Made by a program: the position numbers and the translations under genes
Shown: in pieces, positions 1 to 64,000 of the stretch
Layout: each line of letters starts with the position of its first letter
How positions within the stretch are numbered: the first letter of the stretch is position 1
The notes under the pieces: model-generated
Database searches by the model: none
What the model was told of the DNA's origin: nothing
Seen by the model: only the letters and a program-made list of their open reading frames with translations
DNA from: Bacteroidota bacterium
GTDB lineage: Bacteria; Bacteroidota; Bacteroidia; UBA8524
DNA length: 64,000 nucleotides
Direction of reading: 5' to 3'
Assembly (NCBI GenBank): GCA_016124735.1
Contig: WGMZ01000018.1
Span: forward strand, 62,001-126,000

Positions 1-1
1 T

Positions 2-1495
2 GACCTGGTATATAAAACCACCCGCGAGAAATTCAATGCAGTAATTGAAGAAGTGGTGCGTTTAAGTGAATTGGGCCGTCCGGTGCTGGTAGGTACCACC
101 TCGGTTGAAATTTCAGAATTGCTTTCGCGTATGTTAAATATGCGGAAGATTAAGCACAATGTACTGAACGCAAAACAGCACCAGAGAGAAGCGGATGTGG
201 TTGCGGAAGCTGGACGTTCAGGGGCTGTAACCATAGCCACCAACATGGCGGGACGTGGTACGGATATCAAGCTGGGACCCGGTGTCAAAGATGCCGGTGG
301 TTTGGCAATTATCGGTACGGAACGTCACGATTCTCGTCGGGTCGACCGTCAGTTAAGAGGTCGTTCCGGTCGCCAGGGAGATCCGGGTTCATCCCAATTC
401 TTTGTGTCGCTGGAAGATAACCTGATGCGTCTGTTTGGGTCGGAGAGAATATCCAAGGTGATGGATCGATTCGGTCATAAGGAAGGGGAAGTCATCCAAC
501 ACGGAATGATTTCAAAATCCATCGAAAATGCCCAGAAAAAGGTAGAGCAAAATAACTTCGGCATCCGAAAACGATTGTTGGAATACGACGACGTAATGAA
601 CAGTCAACGCGAAGTCATCTATTCAAAAAGAAGAAATGCGCTATTTGGCGACAAACTTTCTCTGGATTTAAATGCGATGATGTTTGGAATGTGCCAGTCC
701 CTGGCATATGAGTTTCATGGAGCAGGAGATCTGGAAGGGTTGCAATTGGAATTGCTGCGTTTACTGGCCTTTGAATTGTCCATGAGTGAAGAACAATTCA
801 TCGGAATGAAAACAGAAACATTTGCGGAAGAATTGTTCCACCTTGTTTCTGAAGAATATACCCGAAGAAATCAAAGTATTGCAAGACAGGCTCTGCCTGT
901 ATTCCGGGAGGTATTCCAAACCCGGGGCGATACCGTGACAAATATTTCTGTTCCGTTCACCGATGGCAGAAAAGGCTTGCAGGTGATTGTCAATCTGAAA
1001 AAAGCATACGAAACAGAGGGCAGGGAATTGATTAATGCCTTTCAGCGCTCAGTGACATTGGCTATCATAGATGAAGAATGGAAAGAACATCTGCGCGAAA
1101 TGGACGATTTGAAACGTTCGGTACAGCAGGCAGTCTATGAGCAAAAAGATCCGCTTTTGATTTATAAACTGGAAGCATTTAAACTGTTCGAGACCCTGGT
1201 AGACCGACTAAACCGTGATACCATCAGCTTGCTGCTCAAGGGGCATATCATGACGAACGAAGGGCAACAGGAAGTGCGCGATGCAGAGGAAATCCGTCCA
1301 AAGCAGGATATGAGTAAATTGCAGATGAGCAGGGAAGATGATCTTGGGCAGACACAACGTCCGGGAGCTGAACCTCAGCAAGCGCAACGTGTGCCACAGG
1401 CTCCCATAAAGGCAGATTTGAAAGTGGGTCGGAATGATCCATGTCCTTGCGGAAGTGGTAAAAAGTATAAAAATTGCCACGGTAAAGAAGCTTAA
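2..1495 (+). CDS. secA: SecA preprotein translocase ATPase, C-terminal part
   Basis: Motor ATPase that drives unfolded preproteins through SecYEG. Only the last 497 residues are present: the frame is open from base 2 and the N-terminal half lies outside the window. Visible are the second nucleotide-binding domain ([14 protein letters not shown], then [20 protein letters not shown], the helicase motif VI region), the helical scaffold/wing region ([20 protein letters not shown]) and the C-terminal zinc/SecB-binding tail [19 protein letters not shown] with its CxCx8CH ligands. A GTG at 53 is an internal valine, not a start. The stop TAA overlaps the ATG of the next gene by one base, so the two are probably co-translated. 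The call is certain from the motifs. Confidence 0.98.
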
Positions 1496-2136
1496 TGTCG
1501 GGATTTGCCTCGCATATTGAACTCACCTTGTTAAAACAAACTGCTGTTTGGCAGGATGTGGATGCCCTGCTTTCCACTGCAGCAGAACATCACTATTACG
1601 GGGTTTGTATTTCTCCTTATTTTGTGAAACAGGCGGCGCGCCATATTCGGAAGAAGGGGTGGAAGCAAAAATTGGTTACCGTTATCGGCTTTCCAATGGG
1701 CTATAATTCTGTGAGTGCAAAGGTGGAAGAGATTAAAAAGGCAGTCATGGAAGGTGCGGACGAATTGGACATTGTAGTCAATCTCTCTGCTTTTTTGAGC
1801 AAAGACATGGCAGTCTTGAAAAACGATATTCAAAGCACAATTACTGCGTGTCACCTGCTCAATAAGAAATCGAAGATGATACTGGAAACGGGTGCACTAA
1901 GTGAGAAAGATGTTATAAAACTCGCGGATATCTGTGTAGCGGCAGATACGGATTTTATCAAAACATCGACCGGCTACTATGAAACCGGGGCAGAGTTAAA
2001 TAAAGTAGAGATGCTGCGAAATCATCTGCCTAAAAAAGTCAGGATAAAGGCTTCCGGAGGGATCAAAAGCAGGGAGATGGCTCAGCAATTTCTGGACGCA
2101 GGGGCAGATCGCATCGGAACTTCTAGTATATTGTAA
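1495..2136 (+). CDS. deoC: Deoxyribose-phosphate aldolase
   Basis: Cytosolic class I aldolase that splits 2-deoxyribose 5-phosphate into glyceraldehyde 3-phosphate and acetaldehyde during deoxynucleoside salvage. The 213 residues match the family length. The Schiff-base lysine is K156 in FIKTSTGYYETG. The proton-relay residues are D92 in DELDIVVN and K185 in RIKASGGI, followed by the phosphate-binding GADRIGTSS near the C-terminus. The ATG shares one base with the secA stop, and the stop is followed at once by the next ATG, so the three genes look like one transcript. No other deo genes are seen nearby. Confidence 0.96.
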   Translation: MSGFASHIELTLLKQTAVWQDVDALLSTAAEHHYYGVCISPYFVKQAARHIRKKGWKQKLVTVIGFPMGYNSVSAKVEEIKKAVMEGADELDIVVNLSAFLSKDMAVLKNDIQSTITACHLLNKKSKMILETGALSEKDVIKLADICVAADTDFIKTSTGYYETGAELNKVEMLRNHLPKKVRIKASGGIKSREMAQQFLDAGADRIGTSSIL

Positions 2137-2544
2137 ATGATGAAACGCATAATTCTATTTCTGGCCTTTTTGGGATGCTATCATCTGGGAGCTTCACAAG
2201 TGCAGGATTCCGGCAGCGTGACCATCAAAGCAGACCCCAGAATAGATAAGATCATCCATCGTCGGGCAGAATTTTTCCAGATCGATTCGACACGGCATGG
2301 ATACCGGCTACAAATCCTTTCCGTTACAGATCATAAGGAAGCGATGCTTGAGTTGGAGAATTTCAGATTGAAACATCCGGAGATACCTGTTTACCTCAAA
2401 TACGATTCTCCTAATTTCAAATTGAGAGTAGGCGATTTTTCGGATAAAATAGAGGCGCAGTACTGGTTTGTGAAATTAAGAGATGAGTACCCTCAGTTGT
2501 TTATGGTACCCGATAAAGTCAATCCTAAAAAGATTGGTGATTGA
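2137..2544 (+). CDS. Secreted SPOR-like domain protein
   Basis: A 135-residue protein with an N-terminal signal sequence (MKRIILFLAFLGCYHLGASQ) and a C-terminal segment from about residue 55 to 130 that reads like a SPOR repeat (YRLQILSVTDHKEAMLELEN, then FKLRVGDFSDKIEAQYWFVK). SPOR domains bind denuded septal peptidoglycan; that role here is inferred only from the pattern. The gene begins directly after the deoC stop. Two ATG codons in tandem (2137 and 2140) could both serve as start; the second gives the cleaner signal peptide. The Cys at about residue 14 is not in a good lipobox, so cleavage by signal peptidase I is more likely. Confidence 0.75.
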   Translation: MMKRIILFLAFLGCYHLGASQVQDSGSVTIKADPRIDKIIHRRAEFFQIDSTRHGYRLQILSVTDHKEAMLELENFRLKHPEIPVYLKYDSPNFKLRVGDFSDKIEAQYWFVKLRDEYPQLFMVPDKVNPKKIGD

Positions 2545-2580
2545 TTTTCTAAAACGCTTTTATATCTAATATCTGCATAT

Positions 2581-2588
2581 TATCTTTG
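2581..2588 (+). promoter_or_regulatory. Bacteroidota-type -7 box for rplS
   Basis: TATCTTTG matches the TAnnTTTG -7 element of the primary sigma factor of this phylum. It lies 23 bases before the rplS ATG. The -33 region is only T-rich (no clear TTG at the right distance), so the call rests on the -7 box and position. Confidence 0.45.
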
Positions 2589-2611
2589 CAGTCCTTTTAA
2601 GAAATCGAACA

Positions 2612-2959
2612 ATGGATTTGATCAAATTAGTTGAAGCTGAATTCGCAACCAATACGCAAGTTCCTGAATTTAATGCAGGAGATACGGTAACTGTACATTA
2701 CCGCATTAAAGAAGGAAACAAAGAGCGTATCCAGCAATTTCAGGGTGTAGTGATCCAGCGCAGAAACAGTGGAATGAGTGAAACCTTTACTGTTCGTAAA
2801 GTTTCTAACGGTGTAGGTGTTGAGCGTATTTTCCCGGCCAAAAGCCCTTTTATTGAGAAAGTGGAAGTAAACAAGAGAGGCAAGGTGCGCAGAGCACGTT
2901 TGTTCTACCTCAGAAAACTGACTGGAAAAGCAGCACGTATCAAGGAAAGAAGACACTAA
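2612..2959 (+). CDS. rplS: 50S ribosomal protein L19
   Basis: Ribosomal protein at the 30S-50S interface. The 115 residues match the family, with the typical [55 protein letters not shown] and [13 protein letters not shown] stretches. It stands alone here rather than with rpsP-rimM-trmD, with its own promoter-like box upstream and a strong terminator 28 bases after the stop. Confidence 0.98.
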
Positions 2960-2987
2960 GTCGAACGATATATTATCTTTTGCCAAG

Positions 2988-3017
2988 ATCCCGACAGCGA
3001 CCCTGTCGGGATTTTTT
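2988..3017 (+). terminator. Rho-independent terminator of rplS
   Basis: A perfect 10-bp stem (ATCCCGACAG at 2988-2997 with CTGTCGGGAT at 3003-3012), a 5-base loop and a run of six T. It ends the rplS transcript and touches the 3' end of the converging lipoprotein gene. Confidence 0.9.
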
Positions 3018-3750
3018 ATTGATAGTATTTGAACTCTTTCAGAATAAGAGTTTGTGTGCTATCGCCGGAACGCTCCAACAATGCGGTAGTGTTTCCATGA
3101 TCGTCTCTTTCGAGAATTTCTACCCAAACGGTATCCATGGCTCCGCTTGTTTTATCCTGATAAACCCGGTAATTGGGGTCACCGTTTTCTAAAGTGATAT
3201 TGGAAATAAACTGGTTGGCCATAACTGCTTGTTCTGCATATTGTTTGATTTCCGCATTTTTTTCAATGCCGCTTGAAAGATCAATTTCAGTCAGAATAGA
3301 ATAAGCCATTTGGTTCGTGCCCGAAATGTATTTAATTTCCTGGATATGCCTGTCATCAATCCATTCAATGCTGCCTTTGGATGTATCGCCCTCATTTAAT
3401 CTTATTTCTGTCCAACCTGTTTTTCTTGCATTCTCGGAAGTATAGTAATAGTCTATGGCAATACTCTGCTCATCGTACATGCTGCGGTTCATAACGAACT
3501 GCATAAATTCGACATTCCCTTCTTTGTTGTAATCATACAGAGTACGGAAATTGAAATTGGAGCTGTCCAGGTTTCCATCGTAGAACATGTACTTCTTCAT
3601 GATTATTTGTTTCACATTTCCATGGTATCCATAACGTGCCAGGTCATTCAGTTTTGTGGTGTCAGATTCAGGCTCTTGCTTTTCTTTGGGTTTGGATTCA
3701 GAACAAGAAATCAGCAAAGCGACCATCAGGGTCATAGAAAGAAATTTCAT
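3016..3750 (-). CDS. Lipoprotein of unknown function
   Basis: A 244-residue predicted lipoprotein. MKFLSMTLMVALLISC is a typical lipobox signal with the lipidated Cys at position 16, followed by a charged Ser/Lys/Glu linker. The rest (YGYHGNVKQIIMKKYMFYDG, YDYNKEGNVEF, DDHGNTTALLERSGD) has alternating strands with repeated hairpin-like D/N-G turns, reminiscent of RHS/YD-like or MORN-like beta repeats seen in Bacteroidota lipoproteins that track text-like conversion of state; I do not recognise a named family. It lies 48 bases downstream of the LytTR regulator gene on the same strand and may belong to that regulon. Confidence 0.75.
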   Translation of the reverse strand: MKFLSMTLMVALLISCSESKPKEKQEPESDTTKLNDLARYGYHGNVKQIIMKKYMFYDGNLDSSNFNFRTLYDYNKEGNVEFMQFVMNRSMYDEQSIAIDYYYTSENARKTGWTEIRLNEGDTSKGSIEWIDDRHIQEIKYISGTNQMAYSILTEIDLSSGIEKNAEIKQYAEQAVMANQFISNITLENGDPNYRVYQDKTSGAMDTVWVEILERDDHGNTTALLERSGDSTQTLILKEFKYYQ

Positions 3751-3798
3751 ACTATTCGAATTACAGGAAGGGAAGATAAGAAAAGCCGGGGGACTTTA

Positions 3799-4560
3799 TC
3801 AGCCCCTGTCGGCTCTCCCAGGGATTAATGCATGGATCTCTTCTTCAAATTCCTGTTTGCGATGCCTTGATAGTGGAATATTCGTTCCTCCTTCCATCTC
3901 TATTTCCGAGGTGCTGCGTGTAAAGCTTGTCATTCGGTTGAGATTGATAATGTACTTCCGATGCGCTTTGAAAAAAGTAGGGTTTTCCTGAAGCAAGCGC
4001 TCAAAATCAACCAAAGGTTTGCTCACAAGAATATCCTCGCCACTCTCCATCATGATATGGGTATACATGCCATCTGCTTCCAAATAGAGAATATTGTGAA
4101 TCTCTACAAACTGAAAGCCTGTTGAGTTGGGCAATGCAATCCGGGTAAAGGGTTTCTCGAAATGGCTTTTTAGTACTTCAACACGCTTCTTTTTTTCTGA
4201 ACTATTCTTTTCATAACGCACCAGTACCTCATCAATGGCATCCACTGTGGCAGGTTTCAGGATATAGTCGAGTGCAGACAGACGCAGCGCTTGCATCGCA
4301 AATTCGTTGTATGCTGTAACGAAAACGAGTTCGCAGGGAATTTCCTTGCCGGGGTAAAATTCCGCAATTTGAAGACCGTTGTACTTGGGCATTTCAATGT
4401 CAAGGAACAGCAAATCTGGTTTTAACTCATTTACGGCCACGATTGCGTCGGGCAAATTACTCGCCTCAGCCACCACCTCTACTGGATACTGGCTTTGTTC
4501 GAGCAAGTGCCTTAGTAATCTCCTTGCTTTGTCTTCGTCGTCACAAATGATTGCCCGCAT
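3799..4560 (-). CDS. LytTR-family response regulator
   Basis: A 253-residue DNA-binding response regulator. The N-terminal receiver has the acidic pocket at D7/D8, the phosphoacceptor D54 in LFLDIEMPKYNG, the T/K switch residues in FVTAYNEFAMQAL and LDYILKP. From about residue 138 a LytTR DNA-binding domain follows (VEIHNILYLEADGMYTHI, FFKAHRKYIINLNRM, IPLSRHRKQEFEEEI). LytTR proteins bind direct repeats in promoters. It lies 83 bases after the propeller histidine kinase gene and is almost certainly its partner. Confidence 0.93.
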   Translation of the reverse strand: MRAIICDDEDKARRLLRHLLEQSQYPVEVVAEASNLPDAIVAVNELKPDLLFLDIEMPKYNGLQIAEFYPGKEIPCELVFVTAYNEFAMQALRLSALDYILKPATVDAIDEVLVRYEKNSSEKKKRVEVLKSHFEKPFTRIALPNSTGFQFVEIHNILYLEADGMYTHIMMESGEDILVSKPLVDFERLLQENPTFFKAHRKYIINLNRMTSFTRSTSEIEMEGGTNIPLSRHRKQEFEEEIHALIPGRADRG

Positions 4561-4643
4561 AAGGATTAATTTACGAACTTATTTGGCTTTCGGTATACAT
4601 GGAAGGAAAAATGTACGACTGGTTGATTCGGACTTGTGAATGA

Positions 4644-7517
4644 TTACCAGCCATAAATTTTAAGTGTCACCTCCGTTCCTGCCGCCTTTCCATTGGGAAA
4701 TTCAAGGTCATCAATCTCCAGGCTGATGGAATATTTTCCTGAATCATTCAACATACTGATGCGCCGGTTGATGGCTCCGGTAGCAAAAGATTTATGGTTG
4801 CCCGGCCTTGCATTGCGGTATTTCTCGGCCTTTTTCCTTCCAACTCCATTGTCGCGAATCGTACAAATCAATCTGTTATCAATCTCCATAAATTCAATCT
4901 CCAGCCGCTTGATTCCATTTTTGTGCAGCAGTCCGTGTTTCACGGCATTTTCAACAAATGGCTGTAGCAGCATGGTGGGGACCATGATTGTGTAAGGATC
5001 CGCTAGTTTGTCAAGGTTGACCTGATAGCTAAAATCACTGCCAAAGCGAAGCTTTTCTAATTCCAGGTACAGTGAGAGCCATTCGCATTCTTCGGTCAGG
5101 CTAAGCGATTCTTTCTCCGAATTTTCTAAGACTTTGCGCAGGAGAGTGGCGAATTTATTCAGGTAGGTTGCTGCTTCCCTGGTTTCTGAGAATACTATTA
5201 ATTCGTAAATGGAGTTCAGGGAGTTAAAGATGAAATGCGGATTCATCTGTGCTTTCAGCGCGGTAAGTTGTGACTCGATCAGGTTCGTTTTAAGTTCGGC
5301 TCTTTCAAACGCATCTTCCTGCTTCTTCCGAAGCTGACGTATATACAGCAGAAAAAGTATCGCAACCACTGAAACTGTTAAAAAGAAAAGGAGCAGAAGA
5401 AACCAGGTGCTTTGCCAGTACGGGGGATGAATTTCGGTTTTCAGTTGTATGGGTTCAGATGATTGTCCTTTGCTGTCGATCCCCCGAACCCATAATGTGG
5501 TGGCATCTACCGGCAGATTGCTGAGAATAAAATCGGATTGTCCGACTTGCAGATGATTCCATTTTACATTGTCCCAGGAATAACTTAGGGTATACTCGCC
5601 TTTGGAGTAATACGAAAGCAAGGTGAATGTCAATTCCAGTTCGTCGGTCGATTTTAAAACGAGCAGGCTGTCGTGTTGTGCCTCCCCATTTTTATAAATT
5701 GATTCCAGATAAAGTATTGGGGCTGCCTGATTTTTTCTTAAGCTGGATGGAAGCAATTGCAGTCCATTCCCGGTGGCAAGCCATACGGACTTTCCCTGAA
5801 TATGTAAATCGTAAATGATATTGGAACTGAGTCCGTCGCGTGTATCAAACCAGGCCTCACTGCCACTTTTTACATGTATATGAGCAAGGCCTTTTGAAGT
5901 GCCTAACCAGAGCAATTGATTGTGCCATTCCATATGATAAATCTGGGTGCCGGTTTTTTTGGGCGACCAAAACAAATTCATAGTGCCCTGCTCCAATTTG
6001 TAAATTTTTCCAGACATGGTAGCGCAATACAATGTGTTCTCGTTTTCCACCCAGAGCACGTCCTGTACACCTTCATCTGGCAGATAATGGGCAATAACCT
6101 TGTTTTCTTTCAGACAAAAAAGTCCGTCTGAAGCTCCTATCCATATCGTATTGTTCTCTCCTTTGATGACCCGCCTGCACCAGGAATCGATGATACGTTT
6201 CACTCCCCGGTCGTTTCGAAGGCTTGGTCGGATAAAAAGACCTGTAGATGAAGCGATGTAGTACTTGTCTTCTAAAACCAAAAGGTCCTTGATGGCTGGG
6301 AAGGAGGGAGGGAGCGGAACCAAGCGATCCTTGATTACTTCGTTCACAATATTGTTAAAGGCAACATAGACAATGCCCTCGGGAGTACATACCAATGTTG
6401 AAATATCTGCCTGAATAGCACCCCTGATCTCTTTTAGTTCACTTTTTTTATTCACATGGCCAATTCCACCGCTCAAACGTGAATAGTAAATACCTCCATC
6501 TCCATCATCTGCCAGATGGGTAAACTTGTAGGTACTGCCTCCCATCCGGCTGCTTGGAAAAGAGCGAATATTGAAATTGGAACAATAGAGAAGTCCATAG
6601 CCCAAAGTACTAAGCCAGTAATTGCCTTCAGGATCGACCTCAAGGTCGGTGATAGGCAAATCGCGAAACAGCCATTCGGTGCTTTGCTTTTCGATGTCGT
6701 ACACCACCAAACCGTCATAAGCCATAAAATAAAGCTTGCCATCAAGCTCCTGCATATTGGTGAATTTCTTGCCATGCAGCATCTGAGAAAGTTCCTTGTT
6801 CCGGAAATGGGCGAAGGCAGTGTCTTTCAGGTAATACAAATCACCCCGGGTGATATGGCACATCCAGATATTATCTTTGCCTGCTGTGAGGAGATAGCGG
6901 GGCAGAGACGGATCATGTTCAGACTGAACATGCACCGGGTAGGTATGAGATCCTTCTGGAGAAATGGAAATGATTGATTTTTCTGAGATGAACCACATGG
7001 TATCGTGCCGTTGAGCCGCACTTTTTGCATATGAGAAGTCATCTTCATTCAGGCCTTCCGGTGTTTGATCCATCCAGACATTTTTCAATTCGTCGTAGCG
7101 GAAAATGCCCTTATTGCCATAAAGCCAGAGTGCAGAGTCGTAGCCGCACATCAGGTAGGGATAGTTTCGGCTCAAAACCGATTTTGGTACGCCGATATCA
7201 ATCAAACTGTCTCCTTCAAGCTTCAATACTCCGCCCAGGAAATTAATTACAAAGAGTTGGTCTCTGACGGGTGTATATTGCGTCAGGGCCTGGCCCGATC
7301 CAATATTTGGGCTGTACGATTTAAAATGTTGTCCGTCGTATCTAAAAGCCCCGATTTCCGTTCCAAGCCACATGAATCCTTTCGGGTCAAAATAGATCTG
7401 ATAAATCTCGTTGCAAGGGAGGTTGTTCAGGTCGCTTATTTGATGAAATTCGGGAGACTGCGCCTTTAGCAGAGCCTGACTGATTATCAGAAAAAGAATG
7501 AAAATCCGTTGACGCAT
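4644..7517 (-). CDS. Propeller-type LytS-like sensor histidine kinase
   Basis: A 957-residue membrane kinase. After a signal peptide (MRQRIFILFLIISQALLKAQ) comes a long periplasmic region of two-component regulator propeller blades (FMWLGTEIGAFRYDG, YWLSTLGYGLLYCSN, IWIGASDGLFCLKEN, LWLGTSKGLAHIHV), a Y_Y_Y-like Ig domain (YTLSYSWDNVKWNHLQVGQ), one membrane helix (WFLLLLFFLTVSVVAILFLL), a short coiled coil, a His_kinase domain with the phosphoacceptor His near residue 761 in QMNPHFIFNSLNSIY, and a HATPase domain (LLQPFVENAVKHGL, DNGVGRKK). An upstream TTG at 7547 is possible but the ATG at 7517 places the signal peptide at the N-terminus, so I chose it. It pairs with the LytTR regulator downstream. 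Confidence 0.92.
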   Translation of the reverse strand: MRQRIFILFLIISQALLKAQSPEFHQISDLNNLPCNEIYQIYFDPKGFMWLGTEIGAFRYDGQHFKSYSPNIGSGQALTQYTPVRDQLFVINFLGGVLKLEGDSLIDIGVPKSVLSRNYPYLMCGYDSALWLYGNKGIFRYDELKNVWMDQTPEGLNEDDFSYAKSAAQRHDTMWFISEKSIISISPEGSHTYPVHVQSEHDPSLPRYLLTAGKDNIWMCHITRGDLYYLKDTAFAHFRNKELSQMLHGKKFTNMQELDGKLYFMAYDGLVVYDIEKQSTEWLFRDLPITDLEVDPEGNYWLSTLGYGLLYCSNFNIRSFPSSRMGGSTYKFTHLADDGDGGIYYSRLSGGIGHVNKKSELKEIRGAIQADISTLVCTPEGIVYVAFNNIVNEVIKDRLVPLPPSFPAIKDLLVLEDKYYIASSTGLFIRPSLRNDRGVKRIIDSWCRRVIKGENNTIWIGASDGLFCLKENKVIAHYLPDEGVQDVLWVENENTLYCATMSGKIYKLEQGTMNLFWSPKKTGTQIYHMEWHNQLLWLGTSKGLAHIHVKSGSEAWFDTRDGLSSNIIYDLHIQGKSVWLATGNGLQLLPSSLRKNQAAPILYLESIYKNGEAQHDSLLVLKSTDELELTFTLLSYYSKGEYTLSYSWDNVKWNHLQVGQSDFILSNLPVDATTLWVRGIDSKGQSSEPIQLKTEIHPPYWQSTWFLLLLFFLTVSVVAILFLLYIRQLRKKQEDAFERAELKTNLIESQLTALKAQMNPHFIFNSLNSIYELIVFSETREAATYLNKFATLLRKVLENSEKESLSLTEECEWLSLYLELEKLRFGSDFSYQVNLDKLADPYTIMVPTMLLQPFVENAVKHGLLHKNGIKRLEIEFMEIDNRLICTIRDNGVGRKKAEKYRNARPGNHKSFATGAINRRISMLNDSGKYSISLEIDDLEFPNGKAAGTEVTLKIYGW

Positions 7518-7543
7518 TCCCGAATGTAGAAAATATTCTTCAT

Positions 7544-8113
7544 TCAAAAGCGTTCGCTCAGCAATAGCAGCGAGGCACCTAAAGCCATACCGCTAATAAT
7601 CATGTTCCAGGATCGAGGGTTCATCCTCCCGGATTGATGCAGAGCAAAGTAGATGAGAAACAGACAGAGAATAATAACGATTTGGGCCAATTCTATTCCT
7701 GCATTGAAGGAAAATAAAGGAAGCAGGATGCTCTCCTCTCCAATAATTCGCTTGAAATAGCCCGAAAATCCCATTCCATGAATGAGTCCGAAGGAGAATG
7801 CCATTCCGTATTTCCATTGAAGAATTGCTCTACTCTGTTTTTTTGCTATCAGGTTTTGCAGGGCCGTGACAGCGATTGTTGCGGCAATGATTTGTTCTGT
7901 GAAGGAGCCGTTCCATTGGAAGATGTTCATTGCACTCAGAACAAGAGTAAGGGAATGTCCCAATGTAAAGGCTGTAATCAGAATGAGTAATTTCTTCCAT
8001 ACTTTCAGTTCGAACGGAGCACAGAGAGCCATCACGAATAGAGCATGGTCCATTCCTTTCAAGTTCAGAATATGACGAAGACCCAGTTCTAAGTAGCTAG
8101 TAAATTCCGACAT
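7544..8113 (-). CDS. HupE/UreJ-family membrane protein
   Basis: A 189-residue integral membrane protein with about six hydrophobic helices. It carries the histidine motifs of the HupE/UreJ_2 family: GMDHALFV near residue 21, LGHSLTLVLSA near 53 and GLIHGMGFSGYF near 112. Family members are linked to nickel or other metal handling; the substrate here is unknown, and no urease or hydrogenase genes are nearby. It begins 1 base after the DUF192 gene and ends 26 bases before the kinase gene, so these genes are probably one operon. Confidence 0.8.
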   Translation of the reverse strand: MSEFTSYLELGLRHILNLKGMDHALFVMALCAPFELKVWKKLLILITAFTLGHSLTLVLSAMNIFQWNGSFTEQIIAATIAVTALQNLIAKKQSRAILQWKYGMAFSFGLIHGMGFSGYFKRIIGEESILLPLFSFNAGIELAQIVIILCLFLIYFALHQSGRMNPRSWNMIISGMALGASLLLLSERF

Positions 8114-8114
8114 T

Positions 8115-8639
8115 TTACTGGAAACGCGACCAATCGATGGTATCCCCGTTCTTCCAGCCGTATCTGTCGGCTATGCCCGCATTTACTTCCAGAACATATT
8201 TAGCCGGGGCACTGGAAGGAATGGATTTTTCAGAAAAAGGCGTGGTATTTTTCTGAATGGTGACAATTACATTGTCTTCCGATATAAAGATGATATCCAA
8301 GGGGATGATGGTGTTCTTCATCCAGAAGGAGCGCATTTGCATATCGTCAAAAAGGAAGAGCATTCCCTGGTTGGCCTTCATCTTTTTGCGAAACATGAGT
8401 CCAGTGGTTACTTCATACTGGTCGTCGGCCACTTCAATATCCAGCCTGCTCAGTGTATCCAGTTTATTGCTGTTTCTAAAAACGGTCAGGTATCCATCAT
8501 GACGGAACTTTGGTTCCGCTATGCCCTGTGGTTTTGGTTGTTGGATATGATGTGGTTCACGCAGCGCATTATACAGGTAAAATCCGCCAAACATTATCAA
8601 CAGAATGAGAAGGGAAATAGCTATCGACTTGTTTTTCAT
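8115..8639 (-). CDS. DUF192 domain protein, membrane-anchored
   Basis: A 174-residue protein with an N-terminal membrane anchor (SIAISLLILLIMFGGFYLYN) and a DUF192 domain (IEVADDQYEVTTGLMFRKKM, GMLFLFDDMQMRSFWMKNT, IPLDIIFISEDNVIVTI, YVLEVNAGIADRYGWKNGD). The family is widespread and of unknown biochemical role. A longer frame starts at 8708 but would overlap yidD; the ATG at 8639 puts the anchor at the N-terminus and leaves a clean 22-base gap after yidD, so it is preferred. Confidence 0.85.
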   Translation of the reverse strand: MKNKSIAISLLILLIMFGGFYLYNALREPHHIQQPKPQGIAEPKFRHDGYLTVFRNSNKLDTLSRLDIEVADDQYEVTTGLMFRKKMKANQGMLFLFDDMQMRSFWMKNTIIPLDIIFISEDNVIVTIQKNTTPFSEKSIPSSAPAKYVLEVNAGIADRYGWKNGDTIDWSRFQ

Positions 8640-8661
8640 TCCGGGGCAATTTAAGCGATTC

Positions 8662-8898
8662 TTATTTATTTCTTTTCGAGGGATTCGGGGGAACAGGATC
8701 ATGTCCATGTGTTCCCCAGGGGTGGCATTTTGATAAACGTTTCAATCCCATCCACAAACCTTTAAAGGGTCCCCATTCGTCGATTGCCTGCGCGGTATAT
8801 TCAGAGCAAGTCGGCGTGTGCCTGCAGTTCTGACCCAGCATCGGACTGATCAGGTATTGATACAGGCGAATGGGAAGGATGAAAAGGAACTTAATCAT
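8662..8898 (-). CDS. yidD: Membrane protein insertion efficiency factor YidD
   Basis: A 78-residue small protein matching YidD along its length: [20 protein letters not shown], then [20 protein letters not shown] and [16 protein letters not shown] with the conserved Cys residues. It assists YidC-dependent insertion at the inner membrane. It is usually next to rnpA and yidC; here it lies upstream of a DUF192 gene and downstream of fumC, so the usual context is lost. Confidence 0.95.
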
Positions 8899-8913
8899 AA
8901 GGAAGTGGGTAAA

Positions 8914-8956
8914 TGGCAGTTAGTAAAAGGCTCCAAAAACTTAATACTAACTGCCA
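8914..8956. repeat. 12-bp inverted repeat between yidD and fumC
   Basis: TGGCAGTTAGTA at 8914-8925 and its exact complement TACTAACTGCCA at 8945-8956 are separated by 19 bases. No T-run follows on either strand, so it is not a standard terminator. It could be a structured 3' end for the fumC message or a remnant of a small dispersed repeat. Confidence 0.6.
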
Positions 8957-8967
8957 GCTACTGATTT

Positions 8968-10365
8968 CTATTTGAGCGAGCCTACCATATCTTCGGGACG
9001 TACCCACTCATCGAATTGCTCTGGAGTGAGAAGTCCGAGTTGAACAGCGGCTTCTTTCAGGGTTTTGTTTTCTTTATGAGCTGTCTTCGCGATTTTTGCT
9101 GCATTTTCATAGCCAATATGGGTGTTCAAAGCGGTTACAAGCATCAAAGAATTTTCCAGATGGTTCTTGATAACCGGTAAATTTGGTTCGATCCCTATGG
9201 CGCATTTATCGGTGAAGGACACGCAGGCATCACCAATTAAACGGGCTGATTGCAATACATTCGCTGCAATGACAGGTTTAAAAACATTCAATTCAAAATG
9301 ACCTGTTGAGCCGCCAATACTTACGGCTACATCATTTCCCATTACCTGAGCCGCAACCATGGTCATGGCTTCCGGTTGTGTTGGATTCACTTTTCCCGGC
9401 ATAATGGAAGAGCCTGGTTCGTTATCAGGGATCACAATTTCACCGATTCCACAGCGGGGACCGGAACTGAGCATTCGGATGTCGTTTGCAATTTTCATCA
9501 GGGAAACAGCAACGCGTTTGAAGGCTCCGGATAATTCGACCATTGCATCGTGTGCTGCCAACGCTTCGAATTTATTTGGGGCAGTAATGAATGGCATGCC
9601 GGTAAATTCAGCGATTTTTTTGGCTACCAATACGTCGTATCCATCGGGGGTGTTAAGCCCTGTTCCTACAGCTGTGCCTCCTAAAGCAAGCTCGCGCACC
9701 ATTTCCAGAGCATTTTTAATCGCACGCATTCCATTGTCTAGTTGTTGAACATAGCCGGAAAATTCCTGACCCAGGGTCAAAGGCGTGGCGTCCATAAAAT
9801 GGGTACGGCCGGTTTTGGTGATTGTAGCAAATGCTTTTGCCTTATCATTCAGGGTATCACGCAATTTCTGCATGCCGGGAAGAGTCACTTCCGCGGTCTG
9901 CATGTATGCTGCAATATGCATTGCAGTAGGGAAGGTGTCATTGGATGATTGTGATTTATTGACGTCATCATTGGGATGAAGTACTTTTTTAGCGTCGTTG
10001 AGAGAGCCTCCACTCAGCACATGGGCACGATAGGCTACCACTTCGTTGACATTCATATTGCTCTGGGTTCCGGAACCCGTTTGCCAGATAACAAGCGGGA
10101 ATTCTCCGTCCAGCTTTCCCGCCAGAATCTCATCACAAGCCTGGCTGATCAGGTCTCTTTTATTGATACTCAGAACTCCCAGCTCATGATTGGCGTGAGC
10201 AGCTGCCTTTTTCAGGTAAGCGAATGCGCGAATTATTTCCTTTGGCATGGAGGCCTCAGGACCTATTTTAAAGTTGTTGCGTGAGCGTTCGGTTTGTGCT
10301 CCCCAATAGTGGTTTGCCGGCACCTGAACCTCGCCCATAGTGTCGTGTTCAATTCTAAATTCCAT
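8968..10365 (-). CDS. fumC: Class II fumarate hydratase
   Basis: Iron-independent fumarase that interconverts fumarate and L-malate in the TCA cycle. The 465 residues match the family. Seen are the substrate-site stretches [12 protein letters not shown] and [40 protein letters not shown], and the SS-loop signature [17 protein letters not shown] with its catalytic serine. It has its own promoter-like sequence upstream. Malate dehydrogenase, the next TCA step, is in the same window but far away. Confidence 0.97.
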
Positions 10366-10393
10366 TGCTTGTGATTTGTTGAAATTGGTGCCG

Positions 10394-10424
10394 CGAAGAT
10401 AGCCAAATCGGTGCCTTAACCCAA
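10394..10424 (-). promoter_or_regulatory. Bacteroidota-type promoter for fumC
   Basis: On the minus strand TTG (10424-10422), a 20-base spacer and TATCTTCG (10401-10394) match the phylum consensus TTG-N19-TAnnTTTG with one C variant. It lies 28 bases before the fumC ATG, which predicts a leader of about 20 bases. The -33 element sits in the 3' end of the upstream gene. Confidence 0.55.
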
Positions 10425-11303
10425 CTGAAAGGAGGTCATTGTAAAGGATCCGCCCACGGCATCATCGTTGAAGAATTTCAACCCATCGTTGTCATTTCGC
10501 ATGGCCAGAGAATACAACATTGGAAGGTAATGTTCGGGGGTGGGAATGGCCTTTCTGACGGCATCGCCCAGCATAGTATATTTCGTCAGGCTTGTATAGT
10601 CATTTTCTTCAATTTTTTTCTTGAAAATTTCATTGGCTTCCCAGGCCCAGTCGTGACCAAAAGAAGCATTGAAATCAGGTCCGTTCATCATGGCATACCG
10701 GAAACTGTGAACCATATTGCCACTGCCTATGATGAGTACACCCCGTTTGCGCAATGCATGCAGTTCTCGGGCCATGTCATAATGTTCTGCTGCAGTTTTG
10801 TTTACGTCCAGACTCAATTGAACCATAGGGATATTGGCATTCGGATAAAGATTAATGGCGACACTCCATGCCCCATGATCAAATCCCCATTGATCGCTCA
10901 GATCGACGTGGTATTTAGGCAATTCCGCAATGGTTTCCTGAGCAAGCCAGGGACTTCCCGGCGCCGGATATTGCGTTTCAAAAAGCTGTCTTGGAAATCC
11001 GCCAAAGTCATGAATGGTTGGGGGAAGCTCTTGTTTGGTAACTTTACTGCCAACTGTTTCCCAATGCGCAGAAATCATCAAAATAGCTTTTGGGGTAGGG
11101 AGGTTTTTGCCTATTTCTTTCATTCCTCGGGTAAAGCGGTTGTCTTCGATGGCATTCATCGGAGAGCCGTGGCCAATAAATAACACAGGCATCAGGGTGC
11201 CATTTTCAGGCTCTTCCATGAGCTTGTTGAGCGCATTTAGTTTCATCGCAGCAGGTATTAGTGGGCTTAACGCCAGGTATTTCAGGAAAGTAGCCCGTTT
11301 CAT
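10416..11303 (-). CDS. LigB-type extradiol dioxygenase (YgiD/DODA-like)
   Basis: A 295-residue member of the class III extradiol ring-cleavage dioxygenase superfamily, closest in pattern to 4,5-DOPA dioxygenase/YgiD. Metal-binding histidines appear in [63 protein letters not shown] and [12 protein letters not shown]. The N-terminal [20 protein letters not shown] is a hydrophobic leader not present in E. coli YgiD, so the protein may be exported or tethered; this is uncertain because it lacks an obvious cleavage site. The natural substrate cannot be told from sequence. Confidence 0.85.
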
Positions 11304-11364
11304 TCTTCATGAATATATAAATGTATATACAATTAATGAGCCGATTTGAGAAACCTGAAGGTAA

Positions 11365-11395
11365 ATAAAAAAGTCCGGAACAAAGTCCGGACTTT
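11365..11395 (-). terminator. Terminator after the fasciclin gene
   Basis: Read on the minus strand, a 9-bp stem AAAGTCCGG/CCGGACTTT with an 8-base loop is followed by TTTT. It lies 22 bases past the stop of the fasciclin gene and separates it from the LigB-type gene. Confidence 0.8.
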
Positions 11396-11416
11396 CACAC
11401 GTGAACAATGAAGCTA

Positions 11417-11980
11417 CTAGGGGAGCAGCACCCGGTCAATCACATGGATGACACCATTTTTCTGGTGCACATCATATACGCTAATATTCGCTGTGTTACC
11501 ATTTTTGTCTGTCACGGTAATGTTGCGATCGTCATTCATACGAAAAGTGAGGTTTTCACCCTGAACGGTTTTAAGTACCGCAGTACCTTTTCCTTTTTTA
11601 ATTTCTTTCTCAAGCGCTTTGAAGTCATAATTACCCGCAATCACATGGTAGGTCAATACAGAAACCAGTTTGTCTTTGTTTTCGGGTTTGAGCAATGTTT
11701 CAACGGTTCCTGCTGGAAGATTTTCAAAGGCGTCGTTTACAGGTGCGAACACAGTGAAAGGGCCGTCGCTTTGAAGGGTTTCTACCAAACCTGCGGCTTT
11801 AACTGCTGCTACCAGTGTGGTGTGATCTTGTGAATTGACTGCATTCTCCACGATGTTTTTCGCGGGGTACATTTCTTCTCCTCCAACCATGGTTGTTTGG
11901 GCATTGGCCATCGTGGCAGCAAAAAGACATGCGACGAAAATACCGGCTTGAAATGTTTTGGTGAAGTGGATTGTTTTCAT
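11417..11980 (-). CDS. Secreted fasciclin (FAS1) domain protein
   Basis: A 187-residue exported protein: signal peptide MKTIHFTKTFQAGIFVACLF ending in ANAQ, then one FAS1 domain with its typical stretches TLVAAVKAAGLVETLQSDGP, FTVFAPVNDAFENLPAGTVE, LVSVLTYHVIAG and GVIHVIDRVLLP. FAS1 domains mediate cell adhesion or surface binding. The open frame extends upstream to 12097, but the ATG at 11980 (or 11998) fits the signal peptide; the upstream part has no domain. It has its own terminator downstream. Confidence 0.92.
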   Translation of the reverse strand: MKTIHFTKTFQAGIFVACLFAATMANAQTTMVGGEEMYPAKNIVENAVNSQDHTTLVAAVKAAGLVETLQSDGPFTVFAPVNDAFENLPAGTVETLLKPENKDKLVSVLTYHVIAGNYDFKALEKEIKKGKGTAVLKTVQGENLTFRMNDDRNITVTDKNGNTANISVYDVHQKNGVIHVIDRVLLP

Positions 11981-12110
11981 GATGTTGTTTTCTTTCATAT
12001 ACGGGAGATGATCGGGCTTGGTTTTTCTTTTTTGAAAAAAATGAAAAAGCATGCAGGTCAGGCAACGAAATCCCTCTTTGCTCCGTTTCCCATTCAATGA
12101 GATTTTCCCT

Positions 12111-12118
12111 TAACTTCG
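12111..12118 (+). promoter_or_regulatory. -7-like box upstream of gldA
   Basis: TAACTTCG matches the TAnnTT[T/C]G box seen at several other genes here and lies 23 bases before the TTG start of gldA. No convincing -33 TTG is present at the expected distance. Confidence 0.35.
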
Positions 12119-12141
12119 AGCGCTAAAATTCAACCAGAGTA

Positions 12142-13080
12142 TTGTCTGTACACGTCAAGCATATCACGAAAATTTACGGCGAACAAAAAGCTGTAGATGA
12201 TATTAATTTCGAAGTCAACAGAGGAGAGATTGTTGGGTTTCTCGGGCCCAATGGGGCCGGGAAAAGCACCACCATGAAAATCCTTACCTGTTTCATTCCT
12301 CAATCATCCGGAGAAGCGCATGTATGCGGCTTCGATGTAGTGAGTGAGTCGATGGAGGTGAGGAAGAAGGTGGGCTATCTTCCCGAGCAAAATCCGCTTT
12401 ACCTCGACATGTATGTGCGCGAGTACCTCCAATTCATGGCGAAATTGAGGAATTTGGGCGCCAACGCAAATCGTCAGGTAGAGTCGATGATTGAAAAAAC
12501 GGGACTCACCCGGGAACGGACCAAAAGAATTGGCCAACTATCTAAAGGCTACAGGCAGCGCGTTGGCCTGGCACAGGCCATGTTGCATGAACCGGAAGTG
12601 CTGATACTGGATGAGCCAACTTCAGGTCTCGACCCCAATCAGCTGGTAGAAATTCGCAGCCTTATCCGCGAAATAGGAAAAGATAAAACCGTTATTCTTT
12701 CTACGCATATTATGCAGGAGGTAGAGGCTCTTTGTAACCGTGCCATTATTATCAATCAGGGAAAAATTGTGGCCGACGATAAAATCGAGGCCTTGCAAAG
12801 CTCTTTATCCAGCGGCTCGCGATTGATTATCGAATTCCGTGATCCGGTACATAGCGATCTCATCCGAAAAATGGAAGGAGTGAACCGGGTAGAGCAAATG
12901 GGAGACCTTCGCTTCGCCGTGGAGGGAGACTCCATCGATATAATTAAGGAGAAAGTGTTTCAGCTTGCGGTACAGCAAAATACCATTATTCAAAGCATGA
13001 ACCAGGAGGAGCAGAAGCTGGAATCTGTGTTCCGTTCGCTCACACAAAATTCAGGTTCATCTAAAAAATCGGGGAAATAA
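12142..13080 (+). CDS. gldA: Gliding motility ABC transporter ATPase GldA
   Basis: ATP-binding subunit of the GldAFG transporter, required for gliding in flavobacteria. The 312 residues have Walker A GPNGAGKST near residue 39, the signature LSKGYRQRVGLAQAM, Walker B VLILDEPTSGLDP and the H-loop ILSTHIMQEVE. The start is a TTG: translation from it (MSVHVKHITKIYG) aligns with the usual GldA N-terminus and no ATG fits. The gene is 2 bases upstream of gldF; in the model glider Flavobacterium johnsoniae gldA is known to be apart from gldFG, whereas here all three are together. Confidence 0.95.
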   Translation: MSVHVKHITKIYGEQKAVDDINFEVNRGEIVGFLGPNGAGKSTTMKILTCFIPQSSGEAHVCGFDVVSESMEVRKKVGYLPEQNPLYLDMYVREYLQFMAKLRNLGANANRQVESMIEKTGLTRERTKRIGQLSKGYRQRVGLAQAMLHEPEVLILDEPTSGLDPNQLVEIRSLIREIGKDKTVILSTHIMQEVEALCNRAIIINQGKIVADDKIEALQSSLSSGSRLIIEFRDPVHSDLIRKMEGVNRVEQMGDLRFAVEGDSIDIIKEKVFQLAVQQNTIIQSMNQEEQKLESVFRSLTQNSGSSKKSGK

Positions 13081-13082
13081 GC

Positions 13083-13811
13083 ATGTTCGTCATCTATACC
13101 AAAGAAATAAGAAGCTTCCTGAGTTCACTGATTGCCTACATTGTGATTATCACATTTCTACTGGCAATCGGACTCTTTATGTGGGTATTCCCGGATACGA
13201 ATGTGCTCGATCTTGGCTATTCGAATCTTGACCCGCTCTTTTTTATTGCACCCTGGGTTTTTATCTTCTTGATTTCTGCCATTACCATGCGCTCCTTTTC
13301 AGAAGAGAAGAGAGCCGGAACCATCGAAACCTTAACCACCAGTCCGGTGAGCGATATGAACATCATCTTAGGGAAATTCTTTGCAGGAGTCACTTTGGTC
13401 TTGTTCGCTTTGCTGCCCACGCTGGTTTATTATTTCAGCGTTCGCTATCTCGCTTATCCAACGGGAAATATTGACTCAGGCGCCATATTGGGCTCGTATA
13501 TAGGCCTTCTCATGGTGGGTTCAAGCTTCGTTGCCATTGGCATGTTTGCCAGCAGTATCACCGACAATCAAATCTCTTCCTTTATCATCTCCACCTTTCT
13601 CTGTTTCTTTATCTATTCGGCCTTTGATTATTTGGGAAATATGAAATTACTGGGTCAGTTGGATTATGTTATTTCATGGCTGGGCATGTACTTTCATTAT
13701 CAGTCCATCTCAAGAGGGGTGCTTGATACCCGGGATGCATTTTATTTCCTCAGTGTGATTCTCTTCTTTATTCTGTTAACTAAAATGGTGTTTGGAGGAC
13801 GCAAGTGGTAA
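13083..13811 (+). CDS. gldF: Gliding motility ABC permease GldF
   Basis: A 242-residue ABC-2-type permease with about six hydrophobic helices (ELSS-like N-terminus MFVIYTKEIRSFLSSLIAYI, LDPLFFIAPWVFIFLISAIT, the conserved FSEEKRAGTIETLTTSPVSD loop, and LGSYIGLLMVGSSFVAIGMF). It forms the membrane part of the GldAFG complex. The stop overlaps the possible GTG of gldG, which implies translational coupling. Confidence 0.95.
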   Translation: MFVIYTKEIRSFLSSLIAYIVIITFLLAIGLFMWVFPDTNVLDLGYSNLDPLFFIAPWVFIFLISAITMRSFSEEKRAGTIETLTTSPVSDMNIILGKFFAGVTLVLFALLPTLVYYFSVRYLAYPTGNIDSGAILGSYIGLLMVGSSFVAIGMFASSITDNQISSFIISTFLCFFIYSAFDYLGNMKLLGQLDYVISWLGMYFHYQSISRGVLDTRDAFYFLSVILFFILLTKMVFGGRKW

Positions 13812-13813
13812 AG

Positions 13814-15577
13814 ATGAAAAAGAGCAATCTACGCAACCGCGCACTGCTTGAAATGGCCATTGTTCTGGCTTTATTGATTGCGGGCAATTATATTTCCTCC
13901 CGTGTTTTTCATCGCTTCGACTTTACCAAGGAAAAGCGCTATACATTATCAGAGGCATCCAAGCACCTTGCCGGCGACCTCGACGACGTGTTCTATGTGA
14001 AAGTGTTTCTGGATGGAGATGACCTGCCGGCAGCATATAAAAATCTGCGCAATGCAACCAAAGAGATGCTGGACGAGTTCCGTTACGCATCCAATGGTAA
14101 CATAGAATACGAAATATACAATCCTTTAGAAGGCTTGAAGGGGGATGAACTCAGGAATGTTCTGGTAGAACTCAATCAAAAGGGACTTCAGGTAACAGAC
14201 CTGTATGAAAAAACCAATGACGGAAGCAGGCAGAAGTTAATTGTGCCTGGCGCCCTGGTTTACTACAAAGGAGCCGAATACCCCATGCATTTGATTGACC
14301 CGAGCATGACGGTCAACAATCCGGCTACCTTAAATAAGGCGGTAGAAGGATTGGAGTTTACCATCGCAAACACCATACGAAGATGTGTGATGGGCGAACG
14401 TAAATCTGTGGCTTTCATGAGCGGTCACGGTGAATTGCCCGATGCCCAGCTGCTGGACGCAAAAACGCTTTTGGAAGAATACTATATTGTTGATCGGATG
14501 AATCTCAATTTTGATGATTCCGCATTCTACGGTCAGATTCTGGAAGAATTGAAAGGGGTCCGGGAAGATTCGCTTGCTTTTGCTGTAGATCGGCTGATCA
14601 AGAAAAAACTCAATAGCTACGACGCAATCATCTTTGCCAAGCCGCGTATCACATTTGCCGAAAGGGAAAAATACTGGATAGATCAGTACATCATGCACGG
14701 GGGCAAGGTGTTGTGGATGATTGATCCGCTGTTGATTGAAGAAGACTCGCTGATGCGCTATGGTAAGGTATATACCATCGATTACGATCTGAACCTGACC
14801 GATTTATTATTCAAATACGGAGTACGTGTGAACCTAGACGTAGTGCAGGATTACAATAGCCTCATTGTTCCTTTTGCCCGCGAAGGTGGGGGCATAGATC
14901 CGAAGCCCTGGTATTATTTTCCGGTAGTGCCTTCCATGAACAATCATGCCATTAACAGAAATCTCGATTTGACCTGGTTGCAATACCCGGCAACTATCGA
15001 TACCGTGGGATCTCCGACATTGAAAAAAACGGTGCTGTTGCAGTCCACGTCTCTTTCGCGGGTGAGCAACCATCCTGCTGAAATCGATCTGCAAATTGTT
15101 AGAAGACCTCCCGCTGAAGGCTATTTTGGTGATAAATATGAACCGCTCGCTGTATTGGTGGAAGGACAATTTGAGTCTCCTTATAAACTTGCAAACCGCA
15201 AGGAACTGGATCCGGAAAAGACTTTTATCGGTTCGGTGGATAATGGAAAGATGATTGTTATTGGAGATGGAGATTTAATGGCCAACCTGGTTCGCAAAAA
15301 CGGACAATATTACCCGGCAGGATACGATCGGCTTTCGAAAAAGACTTTTGCCAACAGGCAGTTCTTTATGAATTGCATGGATTATTTGGTAGATGATTAT
15401 GGCTTGATAGAGGTGCGTAACAAAGACATTCAATTGCGCCTGTTAGACAAGGATAAAATCAATCTGCCCAAAGAAGAAAACAAATGGAAAGTGCTGAATA
15501 TGGTATTGCCCATTGTTCTCATTCTGGTGTTTGGCCTGATTAACGGATTTATCAGAAAACGAAAATATGAGCGATAA
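13814..15577 (+). CDS. gldG: Gliding motility ABC substrate-binding protein GldG
   Basis: A 587-residue ABC_transp_aux-family protein: an N-terminal membrane helix (LLEMAIVLALLIAGNYISSR), a large periplasmic part including KEKRYTLSEASKHLAGDLDD, SVAFMSGHGELPDAQ and GGKVLWMIDPLLIEEDS, and a C-terminal helix (VLPIVLILVFGLINGFIRKR). This two-helix layout is the known shape of GldG. A GTG at 13805 overlapping the gldF stop would add three residues; the ATG at 13814 is chosen because it directly precedes the basic MKKSNLRNR leader. Confidence 0.94.
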   Translation: MKKSNLRNRALLEMAIVLALLIAGNYISSRVFHRFDFTKEKRYTLSEASKHLAGDLDDVFYVKVFLDGDDLPAAYKNLRNATKEMLDEFRYASNGNIEYEIYNPLEGLKGDELRNVLVELNQKGLQVTDLYEKTNDGSRQKLIVPGALVYYKGAEYPMHLIDPSMTVNNPATLNKAVEGLEFTIANTIRRCVMGERKSVAFMSGHGELPDAQLLDAKTLLEEYYIVDRMNLNFDDSAFYGQILEELKGVREDSLAFAVDRLIKKKLNSYDAIIFAKPRITFAEREKYWIDQYIMHGGKVLWMIDPLLIEEDSLMRYGKVYTIDYDLNLTDLLFKYGVRVNLDVVQDYNSLIVPFAREGGGIDPKPWYYFPVVPSMNNHAINRNLDLTWLQYPATIDTVGSPTLKKTVLLQSTSLSRVSNHPAEIDLQIVRRPPAEGYFGDKYEPLAVLVEGQFESPYKLANRKELDPEKTFIGSVDNGKMIVIGDGDLMANLVRKNGQYYPAGYDRLSKKTFANRQFFMNCMDYLVDDYGLIEVRNKDIQLRLLDKDKINLPKEENKWKVLNMVLPIVLILVFGLINGFIRKRKYER

Positions 15578-16628
15578 GAAGAGAAAGGTATTGAACAGAA
15601 CATTGTTCATTCTGAGTATGGTATTGGTATTGGCTGTGGTGCTTATCCCCCTGATTGACAAAAATTTCAAACAAACTCTCAAGCCAGAACTGACAAATTT
15701 TGCTGTAGAAAACCCGGATCAGGTAACGGAGATTTTCATGGCGTCGAAGTCCAATGAAAAGTCCTATATCAAGCTGGTGAAAGACGACAAAGGCGTTTGG
15801 ATGGTGAATGGCCAATTTCCGGCCGAGAAGAGCAAAGTCGACATGCTTTTGTATGAATACCTGGCGAAACTGAAGATGAAAAACCCACTTCCGAACGCTG
15901 CCCTGGACAATGCTTTGAAAAGCATGGCGGCGAATGCCATCAAGGTAGAGGTTTATAAGGGGACGCATAAAGACAAGGTTTTCTATGTGGGCAAGAATGC
16001 AATCGACGACATGGGCACCATTATGATGCTGGAAAATTCTTCCCGGCCTTTTGTGGTGCATATTCCTGGTTTTATGGGCTATCCTGCTGCGATTTTCAAT
16101 CTGAATCCGAATAAATGGAAAAGTTTGAATTTGTTTCAGACCAGCATAGTGGAAACGAAATCCGTTCAAATGTTCTATCCCTCGGATGCGGCTGGTTCTT
16201 TCACGATTGAAAAAGAAGAGAAGGCACTGAAGATTATTCCTTTTGTGTTGGAAGATATGTTGCCAGCGGCCAATTTGAATATCCCTTTGCTTAAACAATA
16301 TACAGCCACATTTGAGAACCTGAATTATGAAGCAGTGTACGAAGGACTGGCTGCAAAGCTTGCTGATTCTGTCGTGCATCACTCAAAGCCGTTTGTGGTA
16401 ATAACATTGACCAGAACCGATGGCAAAGTACATGAACTGAAAATTTTCAAGAAGCCGGTGGCAGGCGATTCACCTCAAACCGACAATTATGGAAATCCGG
16501 CCACCTATGATCTGGATCGTTTTTATGCCGTATTGGATGGAAATGAATCAGACATCCTTTCTGTACAGAGTTTTGTTTTCAAGAATATCTTTAAGCGGTA
16601 TCCCGATTTCTTTTCGCAAGCGTCGTGA
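15567..16628 (+). CDS. DUF4340 domain protein
   Basis: A 353-residue protein with one N-terminal membrane helix (LFILSMVLVLAVVLIPLID) and a periplasmic DUF4340 region (ESYIKLVKDDKGVWMVNG-like segment, PAEKSKVDMLLYEYLAKL, NLFQTSIVETKSVQMFYPSD). DUF4340 genes commonly follow an ABC ATPase, permease and GldG-like gene in many bacteria. It overlaps the end of gldG by 11 bases and so closes the gldAFG operon. Its role in the complex is unknown; a periplasmic accessory is the simplest guess. Confidence 0.9.
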   Translation: MSDKKRKVLNRTLFILSMVLVLAVVLIPLIDKNFKQTLKPELTNFAVENPDQVTEIFMASKSNEKSYIKLVKDDKGVWMVNGQFPAEKSKVDMLLYEYLAKLKMKNPLPNAALDNALKSMAANAIKVEVYKGTHKDKVFYVGKNAIDDMGTIMMLENSSRPFVVHIPGFMGYPAAIFNLNPNKWKSLNLFQTSIVETKSVQMFYPSDAAGSFTIEKEEKALKIIPFVLEDMLPAANLNIPLLKQYTATFENLNYEAVYEGLAAKLADSVVHHSKPFVVITLTRTDGKVHELKIFKKPVAGDSPQTDNYGNPATYDLDRFYAVLDGNESDILSVQSFVFKNIFKRYPDFFSQAS

Positions 16629-16773
16629 AGTTTTAGAGTTGAGCGTGCAGGGTTGAGAGTTTTAGACGTCGGGTGTTGTAGCCTTTAAGGAACCTTCAGG
16701 CCGATGAGCGAGCTTGTTCAGTTGAAATGGTTTCGCCTACAACTTCCAAAGGGAGAATTGCGTTTAAAGAGGT
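16629..16773. other. Intergenic stretch with short direct repeats
   Basis: The 145 bases after the DUF4340 gene hold no open frame that I can support. GTTTTAGA occurs twice within 40 bases, each next to a GTTGAG block, which suggests a small degenerate repeat. No terminator hairpin with a T-run is evident. Confidence 0.4.
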
Positions 16774-16983
16774 ATGACTCCCAAATCCATCTATCTCGAA
16801 ATTCCAAAACCTTGTCATGAAAACTGGGATCAAATGACTCCCGTTGAACAAGGAAGGTTTTGCAATTCCTGTTAGAAAAATGTGGTTGATGCTACGGAAT
16901 GGTCCTTGGTGGACCGGTACTTATTGTTGATGGTAGCACAGTTGTCAAAAGAAAAAGATGGTGGCAGTTCTGGCGCTAACTAG
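16774..16983 (+). pseudogene. Decayed small CHENW/Cys-motif protein gene
   Basis: Reading from the ATG gives MTPKSIYLEIPKPCHENWDQ, then MTPVEQGRFCNSC, a TAG stop, and KNVVDATEWSLVDRY. This is the N-terminal signature of a common Bacteroidota family (CHENWDxMTPxxxGRFCxxCQKxVVDF), in which the residue after the last Cys is Gln. CAG to TAG is a single C-to-T change at the stop. After VVD the match fades, and the frame ends at 16983. No intact copy is in the window. Function of the family is unknown; the two CxxC-like cysteine pairs suggest metal or redox binding. Confidence 0.75.
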
Positions 16984-19900
16984 CGAATAATCGTAATGGT
17001 TCCGGTGTAGCGCTCTGGTTTTTTGTAATAAAACTTATAGTCGAAAATCACATAATACACACCGGCTGGAAGTACGGTATAATCGGGTTGTGTACCGTTC
17101 CAGTTAATACCGACATTGTGGTAACCATCTGTGGTGCTTTCGTAAACCAGTTGTCCGTAGCGGTTAAAGATGCGGCAATGGTAATCCTCTTCGTAGTCAA
17201 TCTCAATGTCAAAAGCATCGTTCAACTGATCTTTGTCGCCCGGAGTAAACACATTGGGGATGAAGATATAGGGCTTCCATTTGAGAAAAACCCTTTTGCA
17301 GGCGGTGTCTTGGCATCCCTCTTTATTGGTGACGTAAAGACAAAATTCATAATGACCCTGGTTAGGGTAAAAATTTTCTTTTGGATTTTCTTTGGTGCTC
17401 GACCGGCGAAATCCTGAATCGATGCTATGGAAATCCCAAAGGTATTTTACGGCGTTGGTTGATTCATTAACAAATTGAAAATGCAGGGGGCCCGACTTTA
17501 GGCTGTCAATCGTAAAAGCTGCATGAACATCTGTGACTACAATATCTTTGATTGCTGTATCCGGACAGGTAATTCCATAAATGGGGTGGGGTGCGTATGT
17601 CGGTGTATATTGAATGGTTTAATTTCCTGCTTTACGGTAGACATAAGATTGATTCCGATTCGATGAGGAACGTTGTCCTTCGTCTCCAAAATCCCAATTG
17701 TGTTTGGTATAAGTTAAATCTGCCAGAGATACGGCATAAAAAGATTGATCAACACAGATTTTTGCTGGGATACCGAATTGAGCTTTTGGCTTCGGCAGCA
17801 CAACCACCTGCCTTTTTTGAGGAGCTTGGGAATAGGTTGCGGAGCAAAACTGTTTGTTCCCAGTACTTATATTGTTAATACTATCGGCACCGTACAGGTG
17901 CAATGTATAGATGCCAGGTTGATCGTAGGTGAAGACAGTATTGCTGTCGTACTTCGTGGCGAGCGTGCTTCCCTTAGGATCACCAAAATACCAAATCCAC
18001 TGACTGCATTCTTTCGAGGTATTTTTTATCTCAACAGTCAGGGGGACACAACCAAAAGTATCGGTTACAAACTCAAAGGAAGGCTCTGGTCCAATGACGA
18101 ACAAATTAGTAGAGGTACTATCCACACAACCAAAGTTGCTTGTCACTTTTAATTGAATGGTAAACGGTCCGAATTGATTGTAAAAGTGAAAGGGGTCTTT
18201 CACGGTATTGATGCGTGTATCATCTCCGAAGTCCCAGGCGTAGGTGTCAATCTTTTCTCCGGATGATAGACTTATCACAGACGATGAATCAAACATCTGC
18301 AGTATTTCAGAACACAGCAGACTATCGTGGCGACCGTGGATTCCGGCTTTGATTCCTCCCACCTGAATAGAGCGTGTCAGAGAATCGACACAGCCGATGC
18401 TGTCGATGGCAATCATCTTAATCTGATAATTCCCCGGTAGGGCGTAACATTTGGTATTTGAGGTGCTATCCACACTGCTGTCGCCCCAATGCCAAATAAC
18501 TTTTTCGGGCCTTTGAGACATCGACCAATAGTTGAGACTATCACCGGTATAATATACGGAGTCTCGCATGCTAACGCAGGATCCGGCGCAGATAAACGGA
18601 AAGTTCGCAAGGTGCATGTTAAACCCGATACTCACGTCGATGGTGTCGTTGTTTTGGCACCCATGGGCATTAACAGCCGCGACCACAACTTTAAATTTCC
18701 CTTTTTGCGTAAAAGTATGCTTCATTTTAATGGGCAGTGAATCGGACTGATTTAACTGAATCGTGTCGAATGTTCCGTCGCCCCAATCCCAGGACAATGA
18801 CGTTAATTCCGTGTTGTTCTGATCGCTTATTTCAAATTCCATTGGGCTGCCAAAGCAAGTATGTTGTTGTGAAATTTTAAGTTCCGGGATTGGTTGTTTG
18901 TTCAAATGCAGGAACTTATGGTACCAGATTGTGTCAGTGCAAATTGGATTGCTTGTGATTCCCGGGCATTCTTTGTTGTCGTTGCCCAGTAATACGACTC
19001 CAATGGTTATCCAGCCGGTACTGTCTGCTGTTGCTGGGTAGAAGCCTTTGACCTGGTTTTTATTCCAATGATTTCCCGCAGCTGAATCGGGATTCAACAT
19101 GTATTCAGAACATGTTCCAACCGAATAATTGACGGTTCGATCCGGACCGGTGCCAGTGCAACTCTTATTTCCGGTGATTGTGAGTGGAATGGTGGTCGGG
19201 TCTTCTCTTCCTACCAGCACATTGGTCCAAATTTCATCTTTGCATCCGGAAATAGTATCGTATACCATCATATGGACGTGGTAACAGTCTTCTGCCTGAA
19301 AAAAATGGATAGGATGCGAATCCTTGCTGAAGTTGCAATTACTTCCAACATTCTGATTCAAGGCTGTGTGGGTGGTGCAAGACGCTGCGTATTTATCGCC
19401 GAAATCCCATAAATGGTTAATGCTTAACATGTTTGTTAAGTCGCTATTGTCGCAGAAATAAGTGCTGTCGCTAACCGTACACAAACTTTTATTCCGGCTT
19501 TTGATATGAGCGATGGGGCCTCGCAAGATCAGTGTGTCCGGATAGAATGTTTTTTGGCAATTCCCACTGCTCACTTTCAAACGAATTGGAAAGGTTCCCG
19601 GATGATCCTTTGTAAACGAAGTGCTGCGACTTTTGGATAGAAATCGATAACCTGTTGAAGGAGATTCTTCATACGACCATTCCCAGGTCTGCGTTTTATT
19701 CCAGGTTTCACTCAGAGAGAATGTGGTGCCCATGCAACCTGCATCAATGGGTATATCCGGATTAAAATGAATGGGTGTATAATTGACTAAATCGGGCTTT
19801 CTTGTGGTATCAATGCAAGTGTTGCCTTTAACAGATACCAGCGATACGGAATATTTACCGGAATCTTTATAAACGTGGCAAGGCGGATTCCAGTTGACCG

Positions 19901-20627
19901 AGTCGATGGTCCCGTCGCCAAAATTCCAATACCATGCACTTTTTTGTGATGTGTCGTATGTGGAGTGATTCTTAAGGCATAAGACCACACTGTCGCATTG
20001 TTCTTTGAATTCGTAACTGAATTTTGGGGCGCCGTCATGGTAAATTTCAACTGTATCATAAGCGCGGGAATAGCATCCCTTGGTGTCTGTAACCTCCATT
20101 ACCAGGGCAAATTTGCCGGAGCCCGGATACGAATAGCAAGACTTATTGTTTACGGAAGGGTTATAGGTTGTCTGCGCAAACCCATCTCCCCAAAGAATAT
20201 TTCTGCTTGCAAGTCCGGAACCGGTTTGTCCGGGTGTTGAAGTATCTTCAATGCAGACTTCGTTTTGTGAAAAGCAATAATTGGATGATCCCATTACTTT
20301 CAAACCAGCAACAGGGCGGTCATGTACAAAAATATTTTTGGAGGCAGTACAGGATGAGCCATTCGGAAATCGAACAATAACAGAGATGGTTTTTGCTCCC
20401 AGTTGATTAAACTGAGCAGTTGGTTGATCTAATGTGGAAGTATTATTGGTGCCTAACTGCCAATAATAGGAAGAAGCTTGCCCTCCGGGAATTATTGCTT
20501 CAAATCCAATGAAGTCATCTTTGCAAACAATTGAATCGGATTTTATTTGACAGGATTGTCCGCTGACTCGCTGAATTAAGAGCAACAAGACGAAGGTGAA
20601 AAATAATTTTTGCAAGGAGAGGTTCAT
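16980..20627 (-). pseudogene. PKD-repeat gliding/T9SS surface protein, broken by one stop
   Basis: A 1215-codon frame interrupted by one in-frame TAA at 17619-17621. The first part (1002 residues) has a signal peptide (LFFTFVLLLLIQRVSGQ) and many PKD-like domains (WYWNFGDGTIDSVNWNPP, YYWQLGTNNTS, WDWGDGTFDTIQL, YAWDFGDDTRINTVKDPFHF). After the stop the same frame continues for about 212 codons through KYLWDFHSIDSG to a CHU_C/T9SS type B sorting domain (IFIPNVFTPGDKDQLND, CRIFNRYGQLVYES, LPAGVYYVIFDYKFY). The stop falls in YRKAGN*TIQYTP, where PKD domains have Tyr, so TAT/TAC to TAA is the likely lesion. Without the C-terminus the product could not be exported by T9SS. Confidence 0.88.
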
Positions 20628-20681
20628 CTTTTTGGATGACGAACAGCTCCTTTATTACGTTGCTCTTCTGATTAAATTCTA

Positions 20682-21407
20682 TCAGGTATTCCAGATTTTC
20701 CAGGCTGCTTCAGCCTGAAGATGAAGCATCTCCATGCCATTTTTAATTTGAGCTCCTCGCAATTGAGCTTCCATCAGAAAGCGGGTAAGCTCCGGATTAT
20801 AGATAAGGTCAAAAACAAGATGATTTTCCCCAATTCCCTCCAATATCATTGGAACTTTTTCATCCACGTTCGGAAACATGCCGAGGGGAGTGGTTTGAAT
20901 AATCAATGGATGATCCTTCAGGTCATTCTTTTGTATTGAATTAAAAGTCAGAGGTCCTTTTCTTGAGACAAGATCAAATGGAATGTCTAATTCTTTTAGA
21001 ACATACTGAACAGCTTGTGAAGCGCCTCCATCTCCCAGGATATAGGCACGACGGTGATGGGGTTTCAATAAAGGGAGCAGAGATTCGCGAAAGCCAATCA
21101 CATCCGTATTCCAGCCTTTTAAGCTGCCATTCTGAAGAAATTCAATAGTATTAACAGCACCTACTGATTTGGCCGCCTCTTCCAATTCGTCCAGAAAGGG
21201 AATTATTTCCATTTTGAAGGGCAAGGTAACGTTCAGGCCCATTATGTTCTGGCTGCGTTCAACAAGTGCAGGAAACTCCTCTATTGAATCAATCTCAAAG
21301 AGTTGATAGGAATGATCGCTGCGGTTTTCCTTTTGGAATTTATCCTGGAAATAACGTTGAGAAAATGAATGTCCCAACGATTTGCCGATCAGACCAAATT
21401 GCTTCAT
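20682..21407 (-). CDS. aroE: Shikimate dehydrogenase
   Basis: NADP-dependent reduction of 3-dehydroshikimate to shikimate in aromatic amino-acid synthesis. The 241 residues carry the substrate site GKSLGHSFSQRYFQDKF, catalytic K65 in LNVTLPFKMEI, D102 in GWNTDVIGF, and the nucleotide loop ILGDGGASQAVQYVL. Slightly shorter than the E. coli enzyme, as is usual in Bacteroidota. Its ATG overlaps the stop of the DUF368 gene upstream (ATGA), so the two are co-transcribed. Confidence 0.95.
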   Translation of the reverse strand: MKQFGLIGKSLGHSFSQRYFQDKFQKENRSDHSYQLFEIDSIEEFPALVERSQNIMGLNVTLPFKMEIIPFLDELEEAAKSVGAVNTIEFLQNGSLKGWNTDVIGFRESLLPLLKPHHRRAYILGDGGASQAVQYVLKELDIPFDLVSRKGPLTFNSIQKNDLKDHPLIIQTTPLGMFPNVDEKVPMILEGIGENHLVFDLIYNPELTRFLMEAQLRGAQIKNGMEMLHLQAEAAWKIWNT

Positions 21408-22318
21408 GCCTTTTGCAGGCGTTTACCCAGTTTTTCCAGAAGTAACACCAGAACCAAACCGAAAACAGCCAATCCAAGAGCAGCAAAAAAGGATGAATCG
21501 ATGGCTGGAGGGGTAATGTTTTCCTGAAGCAGTGGTTTAACTTCTCCGTGGCGGTCCATATAGGTTTCAAGTGTGATTTTCCAGGGCCATACTTTGTTCA
21601 AGGAACCAATCATAAAGCCACATAGGGCAGCGACAACCACGTCGTGATATTTCTCGAGAAGCCATTTTAAAATGCGCGCAAAAACCAATAATCCACTCAA
21701 ACATCCGATGGCAAAAACAGCCAGAGATGGAAGATTAGATGAATCAAAATTTGAAATCATTCCAAGGATATGTTCGTATTTACCGAGCATCACGAGAATA
21801 TAGGAACCGGAAATGCCAGGAAGTATCATGGCTACGATTGCTACAAAACCGGCAATAAAGTCACCGGGAAGGTTGTCGGCCAAATGTATTTGCTGCATGG
21901 AGGTTAAATACCAGGCGATGGCGATGCCAAGAATGAGGCTGATAACTGCAATGGCATTCCACTTTTTGATATGGCGAATGACCAGAATGGAAGAAGCCAC
22001 TATCAATCCAAAGAAGAAACTCCAAAGTGCCACTTCGTGATGTTTGAGCAGGAAAGTAATCATCTTGGCAAGCGAAACTACAGCTGTGCCAATACCGGCA
22101 AGCAGAACTATCAGAAACTTATAATCAATGGCCTTCAAAAATTCTTTGATCTTGCCTCTGAAAAGCAGCTTGAGGCTTGTTCCATTGACTCCACTGATTG
22201 CGCCCAATAGCCGGTCGTAAATACCGGTGATGAATGCAATGGTTCCTCCGGAAACACCGGGAACGACATCGGCAGAGCCCATAGCAATGCCTTTCAAATA
22301 GATTAAAAGCCAGTTCAT
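21404..22318 (-). CDS. DUF368 polytopic membrane protein
   Basis: A 304-residue inner-membrane protein with about eight to ten helices and the DUF368 signature GIAMGSADVVPGVSGGTIAF near the N-terminus, repeated in weaker form as AMILPGISGSYILVMLGKYE. The paired PGxSG motifs are typical. DUF368 proteins have been linked to undecaprenyl-phosphate recycling (the PopT family); that role here is by family only. An upstream TTG (22327) is possible, but the ATG at 22318 fits the family N-terminus. A -7-like TAGTTTTG lies only 6 bases before this ATG. Confidence 0.9.
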   Translation of the reverse strand: MNWLLIYLKGIAMGSADVVPGVSGGTIAFITGIYDRLLGAISGVNGTSLKLLFRGKIKEFLKAIDYKFLIVLLAGIGTAVVSLAKMITFLLKHHEVALWSFFFGLIVASSILVIRHIKKWNAIAVISLILGIAIAWYLTSMQQIHLADNLPGDFIAGFVAIVAMILPGISGSYILVMLGKYEHILGMISNFDSSNLPSLAVFAIGCLSGLLVFARILKWLLEKYHDVVVAALCGFMIGSLNKVWPWKITLETYMDRHGEVKPLLQENITPPAIDSSFFAALGLAVFGLVLVLLLEKLGKRLQKA

Positions 22319-22397
22319 TGCTTGCAAAACTAGTGTATCCGGTCTTATAACGAAATAATTTCAACGCTGACAACGTTCTTTTTATAGATTTGTTCGT

Positions 22398-22514
22398 ATG
22401 AAACGCCATAAATTATTTCTCTTCTTTTTGATCTTTTCATTACTGGTGGTATCACTGCCAGCGTGTAAAAGTGGCAAAGGATGCAATTGCCCGCACTTCT
22501 CCCTGAGTATTTAA
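22398..22514 (+). CDS. Small Cys-rich lipoprotein, 38 residues
   Basis: A short frame not listed as a long open frame: MKRHKLFLFFLIFSLLVVSL, then PACKSGKGCNCPHFSLSI. A basic start, a hydrophobic core and LPAC form a plausible lipoprotein signal with the lipidated Cys at residue 23; the mature part is only 16 residues with a CxC pair. Such tiny KSGKGCxCPxF lipoproteins occur in Bacteroidota genomes. It stands between the divergent DUF368 gene and the LuxR-like gene. Role unknown. Confidence 0.55.
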   Translation: MKRHKLFLFFLIFSLLVVSLPACKSGKGCNCPHFSLSI

Positions 22515-22581
22515 GTAAATTATAAGTCTCTTGCTTGTTTACGCATTCATGATTGATTGTCAGGGCTATTAAGCTTAAATT

Positions 22582-22611
22582 TTGAGATAGACTGCGATGT
22601 AAGTATTTTCG
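22582..22611 (+). promoter_or_regulatory. Bacteroidota-type promoter for the LuxR-like gene
   Basis: TTG at 22582-22584, a 19-base spacer and TATTTTCG at 22604-22611 match the phylum consensus with one C variant. The GTG start follows 22 bases later, which supports that start codon. Confidence 0.55.
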
Positions 22612-22633
22612 TAGACTTGTCAATCCTGCAGTC

Positions 22634-23383
22634 GTGTTAAACTATTTTGTGTCTACATTTCTTTATTCTCTCGAAGGATTACCTTTTCAGGATGGAGGTT
22701 TGGGACAAAGTGCCATCCAAATGGAGAATCGATTGGGTATTATCGCTGCGAACGAGCGCCTGAAGATTGCTTTGGCCATTCTCTCTGTATTATTGATCGC
22801 AGGAATCGTTCTGATTGCGCGATATCGCAGGAAAATCAAAGTGCTGAGTCAGAAAGAACGGGAACTGCAATGTTCCTGGAAAGGAAGTCTTTCTACAAAA
22901 GAAGAATATCATGAGGAAATCGTCCGGTTAAAGGAGATACTCAATCTGGAAAGGGCTCAGGTAGTTAAGTACGAGGTCCAGAAAAAGGAGCTGCTTGCCT
23001 ACATCGAGCAGATGAAAGAGTCGGAGGGAAGAACAGATATCCGGCACAAGACCATTGAAATTCAACGTATCTTTTCTGATCAGAAAACAAATGACATTGT
23101 CAAGAAGGTTGAGAATACTGCGAAAACGCTGTATCCGGAATTGGTACAGATTCTTGAGTCTCGATTTCCTGAACTTAATAAGTTGGAATTGCAGTATTGT
23201 CTGATGTTGGCCTTGGGCTATAATCTCGATGAAGTAATGTCAATATTGGGTCGATCTGAGAAGGCCATTAAGAGCCTTAGGTACCGCATTCGGAAGAAAA
23301 TGGACATGGATGATAGCATAAATTTGCGCGATTTCATTATCGAAACAAGTAATATAAACGCAGATAATCAATCTATTATGTGA
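22634..23383 (+). CDS. Membrane-anchored LuxR-like HTH regulator
   Basis: A 249-residue protein: a short N-terminal segment, one membrane helix (IALAILSVLLIAGIVLIARY) near residues 45-65, a coiled coil (QKERELQCSWKGSL to LLAYIEQMKESEGR) and a C-terminal GerE/LuxR-like helix-turn-helix (LQYCLMLALGYNLDEVMSIL, GRSEKAIKSLRYRIRKKM). Bacteroidota have many TPR-TM-coiled-coil-HTH proteins; this one lacks the periplasmic TPR part. The start is GTG, supported by the promoter upstream; an ATG at 22721 is the alternative. It sits 113 bases upstream of the large repeat protein, which may be its target. Confidence 0.75.
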   Translation: MLNYFVSTFLYSLEGLPFQDGGLGQSAIQMENRLGIIAANERLKIALAILSVLLIAGIVLIARYRRKIKVLSQKERELQCSWKGSLSTKEEYHEEIVRLKEILNLERAQVVKYEVQKKELLAYIEQMKESEGRTDIRHKTIEIQRIFSDQKTNDIVKKVENTAKTLYPELVQILESRFPELNKLELQYCLMLALGYNLDEVMSILGRSEKAIKSLRYRIRKKMDMDDSINLRDFIIETSNINADNQSIM

Positions 23384-23496
23384 ATCGAGGTCCAATCGAG
23401 GCCCGCTGTTTTTAGGTATTTTTTTCTTGAGATATTTTCTTTGGATACTGATGGAATGACCACTAACGGCATACATCCCCCGAAAAAACAAACCTT

Positions 23497-26400
23497 ATGA
23501 AAACATCTACTTTTACAAACCTATTTCGACTCTGGTCTGTGATAGGAGCTTTTGCCCTATTTGGACTGACGGTCCAGGTACAAGGACAAACGTGTAGTTT
23601 GCCAAGCATTTCATCACCGGCATCCTACAATTATGCCTCAAGACAAGTTACATTTAGTAATGTGAGTCTGAACAATGGCGGGAATACCGCTTCTGTGAGC
23701 GCTGGGTCATCTGTGAGCTTAAGCTTTAGCTGGTCGAGCACCCAGAATGGTAGCTATTGTCCTGGTTGCGTAGTGCAACTGTATGTGGGCATTGCCAGCA
23801 CATTTACTCAATGTTTGACCAGTGGAATTCACGGGTACAGTGCCAGTGGATCACAGAACTTTACCTTCACTGCACCTTCAACACCGGGTATTTATTACAT
23901 CACCAGTACCGGTACTCTGGATTACTCTTGTCAATCAGTGGGGGTTCCTACCTGTGGAAACAGCACGCTTGCTGCAATCAAAGTGGGTAACCCTAGCCAA
24001 ACTGCTACGGCAAGTATCTCAGGTGAATCATCTTTCTGCCCGAACAACTCTGCAGCACTTTCTGCAAGTGTTTCGGGAATATTTTGTACACCATCTACAC
24101 TTTCCTATCAGTGGTATTTTGGAGGAGATCCTTATACTTTGGGTACCGCAATCTCCGGGGCAACATCCAGTACTTACAATGCAAGCAGCCAGGGCAACTA
24201 CCGCGTAGTGGTTACCAATGCTTGCGGTGGATCAGCTACCTCAGGTCCTTACTTTGTATCTGCTGATAACGTAGCACCAACTGTTATTGCGAAAGATGTT
24301 ACCATCTACCTGGATGCCAACGGTTCTGCCTCGTTGACGCCATCTATGATAAATGACGGCTCTACTGACAACTGCGGAATTGCCAGCTACTCGGTGAGCA
24401 AATCAACATTTAACTGTAACAATGCGAATAATCCTACCAATGGTACTTTGACTGGTAAGATGACCGCGGATAACGAATTCTATGCTTATTTGTCAACGAG
24501 TGCTTCATCATTAGGAACACAAATAGGCTATGGAAACGATTGGGGAACTACTTATTCCCTGACAAGCTCAACGCTGACAGTAGGCCAGGATTATTATCTG
24601 CATGTTAAAGCCATCGACTGGGGGAGTATCGAAGGGCTTTTGGCAACCCTGAATGTATCAGGTAGCTTCGTTTTTGCAAACGGACAGCAGACAATGAATA
24701 CAAATCCTTCCTACTGGACAGCGTACAATACATTTGGAGGTTCATCCATTTCTCCGGTGGCTCTTGGTTCAAACGGTATGAGCCCTTGGGGCTTGCGCAG
24801 CGGAATCAGTTCAAGCGCTCAATGGATTTGGAGAGACCCAAGAAATACGAACGGAGGAGAAACCGTTTATTTCACTACCAAAATCACATATCAGGCGAGC
24901 ACCAACGATGTGAATCTTACCGCTACTGATGCGAATGGAAACTCATCTTACGCGGTTAGCCACGTAACCGTATTGGATAATACTGCTCCAACAGTAGTAA
25001 CTCAGAATATTTCAGTTACTCTGGATGCGAATGGAAATGCTTCCATTACTTCCGGAATGATTGATAACGGATCCAGCGATAATTGCGGAATCAAATCAAT
25101 GTCTTTGTCTAAGACCAACTTTACCTGCAGCGATTTGGGTAACAACACCGTAACCCTCACTGTAGTGGACAATTATGGGAACTCATCCAATGGCACTGCA
25201 ATGGTAACTGTAGTTGACAATACTGCACCAACCGCAGCGGCACAAAACGTGACGATTTATCTTGATGCAAATGGTTCAGCTTCGACTACTGTTTCTGCAG
25301 TGAATAACGGATCTTCTGATAATTGCGGTGTTTCTTCCATGAGCCTGTCTCAAACATCTTTTGACTGCAACAATGTTGGAAACAATACGGTAACTCTTAC
25401 TGTTACTGATGCCAGTGGCAACAGTTCTACTGCAACTGCAACGGTAACTGTTGTTGATAACACTGCACCAACAGTGGCAACTCAAAATGTAACGATCTAT
25501 CTTGATGCAAACGGATCAGCTTCTACCACGGCTTCTGCAGTGAACAACGGCTCATCTGACAACTGCGGAGTTGCTTCTACAAGCCTTTCTAAAACATCTT
25601 TTGATTGCAGCAATGTTGGAAACAATACAGTTACTCTGACCGTTACCGATAACAATGGAAATAGCGCCACCGGCACTGCAACGGTAACTGTTGTTGATAA
25701 CACTGCACCAACAGTGGCTACTCAAAATGTAACGATCTATCTTGATGCGAACGGATCAGCCTCCACTTCAGCGTCTGCAGTAAACAATGGATCATCCGAC
25801 AATTGCGGCGTCGCTTCCACCAGCTTGTCTAAAACATCTTTTGATTGCAGCAATGTTGGAAACAATACAGTTACTCTGACCGTTACCGATAACAATGGAA
25901 ACAGCGCTACCGGCACTGCTACTGTAACCGTAGTTGACAATGTTGCTCCAACAGTGGCTACCCAAAATGTAACTATCTATCTTGATGCAAACGGATCAGC
26001 TTCCACTTCTGCGTCCGCAGTAAACAATGGATCATCTGACAATTGCGGCGTGGCTTCCACCAGCTTGTCTAAAACATCTTTTGATTGCAGCAATGTTGGA
26101 AACAACTCTGTTACCCTGACTGTTACCGATGACAATGGAAACAGCGCTACCGGCACTGCTACTGTGACCGTAGTTGACAATGTTGCACCAACAGTGGCTA
26201 CTCAGAATGTAACCATCTACCTGGATGCAAACGGATCAGCTTCAACTACTGCAAATGCGGTTGATAACAGCTCTTACGATAACTGCGGAATTGCTTCCTT
26301 GAGCTTGTCTAAAACATCATTTGATTGCAGTAACGTTGGAAACAACACTGTTACCCTGACTGTAACCGATGTGAATGGAAATACCTCTACCGGAACGGCA

Positions 26401-27399
26401 ACTGTTACCGTATTGGATAACATTGCTCCAACTGTAGTAACTAAGAATGCTTCAGTTACATTGTCTAATGGTTCAGCAAGCATCACTACTTCTGACGTAA
26501 ACGACGGATCATATGATAACTGCAGCGTCTCTTCTGTGTCTGTATCACCGAACAGCTGGAATTGCAGCGATATCGGTTCTCATACTGTAACGCTGACTGT
26601 TACAGACGTGAATGGTAATACATCTACCGGAACAGCAACTGTAACCGTAAACGGTGCGGTACCATCCTGCACGTTATCTGCTACTCCATCTAACAACACC
26701 TACACAGGTGCAGCTACCAATCAAATGTTCATTGGATATGGACCAAGCAGCATGAACCTGTCTTGCACAGCAAGCGGTGGTTCCGGATTCTCTTACAGCT
26801 GGTCTGGATCGAACCTGAGCAGCAGCACGGGCAGCACCAATACCTTTACTCCTTCTTCGGGAGGTAACTACAGCATTACCTGCACAGTAACAAACTCCAA
26901 TGGTTGCGAGTCTACTTGCACTATCACGATTTGTGTGCTTGATATTCGTTCTAACAACAACCCGAACAACCAAAAAGTATATTTGTGCCACAAACCAAAT
27001 GGTAACCAAAACAATGCACAAACATTGAGCATCAGTGTAAATGCAGTTCCTTCTCACCTGAACAACCACTCTGGTGATAAACTTGGACAGTGCAGCCAAT
27101 CTTGTGGATCCCTGAAAAATGACCCTGTTGGCGATATGTATGTTTCTGGTAATACCGATTTGATTGTATTCCCTAACCCATCTGCCGGCGTATTTAAATT
27201 CACCCTTGAAAGCGAAAGCGATCAGGCAGTTCAAATCCGCGTTTATGATGCAATGGGTAAACTAGTGCTGGTGCATGAAGGAGGTTCATCTTATGAAGAA
27301 ATTCACATTGATGGAACCGGTCTAGCCCCCGGTGTTTACAACGCAGTTGTAACGCAGGGCGAATTCATTAAAACAGTGAAACTCACCAAAACCAACTAA
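23497..27399 (+). CDS. Secreted HYR-like repeat protein with T9SS sorting domain
   Basis: A 1300-residue surface or secreted protein. After a signal peptide (WSVIGAFALFGLTVQVQGQ) come an N-terminal beta domain and an Ig-like segment (SYQWYFGGDPYTLGTAISG), then eight 80-residue HYR-like repeats from about residue 259 (APTVATQNVTIYLDANGSAS, DNCGVASTSLSKTSFDC, NTVTLTVTD). The first repeat is split by a separate 150-residue domain (TADNEFYAYLSTSASSLGTQ, DYYLHVKAIDWG, GMSPWGLRSG, SAQWIWRDPRN). A Ser/Asn-rich Ig-like stretch and a T9SS type A sorting domain (LIVFPNPSAGVFKFTLES, IRVYDAMGKLVLVHEGG, LAPGVYNAVVTQGEF) end the protein. Repeated DNCG...FDC cysteines could form one disulphide per unit. Likely an adhesin or matrix protein. 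Confidence 0.9.
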   Translation: MKTSTFTNLFRLWSVIGAFALFGLTVQVQGQTCSLPSISSPASYNYASRQVTFSNVSLNNGGNTASVSAGSSVSLSFSWSSTQNGSYCPGCVVQLYVGIASTFTQCLTSGIHGYSASGSQNFTFTAPSTPGIYYITSTGTLDYSCQSVGVPTCGNSTLAAIKVGNPSQTATASISGESSFCPNNSAALSASVSGIFCTPSTLSYQWYFGGDPYTLGTAISGATSSTYNASSQGNYRVVVTNACGGSATSGPYFVSADNVAPTVIAKDVTIYLDANGSASLTPSMINDGSTDNCGIASYSVSKSTFNCNNANNPTNGTLTGKMTADNEFYAYLSTSASSLGTQIGYGNDWGTTYSLTSSTLTVGQDYYLHVKAIDWGSIEGLLATLNVSGSFVFANGQQTMNTNPSYWTAYNTFGGSSISPVALGSNGMSPWGLRSGISSSAQWIWRDPRNTNGGETVYFTTKITYQASTNDVNLTATDANGNSSYAVSHVTVLDNTAPTVVTQNISVTLDANGNASITSGMIDNGSSDNCGIKSMSLSKTNFTCSDLGNNTVTLTVVDNYGNSSNGTAMVTVVDNTAPTAAAQNVTIYLDANGSASTTVSAVNNGSSDNCGVSSMSLSQTSFDCNNVGNNTVTLTVTDASGNSSTATATVTVVDNTAPTVATQNVTIYLDANGSASTTASAVNNGSSDNCGVASTSLSKTSFDCSNVGNNTVTLTVTDNNGNSATGTATVTVVDNTAPTVATQNVTIYLDANGSASTSASAVNNGSSDNCGVASTSLSKTSFDCSNVGNNTVTLTVTDNNGNSATGTATVTVVDNVAPTVATQNVTIYLDANGSASTSASAVNNGSSDNCGVASTSLSKTSFDCSNVGNNSVTLTVTDDNGNSATGTATVTVVDNVAPTVATQNVTIYLDANGSASTTANAVDNSSYDNCGIASLSLSKTSFDCSNVGNNTVTLTVTDVNGNTSTGTATVTVLDNIAPTVVTKNASVTLSNGSASITTSDVNDGSYDNCSVSSVSVSPNSWNCSDIGSHTVTLTVTDVNGNTSTGTATVTVNGAVPSCTLSATPSNNTYTGAATNQMFIGYGPSSMNLSCTASGGSGFSYSWSGSNLSSSTGSTNTFTPSSGGNYSITCTVTNSNGCESTCTITICVLDIRSNNNPNNQKVYLCHKPNGNQNNAQTLSISVNAVPSHLNNHSGDKLGQCSQSCGSLKNDPVGDMYVSGNTDLIVFPNPSAGVFKFTLESESDQAVQIRVYDAMGKLVLVHEGGSSYEEIHIDGTGLAPGVYNAVVTQGEFIKTVKLTKTN
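24961..26637 (+). repeat. 240-bp tandem repeat array inside the HYR-like gene
   Basis: Six consecutive units of exactly 240 bp run from 24961 to 26400 with no insertions or deletions, followed by a seventh unit one codon shorter (237 bp, to 26637). Units starting at 25441, 25681 and 25921 are the most alike, differing at scattered, largely synonymous positions, which points to recent duplication or gene conversion. Each encodes one 80-residue HYR-like domain. Confidence 0.92.
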
Positions 27400-27420
27400 G
27401 CATACTAAGTTGATTACGCT

Positions 27421-27452
27421 AAAAGCCGGACTTTAGGGTCCGGCTTTTTTTT
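27421..27452 (+). terminator. Terminator of the HYR-like gene
   Basis: A 10-bp stem (AAAAGCCGGA at 27421-27430 with TCCGGCTTTT at 27439-27448), an 8-base loop and a run of T to 27452, 21 bases past the stop codon. Confidence 0.92.
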
Positions 27453-27538
27453 ATTTGAATTTAAACGGAATAACTTTTCGCAAAACTAGCAATGTGTTTG
27501 AAATGCCAAGAATCGATGATTAATTCGACTTGGGATTT

Positions 27539-29572
27539 ATGCAAAAACTGCTGGTAGTCTTTCTCTTTTTACTGGCAATTCTGTCTTGTTCGAGACAGAA
27601 GGATGAGAATTTGGTAACACCCGATTTTGAGCGCGCAGTAGACCAACTGTATCAAATCAGAAACCATAAATACCTCGCTGCATTTCGAAAAACACTCGAC
27701 TCTACATTCAATCAGGTAGCAACCAAAAGACCCTTAGATTGGTACTACTTTTATGATTTTAATGCCTGGTACTACCTACAAACAAAGGAATATTCGAAGT
27801 CCATTGCGTACACCGATAGTATAATTGCAGTATTGACTCCTTTACCCGATGTTCAGTTGAAGTATGCACACGCATTGATTCAAAAAGGGATCATATTTCA
27901 GGACATGAACCTCTATTCTGAGGCGCTTAATGAATACTATATCGCGGCATCTTATGCGAATAAAGAGCTGGATGAATGTGGGGCTGCCGAAGTATACTAT
28001 AGCCTGGGCGGAGTGATTTACAAGCAAGGTTCTTACAATCAGGCATTGGAATATTATCGTAAGGCATACCAGGGAATCCTGCATTGCGACACCAATGATT
28101 TCTACAGCTATTATTTTGGAATGCAAGGTAATTTTAACAGTATGGGCCTATGCTTTCAAAAATTGAATCAGCAGGATAGTGCACGCCATTATTTTACGTT
28201 GGGACTTGAGTTATTAGACAAAGAGGGCCCTCGTTTTCAAAGAGACTCAAATTTCACCAAATCAGCACGGGGAGTACTTTATGGTAATTTAGGGATGACT
28301 GAATTGATGGCGGGTAACCCCAAGCTGGCAAAGACGCTTTTTTTGAAGGCACTTTCCATTGGCGAATACACGGATAACGTTCAGGATGATGCCATCTATA
28401 CCAAGATCAAATTGGCCAAAGCCTATTTTTTGGAGTCGGATTCAGAAAAAGGCTTAGCTCTTATCCGGGAAGTCGAAACGGAGTTAGAAGAAGTTCCCGA
28501 TTTAGAGGCTACGCGTCGATTGAAAGACTTGGAGGAGGAATATTACCTCTCCCTTGGAGATACAGTTCGAGCATTTAAAGTTGAAAAGGAAGGGCAATTG
28601 GCAGAGGCCAGATTAAAAATGACGAATAAGGAACTGCCAACACTCGATGTGCAATCGTATTTTCACTACCTGGAACAGCGAGACGAAATCGATGAATTGG
28701 AATCAAGAAATGAAACCGATAATGTCCTCCTGATTTTGGCTATTCTGATTTTACTTTTTCTTGCAACCATTGCCGTATTATTCAGGAAAAACATGTTGGA
28801 GTCCCGCGAACATGCAGAAGAACTGGTATCCATGAATCAGGAGTTGGAGTCGAACAATGAACACTTGCTGCAAACCATGACTGACTTGGAACATAGCCAG
28901 AATGAAAATGCCAGAATAATGAAAGTGGTGGCCCATGATTTAAGGAGTCCTATTGCCAGTATCAATGGATTGATTTCCGCATCTCTGTCTCACAAGGATC
29001 TGGACAACGAATTGAAAAATGAACTGAAAATGGTGAGCCGAATTAGCCAGGATTCTCTGAAATTCATGGATGATATTCTGAACATTCAAACAAACTTCAA
29101 AAACGAAGAAAAGTGCAATACGGATTTGCTGGAATTAATCGATTACTGCGTCAGTTTCATGCAGATTCGGGCCGAAGAAAAAGATCAGAAAATTTCGGTT
29201 ATAGGAGAACATATCTTCGTACCTATATACAGAGAACGTATTTGGAGGGTAATCAATAATTTGATTTCCAATGCCATTAAATTCAGTCCGAGAGGAGGAG
29301 AAATAGTTGTGGAAATAATGGAGTTAACGAGTACTGTTCGGATAAAGGTTCAGGATCAGGGAATGGGGATTCCTGAGAAGATGAAAAAGCAAATTTTCAG
29401 CATGATGGGAGATTCACGCAGACTCGGTACGGCTGGAGAACGTTCTTTCGGACTTGGACTGGCTATCTCAATGCAGATTATGGAAGCACATGGTGGAAGA
29501 ATCTGGTTTGAGAGCGAAGAAGAAAGGGGAGCATCCTTCTTCATTGAATTGCCAAAAAAATCGAAAATCTAA
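27539..29572 (+). CDS. TPR-containing lipoprotein-type sensor histidine kinase
   Basis: A 677-residue sensor kinase. It begins with a lipobox signal (LLVVFLFLLAILSC, Cys 17), continues with periplasmic TPR repeats (YYFYDFNAWYYLQTKEYSKS, AEVYYSLGGVIYKQGSYNQA, LEYYRKAYQGILHC), a membrane helix (VLLILAILILLFLATIAVLF), a coiled coil, a HisKA domain with the phosphoacceptor His in VVAHDLRSPIASING, and a HATPase domain (NNLISNAIKFSPRGGEIV, DQGMGIPEKMKKQIFSMM, FGLGLAISMQIMEAHGG). No regulator gene is adjacent, so it is an orphan. A TTG at 27530 would add three residues; the ATG at 27539 gives the proper lipoprotein signal. Confidence 0.9.
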   Translation: MQKLLVVFLFLLAILSCSRQKDENLVTPDFERAVDQLYQIRNHKYLAAFRKTLDSTFNQVATKRPLDWYYFYDFNAWYYLQTKEYSKSIAYTDSIIAVLTPLPDVQLKYAHALIQKGIIFQDMNLYSEALNEYYIAASYANKELDECGAAEVYYSLGGVIYKQGSYNQALEYYRKAYQGILHCDTNDFYSYYFGMQGNFNSMGLCFQKLNQQDSARHYFTLGLELLDKEGPRFQRDSNFTKSARGVLYGNLGMTELMAGNPKLAKTLFLKALSIGEYTDNVQDDAIYTKIKLAKAYFLESDSEKGLALIREVETELEEVPDLEATRRLKDLEEEYYLSLGDTVRAFKVEKEGQLAEARLKMTNKELPTLDVQSYFHYLEQRDEIDELESRNETDNVLLILAILILLFLATIAVLFRKNMLESREHAEELVSMNQELESNNEHLLQTMTDLEHSQNENARIMKVVAHDLRSPIASINGLISASLSHKDLDNELKNELKMVSRISQDSLKFMDDILNIQTNFKNEEKCNTDLLELIDYCVSFMQIRAEEKDQKISVIGEHIFVPIYRERIWRVINNLISNAIKFSPRGGEIVVEIMELTSTVRIKVQDQGMGIPEKMKKQIFSMMGDSRRLGTAGERSFGLGLAISMQIMEAHGGRIWFESEEERGASFFIELPKKSKI

Positions 29573-30678
29573 TTTTGTTCTAAAAACAGGCTTACGGCGT
29601 TACCTCCAAATCCAATCGAATTAATGAGAATGGTTTGGATTTTACTTGGCACAGACTGCTTCAAAATGGTTTCAAATGGAAATATCGGAGCCTGTTGTGT
29701 TTTGAAAATCGTTATTCCTTCCGCTAAACTCAATGCTCCCGAAGCACCCAGGGTATGTCCGTATCTCCATTTGTTGGAATATAAATAGGGTCGGGAGGCA
29801 AAAAGACGGTCAATGGCTGCTAATTCCGAACGATCTCCAGACAGGGTCCCGGGTGCATGGGTAATTATCAGGTCTACATCTCTTTTTGCATCACGCATTG
29901 CCATTTTCATTGCCTGGTACAATGCTTCGCCATTTTTAGAAACGGAGGTAGGGTGTTCTATGGCTTCTGAGGCGAATCCGATTCCGGAAATAAATGCAAG
30001 TGCCCGGGAATTGGATGATTCTTCTGATTCCAATGCAAATAGACCAGCCCCTTCACCCAGTGTCATGCTGTTTTTTTCAAGTGTGAACGGACGGCAGGGA
30101 AACGATCTAATCGCTGATGATGTGTAGATTCTCAGTGCCCGCATTTGTGCGATAGTAAACGGAGTGAGAGGTGCCTCACTTCCACCGGCAATAAATCTTT
30201 TGGCCATGCCACTTCTCAACCAGGCACTCGCATTTGCAATAGCGTGCAGTGCCGAGCTGCAGGTGATGGAATGAGTGAAATGGATTCCTTTACTCCCGAT
30301 ATCCTGTGCCACCCAACTGCTAATATTGCCGGCAGTTGTGGTTGGTGAACTCAGTGGGGAGAGTGCGGTGTTTTTTTGGAGAAATGCCTCGTGATAGTGT
30401 TCAATAAGACCGGTGGCTCCTCTGGATGAACCAATATTAATTCCGATGGATGCATCCTCTTCCCAACCGGCATCCTTCACCGCCCTGCGGCCAGCTAATA
30501 TGGCCATGAGGGCGCATCGATCCAGACTGGAGTAGCGACTGTTTTCCTGTGCGAGAAGCCTGATTTCATCTTCCTTTTCTTTAGGCAAAGAGGCTCCATA
30601 ATAGGAAACATCACCATCCTGATGCATGGAGATTTCTTTGGGTGCCAAAAGACCCTGGCCAATAATCGCAATCCTCAT
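29569..30678 (-). CDS. Beta-ketoacyl synthase in the biotin operon
   Basis: A 369-residue thiolase-fold condensing enzyme with the Cys-His-His triad of KAS I/II types: C140 in SITCSSALHAI, H274 in ITHAPGT and H308 in YGHTLGASGA, plus SIGFGGNAVSLF near the C-terminus. It is shorter than FabF (about 410). It overlaps bioA by 4 bases (ATGA) as the last gene of bioB-bioF-bioD-bioA. That coupling suggests a role in making the pimeloyl thioester that BioF uses. It is not a BioZ, which is a FabH-like (KAS III) enzyme with a Cys-His-Asn triad. Function is inferred from context. Confidence 0.85.
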   Translation of the reverse strand: MRIAIIGQGLLAPKEISMHQDGDVSYYGASLPKEKEDEIRLLAQENSRYSSLDRCALMAILAGRRAVKDAGWEEDASIGINIGSSRGATGLIEHYHEAFLQKNTALSPLSSPTTTAGNISSWVAQDIGSKGIHFTHSITCSSALHAIANASAWLRSGMAKRFIAGGSEAPLTPFTIAQMRALRIYTSSAIRSFPCRPFTLEKNSMTLGEGAGLFALESEESSNSRALAFISGIGFASEAIEHPTSVSKNGEALYQAMKMAMRDAKRDVDLIITHAPGTLSGDRSELAAIDRLFASRPYLYSNKWRYGHTLGASGALSLAEGITIFKTQQAPIFPFETILKQSVPSKIQTILINSIGFGGNAVSLFLEQN

Positions 30679-31952
30679 ACTTTTACTTGTTCAAGCACTT
30701 GTTCCATGGCTTGATAGACTTCCATCATCTGCTCTTTTGTTGTGGAATATGGCGCCATGATATAGAGTGTATTGCCCAGCGGCCGAAGCAAAATGCCTCG
30801 GTCAATAAACTGACGGTAAAGCCAGTCGCGCAAATCGTTGAAATAACTGGTTTCTCCTCCCGTATTCACGTCTAATGCGAATAAGGTTCCGCGGTGACGA
30901 ACATTGCTTACCGCAGCAAGTTTTTCAAATCGCCCGACCTGCTCGGAATGCAATTGACATACGGCATCAATCCTTTCCCAGGTTTCTTGTTTCTCCATCA
31001 GGTCCATGCTCGCCAATGCTGCAGCACAGCCAACCGGATTGCCGGTGAATGAATGACCATGAAAAAAGGTTTTAAATCGGTCGTCGGAGAGGAAGGCTTT
31101 GTAAACTGTTTCTGTGCAGGTAGTCAAAGCCATGGGCAGTGTTCCTCCGGTCAATCCTTTCGAAAGACAAATGATATCCGGTTTATTCTCGCAATAATCG
31201 GAGGCAAACCATTTCCCGGTTCGGCCAAATCCGGTCATTACCTCATCTGCAATGCAAAGTACCTGATAGGCCTTGCACATGGCGATGGCTTTGTTCAGGA
31301 GTTCGGGTGCGTACATAAACATTCCTCCAGCACCTAGCACCAGGGGTTCGTAAATGAAGCAGGCCACCCTTCCACTCTGAAGGGCCTTTTCAAGCACTTG
31401 AAGAAAATGGTCCTCTGCGTTTTGTATTGGGACCGGAAGGTGCTGGACAGTAAACAAATAAGGCTGAAAAGGTCGGTTAAATGCCGATGGACCGGCTGCA
31501 GACATAGCGCCGAAAGTGTCTCCGTGGTAGGCATCTTCAAAGGCAAGGATTTCGGTACGGTCCTGGCCTTGGTTATGCCAATATTGAACTGCCATTTTTA
31601 TGGCAACCTCTACCGCTGTGGATCCATTGTCGGAAAAAAACACCTTGCTCTGTCCTTCGGGAAGATGATTCAGGACCCGCTCTGCAAGTTCAATTGCCGG
31701 CTCATGAGTAAATCCGGCAAGCATACTGTGTTCCAGATGAGCCACTTGCTCGCTTACCTTTTGTGCAATATGCGGATGGGCATGACCATGATTGGTAACC
31801 CACCAGGAGGAAACGGCATCCAGATAGGCTTTGCCATTTTCGTCGTATAGATAACTTCCTTTGCCGCGAACAATAGCAATGGGGTCGTCGGCTATTTGCA
31901 TCTGTGTAAAGGGATGCCAGATGGATTTTTTACTGCGTTCTGCCAGATTCAT
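30675..31952 (-). CDS. bioA: Adenosylmethionine-8-amino-7-oxononanoate aminotransferase
   Basis: PLP enzyme that converts KAPA to DAPA with S-adenosylmethionine as amino donor. The 425 residues show the N-terminal SIWHPFTQMQ, substrate residues in SSWWVTNHGHAHP, the PLP aspartate D236 in CIADEVMTGFGRTG and the Schiff-base lysine K265 in ICLSKGLTGGTLPM. It overlaps bioD upstream and the ketoacyl synthase downstream by 4 bases each. Confidence 0.97.
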   Translation of the reverse strand: MNLAERSKKSIWHPFTQMQIADDPIAIVRGKGSYLYDENGKAYLDAVSSWWVTNHGHAHPHIAQKVSEQVAHLEHSMLAGFTHEPAIELAERVLNHLPEGQSKVFFSDNGSTAVEVAIKMAVQYWHNQGQDRTEILAFEDAYHGDTFGAMSAAGPSAFNRPFQPYLFTVQHLPVPIQNAEDHFLQVLEKALQSGRVACFIYEPLVLGAGGMFMYAPELLNKAIAMCKAYQVLCIADEVMTGFGRTGKWFASDYCENKPDIICLSKGLTGGTLPMALTTCTETVYKAFLSDDRFKTFFHGHSFTGNPVGCAAALASMDLMEKQETWERIDAVCQLHSEQVGRFEKLAAVSNVRHRGTLFALDVNTGGETSYFNDLRDWLYRQFIDRGILLRPLGNTLYIMAPYSTTKEQMMEVYQAMEQVLEQVKV

Positions 31953-32560
31953 GCGAAAGGATTTAATGCTTCTGCATATTTTAGGATGGTATCGGAATTA
32001 ATTTTCTCTTCTTCCTTTATGCGCAACAGGCAGGGAAGGTTTGAATACTCGAGAATCAATGATTCGCTGGATGGAGTGGGTATTCCGTTAAAAACTATTC
32101 CCTTGATCGGAATCTCATACTGTTTTAAAAGGGCAATACTCATTAAGGTGTGATTGATACTGCCAAGATAATTTCTGGAAACCAAAACGACTTCCGCACC
32201 TAGTCTGCGAATGAGGTCAACCATCATAAATTTTCGATTTATGGGAACCATCAAACCTCCGGCGCCCTCAATAATGAGGTTCCGCTTGGTTTGAGGAATT
32301 TGAATGGAGTCCTCCTCTATCTCTATCCCTTCCATTTCTGCCGCGGCATGTGGAGACAATGGGTTCAACAATCGATATGCTTCGGCATGAATATAACTTT
32401 CGGAATTGCTGATAAGCGCTTTGACCTTCATGGAATCAGTATGATCCAACTCGCCGGCCTGTACTGGCTTCCAATAATCGGCCTTAAGCGCCTCTGTAAA
32501 TACGGCAGAAACCACTGTCTTGCCAATTTCAGTTCCGATACCGCTAATAAATAATTTCAT
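31949..32560 (-). CDS. bioD: Dethiobiotin synthetase
   Basis: ATP-dependent carboxylation and ring closure of DAPA to dethiobiotin. The 203 residues begin with the P-loop FISGIGTEIGKTVVSAVF (residues 4-21), followed by DYWKPVQAGELDHTDS and NLIIEGAGGLMVPINRKFMM, typical of BioD. The ATG overlaps the stop of bioF by 4 bases. Confidence 0.96.
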   Translation of the reverse strand: MKLFISGIGTEIGKTVVSAVFTEALKADYWKPVQAGELDHTDSMKVKALISNSESYIHAEAYRLLNPLSPHAAAEMEGIEIEEDSIQIPQTKRNLIIEGAGGLMVPINRKFMMVDLIRRLGAEVVLVSRNYLGSINHTLMSIALLKQYEIPIKGIVFNGIPTPSSESLILEYSNLPCLLRIKEEEKINSDTILKYAEALNPFA

Positions 32561-33669
32561 AGAATCTCTCTAATCTTCTCAAGCAGTGATTTGATTTCAG
32601 AATTTGTATTATGCAGGTGAAGTGAGATGCGAATCCTTTCCTTGCCTGCAGGCACGGTTGGATGGATAATAGCCTTGACCGCAAACCCTGCTTTCTGCAA
32701 ATCCTGACTCACCGCCCCTGCTCGTTCATTACCGGATATTAATAAACTTTGTATTGGGCTAATTGATTGCAGGAAATAGGGTTCCAACCCGAGTTCCTTG
32801 AGTGTTGAATTGAAATAAATAATTTTCCTCATCAAGGATTCTCTCATTTCTCTTTGTGCACTTAGATGATGCAGGCTTAACTGGATAATGCGCGATTGAT
32901 GAGGAGAAAGAGCGGTGGTATAAATAAAGGAACGGGCGAAATTGATAAGAAAACTTCTCAACTCTTTCGAACCAACCACAGCGGCACCATGGGTGCCAAA
33001 AGCTTTGCCAAAAGTGATAAGCCTGGCAAATATATGCTGTTCCAGATGATACTTTGCACATAAACCCTGACCCATGTCACCAAATATTCCTGCTGTATGT
33101 GCCTCATCTACGATTAATTCTGCACCATACAATTTGCCCGTTTTAACCAATTCACGTAAAGGAGCCTCATCTCCATCCATCGAGTAGATAGACTCGACCG
33201 CCACCCATATTCGGCCTGAGGCGCCTTCTTTGAGCTTTTTTTCAAGGTCTGAGATGTCGTTATGACTGAAAGAAAGAGACCGGGCAAATCCCAACCGGAT
33301 TCCATCGCGGATGGAGGCATGCACTAATTCATCATATACGATTAAATCGCCCCGCTGGAGCAAGGATGAGTAGAGACCAATATTGGCATCATAACCCGAA
33401 TTAAAGAGCAATGCGGCTTCGTTTTCTGACCAGTTTGCAATTTCTTGTTCTAACTCATCATGCAATGAATGGTTTCCACTAATCAACCGAGAGCCGGTAG
33501 CGCCTTGAGAATATAGTTTCTCAGAAGAACTCTTTTGAAGGTATTCCTGAAAAGCACGGTTTTGGGCAAGGCCCAAATAGTCGTTGGAGAAAAAATCGAT
33601 TCCTTCTCTTCCGGAGGAAAGTTGGCGAAAACTTGCATTCTGCCGTCTTTCGTCCAGCTTGTCTTTCAT
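32557..33669 (-). CDS. bioF: 8-amino-7-oxononanoate synthase
   Basis: PLP enzyme that joins pimeloyl thioester and L-alanine to give KAPA. With the ATG at 33669 it has 370 residues. Seen are FFSNDYLGLAQNRAF, TGSRLISGNHSLHDELE, the PLP aspartate in ELIVDEAHTAGIFGD (D188) and the lysine K222 in LITFGKAFGTHGAAV. The open frame extends to a TTG at 33705 that abuts the bioB stop; the extra 12 residues have no family match, so I prefer the ATG. Overlaps bioD by 4 bases. Confidence 0.95.
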   Translation of the reverse strand: MKDKLDERRQNASFRQLSSGREGIDFFSNDYLGLAQNRAFQEYLQKSSSEKLYSQGATGSRLISGNHSLHDELEQEIANWSENEAALLFNSGYDANIGLYSSLLQRGDLIVYDELVHASIRDGIRLGFARSLSFSHNDISDLEKKLKEGASGRIWVAVESIYSMDGDEAPLRELVKTGKLYGAELIVDEAHTAGIFGDMGQGLCAKYHLEQHIFARLITFGKAFGTHGAAVVGSKELRSFLINFARSFIYTTALSPHQSRIIQLSLHHLSAQREMRESLMRKIIYFNSTLKELGLEPYFLQSISPIQSLLISGNERAGAVSQDLQKAGFAVKAIIHPTVPAGKERIRISLHLHNTNSEIKSLLEKIREIL

Positions 33670-33705
33670 CCATGTGCTGCGCTCACCAGGCACTTTACTA
33701 GTCAA

Positions 33706-34683
33706 TTAAACGCTGGCTGCTTCTTTGGAAGAAGGCATGGCCACCAGGCCAAGTGTATCAAACATTTTCATGTCGTCGTCGTACTCCGGGTTAGGAGTGG
33801 TAAGTAGCTTCTCTCCAGTGAAGATGGAGTTGGCGCCTGCCATAAAACACATAGCCTGAGCTTCTTCGCTCATGCTCAGTCGGCCCGCAGACAATCGAAC
33901 CATTGATTCCGGCATCAGAATTCTGGCGCTTGCAATCATTCGAACCATAGTCCATGTATCAACGGGTTTTTGGTTTTCGAGGGGTGTACCTTCCACCGCT
34001 ACCAGTGCATTGATAGGAACTGATTCCGGATGCTTTTCCATGTTCGCCAGGGTCTGGAGCATATGAATACGGTCCTCATCGGTTTCGCCCAATCCAACAA
34101 TTCCACCACTGCAAACCGTCATTTTCGTTTTACGCACATTTTCCAGCGTTCTTAAACGGTCGTCAAAATTTCTCGTGCTAATGATGTTGGAATAGTTCTC
34201 TTCCGACGTGTCAATATTATGGTTGTATGCATATACTCCGGCATCGCTCAGTTTTTGAGCCTGCTCTTCAGTTACCATACCCAAGGTACAGCATACTTCA
34301 AGACCCAAATCGTTGATGTCGTGTACCATGTCTAATACTTTATCGAAGTCGCGGTTATCGCGTACTTCACGCCAGGCAGCACCCATACAAAAGCGGGAAG
34401 ATCCGGAAGCTTTAGCTTTTTGTGCGGCATCCAATACTGTCTCTTTGGGCAATAGGCCATGATTTTTAACGTCCGTGTGGTAGCGGGCAGCCTGCGGACA
34501 ATAAGCACAGTCTTCCGGACATCCACCCGTTTTTACAGAAAGGAGTGTGCATTTTTGTACCTCATTGGCATTGTGAAACTGACGGTGCACTGTGGCAGCT
34601 TGATATACCAATGACAGGAGTGGAGAGTGATAAATATCTGCAACTTCCTGTGTACTATAGTTATTTCGGATTTCAGGCCTCAT
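33706..34683 (-). CDS. bioB: Biotin synthase
   Basis: Radical SAM enzyme that inserts sulphur into dethiobiotin. The 325 residues carry the 4Fe-4S ligands C55, C59 and C62 in [14 protein letters not shown], the [11 protein letters not shown] and [11 protein letters not shown] segments, [15 protein letters not shown] and [16 protein letters not shown]. It is the first gene of the operon bioB-bioF-bioD-bioA-ketoacyl synthase, and has a promoter-like sequence upstream facing the divergent CoA-transferase genes. Confidence 0.97.
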
Positions 34684-34704
34684 TAATATTCAAATATGAA
34701 GGCG

Positions 34705-34735
34705 CAAATATAGCTTCTTGCTTGTCTAGCCAAAA
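34705..34735 (-). promoter_or_regulatory. Bacteroidota-type promoter for the biotin operon
   Basis: On the minus strand TTTTGG (34735-34730), an 18-base gap after TTG and TATATTTG (34712-34705) match the phylum consensus. It lies 21 bases before the bioB ATG. I did not see a BirA-type operator palindrome in the short divergent region, so how biotin controls the operon is not clear. Confidence 0.55.
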
Positions 34736-34800
34736 TTTTACGGAAGGAATCTATCCCTATGCACGGGCATTTTTTCCTACCTTCGCCCAAAAGGATTTTC

Positions 34801-35493
34801 ATGAATAAAGTGGTCGCGAATGCTGAAGAGGCAATCAAGGATATTCAGGATAATCAGATGCTCATGCTCGGAGGTTTTGGGCTCTGCGGGATTCCTGAAA
34901 ATTGTATTTCTGCTTTGGTAAAAAAAGGCGTGAAAAATCTAACCTGCATTTCCAATAATGCTGGCGTGGATGATTTCGGTATAGGCTTGATGCTGAAAGC
35001 GCGTCAGGTAAAGAAGATGATATCATCTTATGTAGGAGAAAACGCTGAATTTGAAAGACAATTATTGAGTGGAGAACTGGAAGTGGAATTAATTCCACAA
35101 GGAACTTTGGCAACCCGTTGCATGGCTTCCGGATACGGGATGCCCGCAATCTATACTCCTGCTGGAGTAGGAACAGAAGTGGCTGAGGGCAAGGAGGTAA
35201 GAAATTTTAACGGCAAGGATTATTTGCTGGAATATGCCTTCGATTCCGACTTCGCCATTGTAAAGGCATGGAAAGGAGATACCCACGGGAACCTCATCTT
35301 TAAAGATACAGCACGCAATTTCAATCCTTTAATGGCAATGGCTGGAAAAATTACCATTGCAGAGGTAGAAGAACTGGTGCCGGCTGGTCAACTGGATCCC
35401 AACCAAATCCATACACCTGGAATTTATGTACACCGCCTATTCCAGGGTATGAACTATGAAAAACGTATTGAACAAAGAACGGTAAGGAGCTAA
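34801..35493 (+). CDS. scoA: 3-oxoacid CoA-transferase subunit A
   Basis: Alpha subunit of a succinyl-CoA:3-ketoacid (or acetoacetate) CoA-transferase, used in ketone-body or short-chain acid metabolism. The 230 residues (from ATG 34801) show [75 protein letters not shown] and [20 protein letters not shown], the known pattern of this subunit. The open frame extends to 34759, but the ATG at 34801 matches the family start. A -7-like TACCTTCG lies at 34779-34786. The B subunit follows 3 bases later. Confidence 0.95.
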
Positions 35494-35496
35494 GTC

Positions 35497-36150
35497 ATGT
35501 TGGATAAATTTGGAATCGCGAAAAGAATCGCTCAGGAATTGCAGGACGGTTTCTATGTAAACCTTGGGATTGGAATTCCTACATTGGTAGCCAATTATGT
35601 CCCCGAAGGGGTAGAAGTTATTCTGCAGTCTGAAAATGGTTTATTGGGAATCGGTCCTTTTCCAACGGAGGAACAAGTGGATGCCGATTTGATCAATGCA
35701 GGCAAGCAGACGGTTACTACCACTGCTGGCTCCAGCTTTTTTGATTCGGCGATGAGCTTCGGCATGATTCGCGCTGGAAAAGTAGACCTGACAGTTTTGG
35801 GAGCCATGGAAGTGGCGGATAACGGAGATATTGCCAACTGGAAAATTCCCGGAAAAATGGTCAAGGGAATGGGAGGAGCCATGGATTTGGTAGCCTCGGC
35901 CAAGAACATCATTGTCGCCATGCAACATACAGACAAGGCCGGAAATTCTAAATTGTTGGATAACTGCACCCTTCCGATTACCGGGAGAAAATGTGTTCGT
36001 AAAGTCGTAACCAACTTGGGCGTATTTGAAGTGACTTCGGATGGCTTTTTGTGCACTGAATATGCGCCGGGAGTGAGCATTGAGCAAATCAAGGAATCTA
36101 CCGCAGGCCGACTGAAAATCTCACCGGATGTAAAGGAGATGATTGTTTGA
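35497..36150 (+). CDS. scoB: 3-oxoacid CoA-transferase subunit B
   Basis: Beta subunit, carrying the catalytic glutamate in LQSENGLLGIGPFP that forms the enzyme-CoA thioester. The 217 residues also show VNLGIGIPTLVANYVPEGVE, SFFDSAMSFGMIRAGKVDLT and GAMEVADNGDIANWKIPG. It directly follows subunit A, forming the usual two-gene operon, and is followed by a terminator hairpin. Confidence 0.96.
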   Translation: MLDKFGIAKRIAQELQDGFYVNLGIGIPTLVANYVPEGVEVILQSENGLLGIGPFPTEEQVDADLINAGKQTVTTTAGSSFFDSAMSFGMIRAGKVDLTVLGAMEVADNGDIANWKIPGKMVKGMGGAMDLVASAKNIIVAMQHTDKAGNSKLLDNCTLPITGRKCVRKVVTNLGVFEVTSDGFLCTEYAPGVSIEQIKESTAGRLKISPDVKEMIV

Positions 36151-36230
36151 ACGCACGAAGAAAATTCAAAGGACTGTTTTTCTGTCGGATGACTTCATTT
36201 TGCTATTGTTTTGATTTGTGATTCGCCCTA

Positions 36231-36257
36231 AAAAAGTGCAAATTCGCAGCACTTTTT
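36231..36257 (+). terminator. Terminator hairpin after the CoA-transferase genes
   Basis: A 9-bp stem AAAAAGTGC (36231-36239) and GCACTTTTT (36249-36257) with a 9-base loop lies 80 bases after the subunit B stop and 25 bases before mdh. The T-run is inside the stem, as in bidirectional terminators. Confidence 0.6.
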
Positions 36258-36282
36258 CAACCTAATAAAAGCTCCATAATTC

Positions 36283-37215
36283 ATGAAAGTTTCTGTTATA
36301 GGTGCCGGTAACGTAGGCGCCACTTGTGCAGACGTAATTGCACACAAAGAACTCGCAAACGAGGTGGTACTCCTCGACATCAAAGAAAACTATGCGGAAG
36401 GTAAGGCCCTTGATATGTGGCAAACTTCTCCCGTTAACATGTACGACAGCCGCATCACGGGTTCTACCAACGATTATTCGAAAACTGCTGGCTCAGAAGT
36501 AGTAGTAATTACTTCAGGCCTGCCGCGCAAGCCGGGAATGAGCCGCGATGACCTGATTGCTACCAATGCGAAGATTGTAAAATCGGTAACAGAACAAGTC
36601 ATTAAATATTCTCCTGACGCAAAAATTATCGTTGTATCCAATCCCTTGGATGTAATGACCTATTGCGCATACCTGACTGCTAAAATCGATCCTTCACGGG
36701 TATTTGGCATGGCGGGTATTTTGGATACTGCGCGTTACCGTGCATTTCTTGCCACTGAATTGAACGTATCTCCGAAAGATATTCAGGCGGTATTGATGGG
36801 TGGACACGGCGATACCATGGTGCCACTGCCTAGATATACTACTGTAAGCGGAATCCCGGTTACTGAATTGATCGCAAAAGATAAACTGGATGCTATCATC
36901 CAACGCGCTAAAGTGGGTGGCGGTGAAATAGTAAACCTTTTGGGTACTTCAGCATGGTATGCTCCCGGTGCTTCGGCGGCTCAGATGGTAGAAGCCATCG
37001 TTCGCGACCAAAAACGCATTTTCCCGGTATGTGCCTGGTTACAGGGTGAGTATGGATTGAATGATATCTATCTCGGTGTTCCTGTTAAATTGGGTAAAAA
37101 CGGAATTGAAGAAATCATCGAACTCCAGCTGAACGATGAGGAAAAAGCTTTATTGAATACTTCGGCCAACGCAGTGAAGGAAGTAATGAGCGTTTTGGAT
37201 AACCTCGATTATTAA
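36283..37215 (+). CDS. mdh: Malate dehydrogenase
   Basis: NAD-dependent oxidation of malate to oxaloacetate. The 310 residues are of the LDH-like MDH type: nucleotide loop VIGAGNVGATCADVI, D34 in VVLLDIKEN (NAD preference), the substrate arginines in SGLPRKPGMSRDDLI, VSNPLDVMTY, R in LDTARYRAFLA and the catalytic His in LMGGHGDTMVPLPRYT. The retropepsin-like gene begins 3 bases after its stop. Confidence 0.97.
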   Translation: MKVSVIGAGNVGATCADVIAHKELANEVVLLDIKENYAEGKALDMWQTSPVNMYDSRITGSTNDYSKTAGSEVVVITSGLPRKPGMSRDDLIATNAKIVKSVTEQVIKYSPDAKIIVVSNPLDVMTYCAYLTAKIDPSRVFGMAGILDTARYRAFLATELNVSPKDIQAVLMGGHGDTMVPLPRYTTVSGIPVTELIAKDKLDAIIQRAKVGGGEIVNLLGTSAWYAPGASAAQMVEAIVRDQKRIFPVCAWLQGEYGLNDIYLGVPVKLGKNGIEEIIELQLNDEEKALLNTSANAVKEVMSVLDNLDY

Positions 37216-37218
37216 TTC

Positions 37219-37656
37219 ATGCCCAAGGCATATTCTACACGGATACCCATCACGGTCGAAAGCATCGACGGTGATGGGTATCATATTTTTACCAGCCTCT
37301 ATATCGGTAAAGTCAAACTTCGGGCATTAATCGATACCGGAGCATCTAAATCGGTATTAGGAAAGGATGCAATAGATATCCTCAAAAAAGTGGAACTAAT
37401 CTCCGAAAGTTCCAGCCAGGCCAAAGGTATTGGCGAACAAATGCTTGAAACCACGGTTGCGAAAGTGAAGAAATTGCGTATCGGAAGTTTTGAGCTAAAG
37501 GATATTTATACTGGTGTTCTCGATCTTTCGCATATTACTCAAACCTACCAAAGCATAGGAGTCAAACCCTTTGATATGATTCTTGGAGGAGATATTTTGG
37601 ATCATTTTCAAGCGGTAATCAACTACAAAAAGAGCTGGTTAAAGCTCCGCCGCTAA
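37219..37656 (+). CDS. Retropepsin-like aspartic protease
   Basis: A 145-residue single-domain protein with the aspartic-protease motif LRALIDTGASKSVLGKDAID near residue 35 and the second conserved block FDMILGGDILDHFQAVINYK near the C-terminus (the hydrophobic-hydrophobic-Gly pattern of clan AA). One domain would need to dimerise to be active. It has no signal peptide, so is probably cytoplasmic. The substrate is unknown. It is tightly coupled to mdh by spacing only; no functional link is implied. Confidence 0.85.
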   Translation: MPKAYSTRIPITVESIDGDGYHIFTSLYIGKVKLRALIDTGASKSVLGKDAIDILKKVELISESSSQAKGIGEQMLETTVAKVKKLRIGSFELKDIYTGVLDLSHITQTYQSIGVKPFDMILGGDILDHFQAVINYKKSWLKLRR

Positions 37657-37692
37657 TCAGTTAACCAATAGGGGATGTCGCTTTCGACAATT

Positions 37693-38841
37693 CTATACAT
37701 TTTCTTTCTGCAATAAGGCAGGAATGGTTTTGAAAATCAGCTTTAGGTCTCTTCTGAATGAATAATCACGGGCATAGTCATTGTCGAGCATCATTCTTTC
37801 TTCCTCACTCATTTCTCCCTTGCCTCTTTTAGTTACCTGCCATAAGCCTGTAATTCCCGCGGGGGCCAGAAATCTTCTGGCAAAACGGTCGGTGGTGATT
37901 TTTTCTGCCTCGTACAAAGGAAGTGGCCGGTTTCCCACAATGGACATATCACCCTTTAGTACATTCCACAGTTGAGGCAGTTCATCGATGCTGGTGTTTC
38001 GAATAAAACGGCCGACCTTGGTTACGCGGGGATCATCTTTAATCTTAATAAACGTTGCGCCTTCTTTCTGTTTTCGAAAAGTCCTGAGCTCTTCTTCAGT
38101 CATCATTCTTCCGTCGGCGTAATACATGCCATTGGTTCCTAATGTAGGTTCCGACAGAGTATTAGTATCCGACTGCAATTCCTCTTCCTTTTGAGTATAC
38201 TGATTCATATGCTTCAAGTCCTTCAATCGGGAATCGGCTCCCGTATACATGGATCGGAACTTATAGAATTTAAAAGCTTGAAACCCTGTACCAATGCGCC
38301 AGGAATAGTAAAACACCTTGCCCTTGGATTCCATGCGTATCGCAATGGCAACAATTAAAAATACAGGTGATAGAAGCAACAACGCTATGCTGGAAACAAT
38401 GATGTCAAAGAGTCGTTTGATCAGAGGCATTCTGTACCGGATCTCCGCTGCGTTCTCTTGCGGATTGAGTTTGATAGGATGCTCAATGAGGTAGGTTATC
38501 CGACGAAGAACATCTTCCGGACTGCTGGAATCGTCAAATAATTCATGAATCTTTACCCGATGGGAAGCTTCCCTGTTTAATTGGGTAATTCTTCCTGTTT
38601 TCCATATTACAGGATATACACCTAAATAGGCCAGCTTCGTTATAATTTGTGGGGGAGGAGGCTCACTTCCAAAGAAAATCAGACCGTCTAATGGCTCAAT
38701 CCCTTCTTCCTGAAGGCTGTAAATAACCGATACCATGTCGTCGAAAGGAACCAATTCGAAACGTTTCTCCAATTCCTCATCTGGAAATGGAAAGGGGTAT
38801 TTCTGGGCATGTACCCAGGCAATTCGGTATCTTCTTTCCAT
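37693..38841 (-). CDS. Sugar transferase with receiver-like N-terminus
   Basis: A 382-residue polyprenyl-phosphate sugar-1-phosphate transferase (WcaJ/WbaP family), which starts polysaccharide repeat units on the lipid carrier. The catalytic domain begins near residue 145: YRMPLIKRLFDIIVSSIALL with a membrane hairpin, FKFYKFRSMYTGADSRLK, IKDDPRVTKVGRFIRNTSID, ELPQLWNVLKGDMSIVGNRP and ITGLWQVTKRGKGEMSEEER. About 55 extra residues lie between KFRSM and KIKDDPR, longer than usual. The first 140 residues (LDGLIFFGSEPPPP, EDVLRRITYLIEHP) look like a degenerate receiver fold. It follows a CheY-like gene by 2 bases. Confidence 0.88.
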   Translation of the reverse strand: MERRYRIAWVHAQKYPFPFPDEELEKRFELVPFDDMVSVIYSLQEEGIEPLDGLIFFGSEPPPPQIITKLAYLGVYPVIWKTGRITQLNREASHRVKIHELFDDSSSPEDVLRRITYLIEHPIKLNPQENAAEIRYRMPLIKRLFDIIVSSIALLLLSPVFLIVAIAIRMESKGKVFYYSWRIGTGFQAFKFYKFRSMYTGADSRLKDLKHMNQYTQKEEELQSDTNTLSEPTLGTNGMYYADGRMMTEEELRTFRKQKEGATFIKIKDDPRVTKVGRFIRNTSIDELPQLWNVLKGDMSIVGNRPLPLYEAEKITTDRFARRFLAPAGITGLWQVTKRGKGEMSEEERMMLDNDYARDYSFRRDLKLIFKTIPALLQKENV

Positions 38842-38843
38842 TC

Positions 38844-39221
38844 CTATCGGTTCATTCTTCGGAATATATTATTAATCCTTGCTTCCAGTTCTTCCGGATT
38901 AAAAGGTTTAATCAGGTAATCGTCCGCACCTGCATTCAGGCATTTTATTTTGTCTGCGGTGTTTTCGTTTCCACTCAACATAATAAGGGGAATATCACGG
39001 TACAAGCCGCTGGATCGAATTTGCAGAATGAATTCAAAACCATTCATCTCCGGCATATTCATATCGGCCACAATCACGTCGGGAAGATTTCCCTGATGCA
39101 TCCATTGCAACGCTTCCGCCCCATTGGTCTTTTGTACAACCTTGTATTTTTTTCCAAATACAAAGTCAAGGATCATCAAAATTGATTGTTCATCATCAAC
39201 AGCTAAAAGCGTCTTCTCCAT
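38844..39221 (-). CDS. Single-domain response regulator (CheY-like)
   Basis: A 125-residue receiver with the full set of residues: acidic pair D9/D10 in AVDDEQS, phosphoacceptor D53 in VIVADMNMPEMNGFE, S83 in MLSGNE and K105 in YLIKPFNPEELEARI. It has no output domain. It is the first gene of a two-gene unit with the sugar transferase and may regulate polysaccharide synthesis by direct contact; this is inferred from gene order. Confidence 0.94.
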   Translation of the reverse strand: MEKTLLAVDDEQSILMILDFVFGKKYKVVQKTNGAEALQWMHQGNLPDVIVADMNMPEMNGFEFILQIRSSGLYRDIPLIMLSGNENTADKIKCLNAGADDYLIKPFNPEELEARINNIFRRMNR

Positions 39222-39283
39222 CGTAGGTAAATAAGTGTTGAAAGCCTATCAAATCTAATAAAAAAGATGGTTCGCATACTGTT

Positions 39284-40249
39284 CTATCCAAACTTATATG
39301 AGATTCCAATTCCAAGGACCTGTTTCAATTGGGTACGTGGTCCTTTTTGTCCTGGGCGATCTGCTAAATTGATCAAAATATCCTGGTCGTAAATCACATG
39401 AGTGAAGAGCGTGGTAGTCAGGAATTTATTAACTTTCATGGTTAGCCTGGTTTCCCAATTCACGTCAATATTTTTACGGTTTGGTTTGTTTTGATCTGAG
39501 TAATTATTGAATAAATCCAGTCTCGATTGAAGATTTACGTTTTTCGCTATGTCATAGTTTGCCTGAACAATCATATAGGCTCCGATTTCGTGACGGAATC
39601 TTTTTCCCGGAGTAATCAATGCTCCGCTTATTGGGTCGTAAACAGCCGCTTTTACGCCGTATGCTCCGGCATCTGCCAGCCTTTGTTCTTCTACAAAAGT
39701 GAACTTGCCGGCAACTGGGGCAATCATGAAACTAAAATGTTTATTCTTCGAATAAGTAATCCCAAAAGCGGGTTGTAACCATGCAGGTGCCATAAAATTA
39801 GATACCATCATATTCTCCGAAAAAGTGGCGTTGAATTGTGTTCTGAACGACACGATTGCTGAATACTTCCAGTTTTTAAAGGCTTTTCTACTTAAACGGG
39901 AAAGAATCTCAATGCGGTCATCGTTTTTTTGAATCTGACTTCCATCGGCTTTGACCATCCCATAGTTGAGGTACAGGTTGTTTTCCCAGAGAATATTCTT
40001 TCTCTGGTAACGAGCTCCCAGGTTAACAACTCCGAGAATGGCATAAGAGCCCGTTCCTCCAGCTGCCCAATTGTTCAGGGATGTTTGCGAAAAATTTAAG
40101 TTGAAAAAACCATTGTATTGCCAACCGATAGCGGTGTCTGGCATATCAACTTTTTGCAGGGCATCCGCTTGTTCTTTGATGCTTTGAGCGGCCACACCTC
40201 CGGCAATAAGTACCGCCGAAAGCCAGACGGTAAGTCTAAATGAATTCAT
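39284..40249 (-). CDS. DUF3078 outer-membrane protein
   Basis: A 321-residue protein with a signal peptide (LTVWLSAVLIAGGVAAQ) and a DUF3078 region (NGFFNLNFSQTSLNNWAAGG, IILGVVNLG-like strands, ILWENNLYLNYGMVKADGS, KSWKYSAIVSFRTQF-like strand, FLTTTLFTHVIYDQDILI, LKQVLGIGISYKFG). The amphipathic strand pattern and C-terminal aromatic YKFG suggest an outer-membrane beta-barrel; function is unknown. The open frame goes back to 40381; the ATG at 40249 sets the signal peptide at the N-terminus. It lies 13 bases after the coiled-coil gene. Confidence 0.85.
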   Translation of the reverse strand: MNSFRLTVWLSAVLIAGGVAAQSIKEQADALQKVDMPDTAIGWQYNGFFNLNFSQTSLNNWAAGGTGSYAILGVVNLGARYQRKNILWENNLYLNYGMVKADGSQIQKNDDRIEILSRLSRKAFKNWKYSAIVSFRTQFNATFSENMMVSNFMAPAWLQPAFGITYSKNKHFSFMIAPVAGKFTFVEEQRLADAGAYGVKAAVYDPISGALITPGKRFRHEIGAYMIVQANYDIAKNVNLQSRLDLFNNYSDQNKPNRKNIDVNWETRLTMKVNKFLTTTLFTHVIYDQDILINLADRPGQKGPRTQLKQVLGIGISYKFG

Positions 40250-40262
40250 AGGCTGTTTGTAT

Positions 40263-41174
40263 TTATCGAAGTTTAAGATCCTGGGAACCAATAAGGAATC
40301 CATCGGCATAAATTTCTGCTTTGTAATCCCCTTCTTGCCAATTCCCTCCTTTATCATAATAGAAGGTAACAGATTGGCCACTATTATCGAAATCTATGTC
40401 GTGTTCCATGGTAAAGAGATATTCTTCGCTCCCTACTTTAAAACTTCCTCCACCCATCTGAGCATTGGAAATGGTGGTGCCTTCAGGGGTTATTATCCGT
40501 AAAAAGAATTTTTTTGCGCCCAGATCGGCTACATAATTCATATCAAGGGTAAACGTGATTTTAACCAGATCCACTCGTTTTGCGCGGGTTGTTTCCGTTT
40601 CCCTGCCGCTGCTCCTTTTATGAATACCGACGGCCTCAAATGCTGTAAAGCTGAGTTTTTTTCCCAAATTCACCTTGTTTTCAAGAACGATGGTTTTCAT
40701 GGTAAGGTCTTCCGTTTTGTTTCGCTCCTCATCGAGCGACTTCTGAATGGCCTTGTTTTGCTTCTCCAACTTTTCGTTTTTCTCCGTGAGAGCAGCTATT
40801 TCGTTCTGATATTTCTTTACATAATAGCGAAGTTTTTGAAGCTCTTCCTGCGCCGCAGCAAGCTTATTTTTATCTTTTAGCATTGATGTAATCCGGGCTG
40901 CTTTCTCCTGAATTTCTTTGTTTCTTTCCGTAAGCAGGGAATCCAATCCGGCATTTTTACCTTTTAGTTCAGTCACCTGAGCTTCCGTTTGCTCCAATAT
41001 GGCGTTTAACTCATCTTTGGCTTCGTTGACTTCGCTCAATTCTGCAGTGGTCGCTGTGAGCTCTTTATCTGTATTGACATAATGGAAGATGAAGAAGCCA
41101 TTCATTATTAGCAGAATGACAATCAAGAGGATGAGAAATACTTTTGTTTTGTCTTGATTTTGGCGCTTTTCCAT
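40263..41174 (-). CDS. Membrane-anchored coiled-coil protein
   Basis: A 303-residue protein: N-terminal membrane helix (VFLILLIVILLIMNGFFIF), a long coiled coil from about residue 35 to 165 (heptad-rich ELSEVNEAKDELNAILEQTE and following Glu/Lys-rich stretches), and a C-terminal beta-rich domain (KITFTLDMNYVADLGAKKFF, LRIITPEGTTISN, SGQSVTFYYDKGGNWQEGDY). The C-terminal part resembles the carbohydrate-binding-like folds seen after coiled coils in this phylum, but I cannot name it. The open frame runs to 41411 but would cover the divergent rfbC; the ATG at 41174 before KRQNQDKTK is preferred. Confidence 0.8.
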   Translation of the reverse strand: MEKRQNQDKTKVFLILLIVILLIMNGFFIFHYVNTDKELTATTAELSEVNEAKDELNAILEQTEAQVTELKGKNAGLDSLLTERNKEIQEKAARITSMLKDKNKLAAAQEELQKLRYYVKKYQNEIAALTEKNEKLEKQNKAIQKSLDEERNKTEDLTMKTIVLENKVNLGKKLSFTAFEAVGIHKRSSGRETETTRAKRVDLVKITFTLDMNYVADLGAKKFFLRIITPEGTTISNAQMGGGSFKVGSEEYLFTMEHDIDFDNSGQSVTFYYDKGGNWQEGDYKAEIYADGFLIGSQDLKLR

Positions 41175-41218
41175 AAAAGGGTTTTTGCAAAAATAGCTAA
41201 AAAGACAGGAAAGGAAAG

Positions 41219-41258
41219 TTGCATGAAGGTGCCGGGCGATTAACTTTGCCCCAATCAA
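41219..41258 (+). promoter_or_regulatory. Bacteroidota-type promoter for rfbC
   Basis: TTG at 41219-41221 is followed after 29 bases by TAACTTTG at 41251-41258, so the spacing to this TTG is longer than the 19-20 usual; the -7 box itself is a perfect match. The box ends only 6 bases before the GTG start, so the transcript would have almost no leader. Confidence 0.4.
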
Positions 41259-41264
41259 ATTAAA

Positions 41265-41807
41265 GTGGAAGTAAAAGAAATTCACCTGAATGGAGCCTTG
41301 GTTATTCAGCCTCGCGTCTTTTACGACGAGCGAGGTTATTTCTTCGAAAGCTATAACCGCGATTCCTTCATCAAAGCGGGGATTGATGAGGTCTTTCTCC
41401 AGGATAATCAAAGTTTATCGCAGAAAGGTGCTGTTAGAGGGTTGCATTTTCAGGCGCCTCCATTTGCTCAGGGTAAATTGGTGCGGGTTACCCGCGGAGC
41501 CGTTTACGATGTGATCGTGGATATCCGCAAAAATTCGCCTACCTACGGCCGGCATTTTGGAATCGAATTGAACGAAGAGAATTTTACGATGTTATGGATA
41601 CCTGCTGGTTTTGCGCATGGATTCAGCACCCTGAAAGACAATACGCTTTTCCAGTATAAATGCACCCAGGTTTATAATAAACCAAGCGAAGGCGGTTTGC
41701 TTTGGAACGATAAAGATTTAAATATAGATTGGAAGGTGAATGAACCCATACTTTCTGAGAAAGATTTGCTTAACCCTGGTCTCAAAGAATTTAACAGCCC
41801 TTTTTAA
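41265..41807 (+). CDS. rfbC: dTDP-4-dehydrorhamnose 3,5-epimerase
   Basis: Epimerase of dTDP-L-rhamnose synthesis. The 180 residues match the RmlC cupin: VIQPRVFYDERGYFFESYNR, FLQDNQSLSQKGAVRGLHFQ, the active-site His in GLHFQAPPFAQ and the Asp/His of FVRVTRG-like and PTYGRHFGIELNEEN blocks, IPAGFAHGFSTL, and YKCTQVYNKPSEGGLLWND. The start is GTG; no ATG lies in the N-terminal region, and the GTG gives the family N-terminus MEVKEIHLNGALVIQ. The other rml genes are not in the window. Confidence 0.95.
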   Translation: MEVKEIHLNGALVIQPRVFYDERGYFFESYNRDSFIKAGIDEVFLQDNQSLSQKGAVRGLHFQAPPFAQGKLVRVTRGAVYDVIVDIRKNSPTYGRHFGIELNEENFTMLWIPAGFAHGFSTLKDNTLFQYKCTQVYNKPSEGGLLWNDKDLNIDWKVNEPILSEKDLLNPGLKEFNSPF

Positions 41808-41855
41808 CTGATTTACGTCATTTTCACCCGAACGGAGATAAAGTAATCTTGTGAT

Positions 41856-42779
41856 ATGGAATTGAAACCTGAGATACTCAGTTTACTCGAAAAACTGGAA
41901 GAAAAATATGCTGCTACCGGACAGGATTATCAATCTTATCTGGAGGGTCTCCTGTATGCGGATTTTGTAACCTATTGGGATTATATCCAGACCGATACAC
42001 TTCTATCCCTTCAAAAACCTCGAACCAATATTCCCGACGAAGAAATCTTCATCATGTACCATCAGGTAACCGAATTGTATTTTAAACTGGTATTGCATGA
42101 GATGAAGCAAATCGCAGTAAAGAATCATCTCACTGCAGAATTTATGACGGCCCGCATTACCCGAATGAACCGCTATTTCGAGACCTTGACGCGTTCATTT
42201 GCCATCATGATTGATGGGATGGAAGTAGAGCAGTTCCTGAAATTCAGAATGGCTCTTTTGCCGGCATCCGGCTTTCAAAGCGCGCAATACCGAATGATCG
42301 AGATTCTTGCTACCGATTTTATTCATCTGGTGGGCAAAGATTACCGCGACACTTTTGGTCCCGATGCATCCATTTCGGATATGTATCAAAAAATCTATTG
42401 GAAAGCGGGAGCAACCGAACTGGCTACTGGCAAAAAGACCCATACCCTGATTCAATTTGAACAGAAATACAGCGAAACGTTTATCAAGCTCGCTGAAGAA
42501 TTCAGGGAAAATAATGTCTGGAGGCGTTTTGAATCATTGAATTCAAAGGATGAAGCCCTGCTGCAGGCCCTGAAAGAGTTTGACCTGAATGTTAATGTGC
42601 GATGGCCCATGGTACATATGAAGTCCGCCGCGCGTTACCTGAAAAAGGACCCGGAAGATATCAAAGCCACCGGGGGAACCAATTGGCAAAAATACCTTTC
42701 ACCTCCTGTACAACGCCGAATCTTCTATCCGGAAATTTGGTCGGATTCAGAATTGGAATCCTGGGGAAGGAGGATTTAA
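41856..42779 (+). CDS. kynA: Tryptophan 2,3-dioxygenase
   Basis: Haem enzyme that opens the indole ring of L-tryptophan to N-formylkynurenine. The 307 residues show H69 in IFIMYHQVTELYFKLVLHEM (the distal active-site region), FETLTRSFAIMIDGMEVEQF, the R of LPASGFQSAQYRMIE, and the proximal haem ligand H254 in WPMVHMKSAARYL, followed by IKATGGTNWQKYL with the substrate-binding Thr. It lies near a 2-aminomuconate deaminase-like gene, consistent with a kynurenine degradative route; the other genes of the route are not here. Confidence 0.93.
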   Translation: MELKPEILSLLEKLEEKYAATGQDYQSYLEGLLYADFVTYWDYIQTDTLLSLQKPRTNIPDEEIFIMYHQVTELYFKLVLHEMKQIAVKNHLTAEFMTARITRMNRYFETLTRSFAIMIDGMEVEQFLKFRMALLPASGFQSAQYRMIEILATDFIHLVGKDYRDTFGPDASISDMYQKIYWKAGATELATGKKTHTLIQFEQKYSETFIKLAEEFRENNVWRRFESLNSKDEALLQALKEFDLNVNVRWPMVHMKSAARYLKKDPEDIKATGGTNWQKYLSPPVQRRIFYPEIWSDSELESWGRRI

Positions 42780-42788
42780 CTAATTGGC

Positions 42789-43403
42789 TTAGGACCTGGT
42801 TCCTACAAAACGGATAAGGGAAGAAGTGCCCTGATGGAAAAGTCCTTCCTGTAATTCAACGACCTCTGTGGATAGAATCCGTACATTAAAAGATTGAAAA
42901 TCAGAACGAATCTCATCTTCTGAATAGAGCATACCGATGTCTTTCGGTCCACCGGATTTTGGATTGGCAGCACTGTACTCAAGGTGCTCCTTGCTGAATC
43001 CTTCTATGATCAGAACACCACCTTTCTTCAGAAATTTTATCAGACGATGGTGGTAATCCTTCCGAAGCTTTTCGGGGAAATGAGCAAATACAAGAAGAAG
43101 GGCATCGAAATATTCTTCAGGATAGTCCATCTGAGCCAGTTCTCCCACCCGGTAGTCAATCTGTACACCTTTTTCCTTTGCAAGCAATTCTGCCTTCCTT
43201 TTGCCTTCACTACTCAAATCAAAAGAGGATACTTCCCAGCCTTGCGTGGCAGCATAGACACCATTGCGTCCTTCGCCATCTCCCGGGATCAGAATTTTTC
43301 CTGGCTTTAGTTTTGTCAGCTGTTCCTTGAAAAAGGCATTTGGCTCTACACCATAAGCGAAGGATTCTTCGGCATAACGGCTATTCCAAAATTCCTTGGT
43401 CAT
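42789..43403 (-). CDS. Class I SAM-dependent methyltransferase
   Basis: A 204-residue Rossmann methyltransferase, TehB/thiopurine-like in pattern: EFWNSRYAEESFAYGVEPNA at the N-terminus, SAM-binding ILIPGDGEGRNGVYAATQGW, acidic end of strand 2 in VSSFDLSSEGKRKAELL, and LLVFAHFPEKLRKDYHHRLI. The N-terminal W-x-x-R-Y-x-x-x-x-F-A-Y-G-x-x-P-N is shared with many small-molecule methyltransferases. The substrate cannot be told. It converges on kynA with a 9-base gap. Confidence 0.88.
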   Translation of the reverse strand: MTKEFWNSRYAEESFAYGVEPNAFFKEQLTKLKPGKILIPGDGEGRNGVYAATQGWEVSSFDLSSEGKRKAELLAKEKGVQIDYRVGELAQMDYPEEYFDALLLVFAHFPEKLRKDYHHRLIKFLKKGGVLIIEGFSKEHLEYSAANPKSGGPKDIGMLYSEDEIRSDFQSFNVRILSTEVVELQEGLFHQGTSSLIRFVGTRS

Positions 43404-43450
43404 CTTTTGAGAACTTTAGTGAGTGAATGCAGACAATTTCGTTATGTCAT

Positions 43451-43870
43451 TTAGTCTATTGTGGCGATAACCTTCAATTCAATCGCGATAGGGGTGGGCA
43501 GGCAGTTAATCTCCAGGGTGGTACGGCATGGAAGGTTGTCTTTGAAATATTCTGCCCAGAGTGCATTGTATGTTTTGAAATCATCTTTCATATTGGTTAA
43601 AAAAACCGTGACATCCACAATATTGTCCCAGCTGGATCCCGCGTCTTCCAAAACATATTTTACATTCTGAAATACCGAATGGCATTGCTTGGCTATATCA
43701 TAGGCAACAATATTTCCCTCACTGTCCAATTCTACACCTGGAATAATTTTGGTGCCTCTTTCTCTTGGTCCGACTCCACTCAGAAATAACAAATTACCTA
43801 CGCGACGGGCATGCGGGTAAAGACCGACCGGTTCTGGAGCTTTGGAAGAATTAATCTTGTTTTCTTGCAT
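43451..43870 (-). CDS. RidA-family 2-aminomuconate deaminase-like protein
   Basis: A 139-residue RidA/YjgF-family protein of the AmnD/NbaF type rather than the general RidA type. The type-specific start SKAPEPVGLYPHARRVGNLL and SGVGPRERGTKIIPGVELD, then WDNIVDVTVFLTNMKDDFKT and YFKDNLPCRTTLEINCLPTP, with the conserved Arg of the RTT motif. AmnD removes the amino group of 2-aminomuconate late in the kynurenine/3-hydroxyanthranilate route, which fits kynA nearby. It begins just before the converging-strand methyltransferase, 47 bases apart, same strand. Confidence 0.85.
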   Translation of the reverse strand: MQENKINSSKAPEPVGLYPHARRVGNLLFLSGVGPRERGTKIIPGVELDSEGNIVAYDIAKQCHSVFQNVKYVLEDAGSSWDNIVDVTVFLTNMKDDFKTYNALWAEYFKDNLPCRTTLEINCLPTPIAIELKVIATID

Positions 43871-43890
43871 GGAAATAATTTTCCCGCAAT

Positions 43891-44919
43891 TTACTTTTTA
43901 TTGGACTTTTTTGGCCCCTTCTCAGGCTCTTTTCCCGGTCTTTGCTCTTCCTCTTTTGGCTTCAATCCGGTATTCCAGATATACACTACAAATTCTTTCG
44001 GATTTCGAACAATTGAAGCAGTTGCAACGAATTCATCATCTTCATTCATCGAGATGCATTTGGCCGCTTCTCCCTTGCTCGGTATGACGATGATATTCTC
44101 CCCGGTTTCGATGTCCCAAATCCTGGAAGTCCCATCGTTACTTGCGCTCAGAAGGTATTTTCCATCCCGGCTAATCTCAACGGAATTGATGGTCCAGGTA
44201 TGTCCCGTAAAGGTCCTGATTTCCTTATAAGTCTTAACATCCCACAATTTGATGGTATAGTCGTTCGCTGCCGAGGCGAGAAGCATTTTGCCCTTCGTGA
44301 ATACATAATACAGGCAAGTCACTTCAGCGCTATGCCCCTTCAAAACCTTGGCTTCTTTTCCCATGTAATTGAGCACCTTAATGTCCCCATTTTTCATTCC
44401 CGCGAACAGCATGCTGTTATGAGAAATTGTGAGGGCTGTAACAGGCATGCCCAAGGTGAATTTTCTTTTTGAAAATTCACCTTTTTTTAAATCATATGGG
44501 CGAATATTACCATCGATACTTGAGGTATATAAAAAGCGCATTCCATAGTCAAAGACCAATCCGGTAATCGTTGCGTCTTCTTCGAATTCAAGGGTTTTGG
44601 CGGAATCAAGAAAATAGATGATAATCCTGTTGTCCTTCGATGCACTGGCAATAATGGAATTGTCTCTCGAAATGGCCACCTCCGTAACCTCATCCATGTG
44701 ATGGTAAGAGTAGATTTCAATCCAATTGGTCGATTCATAAAAGTGAACAGTTCGGTCGAGGCCTGCCGTAATTAGCCTTCTTCCATCCAGCGAATAAACT
44801 GCTTTAGTTACATCGTTGGTATGATCATGCAGCCCCATCACGGTGTCAGTGAGGGTACGTTGCCCAAAAGAACTCGAACTAATGGTAAGGCATAGCAATG
44901 CCCAAAATAGGTTTTTCAT
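43891..44919 (-). CDS. Exported WD40-repeat protein
   Basis: A 342-residue beta-propeller protein with a signal peptide (LFWALLCLTISSSSFGQ). About six to seven WD40 blades are visible: HDHTNDVTKAVYSLDGRRLI, YHHMDEVTEVAISRDNSIIA, KGHSAEVTCLYYVFTKGKML with DYTIKLWDVKTYKEI, TGHTWTINSVEISRDGKYLL with NDGTSRIWDIETGENI. The C-terminal tail is Lys/Glu/Pro-rich. It probably acts as a periplasmic or surface scaffold; no partner is evident. It lies 10 bases after the ABC permease gene on the same strand and could be co-transcribed with the exporter. Confidence 0.9.
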   Translation of the reverse strand: MKNLFWALLCLTISSSSFGQRTLTDTVMGLHDHTNDVTKAVYSLDGRRLITAGLDRTVHFYESTNWIEIYSYHHMDEVTEVAISRDNSIIASASKDNRIIIYFLDSAKTLEFEEDATITGLVFDYGMRFLYTSSIDGNIRPYDLKKGEFSKRKFTLGMPVTALTISHNSMLFAGMKNGDIKVLNYMGKEAKVLKGHSAEVTCLYYVFTKGKMLLASAANDYTIKLWDVKTYKEIRTFTGHTWTINSVEISRDGKYLLSASNDGTSRIWDIETGENIIVIPSKGEAAKCISMNEDDEFVATASIVRNPKEFVVYIWNTGLKPKEEEQRPGKEPEKGPKKSNKK

Positions 44920-44929
44920 AAGCCAATGG

Positions 44930-46219
44930 TTATCCCTTATAGGTCATCCATCGCAGCAGTTCCTTGTAGGTGGGTTTTTTGCCATACATCAGAATTCCCA
45001 CGCGGTAAATACGTGAGGCCAGCCAGGTGACAGCTATAAAACCAAAGATCATAAATAACATCGACAATATCAATTGCCAGGATTCCACCCCGAAAGGTAT
45101 TCTTACCATCATTACGATAGGTGAGGTAAATGGGATCATTGATAGCCAGGTAGCAAGCTCTCCGTTGGGATCTTTTATTACCAAAGATTGGGCAATAGCC
45201 ATGGAAAATATCAATGGTATGGTAATCGGAAACATGAATTGCTGCGTATCTGTTTCTGCATCCACGGCGGAGGCAATGGCAGCAAACATGGCACTGTACA
45301 AAAGATACCCGGTAATAAAGTAAAAGAGGAAACTGAGAATCAAACTCACAAAATCAAGCTGGAACAAAGCGCTTAACGCACCCCCTTGTTGTTGAATCTG
45401 TGCCATCGGATGTTCCATGTTCTGTGCAGCCGACTGGATTTCCCCAACCTGCCCCGAAGCGATCATTGGCGTAATGACGGCCATCAGGATTCCACTTAAC
45501 ACAATCCAAACAAAAATTTGTGTCAACCCAACCAGAGCAATGCCCACAATTTTGCCCATCATCAAATCAAATGGTTTCACGCTGCTGATAATCACTTCAA
45601 CAATGCGATTGCTCTTTTCTTCTGCTACGCCTTTCATCACCTGAACTCCATAGAGAAAAATGAAAAGATAGATGAGGAATGCACCGATCATTCCGGCCCC
45701 CGCATTTACTGCGGAACTGTCCTCCTTGATGGTATCTCCATCTAGTTTGGCCGCATTTATATTGACATGCGTTTGAAGACTGTCCAAAGTGGCTTTCCGC
45801 AAGCCGGCCCGAACCAGCTTTTGAGCTTTGATTGTTTTTTCAAGTTGGTTTTCTATTGCGTTCTGCTGGATGATATTCAGGGATTCTGAAGATAAGTAAC
45901 GCGCACCATCCGGATGATCCAGATTGAAATCTGACGGAATCATCAAAGTGCCAAAATAGGATGAGGATTGGGTGTCAGCTGGATTGACAAAGTAATGAAA
46001 ATTGGAGGCGGATTCAATTCCTTCAGAGAAAATACCGCTTTCATCTAACACAAGAATATTGCGTTCTTCATTGTCCTGCGAATCACTCAGCGCCAACCAA
46101 ATGATTGCTCCGTAAAAAAGCGCAACTAAAAATGGGCCCAGAAGAGTCATGATCACAAATGACTTTTTCCTTACTCTGCTGAGGTATTCTCTCCGACTTA
46201 CTAAAAGGATGTTTTTCAT
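44930..46219 (-). CDS. ABC-2 type exporter permease (NatB-like)
   Basis: A 429-residue permease: first helix after VSRREYLSRVRKKSFVIMTL, a large extracytoplasmic loop (about residues 45-175), then five or more helices (MIGAFLIYLFIFLYGVQVMK, GVAEEKSNRIVEVIISSVKP, FDLMMGKIVGIALVGLTQIF, FISLILSFLFYFITGYLLYS-like). The EEKSNRxVEVIISSVxP loop is characteristic of NatB-type ABC-2 permeases. It overlaps the ATPase gene by 4 bases and forms a two-gene exporter; substrate unknown. Confidence 0.93.
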   Translation of the reverse strand: MKNILLVSRREYLSRVRKKSFVIMTLLGPFLVALFYGAIIWLALSDSQDNEERNILVLDESGIFSEGIESASNFHYFVNPADTQSSSYFGTLMIPSDFNLDHPDGARYLSSESLNIIQQNAIENQLEKTIKAQKLVRAGLRKATLDSLQTHVNINAAKLDGDTIKEDSSAVNAGAGMIGAFLIYLFIFLYGVQVMKGVAEEKSNRIVEVIISSVKPFDLMMGKIVGIALVGLTQIFVWIVLSGILMAVITPMIASGQVGEIQSAAQNMEHPMAQIQQQGGALSALFQLDFVSLILSFLFYFITGYLLYSAMFAAIASAVDAETDTQQFMFPITIPLIFSMAIAQSLVIKDPNGELATWLSMIPFTSPIVMMVRIPFGVESWQLILSMLFMIFGFIAVTWLASRIYRVGILMYGKKPTYKELLRWMTYKG

Positions 46220-47118
46220 GCGCTTTTACCTACTAGTTGAATGAAAATATCTTTAATACTCGGCAGCATTTCCCGGTATTCCAATAAATGAACATGTGAA
46301 CTGACCATTTGAAGAATATCCGTCAATGAAGCTCCTGCTTCAGGAAACATGGTAGTTTCAATGACGCCATCTCTTCTCTGATGATGATTCATGGATTGAA
46401 TGCCACGCATTTCTGCTGGTAAATTCCCTTCGTATGCAATCATATATGCCGACTTTTTATACTTCTGTCTGACTTCTTTCACAGCCCCCTGAAGCACAAC
46501 CTCTCCCTGGTTAATGAGACTGATATCGTCGCATAATTCTTCTACGGATTCCATACGATGAGTTGAGAGCAATATGCTGGCTCCTTCATCTCTGAGGCGC
46601 ATCACTTCGGTTTTTATCAATTCAGCATTTATGGGGTCGAAACCACTGAAAGGTTCATCCAGAATAATAAGCTTTGGCTGATGCAAAACGGTCAATACAA
46701 ACTGAACTTTTTGCTGCATCCCTTTGGATAACTCTTCCAGCTTCTTTTTTCTCCATGACTGCATATCCAGCCTTTCGAACCAGAAATCCATTTGTTCTAA
46801 ACAGGAAGATTTAGCCATGCCTTTGAGTTGGCCGAAATACAAGGCCTGATCACTTACCGTCATTTTACGGTAAAGACCTCTTTCTTCCGGTAGGTAACCA
46901 ATTTCCCGAATCAGGCGACTTTGCATCTTTTCATTATTGAAATAGACACTCCCGCTGTCTGGAGCAGTAATACAGGTGATGATACGAATCAGGGAAGTCT
47001 TTCCGGCACCATTAGGCCCCAACAAGCCGTATATCTTACCTGTATGGGCTTCGAGACTTACATTGTTTAAGGCAGTCTTTCCGGCGTAATGCTTGGATAC
47101 AGATTCTACTTTTAGCAT
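46216..47118 (-). CDS. ABC exporter ATPase (NatA-like)
   Basis: A 300-residue ABC ATPase with Walker A LLGPNGAGKTSLIR, signature LEELSKGMQQKVQFVLTVLH, Walker B LIILDEPFSGFDPINAELIK and the H-loop ILLSTHRMESVEELCDDI. The C-terminal third has the DUF4162-like extension common in this subfamily. It sits upstream of the NatB-like permease (ATGA overlap). The open frame extends to 47136; the ATG at 47118 gives the family N-terminus MLKVESVSKHYAGK. Confidence 0.94.
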   Translation of the reverse strand: MLKVESVSKHYAGKTALNNVSLEAHTGKIYGLLGPNGAGKTSLIRIITCITAPDSGSVYFNNEKMQSRLIREIGYLPEERGLYRKMTVSDQALYFGQLKGMAKSSCLEQMDFWFERLDMQSWRKKKLEELSKGMQQKVQFVLTVLHQPKLIILDEPFSGFDPINAELIKTEVMRLRDEGASILLSTHRMESVEELCDDISLINQGEVVLQGAVKEVRQKYKKSAYMIAYEGNLPAEMRGIQSMNHHQRRDGVIETTMFPEAGASLTDILQMVSSHVHLLEYREMLPSIKDIFIQLVGKSA

Positions 47119-47195
47119 GAATCCGCAAGGTAACATAACACTCCATGCAAGTCCAAAAATCTAGATGGACGACACGGAATCAGGCATGAAATGTT

Positions 47196-48272
47196 TTATT
47201 CGTAAATTAATTTGATTTTCGAGGCGGTAGGATGTGCCTGGCAGGTAAGGATATAACCTTCCGCTATTTCAGCATCTGATAAGCCTTCTCTTTCGTCCAT
47301 GGTGGCTGACCCTTCCAGGAGTTTAGCCCGGCAAGTGGTACACACACCCATTTGACAAGCATAAGGGGGGTCTACATCCTGATCTTTTGCAGCCTCCAGA
47401 ATGGTTACCCCTTCGGGTACTTCTATTTCGAACTCCTTCCCGTTGAAGAGAACAGTGGCCTGAGCCGTTCCTTCAAATTCTTCCTCAGCGTCAGTAGGGC
47501 TGCTCACTGGTTCCTTGTGGGTGATAGGTTGGGTGAAGTATTCCGTATGTATCAGATCTTCACTGATGTTCATATCGAGCAAAGCCCGCTTTACGGCATC
47601 CATCATTCCTCCGGGTCCACAGATGAAATATTCTGTGTTTAACCCTTGTTGTGTAAGTTGACGCGTAATTTGCTGGTAATCGCTTACGGTGGGTCTCCCC
47701 ACGAATCCATTAAAGCCGGCATGGCCGTTTTCAAGGCAATGAAAAATATGGAGACGATCAGGATTGCGGGCAAGCATAGATTCTAATTCCTTGTGAAAGA
47801 TGATGCTTTGTTCATCACGATTGGCATACACCAGAGTGACCTTACTTTCCGGTTCCTGATTCAGTACAGACTTCATAATGCTCATCACCGGGGTGATGCC
47901 GGATCCGCCACCAAATAACATGTAGTGTTTCTTATTTGTGGAAGAGAAAGGGGTGGTAAACCTGCCCAATGGGGGCATTAATTCAATCATATCTCCCGCC
48001 TTCAAGTGATCATTCAGGAAGGGTGAAACTTTGCCATCAGCAACTTTCTTTACCGTAATTGCGGGATATAAATCGGTGAATGGTGAGGAGCTAAATGAGT
48101 ACGCTCTTCTTTCTTCCTGTCCCTGAATTTTCACATTCACGGTAACATACTGTCCGGCTTGATAAGTAAAATCGCCTTTCAAATGTTCGGGAATATCAAA
48201 AACTATGGTGGATGCATCCGGAGTTTCCCGAATCACATCTTTGACGCGGATGAGATGAAAAAGTGATGACAT
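47196..48272 (-). CDS. PaaE-type 2Fe-2S flavin reductase
   Basis: A 358-residue electron-transfer protein of the PaaE/HmpX type: FAD-binding RAYSFSSSP, NAD-binding MLFGGGSGITPVMSIMK, EYFICGPGGMMDAVKRALL, and a C-terminal plant-type ferredoxin domain with cluster ligands in PYACQMGVCTTCRAKLLEG and the last Cys in GYILTCQAHP. PaaE supplies electrons to the phenylacetyl-CoA epoxidase PaaABC(D); those genes are not in the window, and the same family also serves other oxygenases and desaturases, so the partner is open. A -7-like box lies upstream. Confidence 0.92.
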   Translation of the reverse strand: MSSLFHLIRVKDVIRETPDASTIVFDIPEHLKGDFTYQAGQYVTVNVKIQGQEERRAYSFSSSPFTDLYPAITVKKVADGKVSPFLNDHLKAGDMIELMPPLGRFTTPFSSTNKKHYMLFGGGSGITPVMSIMKSVLNQEPESKVTLVYANRDEQSIIFHKELESMLARNPDRLHIFHCLENGHAGFNGFVGRPTVSDYQQITRQLTQQGLNTEYFICGPGGMMDAVKRALLDMNISEDLIHTEYFTQPITHKEPVSSPTDAEEEFEGTAQATVLFNGKEFEIEVPEGVTILEAAKDQDVDPPYACQMGVCTTCRAKLLEGSATMDEREGLSDAEIAEGYILTCQAHPTASKIKLIYE

Positions 48273-48286
48273 AATGAATACAGCCG

Positions 48287-48294
48287 CAAAAATA
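48287..48294 (-). promoter_or_regulatory. -7-like box upstream of the PaaE-type gene
   Basis: On the minus strand TATTTTTG matches TAnnTTTG and ends 14 bases before the ATG at 48272. No TTG stands at the usual -33 distance. Confidence 0.35.
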
Positions 48295-48349
48295 ACACTT
48301 ATTAGTTTAAGTTTGTTTTCTCGACCCGAACTCAGTAATCATGCAGGTT

Positions 48350-48652
48350 TCAAGGATGAATTTTGAGTTTTTTGAGCATTTCCGGCGAAACACTTTCTGC
48401 ATAAACCCCATAGGCATCCAGCAGAAGTCCTTTGTCTCCTTTTTCAGTGCTAATGGCATAAAGAACCGAACTATCGTCGGGGTCATTCATGCCTTCGAAG
48501 CGGAATACAGCGTCAACATTCAATGTTCCACTGAGGTAAATTTCTCGACTTTCACTGCATTCCAAACCGTGATCAATAAGATTGAAGTCTCGTATATATC
48601 CTTGACTTTTCAGGGTATTGATGGCTTCGCTGAGAGTATTAAAAGCTTGCAT
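48350..48652 (-). CDS. Small conserved Bacteroidota protein
   Basis: A 100-residue protein (AFNTLSEAINTLKSQGYIRD, FNLIDHGLECSESREIYLSG, VFRFEGMNDPDDSSVLYAIS, GLLLDAYGVYAESVSPEMLK). This family is widespread in Bacteroidota and is often labelled phosphoribosylpyrophosphate synthetase in databases, but it is one third the size of real PRPP synthetases and lacks their PP-loop, so that name is unlikely to be right. Function unknown. It stands alone between the PaaE-type gene and csaA. Confidence 0.8.
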   Translation of the reverse strand: MQAFNTLSEAINTLKSQGYIRDFNLIDHGLECSESREIYLSGTLNVDAVFRFEGMNDPDDSSVLYAISTEKGDKGLLLDAYGVYAESVSPEMLKKLKIHP

Positions 48653-48679
48653 GACCTTAATTTAATGGATTTCTAAGTG

Positions 48680-49009
48680 TCATCCAATTCTTAGACCGTT
48701 TTTAACTGGATAATCTGGTTTTAACAGGCTAATGCCCGAGTCATTTCCAAGAACACCAAGAACAAGGCATTCGCTGATGAATGGTCCGATTTGCTTTGGT
48801 GGAAAATTCAGCACGGCGATCACTTGTTGCTTCAATAGAGATTGCGGATCGTATAATTCCGTGATTTGAGCGGAGCTTTTTTTAATTCCAAATTCTCCAA
48901 AGTCAATCCATAACTTGATGGCCGGTTTTCGCGCTTCTGGAAAGGTTTCGGCTTGAATAACGGTACCGCATCTGATTTCTACCGATTCAAAATGTTTCCA
49001 ATCAATCAT
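48680..49009 (-). CDS. csaA: CsaA-like tRNA-binding domain protein
   Basis: A 109-residue EMAP/tRNA-binding-domain (OB fold) protein matching CsaA: MIDWKHFESVEIRCGTVIQA, PEARKPAIKLWIDFGEFGIK, KSSAQITELYDPQSLLKQQV, VLNFPPKQIGPFISECLVLG. CsaA is reported as a chaperone-like, tRNA-binding protein. A TTG at 49015 would overlap the upstream stop; the ATG at 49009 is preferred. It follows the Zn-ribbon gene by 2 bases and is likely co-transcribed with it. Confidence 0.9.
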   Translation of the reverse strand: MIDWKHFESVEIRCGTVIQAETFPEARKPAIKLWIDFGEFGIKKSSAQITELYDPQSLLKQQVIAVLNFPPKQIGPFISECLVLGVLGNDSGISLLKPDYPVKNGLRIG

Positions 49010-49011
49010 GA

Positions 49012-49374
49012 TCAAAAATAATCCTTTTCAGTCAGCTGTTTTAGTTCGAGTAACTGGTCGTCAATCTGAAGATATGCGTACTCATAACAGCAATAACAGG
49101 GGTGACCATTTTGATTCATGACGGACGTAATAAGATGAAAATTAAATCCCAAACTGCTTAAGAGGCTCCGACTAACCTTCTTTTTATGATTCTGAATCAA
49201 TTGCATCAATATTTTTCGGTTGTGGCGAAGCCCCGCGTTGATGCGATTGATTTTTTTAGAGTGCAAAGCATTTTGCCGGTTGTGGTAGCTACTTCTGCAT
49301 AGTTCATGACAAAACTTTTTATCACTCCTTCCGACCAGGGCCTCCCCGCATTCAAGACATCTTGCTTTTTGCAT
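49012..49374 (-). CDS. Zinc-ribbon protein of unknown function
   Basis: A 120-residue small protein with an N-terminal four-Cys zinc ribbon (RCLECGEALVGRSDKKFCHE, then LCRSSYHNRQN: CxxC...CxxxC), a basic helical middle (INRINAGLRHNRKILMQLIQ) and a C-terminal NGHPCYCCYEYAYLQIDDQL. The pattern is conserved in Bacteroidota as an unnamed family. The ribbon and basic part suggest nucleic-acid binding; this is inference. It is co-directional with and just upstream of csaA. Confidence 0.8.
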   Translation of the reverse strand: MQKARCLECGEALVGRSDKKFCHELCRSSYHNRQNALHSKKINRINAGLRHNRKILMQLIQNHKKKVSRSLLSSLGFNFHLITSVMNQNGHPCYCCYEYAYLQIDDQLLELKQLTEKDYF

Positions 49375-49464
49375 AGCTCAAAGTTCTGTATTCCATTGTC
49401 AGACTGGTGTCATATAATTCAAATAATTGCTTAAATCAGGTCAAAATCTATTTGTCGGGTCCAT

Positions 49465-49472
49465 TACCTTTG
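49465..49472 (+). promoter_or_regulatory. -7 box upstream of the large PKD protein gene
   Basis: TACCTTTG is a perfect TAnnTTTG match 18 bases before the ATG at 49491. The -33 region shows no clear TTG at the expected distance. Confidence 0.4.
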
Positions 49473-49490
49473 TGTTTGAAAACCAATGCT

Positions 49491-52400
49491 ATGAGAAAGC
49501 TCAAGTGGGGAGTATTTTTTCTCCTGCTGTTATCCTTTATTGCTCCTGTTCAAGCTCAAAATGTTTCGAATCGGGGAAGAGTATTTTGGGTTGGGCATAT
49601 GGGGCATATTGATGGCACAGGGTCCAACTTTGCTCTGTACATCACGACCGATGCCAGTACAAGTGCATTGGTACGTGTGTCAATTCCAGGGGGTACATAC
49701 AATAGTTTGGTGGTGGTTCCGTCGAATCAGGTGGTAGTTGTGACCCTGCCTTCTAACCAAACTTATATGAACTGCACCGATTGCATCCTCGACCGGGGAG
49801 TGAAAATAGAATCACTGAATCAGGATATTGTGGTCTATGCCCATATCTATTCTAACGCGAGATCGGATGCCACATTATTGATTCCGGTTGAAACACTTGG
49901 AAAAGAGTACTATGCAATAGCATTCACACAAAATCCCTCGGGTTCCTCCCAGCGTTCGGAATTTATGTTAGTCGGGGTGGAGGATTCGACATATATTGAT
50001 ATTTATCCTACCTCAGATATTCTTCCGAATAAACCGAAGAATAAAATGTATACAGTCATGCTTAACGAGGGGGAGATCTATCATGCTCAATCATTGAGTG
50101 ATGTGAGTGGAACGCGCCTTGTTGCAAGATCTTCCAACGGTATTTCGTGTAAAAAAGTGGCAGCTTTTAGTGGAAGCAGTTTTACCCGGGTAGGGTGCTC
50201 AAATGCTTCAACAGGGGATAACCTGTATCAGCAACTATTTCCAACTACCTCATGGGGAATGGAGTTTGTTACTGCTCCCTTGAAATCGAGAAATGGGGAT
50301 CAGTTCCGTGTCCTGGCAAAATATGACAGTACAAAGGTGACGATCAACGGCGGTACTCCCTTGTATTTGGACGAAGGAAAATACTACTCTTTTGTGAGCT
50401 ATGAGGCAAATTATGTGCTAACGGATAAACCGGTAACCCTGGCGCAGTATCCCCGTACCCAAAACTGCGACGGAAATACGGGCGATCCAACATTAATTGT
50501 GATCCCTCCGATTGAACAAATGGTGAAGTATGTGGCCATGTATTCGAGCCCATATCAGAATATTACAGGTCAATACTTGAATATCATCACAAAAACTTCC
50601 GATACAGGTAGCTTTATGATCGATAACCAAAAAGTTGAGTTCACTTCCATGAGCAATAAACCCCAGTTTGCTTACGCGCAGTTGTCTGTGAATTCTGGTC
50701 TTCACCAGATGAATTCGGATTCCTCTTTCCAGGTAGTGGCTTATGGATTTGGGTATGTTGAAGCATACGGATATGCAGGGGGAACCAATATCAAAAACCT
50801 TGTGCAAAGCATAAGTTCTTCTGCAGATTCCATTTGTCTGGGAGATACACTGAACATGAAGGCTGAAGTCAATTATCAACCTACCTATCTTATGTGGTAT
50901 TTTGGCGACGGTACAACGGATTCGGGCAATTATCAAATCAGTAAAATCTACACATCACCCGGAAAATATCCTGTTTCTCTCGTTACACGAAAGGAGGGAC
51001 TTGTGGATTGTGGCTCGACCGATTCTACGGTGTACTGGATTCGTGTTCATGGATATCCAACGGCCAACTTTTCTGTCCAGGGGAATTGCCTGAACGATTC
51101 CATTAAGTTTAAAGATATCAGCATTCCGAACACCTCATACAGTTATGTAAGTAAATGGGAATGGACTTTTGGCGATTCAATATTGAAACAAACGCAGCAT
51201 GTTGCTCGAAAGTTTCACCGATATGATTCAATGCCTACTCGATTGGTAGTCTGGAACAACAACCTATGTTCCGATACTTTCTGGGCTGACCATTTTGTTA
51301 ATCCGAATCCAACCGTCGATTATCAGAAGAACGATACCTGCCCGGGGAAAATCATACAATTCCTGGATTTGAGTTATCTGCCGCAGGGAAATATCGATTC
51401 AAGTATCTGGTATTTTGATTCAAGCCAAACATTCACTGGAAGACAAATTCCATTCGCTACTTTGGTTGAAGGGGGGCATCGATTCGATCTTTTGGTTAAA
51501 AGCGACTCAGGTTGTACGGAAGTTAAGTACGATTCGTTTTGGATTTACCCGAAACCCACGGCTAAATTCACTGTGACCAATGCCTGCTTCTCGCATGAAA
51601 TTCATGTAAACGATTCATCAGTATTAGCGACAGGATGGGAATGGGATTATTCCGATACCAGTTTTACAGGCGCCCCGGTGCCTTACATCTTTAATGACTC
51701 GGGGTTATATCCAATCCATCTCAAAGTGAAAAGCTCCAATGGTTGTCTGGACTCTTTTTCAAGAATTGTAAGTATTTATCCAAACCCTCTTTCTCATTGG
51801 AAATCTGAAGGAAATTGTACCTCTGATCTTTATACCTTTAGTCCTGATTTTGATACTACTAACTATCCGGACTGGCAGTACCACTGGGAAATTGAAGGTT
51901 CTCAATACATGGGGACAACACAATTGCGGAATTTTACCAGTGGATGGAAATCGGTGAAACTCGCAGTTCAAAGTGCAGATAATTGTTCAGACAGTAGCAG
52001 AGGAAAGGTCTTCGTAAATCTTAATCCATTAGCCAAAACGCAATTCGCACCAAATTGTGAATTTGAAAAAGGGACTTTAATAGATGTGTCTGATTACCAG
52101 GGTAGCTCGGAACATATTCGTCGATGGGATTGGGGAAACCTGCAATTCACAGATTCTGTCAATCTAATTACTCCCATAAAGGGAGGTATCCGCTGGATTC
52201 AACTTACCGTTACAACGGATAGTAATTGCGTGGATACTGCGAGTCAGTTTCTGGAAATATGGGATCTCCCAAATGCAGATTTTACCACATTGGGTAATTG
52301 CCCGATGGCGATTGTCAGTCATAAAGATCAAACGGTAATTGTAAGTAGCGATCCGCTGGTTTCCTGGAATTGGACCGTTTCCCAGGGAGAAAATGGACAA

Positions 52401-53282
52401 TCGGACACCTTCAATTGGGTGCCGGCAAAAGGGGGAGATTATACGGTGACTGAAATTGTCGTTTCTCAAAAAGGCTGCACAGATACCCTGCAGAAAAATA
52501 TCCATGTTCTGGACATACCGGCGGTATCCGTGGAGGAAATTACATCCTGTGTGGAATTTGTAGCCGAATTGCACGACCACAGTACCAGTTCGGAACAACA
52601 AATTACCAATTGGGACTGGATTTGGGATGGTCAATCTTACATCGGACAAGACGTCAGTGAAATATTCGCCGATTCAGGTTCCTATAATTATTCCTTGAGT
52701 CTGACTACCAATGCGGGCTGTATTTTTAAGGATATATTTTCTGATAGCATCTATATCTATCCAAAACCAACCGCAGCTTTCTCCCATTCCCCTGATTTTG
52801 TTTTGCTGGATAAGCCTAAAATCCAATTTTTAAATCAGACAATAGGGGCTTCGGAATTTCAATGGTATTTCGGAGATGATGCAATATCAGGTGTTACATC
52901 ACCAACACATGCTTATACCGATACCGGCAGGTTTGAAGTGAAACTTTGGGTGAAAAACCGCTTTGGTTGCACAGACAGCACTTTCGATACCGTTTGGGTT
53001 CGGCCCATGCTGCAATGCTTTATTCCCAACGCCTTTACACCCAACCATGATCGCTTAAATGAATCATTTGGTCCAAAGTGTGAAGGAGTGAGAAATTTTA
53101 AGATGACCATTTATAATCGTTGGGGACAGGAAATTTTCCATACTGAAAACGGTGAACTTTGGGATCCCATGCAACAGGGGATTGAGATTGTGCCGGATGG
53201 CATCTATGTGTACTATATCGTGGCATACGACTTCAGGGGAACTCCTCAGTTTTTCAGGGGTAACGTGGTAGTGTTGCATTAG
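49491..53282 (+). CDS. IgGFc-binding-like/PKD surface protein with CHU_C domain
   Basis: A 1263-residue T9SS cargo protein. After a signal peptide (WGVFFLLLLSFIAPVQAQ) comes an IgGFc-binding N-terminal-like domain (RVFWVGHMGHIDGTGSNFAL, LYLDEGKYYSFVSYEANYVL, TLAQYPRTQNCDGNTGDPTL), about eight PKD-like domains (YLMWYFGDGTTDSGNYQISK, KWEWTFGDSILKQTQHVARK, FQWYFGDDAISGVTSPTHAY) and a CHU_C/T9SS type B sorting domain (CFIPNAFTPNHDRLNESFGP, MTIYNRWGQEIFHTENG, DGIYVYYIVAYDFRG). The architecture suggests a large adhesin on the cell surface. The open frame reaches 49407, but the ATG at 49491 places the signal peptide first and follows a -7 box. It is the intact counterpart of the broken PKD gene at 16.98-20.63 kb. 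Confidence 0.93.
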   Translation: MRKLKWGVFFLLLLSFIAPVQAQNVSNRGRVFWVGHMGHIDGTGSNFALYITTDASTSALVRVSIPGGTYNSLVVVPSNQVVVVTLPSNQTYMNCTDCILDRGVKIESLNQDIVVYAHIYSNARSDATLLIPVETLGKEYYAIAFTQNPSGSSQRSEFMLVGVEDSTYIDIYPTSDILPNKPKNKMYTVMLNEGEIYHAQSLSDVSGTRLVARSSNGISCKKVAAFSGSSFTRVGCSNASTGDNLYQQLFPTTSWGMEFVTAPLKSRNGDQFRVLAKYDSTKVTINGGTPLYLDEGKYYSFVSYEANYVLTDKPVTLAQYPRTQNCDGNTGDPTLIVIPPIEQMVKYVAMYSSPYQNITGQYLNIITKTSDTGSFMIDNQKVEFTSMSNKPQFAYAQLSVNSGLHQMNSDSSFQVVAYGFGYVEAYGYAGGTNIKNLVQSISSSADSICLGDTLNMKAEVNYQPTYLMWYFGDGTTDSGNYQISKIYTSPGKYPVSLVTRKEGLVDCGSTDSTVYWIRVHGYPTANFSVQGNCLNDSIKFKDISIPNTSYSYVSKWEWTFGDSILKQTQHVARKFHRYDSMPTRLVVWNNNLCSDTFWADHFVNPNPTVDYQKNDTCPGKIIQFLDLSYLPQGNIDSSIWYFDSSQTFTGRQIPFATLVEGGHRFDLLVKSDSGCTEVKYDSFWIYPKPTAKFTVTNACFSHEIHVNDSSVLATGWEWDYSDTSFTGAPVPYIFNDSGLYPIHLKVKSSNGCLDSFSRIVSIYPNPLSHWKSEGNCTSDLYTFSPDFDTTNYPDWQYHWEIEGSQYMGTTQLRNFTSGWKSVKLAVQSADNCSDSSRGKVFVNLNPLAKTQFAPNCEFEKGTLIDVSDYQGSSEHIRRWDWGNLQFTDSVNLITPIKGGIRWIQLTVTTDSNCVDTASQFLEIWDLPNADFTTLGNCPMAIVSHKDQTVIVSSDPLVSWNWTVSQGENGQSDTFNWVPAKGGDYTVTEIVVSQKGCTDTLQKNIHVLDIPAVSVEEITSCVEFVAELHDHSTSSEQQITNWDWIWDGQSYIGQDVSEIFADSGSYNYSLSLTTNAGCIFKDIFSDSIYIYPKPTAAFSHSPDFVLLDKPKIQFLNQTIGASEFQWYFGDDAISGVTSPTHAYTDTGRFEVKLWVKNRFGCTDSTFDTVWVRPMLQCFIPNAFTPNHDRLNESFGPKCEGVRNFKMTIYNRWGQEIFHTENGELWDPMQQGIEIVPDGIYVYYIVAYDFRGTPQFFRGNVVVLH

Positions 53283-53335
53283 GCCCATGGTGGATAAAAG
53301 TATTGGGCTGATTTTCAAAATTCTATTGAGAGTGA

Positions 53336-53343
53336 TAACTTCG
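53336..53343 (+). promoter_or_regulatory. -7-like box upstream of carA
   Basis: TAACTTCG, the same octamer as upstream of gldA, lies 16 bases before the TTG start of carA. No clear -33 TTG at the usual spacing. Confidence 0.35.
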
Positions 53344-53359
53344 CATCCAAAATTTCCCA

Positions 53360-54454
53360 TTGGCACAAATCGCAAAACTCCCATCCATCCTGGTTCTTGA
53401 AGACGGAACCGTATTTCATGGAACTTCTATCGGAAAAATCGGTACTACAACCGGTGAAATTTGCTTCAATACTGGCTTGACCGGTTATCAGGAAATCTTC
53501 ACAGACCCTTCTTATTTCGGTCAAATCCTGGTAGCTACCGTCGATCATATTGGTAATTATGGTATTAGCGACGAAGACATTGAATCCAATTCAATTAAAA
53601 TCGCTGGTTTGGTATGTAAGAATTTTGCTCATTTCTATTCCAGAACCAAGGCAAAGGCAAGCATCCACGAATACTTTACAGAACAAAATCTTGTCGGTAT
53701 TGCCGATGTTGATACCCGCCAGTTGGTGCGACATATCCGTCAAAGAGGAGCAATGAATGCAATCATCTCCTCTGAAATTCTTGATGTGGAAGAACTAAAG
53801 AAAAAAGTGAAGGAAATCCCGAGTATGCAGGGGATGGAATTGTCTTCTAAAGTGACAACTCAGGAAGCTTATGAAGTAGGGATGGATAACCCTGGAAAAA
53901 AAGTAGCTGTTCTTGACCTCGGGCTGAAGCAAAATATACTTCGCTGCTTGCTCGATAGAGGCTTGAGGCTGAAGGTTTTTCCTGCCAAAACTTCGTATCA
54001 GGAGATGGCAGCATGGAACCCGGATGGATACATGCTGACCAATGGTCCTGGTGATCCGGCATCCATGCCCTATGCAGTGGATACGGTAAAGGATATTTTG
54101 GCGAATAAGGTGCCTGTTTTTGGAATTTGCATGGGAAATCAAATTCTGGGCAGAGCCTGTGGCCTGGATACCTTCAAAATGTTCAATGGTCACCGTGGGT
54201 TGAACCATCCGGTTAAAAACCTACTTACAGGACGCTGCGAAATCACGTCTCAAAACCATGGTTTCGCTATTAAGAATGAGGGTTTGGAAGCAGCCGGCGT
54301 GGAGGTAACTCATGTCCATCTGAACGACAATACCATTGCAGGGATTCGGGTGAAGAACCAAAAAGCCTTCTCCGTGCAGTACCATCCGGAAAGCAATCCC
54401 GGACCACACGACAGCCGTTATTTGTTTGACGACTTTGTACAATCATTAAACTAA
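53360..54454 (+). CDS. carA: Carbamoyl-phosphate synthase small subunit
   Basis: Glutamine amidotransferase subunit that feeds ammonia to CarB for arginine and pyrimidine synthesis. The 364 residues show the N-terminal domain (SILVLEDGTVFHGTSIGKIG, FNTGLTGYQEIFTDPSYFGQ) and the class I amidotransferase triad C257 in FGICMGNQILG, H342 and E344 in VQYHPESNPGPHDS. The start is TTG: no ATG precedes the conserved N-terminus and the frame begins where the family does. carB is not in the window. eno follows 17 bases later. Confidence 0.96.
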   Translation: MAQIAKLPSILVLEDGTVFHGTSIGKIGTTTGEICFNTGLTGYQEIFTDPSYFGQILVATVDHIGNYGISDEDIESNSIKIAGLVCKNFAHFYSRTKAKASIHEYFTEQNLVGIADVDTRQLVRHIRQRGAMNAIISSEILDVEELKKKVKEIPSMQGMELSSKVTTQEAYEVGMDNPGKKVAVLDLGLKQNILRCLLDRGLRLKVFPAKTSYQEMAAWNPDGYMLTNGPGDPASMPYAVDTVKDILANKVPVFGICMGNQILGRACGLDTFKMFNGHRGLNHPVKNLLTGRCEITSQNHGFAIKNEGLEAAGVEVTHVHLNDNTIAGIRVKNQKAFSVQYHPESNPGPHDSRYLFDDFVQSLN

Positions 54455-54471
54455 CCTTTAAAGCCGAATAA

Positions 54472-55761
<1,290 letters not shown>

Positions 55762-55776
55762 TTAAAGATAATGTCT

Positions 55777-55800
55777 AAAGCCTCGCAAGAGGCTTTTTTA
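55777..55800 (+). terminator. Terminator of eno
   Basis: An 8-bp stem AAAGCCTC (55777-55784) and GAGGCTTT (55789-55796) with a GCAA tetraloop and a run of six T (55794-55799) lies 15 bases after the eno stop and overlaps the 3' end of the converging Hpt gene. Confidence 0.9.
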
Positions 55801-56145
55801 TGCTTTCAAATTGAAATGATGCGAAACTTCTTTGTCGAGACCCTCGCATGCTTCTCGGAATGAGTCAATATCTTCTTGCAAATCTTTTTCCCCCGATTTA
55901 CTCCTCTTCTCCAGTCCCAGAGCTTTTTCGTATAGCGCTTTGGCTCCCATAATGATAAAGCCCGATTTAAATTTATGCGCTTTTCGGCGAACTGCTTCTA
56001 AATCCATATCATCAAAGGCCTGCTGCAGACTGCTCAATTCTTCCTGAATGCCGTTGTGATACAATGCAGCCACCTGAGATGCAATGTCTTGATTTCCGGC
56101 GGTTTGCTTCAGGAATTCGTCTGGGTCAAAATGGGTCCGTTTCAT
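55798..56145 (-). CDS. Hpt domain phosphotransfer protein
   Basis: A 115-residue all-helical histidine phosphotransfer protein. The phosphoacceptor is H57 in VRRKAHKFKSGFIIMGAKAL, which matches the HxxKSG pattern of Hpt domains. It overlaps the NtrC-type gene by 4 bases as the second gene of that operon. A second Hpt gene lies on the other side of the NtrC gene. With no kinase in the window it probably shuttles phosphate from a hybrid kinase elsewhere. Confidence 0.9.
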   Translation of the reverse strand: MKRTHFDPDEFLKQTAGNQDIASQVAALYHNGIQEELSSLQQAFDDMDLEAVRRKAHKFKSGFIIMGAKALYEKALGLEKRSKSGEKDLQEDIDSFREACEGLDKEVSHHFNLKA

Positions 56146-57503
56146 TTGACAACCACCTCGCTATTTTGAATCATTCGATAAATCGTTGATTTACCAATAT
56201 CCAATTTTTTAGCGACAAGTAAAACATTGCCGTCGTATTTATCGAGGTAGTTCTGTATGATACTTCCTGTGTATTCTTTCAATGTCATCTCCTTACTCAG
56301 TAAATCAGTCATGGTTCTGGCATTGTTGAAAATAATATTGTCTTCTTCAATCACATCGCCGTCGGCCATCACACAGGCTAATTCAATGACAGCCTTAAGC
56401 TCCCGAATATTTCCCGGGAACGGATAATTCAATAGTTTTTTTTGCGCCCCGGATGAAAGTGTCTTCTTGCCCGATTTATTGTCTTTGACATATTCGTCGA
56501 TAAAATGTTTTGAGATGACCAAAATATCCCCTTCCCGGTCGCGCAAGGGAGGCAATTCTATGGGCAATCCGAGCAAACGGTAGTACAAGTCCTCCCTGAA
56601 ATTTCCCGCTTTGACCTCGTCCTGTAGATTTTTATGCGTCGCAACAATAACGCGAACATCAATGGGAATTAGTTGGTTTGAGCCGATTCGACTTACTTCT
56701 CTTTCCTGCAATACACGAAGAAGTTTTGCCTGAAGGGATACATCCATTTCTCCAATTTCATCCAGGAAAATAGTGCCTTTGTTGGCCTCTTCAAATTTTC
56801 CGATTCGTCGGTTTTGTGCCCCGGTAAAGGCCCCTTTTTCATGCCCGAAGAGTTCAGCTTCAATCAAATCTTTTGGAATTGCCGTAATATTCACCGCAAC
56901 AAAGGGTCTGTTTTTCCTGTCGCTGTTGTAGTGTATCGCTTTGGCAACCAACTCTTTCCCCGTTCCGGTTTCGCCGGTTATCGAAACAGTAATTTTGCTG
57001 TTGCAAGCCTTGTCGATGAGTGAAAAACAGCGGTTTATTGCTGTGGAATTCCCAATTATAGACTTGTTGTAATCGTATTTTTTGCCAATTTCTTCTTTCA
57101 GTAAAGAAATTTCTTCCTTCAATTCGAGGTTCTGACGAATATTGTTGACTACACTGAGAATCCGGTTTCTGGCATCCTCATTCTTCACAATATAATCGTA
57201 GGCACCCTGCTTCAATAACTCAACAGCTGTATTGACGTCTTCTTGTCCTGAAATGATCAGAACCTGTATGTCATTGTTATAATCCTTGACTTTTTTCAAT
57301 ACTTCAGAGCCAGTCAGGTCGGGCAAAGAATAATCGAGGGTCACGATGTTTGGGTTTTCAGCAAGGGCTCCGAGAAATTCTTTCGCTGTGCGAAATTTCC
57401 GCACCTCGTAATCCGGATTCAGGGTAAGATGATAAATGAGGAACTCGCTGTACCATTCGTCATCTTCAACAATAAATATTTTAATGGTATCCTTTTTGGT
57501 CAT
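56142..57503 (-). CDS. NtrC-family sigma-54 response regulator
   Basis: A 453-residue activator: receiver with acidic E13-D14-D15, phosphoacceptor D57 in IVTLDYSLPDLTGSE, S85 in LIISGQED and K107 in YDYIVKNED; AAA+ domain with Walker A GETGTGKE (177-184), the sigma-54 contact loop GAFTGA (224-229) and Walker B GTIFLDEIGEM; a C-terminal Fis-type helix-turn-helix (NVLLVAKKLDIGKSTIYRMI). It activates sigma-54 promoters. The residue after K107 is Asn, not the usual Pro. It is flanked by two Hpt genes and upstream of a polysaccharide cluster that it may control; the link is by position only. Confidence 0.95.
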   Translation of the reverse strand: MTKKDTIKIFIVEDDEWYSEFLIYHLTLNPDYEVRKFRTAKEFLGALAENPNIVTLDYSLPDLTGSEVLKKVKDYNNDIQVLIISGQEDVNTAVELLKQGAYDYIVKNEDARNRILSVVNNIRQNLELKEEISLLKEEIGKKYDYNKSIIGNSTAINRCFSLIDKACNSKITVSITGETGTGKELVAKAIHYNSDRKNRPFVAVNITAIPKDLIEAELFGHEKGAFTGAQNRRIGKFEEANKGTIFLDEIGEMDVSLQAKLLRVLQEREVSRIGSNQLIPIDVRVIVATHKNLQDEVKAGNFREDLYYRLLGLPIELPPLRDREGDILVISKHFIDEYVKDNKSGKKTLSSGAQKKLLNYPFPGNIRELKAVIELACVMADGDVIEEDNIIFNNARTMTDLLSKEMTLKEYTGSIIQNYLDKYDGNVLLVAKKLDIGKSTIYRMIQNSEVVVK

Positions 57504-57564
57504 AGTGTTCGGAAGTATTCCAAATTTAAAAATTCATTTCAAATTGGGAAAAAATTTCTTAAGA

Positions 57565-57945
57565 ATGGAAGAAAAATATTTTAAATTTAAACCTGAAATG
57601 AATCCGTATGACCTGACTGCCCTCACGACGATGTGCGGGGGAGATCCCTCCTTCATGAGGGACTTTATACAATTGTTTATTGACACAACGCCTCCAAACC
57701 TGGAGTCGATGAAGGAATACCGTCAGAATAAGAAATGGGTCGAAGTGGGGGAGATTCTACATAAAATCAAACCAACCGTTGAGCTCTTTGGTATGAATCA
57801 TATCATAACTGAAATTAAACTTGCTGAGCGGGCTGGTCGTTATGGCCACGATTTGGATCAGATGGATTCCTGGTTGGATCATATAGTCCCCCAATTGGAA
57901 GAAGCACTTGCTGCGCTTAAAGAAGAGGTGAAAAAGTACGGCTAA
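57565..57945 (+). CDS. Second Hpt domain phosphotransfer protein
   Basis: A 126-residue Hpt protein divergent from the NtrC-type gene: MCGGDPSFMRDFIQLFIDTT, then VGEILHKIKPTVELFGMNHI with phosphoacceptor H66 (HKIK in place of the usual HxxKG). The ATG at 57565 is chosen because the domain starts there; the open frame back to 57436 lies inside the regulator gene on the other strand. It differs clearly in sequence from the other Hpt (residues around the His are not alike), so they are not recent copies. It converges on the glycosyltransferase gene with a 4-base overlap. Confidence 0.88.
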   Translation: MEEKYFKFKPEMNPYDLTALTTMCGGDPSFMRDFIQLFIDTTPPNLESMKEYRQNKKWVEVGEILHKIKPTVELFGMNHIITEIKLAERAGRYGHDLDQMDSWLDHIVPQLEEALAALKEEVKKYG

Positions 57946-59096
57946 GCTCTTTTAGCTCTTTCCCATAAAGCACTCTGACTTCCTTTTAAGAATCTTCTGA
58001 ATCCGAGAAAAACAGCCAGATTCATGATGAAAAAGTAACTGGGAACATAAAGTAGTTTTATGCGACTGCCCTTTTTCTCAAAGTACCAGCCAAGTAATGC
58101 GGATGCGTAAAAGGCGCACTGTCCGAGAAATAGCAGTTGAAAAAAGGCCTGATTGAGTAGAAATATATTCAGCATGAAAATGAAGGGCAATGCAAAGGCC
58201 GCAAGGCTCCATCTCAATACCCGGTGAGAAATAAATTCAAAGGCAATAAGTGGTCTTTTAAAAACATTGAAGGCCGGTTTCAATCGACTCATACTTTGCC
58301 ATCCGCCCGCACAAATACGAATCTTTCTTTTCAGCTCTTCTTCAACATTGGCGGAAGCTGTTTCGGTAGCAATAGCTTTGGGCTCATATACAATGCGGTA
58401 TCCTTTCAGTACGATTCGCATCGATTGCATAAAATCATCCAGGAGGGTGTCGGGTTCCAATTCTTCATACAGTGATTTGCGGTAACTCATCAGTTCTCCG
58501 GCAGCTCCCACGACGGTGTACAGGTCTGAATCGGCTTTTTTGAGCATACTTTCATATTTCCAGTAAATTCCTTCCCCGCCTTCGCTGGCGCCTGCCTTCT
58601 CTTTACTAAGGATCCGCTTCTCCCCGGTAACGCCCCCTACTCTTTCGTCTGCATAATGCCGGCTCAGTAACATCAATGCATTCGGATTGATATCGGTGTT
58701 GGCGTCGCAGAAAACCAGGATTTCTCCGGTGGCATAAGGAATGGCGCGATTCATCGCCGCTGCTTTCCCTGCCCGTATTTCAGAATGCAAATGCAAGATG
58801 CCCGGCTGGTCCTTTAAAAGCTCGGCGGTTCTGTCATTACTTCCATCGGATATAAAGATGATTTGTAAACATTCAGGCGGATACTCAAGTGCTTGTGAAT
58901 TCTTTACCTTATCCAGAATATAGGCTTCTTCATTAAAACAGGGTACAATCAGGCTGATTGTAGGTCGAAACATTTCATCTGCTTCAGTTTGAGGATATTT
59001 TCCTTTGATACCTATCAGAATTTTTACTGCGATGCCATATCCGAGGTAGGCATAAAAGACCAGGAATATCAGGAAATAAAGGGTGCTTTCAACCAT
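57942..59096 (-). CDS. Membrane glycosyltransferase family 2
   Basis: A 384-residue processive-type glycosyltransferase. An N-terminal helix (LYFLIFLVFYAYLGYGIAVK), then the GT-A domain with SLIVPCFNEEAYILDKVKN, FISDGSNDRTAELL, the DxD-like FCDANTDINPNALML and a C-terminal Arg/Trp motif (RKIRICAGGWQSM), followed by three helices. This layout is like cellulose- or chitin-synthase type enzymes that make or extend polysaccharide. The ATG at 59096 overlaps the upstream gene by 8 bases; the longer frame to 59258 adds no domain. Confidence 0.92.
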   Translation of the reverse strand: MVESTLYFLIFLVFYAYLGYGIAVKILIGIKGKYPQTEADEMFRPTISLIVPCFNEEAYILDKVKNSQALEYPPECLQIIFISDGSNDRTAELLKDQPGILHLHSEIRAGKAAAMNRAIPYATGEILVFCDANTDINPNALMLLSRHYADERVGGVTGEKRILSKEKAGASEGGEGIYWKYESMLKKADSDLYTVVGAAGELMSYRKSLYEELEPDTLLDDFMQSMRIVLKGYRIVYEPKAIATETASANVEEELKRKIRICAGGWQSMSRLKPAFNVFKRPLIAFEFISHRVLRWSLAAFALPFIFMLNIFLLNQAFFQLLFLGQCAFYASALLGWYFEKKGSRIKLLYVPSYFFIMNLAVFLGFRRFLKGSQSALWERAKRA

Positions 59097-60222
59097 GGAG
59101 TAGCGATTTATAATGATTAAGTACCTGTTCAGCGCTTTTTTTCCAGCTGAAAAAGCGGCTCCTCTCCAATCCTTTTTGTTCCATTTCTTTTCTGTATGTT
59201 GAATCTGAGTGCATGTGGGCAATTGCATGTGCAATGGCCCGCGGGTCTTTTGGGTCAACTAGGAGAGCGGCACCATCGGCAATTTCGGGCATAGAGGAAG
59301 TGGTGGATGTAATCACCGCTTTACCACATTGCATGGCTTCCAAAATGGGTATGCCAAAGCTTTCACGAAGCGAAGGGTATAAAAAGAACTGACTCAGGTT
59401 ATAAATCAATGGCAGCTCTTTATTGGGGATGTATCCAGTCAGAAATATATGTTCACGTAGGGAAGTATGGCCAATATCATCGAGCATATCGCTCAGATAT
59501 TTTTCGTTGAGATCCGGCATAACCAATTCAAGAGCATTTACCATGTTTTCGCGGTACAGAGCATAGGCCAATAGTACATTACGAACATTTTTCTTGGGAT
59601 CGGTATTGCCAAGGAAAAAGAGAAAATTGTTGGGCAAATTGTAACGCTTTCGGGCTTCATCCAGGGTCCCGGCGCTGTCAATTGGCCGGAATTCCAAAGA
59701 AGCAGCATTGTACACCGTGTATATGTCGTTGCTGCGTTCGGGAAAACGCTGTCGAATATTGGCTTCTTCAAAGCGCGATACAGTAATTATCCGACTGGCA
59801 TTTTTCATTGCTTGTGGAACATTCCATCTTCGGTACAAATTGCCTAGCTTTTGATACCAGGTCCCTTGTTTCAAGTGAAGTTTTTCCAGATAGATGATGT
59901 CGTGTACCGTTACAATCAAAGGGATGTTTATTCTGCGAGGAGCAGTATTCGAGGTGCAATGAAGAAGATCAATTTTTAATGATCTTACCGCTTTAGGCAA
60001 GGCGATTAGTTCCCAGTCGATATAGGATTTTGCCGGAAGCTCAACGATTTTAAAATTGACGGTTTCTTCTATTACATCTTTGTCGACATCGGGTTTTACA
60101 AAGAGAAAATATTCGTTTTCAGTATCAATCAACTGCAATTGACGGATAATTTCTACCGCCACGATATCCATACCGTGTTTCTTTTTTCTTTGAATACGCT
60201 GTGCTTCGATGCCTATCCTCAT
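59089..60222 (-). CDS. Glycosyltransferase family 4
   Basis: A 377-residue GT-B fold enzyme with the N-terminal MRIGIEAQRIQRKKKHGMDI, VTVHDIIYLEKLHLKQGTWY in the first half, and the nucleotide-sugar domain: FLFFLGNTDPKKNVRNVLLA, IFLTGYIPNKELPLIYNLSQ, LYPSLRESFGIPILEAMQCG with the E-x7-E motif. The N-terminal half begins with a typical GT4 chain. It overlaps the downstream GT2 gene by 8 bases and the upstream one by 4. Confidence 0.94.
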   Translation of the reverse strand: MRIGIEAQRIQRKKKHGMDIVAVEIIRQLQLIDTENEYFLFVKPDVDKDVIEETVNFKIVELPAKSYIDWELIALPKAVRSLKIDLLHCTSNTAPRRINIPLIVTVHDIIYLEKLHLKQGTWYQKLGNLYRRWNVPQAMKNASRIITVSRFEEANIRQRFPERSNDIYTVYNAASLEFRPIDSAGTLDEARKRYNLPNNFLFFLGNTDPKKNVRNVLLAYALYRENMVNALELVMPDLNEKYLSDMLDDIGHTSLREHIFLTGYIPNKELPLIYNLSQFFLYPSLRESFGIPILEAMQCGKAVITSTTSSMPEIADGAALLVDPKDPRAIAHAIAHMHSDSTYRKEMEQKGLERSRFFSWKKSAEQVLNHYKSLLHG

Positions 60223-61436
60223 TTTTTGTTGGAGTGGGGAGTATGAATAAATGATTTATTGGCACCCTTTAACCTGAAAAGGGTCAGAAAAATCAGCCAT
60301 GCAGTCTGTGGAATCTGACGAAGTGCAGCCATACTGCGTTTGTTTCTCAGATAGCCTGGCGTGGCCAAGTACAGACTTAATAATACCACAAAAGGAAGAC
60401 TAATTTCGTTGAGTAAATCCATGTGCACGGACAGCCCTGGTATTTCAAGATAATGAATGCCAAAAATGAAAAAGAGAATCATGATGAATCCTGCAATCAG
60501 AAATGTGAGCCCGAGCAATAATACACGGGGCAGCAATAGAAATTGCAAGACCTTGTTGAAGTAGTCGACATTCGCTTTCAAAACCAATTCTTTCAGGGCA
60601 TCGCCAAAATGAAGTTTCAGATAATGAAATTGGGCGGATAGCCAGCGTTTACGCTGATTTTCAAAAATTACTTTGTCCTGCACTTTTTCATCCAAAACCA
60701 GCGCGTCTTCGGCATAGCGGATAGGTGTCTTTGCTTTTAGTAGCCGTACTTCCATTTCTTTATCAAAACCGCCGACTGCCTCAATTTGCGTCATTAATTC
60801 CCGGTATTTCTCCAATTGCATTGCAATTCCAGATCCAATAAGCGCGCTGGACAAGCCAAGTTGTACATGTGCCTTTCGAAAAATGGAATTATTTATTTCT
60901 TCACTTAGGGCATCGAGCACAGCCATATGTGTATCCATATTCTTAGCGACGCGGTGTGCCTGAACGATTGTTGGCCTATCTGCGAGGTGGTTGTTCAGAT
61001 TTTGAAGGAAATGGGGATCCATGATATTGTCAATATCCATGATTACTGCATAATCGTAGGCTCCTGGTTGAATCTCGGCTAAACCTGCATTCAGTGATCT
61101 TGCTTTGGTACTTTTGTCAAAGTGTACCTCCACAACTTGTGCTCCCAGACTGCTAAGCTCCGCAATGGTGGATTCCTGCAATTGATCGGCTATAACCTGA
61201 ATGGTATACAAGTGCTCCGGATAATCCTGATTCTTGCCGTGACGGATGCTGTCTAGAATTACCTCATCTCCCTTGTAGGCCGGATATTGGAGGATAAATC
61301 GATTTTGGACAGTATTGAATGCTGGTTTTTTTGTTCTGCTGAATGATGCCACCAATGAAAACACGAAGATATAGAGCACATTCAGGTGTACATAAAGCAG
61401 TAGAATAAGAATGATAAAGCCAAATAGTTCGCTCAT
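60219..61436 (-). CDS. Membrane glycosyltransferase family 2, processive type
   Basis: A 405-residue glycosyltransferase with an N-terminal helix (LFGFIILILLLYVHLNVLYI), a GT-A domain (FILQYPAYKGDEVILDSIRH, AVIMDIDNIMDPHFLQNLNN with the DxD-like DID, VGGFDKEMEVRLL) and the QRKRW motif in VIFENQRKRWLSAQFHYLKL typical of processive beta-glycosyltransferases such as cellulose and hyaluronan synthases. Three or four helices follow. Overlaps both neighbours by 4 bases. Confidence 0.92.
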   Translation of the reverse strand: MSELFGFIILILLLYVHLNVLYIFVFSLVASFSRTKKPAFNTVQNRFILQYPAYKGDEVILDSIRHGKNQDYPEHLYTIQVIADQLQESTIAELSSLGAQVVEVHFDKSTKARSLNAGLAEIQPGAYDYAVIMDIDNIMDPHFLQNLNNHLADRPTIVQAHRVAKNMDTHMAVLDALSEEINNSIFRKAHVQLGLSSALIGSGIAMQLEKYRELMTQIEAVGGFDKEMEVRLLKAKTPIRYAEDALVLDEKVQDKVIFENQRKRWLSAQFHYLKLHFGDALKELVLKANVDYFNKVLQFLLLPRVLLLGLTFLIAGFIMILFFIFGIHYLEIPGLSVHMDLLNEISLPFVVLLSLYLATPGYLRNKRSMAALRQIPQTAWLIFLTLFRLKGANKSFIHTPHSNKK

Positions 61437-62341
61437 GTAAGTGTGGTATTTTCAGGTAATCTTAAATGGGTCAAATTCCAGGCAAAACCGGATATAATCT
61501 TCCCCGCTCGTTTCGTGTCGCCCTTTAAAAGCAAGGTAAGCACATTTTTTGGGAGGGCGAAACAGCAGAAGAAGAAGAAGGCCGATAGTTTTTGAATGCC
61601 AACCATGTTTCTGCGGATAAATAGCAGCCGGTTTCTATTTAAAAAATAAGTTTTCAAGGGGCTGTCCTTGCCGGTGCTCATGGATTCTTTATGAGTGACC
61701 TCACTATCCCCACAGTACCAGATACTGAATCCTGCTTTTTTTGCCCGTTCACAAAAATCAAGCTCCTCATAGTAAAGGAAATAGCCTTCCCACATTAGCC
61801 CAATTTTCTCTAAAACTGATCGGCGTATGCACATGGCGGCACCATGAGCTGTGGAACTTGGATAAGACTGATGAAATGCCTCCTGGTCTTTTTCCTTCCA
61901 GCCAATAGAGAAACTTCTGCCGGTATAAGGGTTCATCCCTTTGCTTCCGGCAAATTGAACAATTCCCGGTTCGAAGGCATACATCAGCCGAGGACTAATG
62001 ATCCCAGCTTCCGGTTTTTGTTCAAATAATTGAAGAATTGGGGTTATAAAACCTGGTTTTACCAGAGTGTCATTGTTCAATAGGAAGATGAAATCTCCGC
62101 TTGCTTGTCGAATGCCTAAATTATTGCCGCCGGCAAAGCCTAAATTCTCCTTATTAAAAATGAATAAATATTCAGGAAATTGTTTTTCCAGATGAAATGG
62201 GGGTTCCGGACTGCCATTATCCACTACGATGACTTCAAGATTAGGGTATGAACAGTGCCTTAGACAGAGCAACAATTCAGAGGTGTCGTTATTCCCCTTG
62301 AAGTTGACGGTGATGATGGAGACTTTCGGGTTCGGATTCAT
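61433..62341 (-). CDS. Glycosyltransferase family 2 (rhamnosyltransferase-like)
   Basis: A 302-residue soluble or peripheral GT2 with VSIITVNFKGNNDTSELLLC, EVIVVDNGSPEPP, FAGGNNLGIRQASGDFIFLL then NNDTLVKPGFI (the DxD region), AAMCIRRSVLEKIGLMWEGY and FFLYYEELDFCERAKKAGF-like acceptor segments. The pattern is that of rhamnosyl- or galactofuranosyltransferases. Its start overlaps the end of the O-antigen ligase-like gene by 53 bases; no later start would keep the first beta strand, so the overlap seems real. Confidence 0.92.
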   Translation of the reverse strand: MNPNPKVSIITVNFKGNNDTSELLLCLRHCSYPNLEVIVVDNGSPEPPFHLEKQFPEYLFIFNKENLGFAGGNNLGIRQASGDFIFLLNNDTLVKPGFITPILQLFEQKPEAGIISPRLMYAFEPGIVQFAGSKGMNPYTGRSFSIGWKEKDQEAFHQSYPSSTAHGAAMCIRRSVLEKIGLMWEGYFLYYEELDFCERAKKAGFSIWYCGDSEVTHKESMSTGKDSPLKTYFLNRNRLLFIRRNMVGIQKLSAFFFFCCFALPKNVLTLLLKGDTKRAGKIISGFAWNLTHLRLPENTTLT

Positions 62342-63767
62342 CTGTTTGGATCAGCTTTGGCGCCATAAATATAAAGCAGAGACTGAATACTATGATGGTG
62401 CTTATGGGAGATTGTCCATAAATCTGATTTCCGTATGAGCCGACACATATTCCGAAATAACCGGCATAAAGAGCAAGACAACGCAATCGGACTTCCTGGT
62501 CTGGCGATTTTTTAAGATAAAAATAGCCATAAATCAGGATGACGATAATCAGTATGATGTATAACAGGAGGCCAATCACTCCGGTTTCGACCCACACTTT
62601 AACATACCAGCTGTCATATGGCACCTCTGCCAAAAAACTCCCCGGGGTAAAACGCTGCCCCCAGCTGCCCCCCGAACCAATTCCTCCTCCCATGGGTCGG
62701 GAGGCGAGATAGCTTCTCAATAATTTTTGATTTTCGAGTCGCACCTGGAACGAGGCGTCATTTGGATCCAATGCGGTTCGTAGGCGTTGTATTTCATAAA
62801 TACCGCTGCCTACGGAGGTGTATTTCAGAAAAACAAAAATACTTAAAGCCATTATGCCGCCGAATACAAGCAATCTGAAATTCTGTATCAACACAAGGTA
62901 CATCCCGAGTCCGGCAAAAACAATAATCACCGGTCCACGCGATCCAGAAATGGCGAGAGCGATAAAAAAGAACCCGGAGAGGACAACATAAAGAATTTTC
63001 TTCCACAGCAGTCGTTCCCCCAGCCCAATAACCAGGCTGATGATTACGGCATGAGCCATCAGTGCACCAAACTGTCCGGCATCCGATAAAAAGCTGAACA
63101 CACGCAATCGTCCGAAAAGAATATGCGTCGATGCCGCACCCGCGTCAAGCCAGGCTCGTTCAGCCGAATCAACGCCAAAGTATTTTTGTTTAAATCCCCA
63201 TAATGCGACAATCAGAGTGAGCACGAGATATGCCCTGACGAACCATATCAAATCCCGGCGTTTATTGCTTAAAATAAAGACCAGTGGCACTGCCAATACA
63301 AAGTATACTGACAATCCGCGTACGGCAAAAAACCAGGCAGCTCGGTTATGGACTTCGGGATTGACAAGTTCCAGGAAAGTATAACCGAACCAAATGAGCA
63401 TGATCCAACTGAGTGGATTGTTCATACGCTTTCGGTCTTCTTTGGTGGTGGAGAATAATACCCCAAGCCAGGTGAGGGCAAGCAAGGCATCAATACTGAG
63501 CCCGAGAGGACCGGGAATGTAGCGGTTTATCCCAATAGCGAAATAACTCGCCAGTAAATAACCGACTATTCCAACCCTTGGTGCGATTAAGGTCGCATAC
63601 ACAAAGACAAGGAGAGGTGCGAAAATTCCATAGATCAACGCAACAGGAAATCCGGCTTGCCCAATTAACCAGGAAATCACAAGACTTAGCGCCAACCCGG
63701 ATAAAATTGCTGGGAATAGGTGGCGGTTGCGGGCCAGGAAGCCGATATGCTGTACTGGCGTCTCCAT
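62289..63767 (-). CDS. O-antigen ligase/polymerase-like membrane protein
   Basis: A 492-residue protein with about twelve hydrophobic helices and the Wzy_C (O-antigen ligase) region: the large loop RLRTALDPNDASFQVRLENQ, then SRPMGGGIGSGGSWGQRF and VPYDSWYVKVWVETGVIGLL. The conserved NxY/W-x-x-x-x-E-x-G-x-x-G-like ligase pattern reads here as DSWYVKVWVETGVIG. Such proteins polymerise or ligate polysaccharide at the membrane. It is 2 bases downstream of the partial gene at the window end. Confidence 0.9.
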   Translation of the reverse strand: METPVQHIGFLARNRHLFPAILSGLALSLVISWLIGQAGFPVALIYGIFAPLLVFVYATLIAPRVGIVGYLLASYFAIGINRYIPGPLGLSIDALLALTWLGVLFSTTKEDRKRMNNPLSWIMLIWFGYTFLELVNPEVHNRAAWFFAVRGLSVYFVLAVPLVFILSNKRRDLIWFVRAYLVLTLIVALWGFKQKYFGVDSAERAWLDAGAASTHILFGRLRVFSFLSDAGQFGALMAHAVIISLVIGLGERLLWKKILYVVLSGFFFIALAISGSRGPVIIVFAGLGMYLVLIQNFRLLVFGGIMALSIFVFLKYTSVGSGIYEIQRLRTALDPNDASFQVRLENQKLLRSYLASRPMGGGIGSGGSWGQRFTPGSFLAEVPYDSWYVKVWVETGVIGLLLYIILIIVILIYGYFYLKKSPDQEVRLRCLALYAGYFGICVGSYGNQIYGQSPISTIIVFSLCFIFMAPKLIQTDESEPESLHHHRQLQGE

Positions 63768-63769
63768 CT

Positions 63770-64000
63770 TTAGTATGTTTTTAAGCGAGACGAGGTGAAA
63801 CTTTGCGACAGAATATCATGGAGTGTTTGCCGTAATTTAGAACGTCTTTTCGGAATCGTTCCGACCAATTCCTCAAGTGAATCAACCGGTACTGCATTCA
63901 ATAACATCAGGTGTTTACGTGGTTTCGATTTATTGAATATATCGACAATATTCATGTCGGAAGCCGACCAAACTCTGCTGCTGTTTACAACACGTATACA
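63770..64000 (-). CDS. C-terminal tail of a polysaccharide chain-length/kinase-like protein
   Basis: The frame ends at 63770 and stays open to the window edge at 64000, so this is the last 76 residues of a larger gene (an ATG at 63955 is probably an internal Met). The text RVVNSSRVWSASDMNIVDIF, LMLLNAVPVDSLEELVGTIP and KRRSKLRQTLHDILSQSFTS resembles the C-terminal tail of Wzc-like tyrosine kinases in Bacteroidota. That identification rests on the tail and on its place as first gene of the glycosyltransferase run, and is only moderate. Confidence 0.5.
   Translation of the reverse strand, partial: CIRVVNSSRVWSASDMNIVDIFNKSKPRKHLMLLNAVPVDSLEELVGTIPKRRSKLRQTLHDILSQSFTSSRLKTY

Follow-up and report, generated by a model that had tools for sequence, protein, structure and literature searches.

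A lone in-frame TAA separates a PKD-repeat surface protein from its CHU_C sorting domain in a Bacteroidota genome, probably through a recent nonsense mutation

Proteins that combine PKD repeats with a CHU_C (PF13585) type B T9SS sorting domain, such as the SprB-like adhesins, are the closest described counterparts of the gene analysed here. Type B secretion through the T9SS in F. johnsoniae needs motifs of the C-terminal domain (CTD) (PMC12618676). When read through, the gene has the same architecture as the SprB-like PKD/CHU_C proteins, and full-length relatives of this kind occur in the same genus, family and class. What these proteins lack is the in-frame TAA, which here cuts off CHU_C together with the last PKD domain. 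The second point of comparison is the ordinary point-nonsense pseudogene of bacteria, with which the locus shares a lone stop in an intact frame, an intact syntenic ortholog and the presence of paralogs. Nothing distinctive sets it apart from such pseudogenes; a consensus error, considered below, is an unlikely though tenable alternative.

The gene lies on the minus strand of the window, by which we mean the whole stretch of DNA that was analysed (64,000 nucleotides of contig WGMZ01000018.1). The features of the locus are as follows:

17619..20627 (-): upstream part with predicted signal peptide and PKD repeats, 1002 aa, ending at the TAA (ORF; PKD_4 E 5e-54)
17619..17621 (-): in-frame TAA within the penultimate PKD domain (Tyr, His or Phe in relatives)
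16980..17618 (-): downstream part, which runs for 212 codons to a TAG and encodes a PKD domain as well as an intact sorting domain of the CHU_C / type B T9SS kind (frame, CHU_C match)
16774-16983 (+): decayed gene fragment in the spacer, with an internal TAG, next to the broken gene's 3' end
16629..16979 (no strand assigned): spacer of approximately 350 bp between convergent genes, only about 4 bp in the same-genus genome G001

Beyond the TAA, 212 further codons without a stop follow in frame, up to the TAG at 16980-16982. As the initial annotation had claimed, a single in-frame stop thus splits a PKD/CHU_C surface protein, and joining the 1002-residue and 212-codon parts takes no frameshift. 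The resulting read-through protein (P0001, 1215 aa) comprises a predicted signal peptide, PKD repeats and CHU_C, and no other stop or frameshift was found across the 1215-codon frame. The open downstream frame is not a product of chance, because shuffling the 212-codon stretch gave a stop-free copy in none of 20,000 trials, its codon usage is coding-like (score 0.16, compared with 0.12 upstream of the TAA) and it matches CHU_C. A relic start site for the downstream part was not found. We rejected the possibility that this part is a separate gene, since its first in-frame start (GTG, 17250-17252) is located inside the CHU_C domain itself.

Profile searches placed the sorting domain on the far side of the stop. 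The downstream part scored 54.9 bits against CHU_C (cut-off 27) and 31.8 bits, under the cut-off of 35, against TIGR04131, whereas the 1002-aa product has PKD-type matches only. The type B CTD is therefore encoded by the read-through frame and lies outside the predicted product, which bears out the loss of the T9SS signal proposed earlier. The genome has a T9SS: it encodes SprA (2472 bits) and two GldM homologs, all over the family cut-offs; the GldM genes stand side by side (G000:C52, 54341-55819 and 56915-58438). Among the 32 CHU_C matches of the genome only the one in this gene is severed by an internal stop, as judged by the length of the open frame, with one case at a contig edge (C47). 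A candidate second orphan CHU_C (G000:C29) was discarded, because it proved to be a full protein of 225 aa that has a signal peptide itself.

The full length of the read-through protein can be aligned (49% identity) with a protein encoded at a syntenic locus of the same genus (G001:C3). This gene is the positional ortholog: it lies between aroE and a cluster of gldA, gldF, gldG and one further gene, exactly as in the window, and at both loci a polyprenyl-phosphate transporter gene is found beyond aroE. Other full-length relatives come from the same genus (G001:C5, 41%), the same family (G004, 44%; G003, 35%), the class level (G014, 31%) and the genome itself (paralog C4, 39%). The paralog pairs instead with G001:C5, with 63% identity and conserved neighbours. 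A scan of the named genomes yielded distant relatives only. All full-length relatives keep the C-terminal CTD, and none of those aligned has an internal stop. Since the PKD/CHU_C gene is 47-49% identical to its G001 counterpart and the neighbouring genes are 56-92% identical, this gene is fast-evolving.

The codon at the position of the TAA was compared in seven relatives, including the paralog of the same genome. The codons were TAC, TAC, TAC, CAC, TTC, TAT and TTT, that is, Tyr, His or Phe, and none of the seven has a stop. The expectation of Tyr at this position held for the syntenic ortholog (TAC) and, more loosely, in the form of an aromatic residue, for the relatives as a group, in which His (CAC) and Phe also occur; the proposed comparison of the same locus in close relatives thus returned a sense codon. 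The ortholog locus (L040) is uninterrupted through the stop region, and the one break it has, an NN gap, is remote from the site. An independent disruption of the ortholog near residue 150 was considered and rejected, because it corresponds to this scaffold gap with its repeated flanks: at L040 10700-10740 the flanks are duplicated on either side of the gap, which splits the ortholog artificially.

On the far side of the broken gene's 3' end the window also differs from G001. The decayed fragment within 16629-16983 reads MTPKSIYLEIPKPCHENW...CNSC*KNVVDAT, and elsewhere in the genome it matches only a stretch of 47% identity within a 309-aa open frame (G000:C19). The convergent gene at 15567-16628 (+) follows directly after gldG, overlapping its end. 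It encodes 353 aa, is conserved in the same genus (71%) and has no Pfam or NCBIfam match.

Conservation on the two sides of the stop gives an indication of the age of the lesion. Identity to the ortholog is 55.7% downstream of the stop and 54.8% over residues 700-1002, and the gene has kept 45 of 48 downstream and 97 of 108 upstream residues that are invariant in six relatives. A relative-rate test with one outgroup gave a slight window-specific excess of changes in the downstream part (27 vs 13, p=0.04). Relaxed selection is nevertheless unsupported, because the excess was absent with three of five outgroups and the downstream and upstream parts did not differ (Fisher p=0.22). Assuming about five new lesions for each 1% of substitution under neutral decay in a gene of this length, the lesion would be younger than about 0.6% neutral divergence. 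The lone stop, the downstream part conserved like the upstream part and the intact syntenic ortholog all agree with the earlier view that the lesion is recent. Judged from the sequence, this fast-evolving gene for a PKD-repeat surface protein has probably lost its function through one nonsense mutation of very recent date, and would now be a young pseudogene or a null allele at the strain level.

The main rival explanation takes the TAA for an assembly error or a consensus artefact of a strain mixture, with the gene intact in the organism. The source genome is a 53-contig assembly, the change concerns one base only in an otherwise fully conserved gene, and the scaffold gap in the same-genus ortholog is itself an assembly artefact. 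On the other hand, single-base errors in short-read consensus sequences are presumably rarer than true point pseudogenes, and the window gives little sign of general error. When the 64 kb were scanned for places where a lone stop links coding-like stretches, eight sites emerged; checked against the ORF list, the seven others proved to be gene junctions or to lie opposite longer ORFs. With no other intragenic lone stop found, the assembly is not generally error-ridden. Searching the literature for premature stops in metagenome-assembled genomes was of no help. In our estimate a sequence error is unlikely, but much likelier than any of the explanations that follow.

Other explanations accept the stop as real and the gene as still in use. 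It is very doubtful that the TAA is leaky or reversible, so that either translation or selection on variation standing in the population would tune how much of the PKD adhesin is displayed at the surface. More specifically, programmed or suppressor-tRNA readthrough could yield some full-length protein, and the CTD downstream of the TAA is indeed still intact. Readthrough is disfavoured, however, because UAA is the least leaky stop in a published ranking (PMC5289835), none of the 32 tRNA matches obtained from the genome carries the anticodon TTA or CTA, and the stop occurs in none of the seven relatives compared at the site, so that readthrough would not be conserved. The readthrough site suggested in the initial annotation is accordingly highly improbable. 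Reassignment of TAA was rejected, as this codon is the ordinary end of 17 of the 32 long ORFs in the window.

The suggestion of a phase-like switch fared no better. A reversible on/off switch, by phase variation or cassette exchange, might be read into a 14-bp perfect inverted repeat (16520-16533 and 17729-17742), but inversion through this repeat would move the TAA along with the segment, so the stop would stay. The arms lie in two convergent genes that are unrelated, and each encodes FYAV; the PKD protein of the relative has PFTLIS where the window has SFYAVS; the repeat is probably due to chance. Moreover, the change resembles a base substitution, no short tandem or slippage repeat was found at the site, and no second copy of the region (duplicate or silent cassette) was found in the genome. 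We regard such a switch as scarcely credible. Hardly any weight can be given to an adaptive truncation with a 1002-aa product functional in itself (e.g. as a periplasmic PKD protein), since, intact as the domains upstream of the TAA are, the stop interrupts a PKD domain instead of coinciding with a domain border, and all full-length relatives retain the CTD.

If a recent nonsense mutation is the cause, translation would stop after residue 1002, within the penultimate PKD domain. The product would retain a Sec signal peptide (predicted by eye) and lose the last PKD domains and CHU_C. By analogy with the published work on type B CTDs, it may reach the periplasm but would be neither exported by the T9SS nor anchored. 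The downstream frame, with no plausible start site or signal peptide, would be a silent relic, and the intact paralogs in the genome may buffer the loss.

The case looks like an ordinary loss of function (or sequence error) that involves no new mechanism, and its significance would extend little past annotation. Annotation should treat the locus as a single gene with an interruption, not as two genes, and the 212-codon part does not merit an entry of its own as a small T9SS protein. Provided that the base is correct, the gene would be another example of the rapid loss of single members in large T9SS adhesin families.
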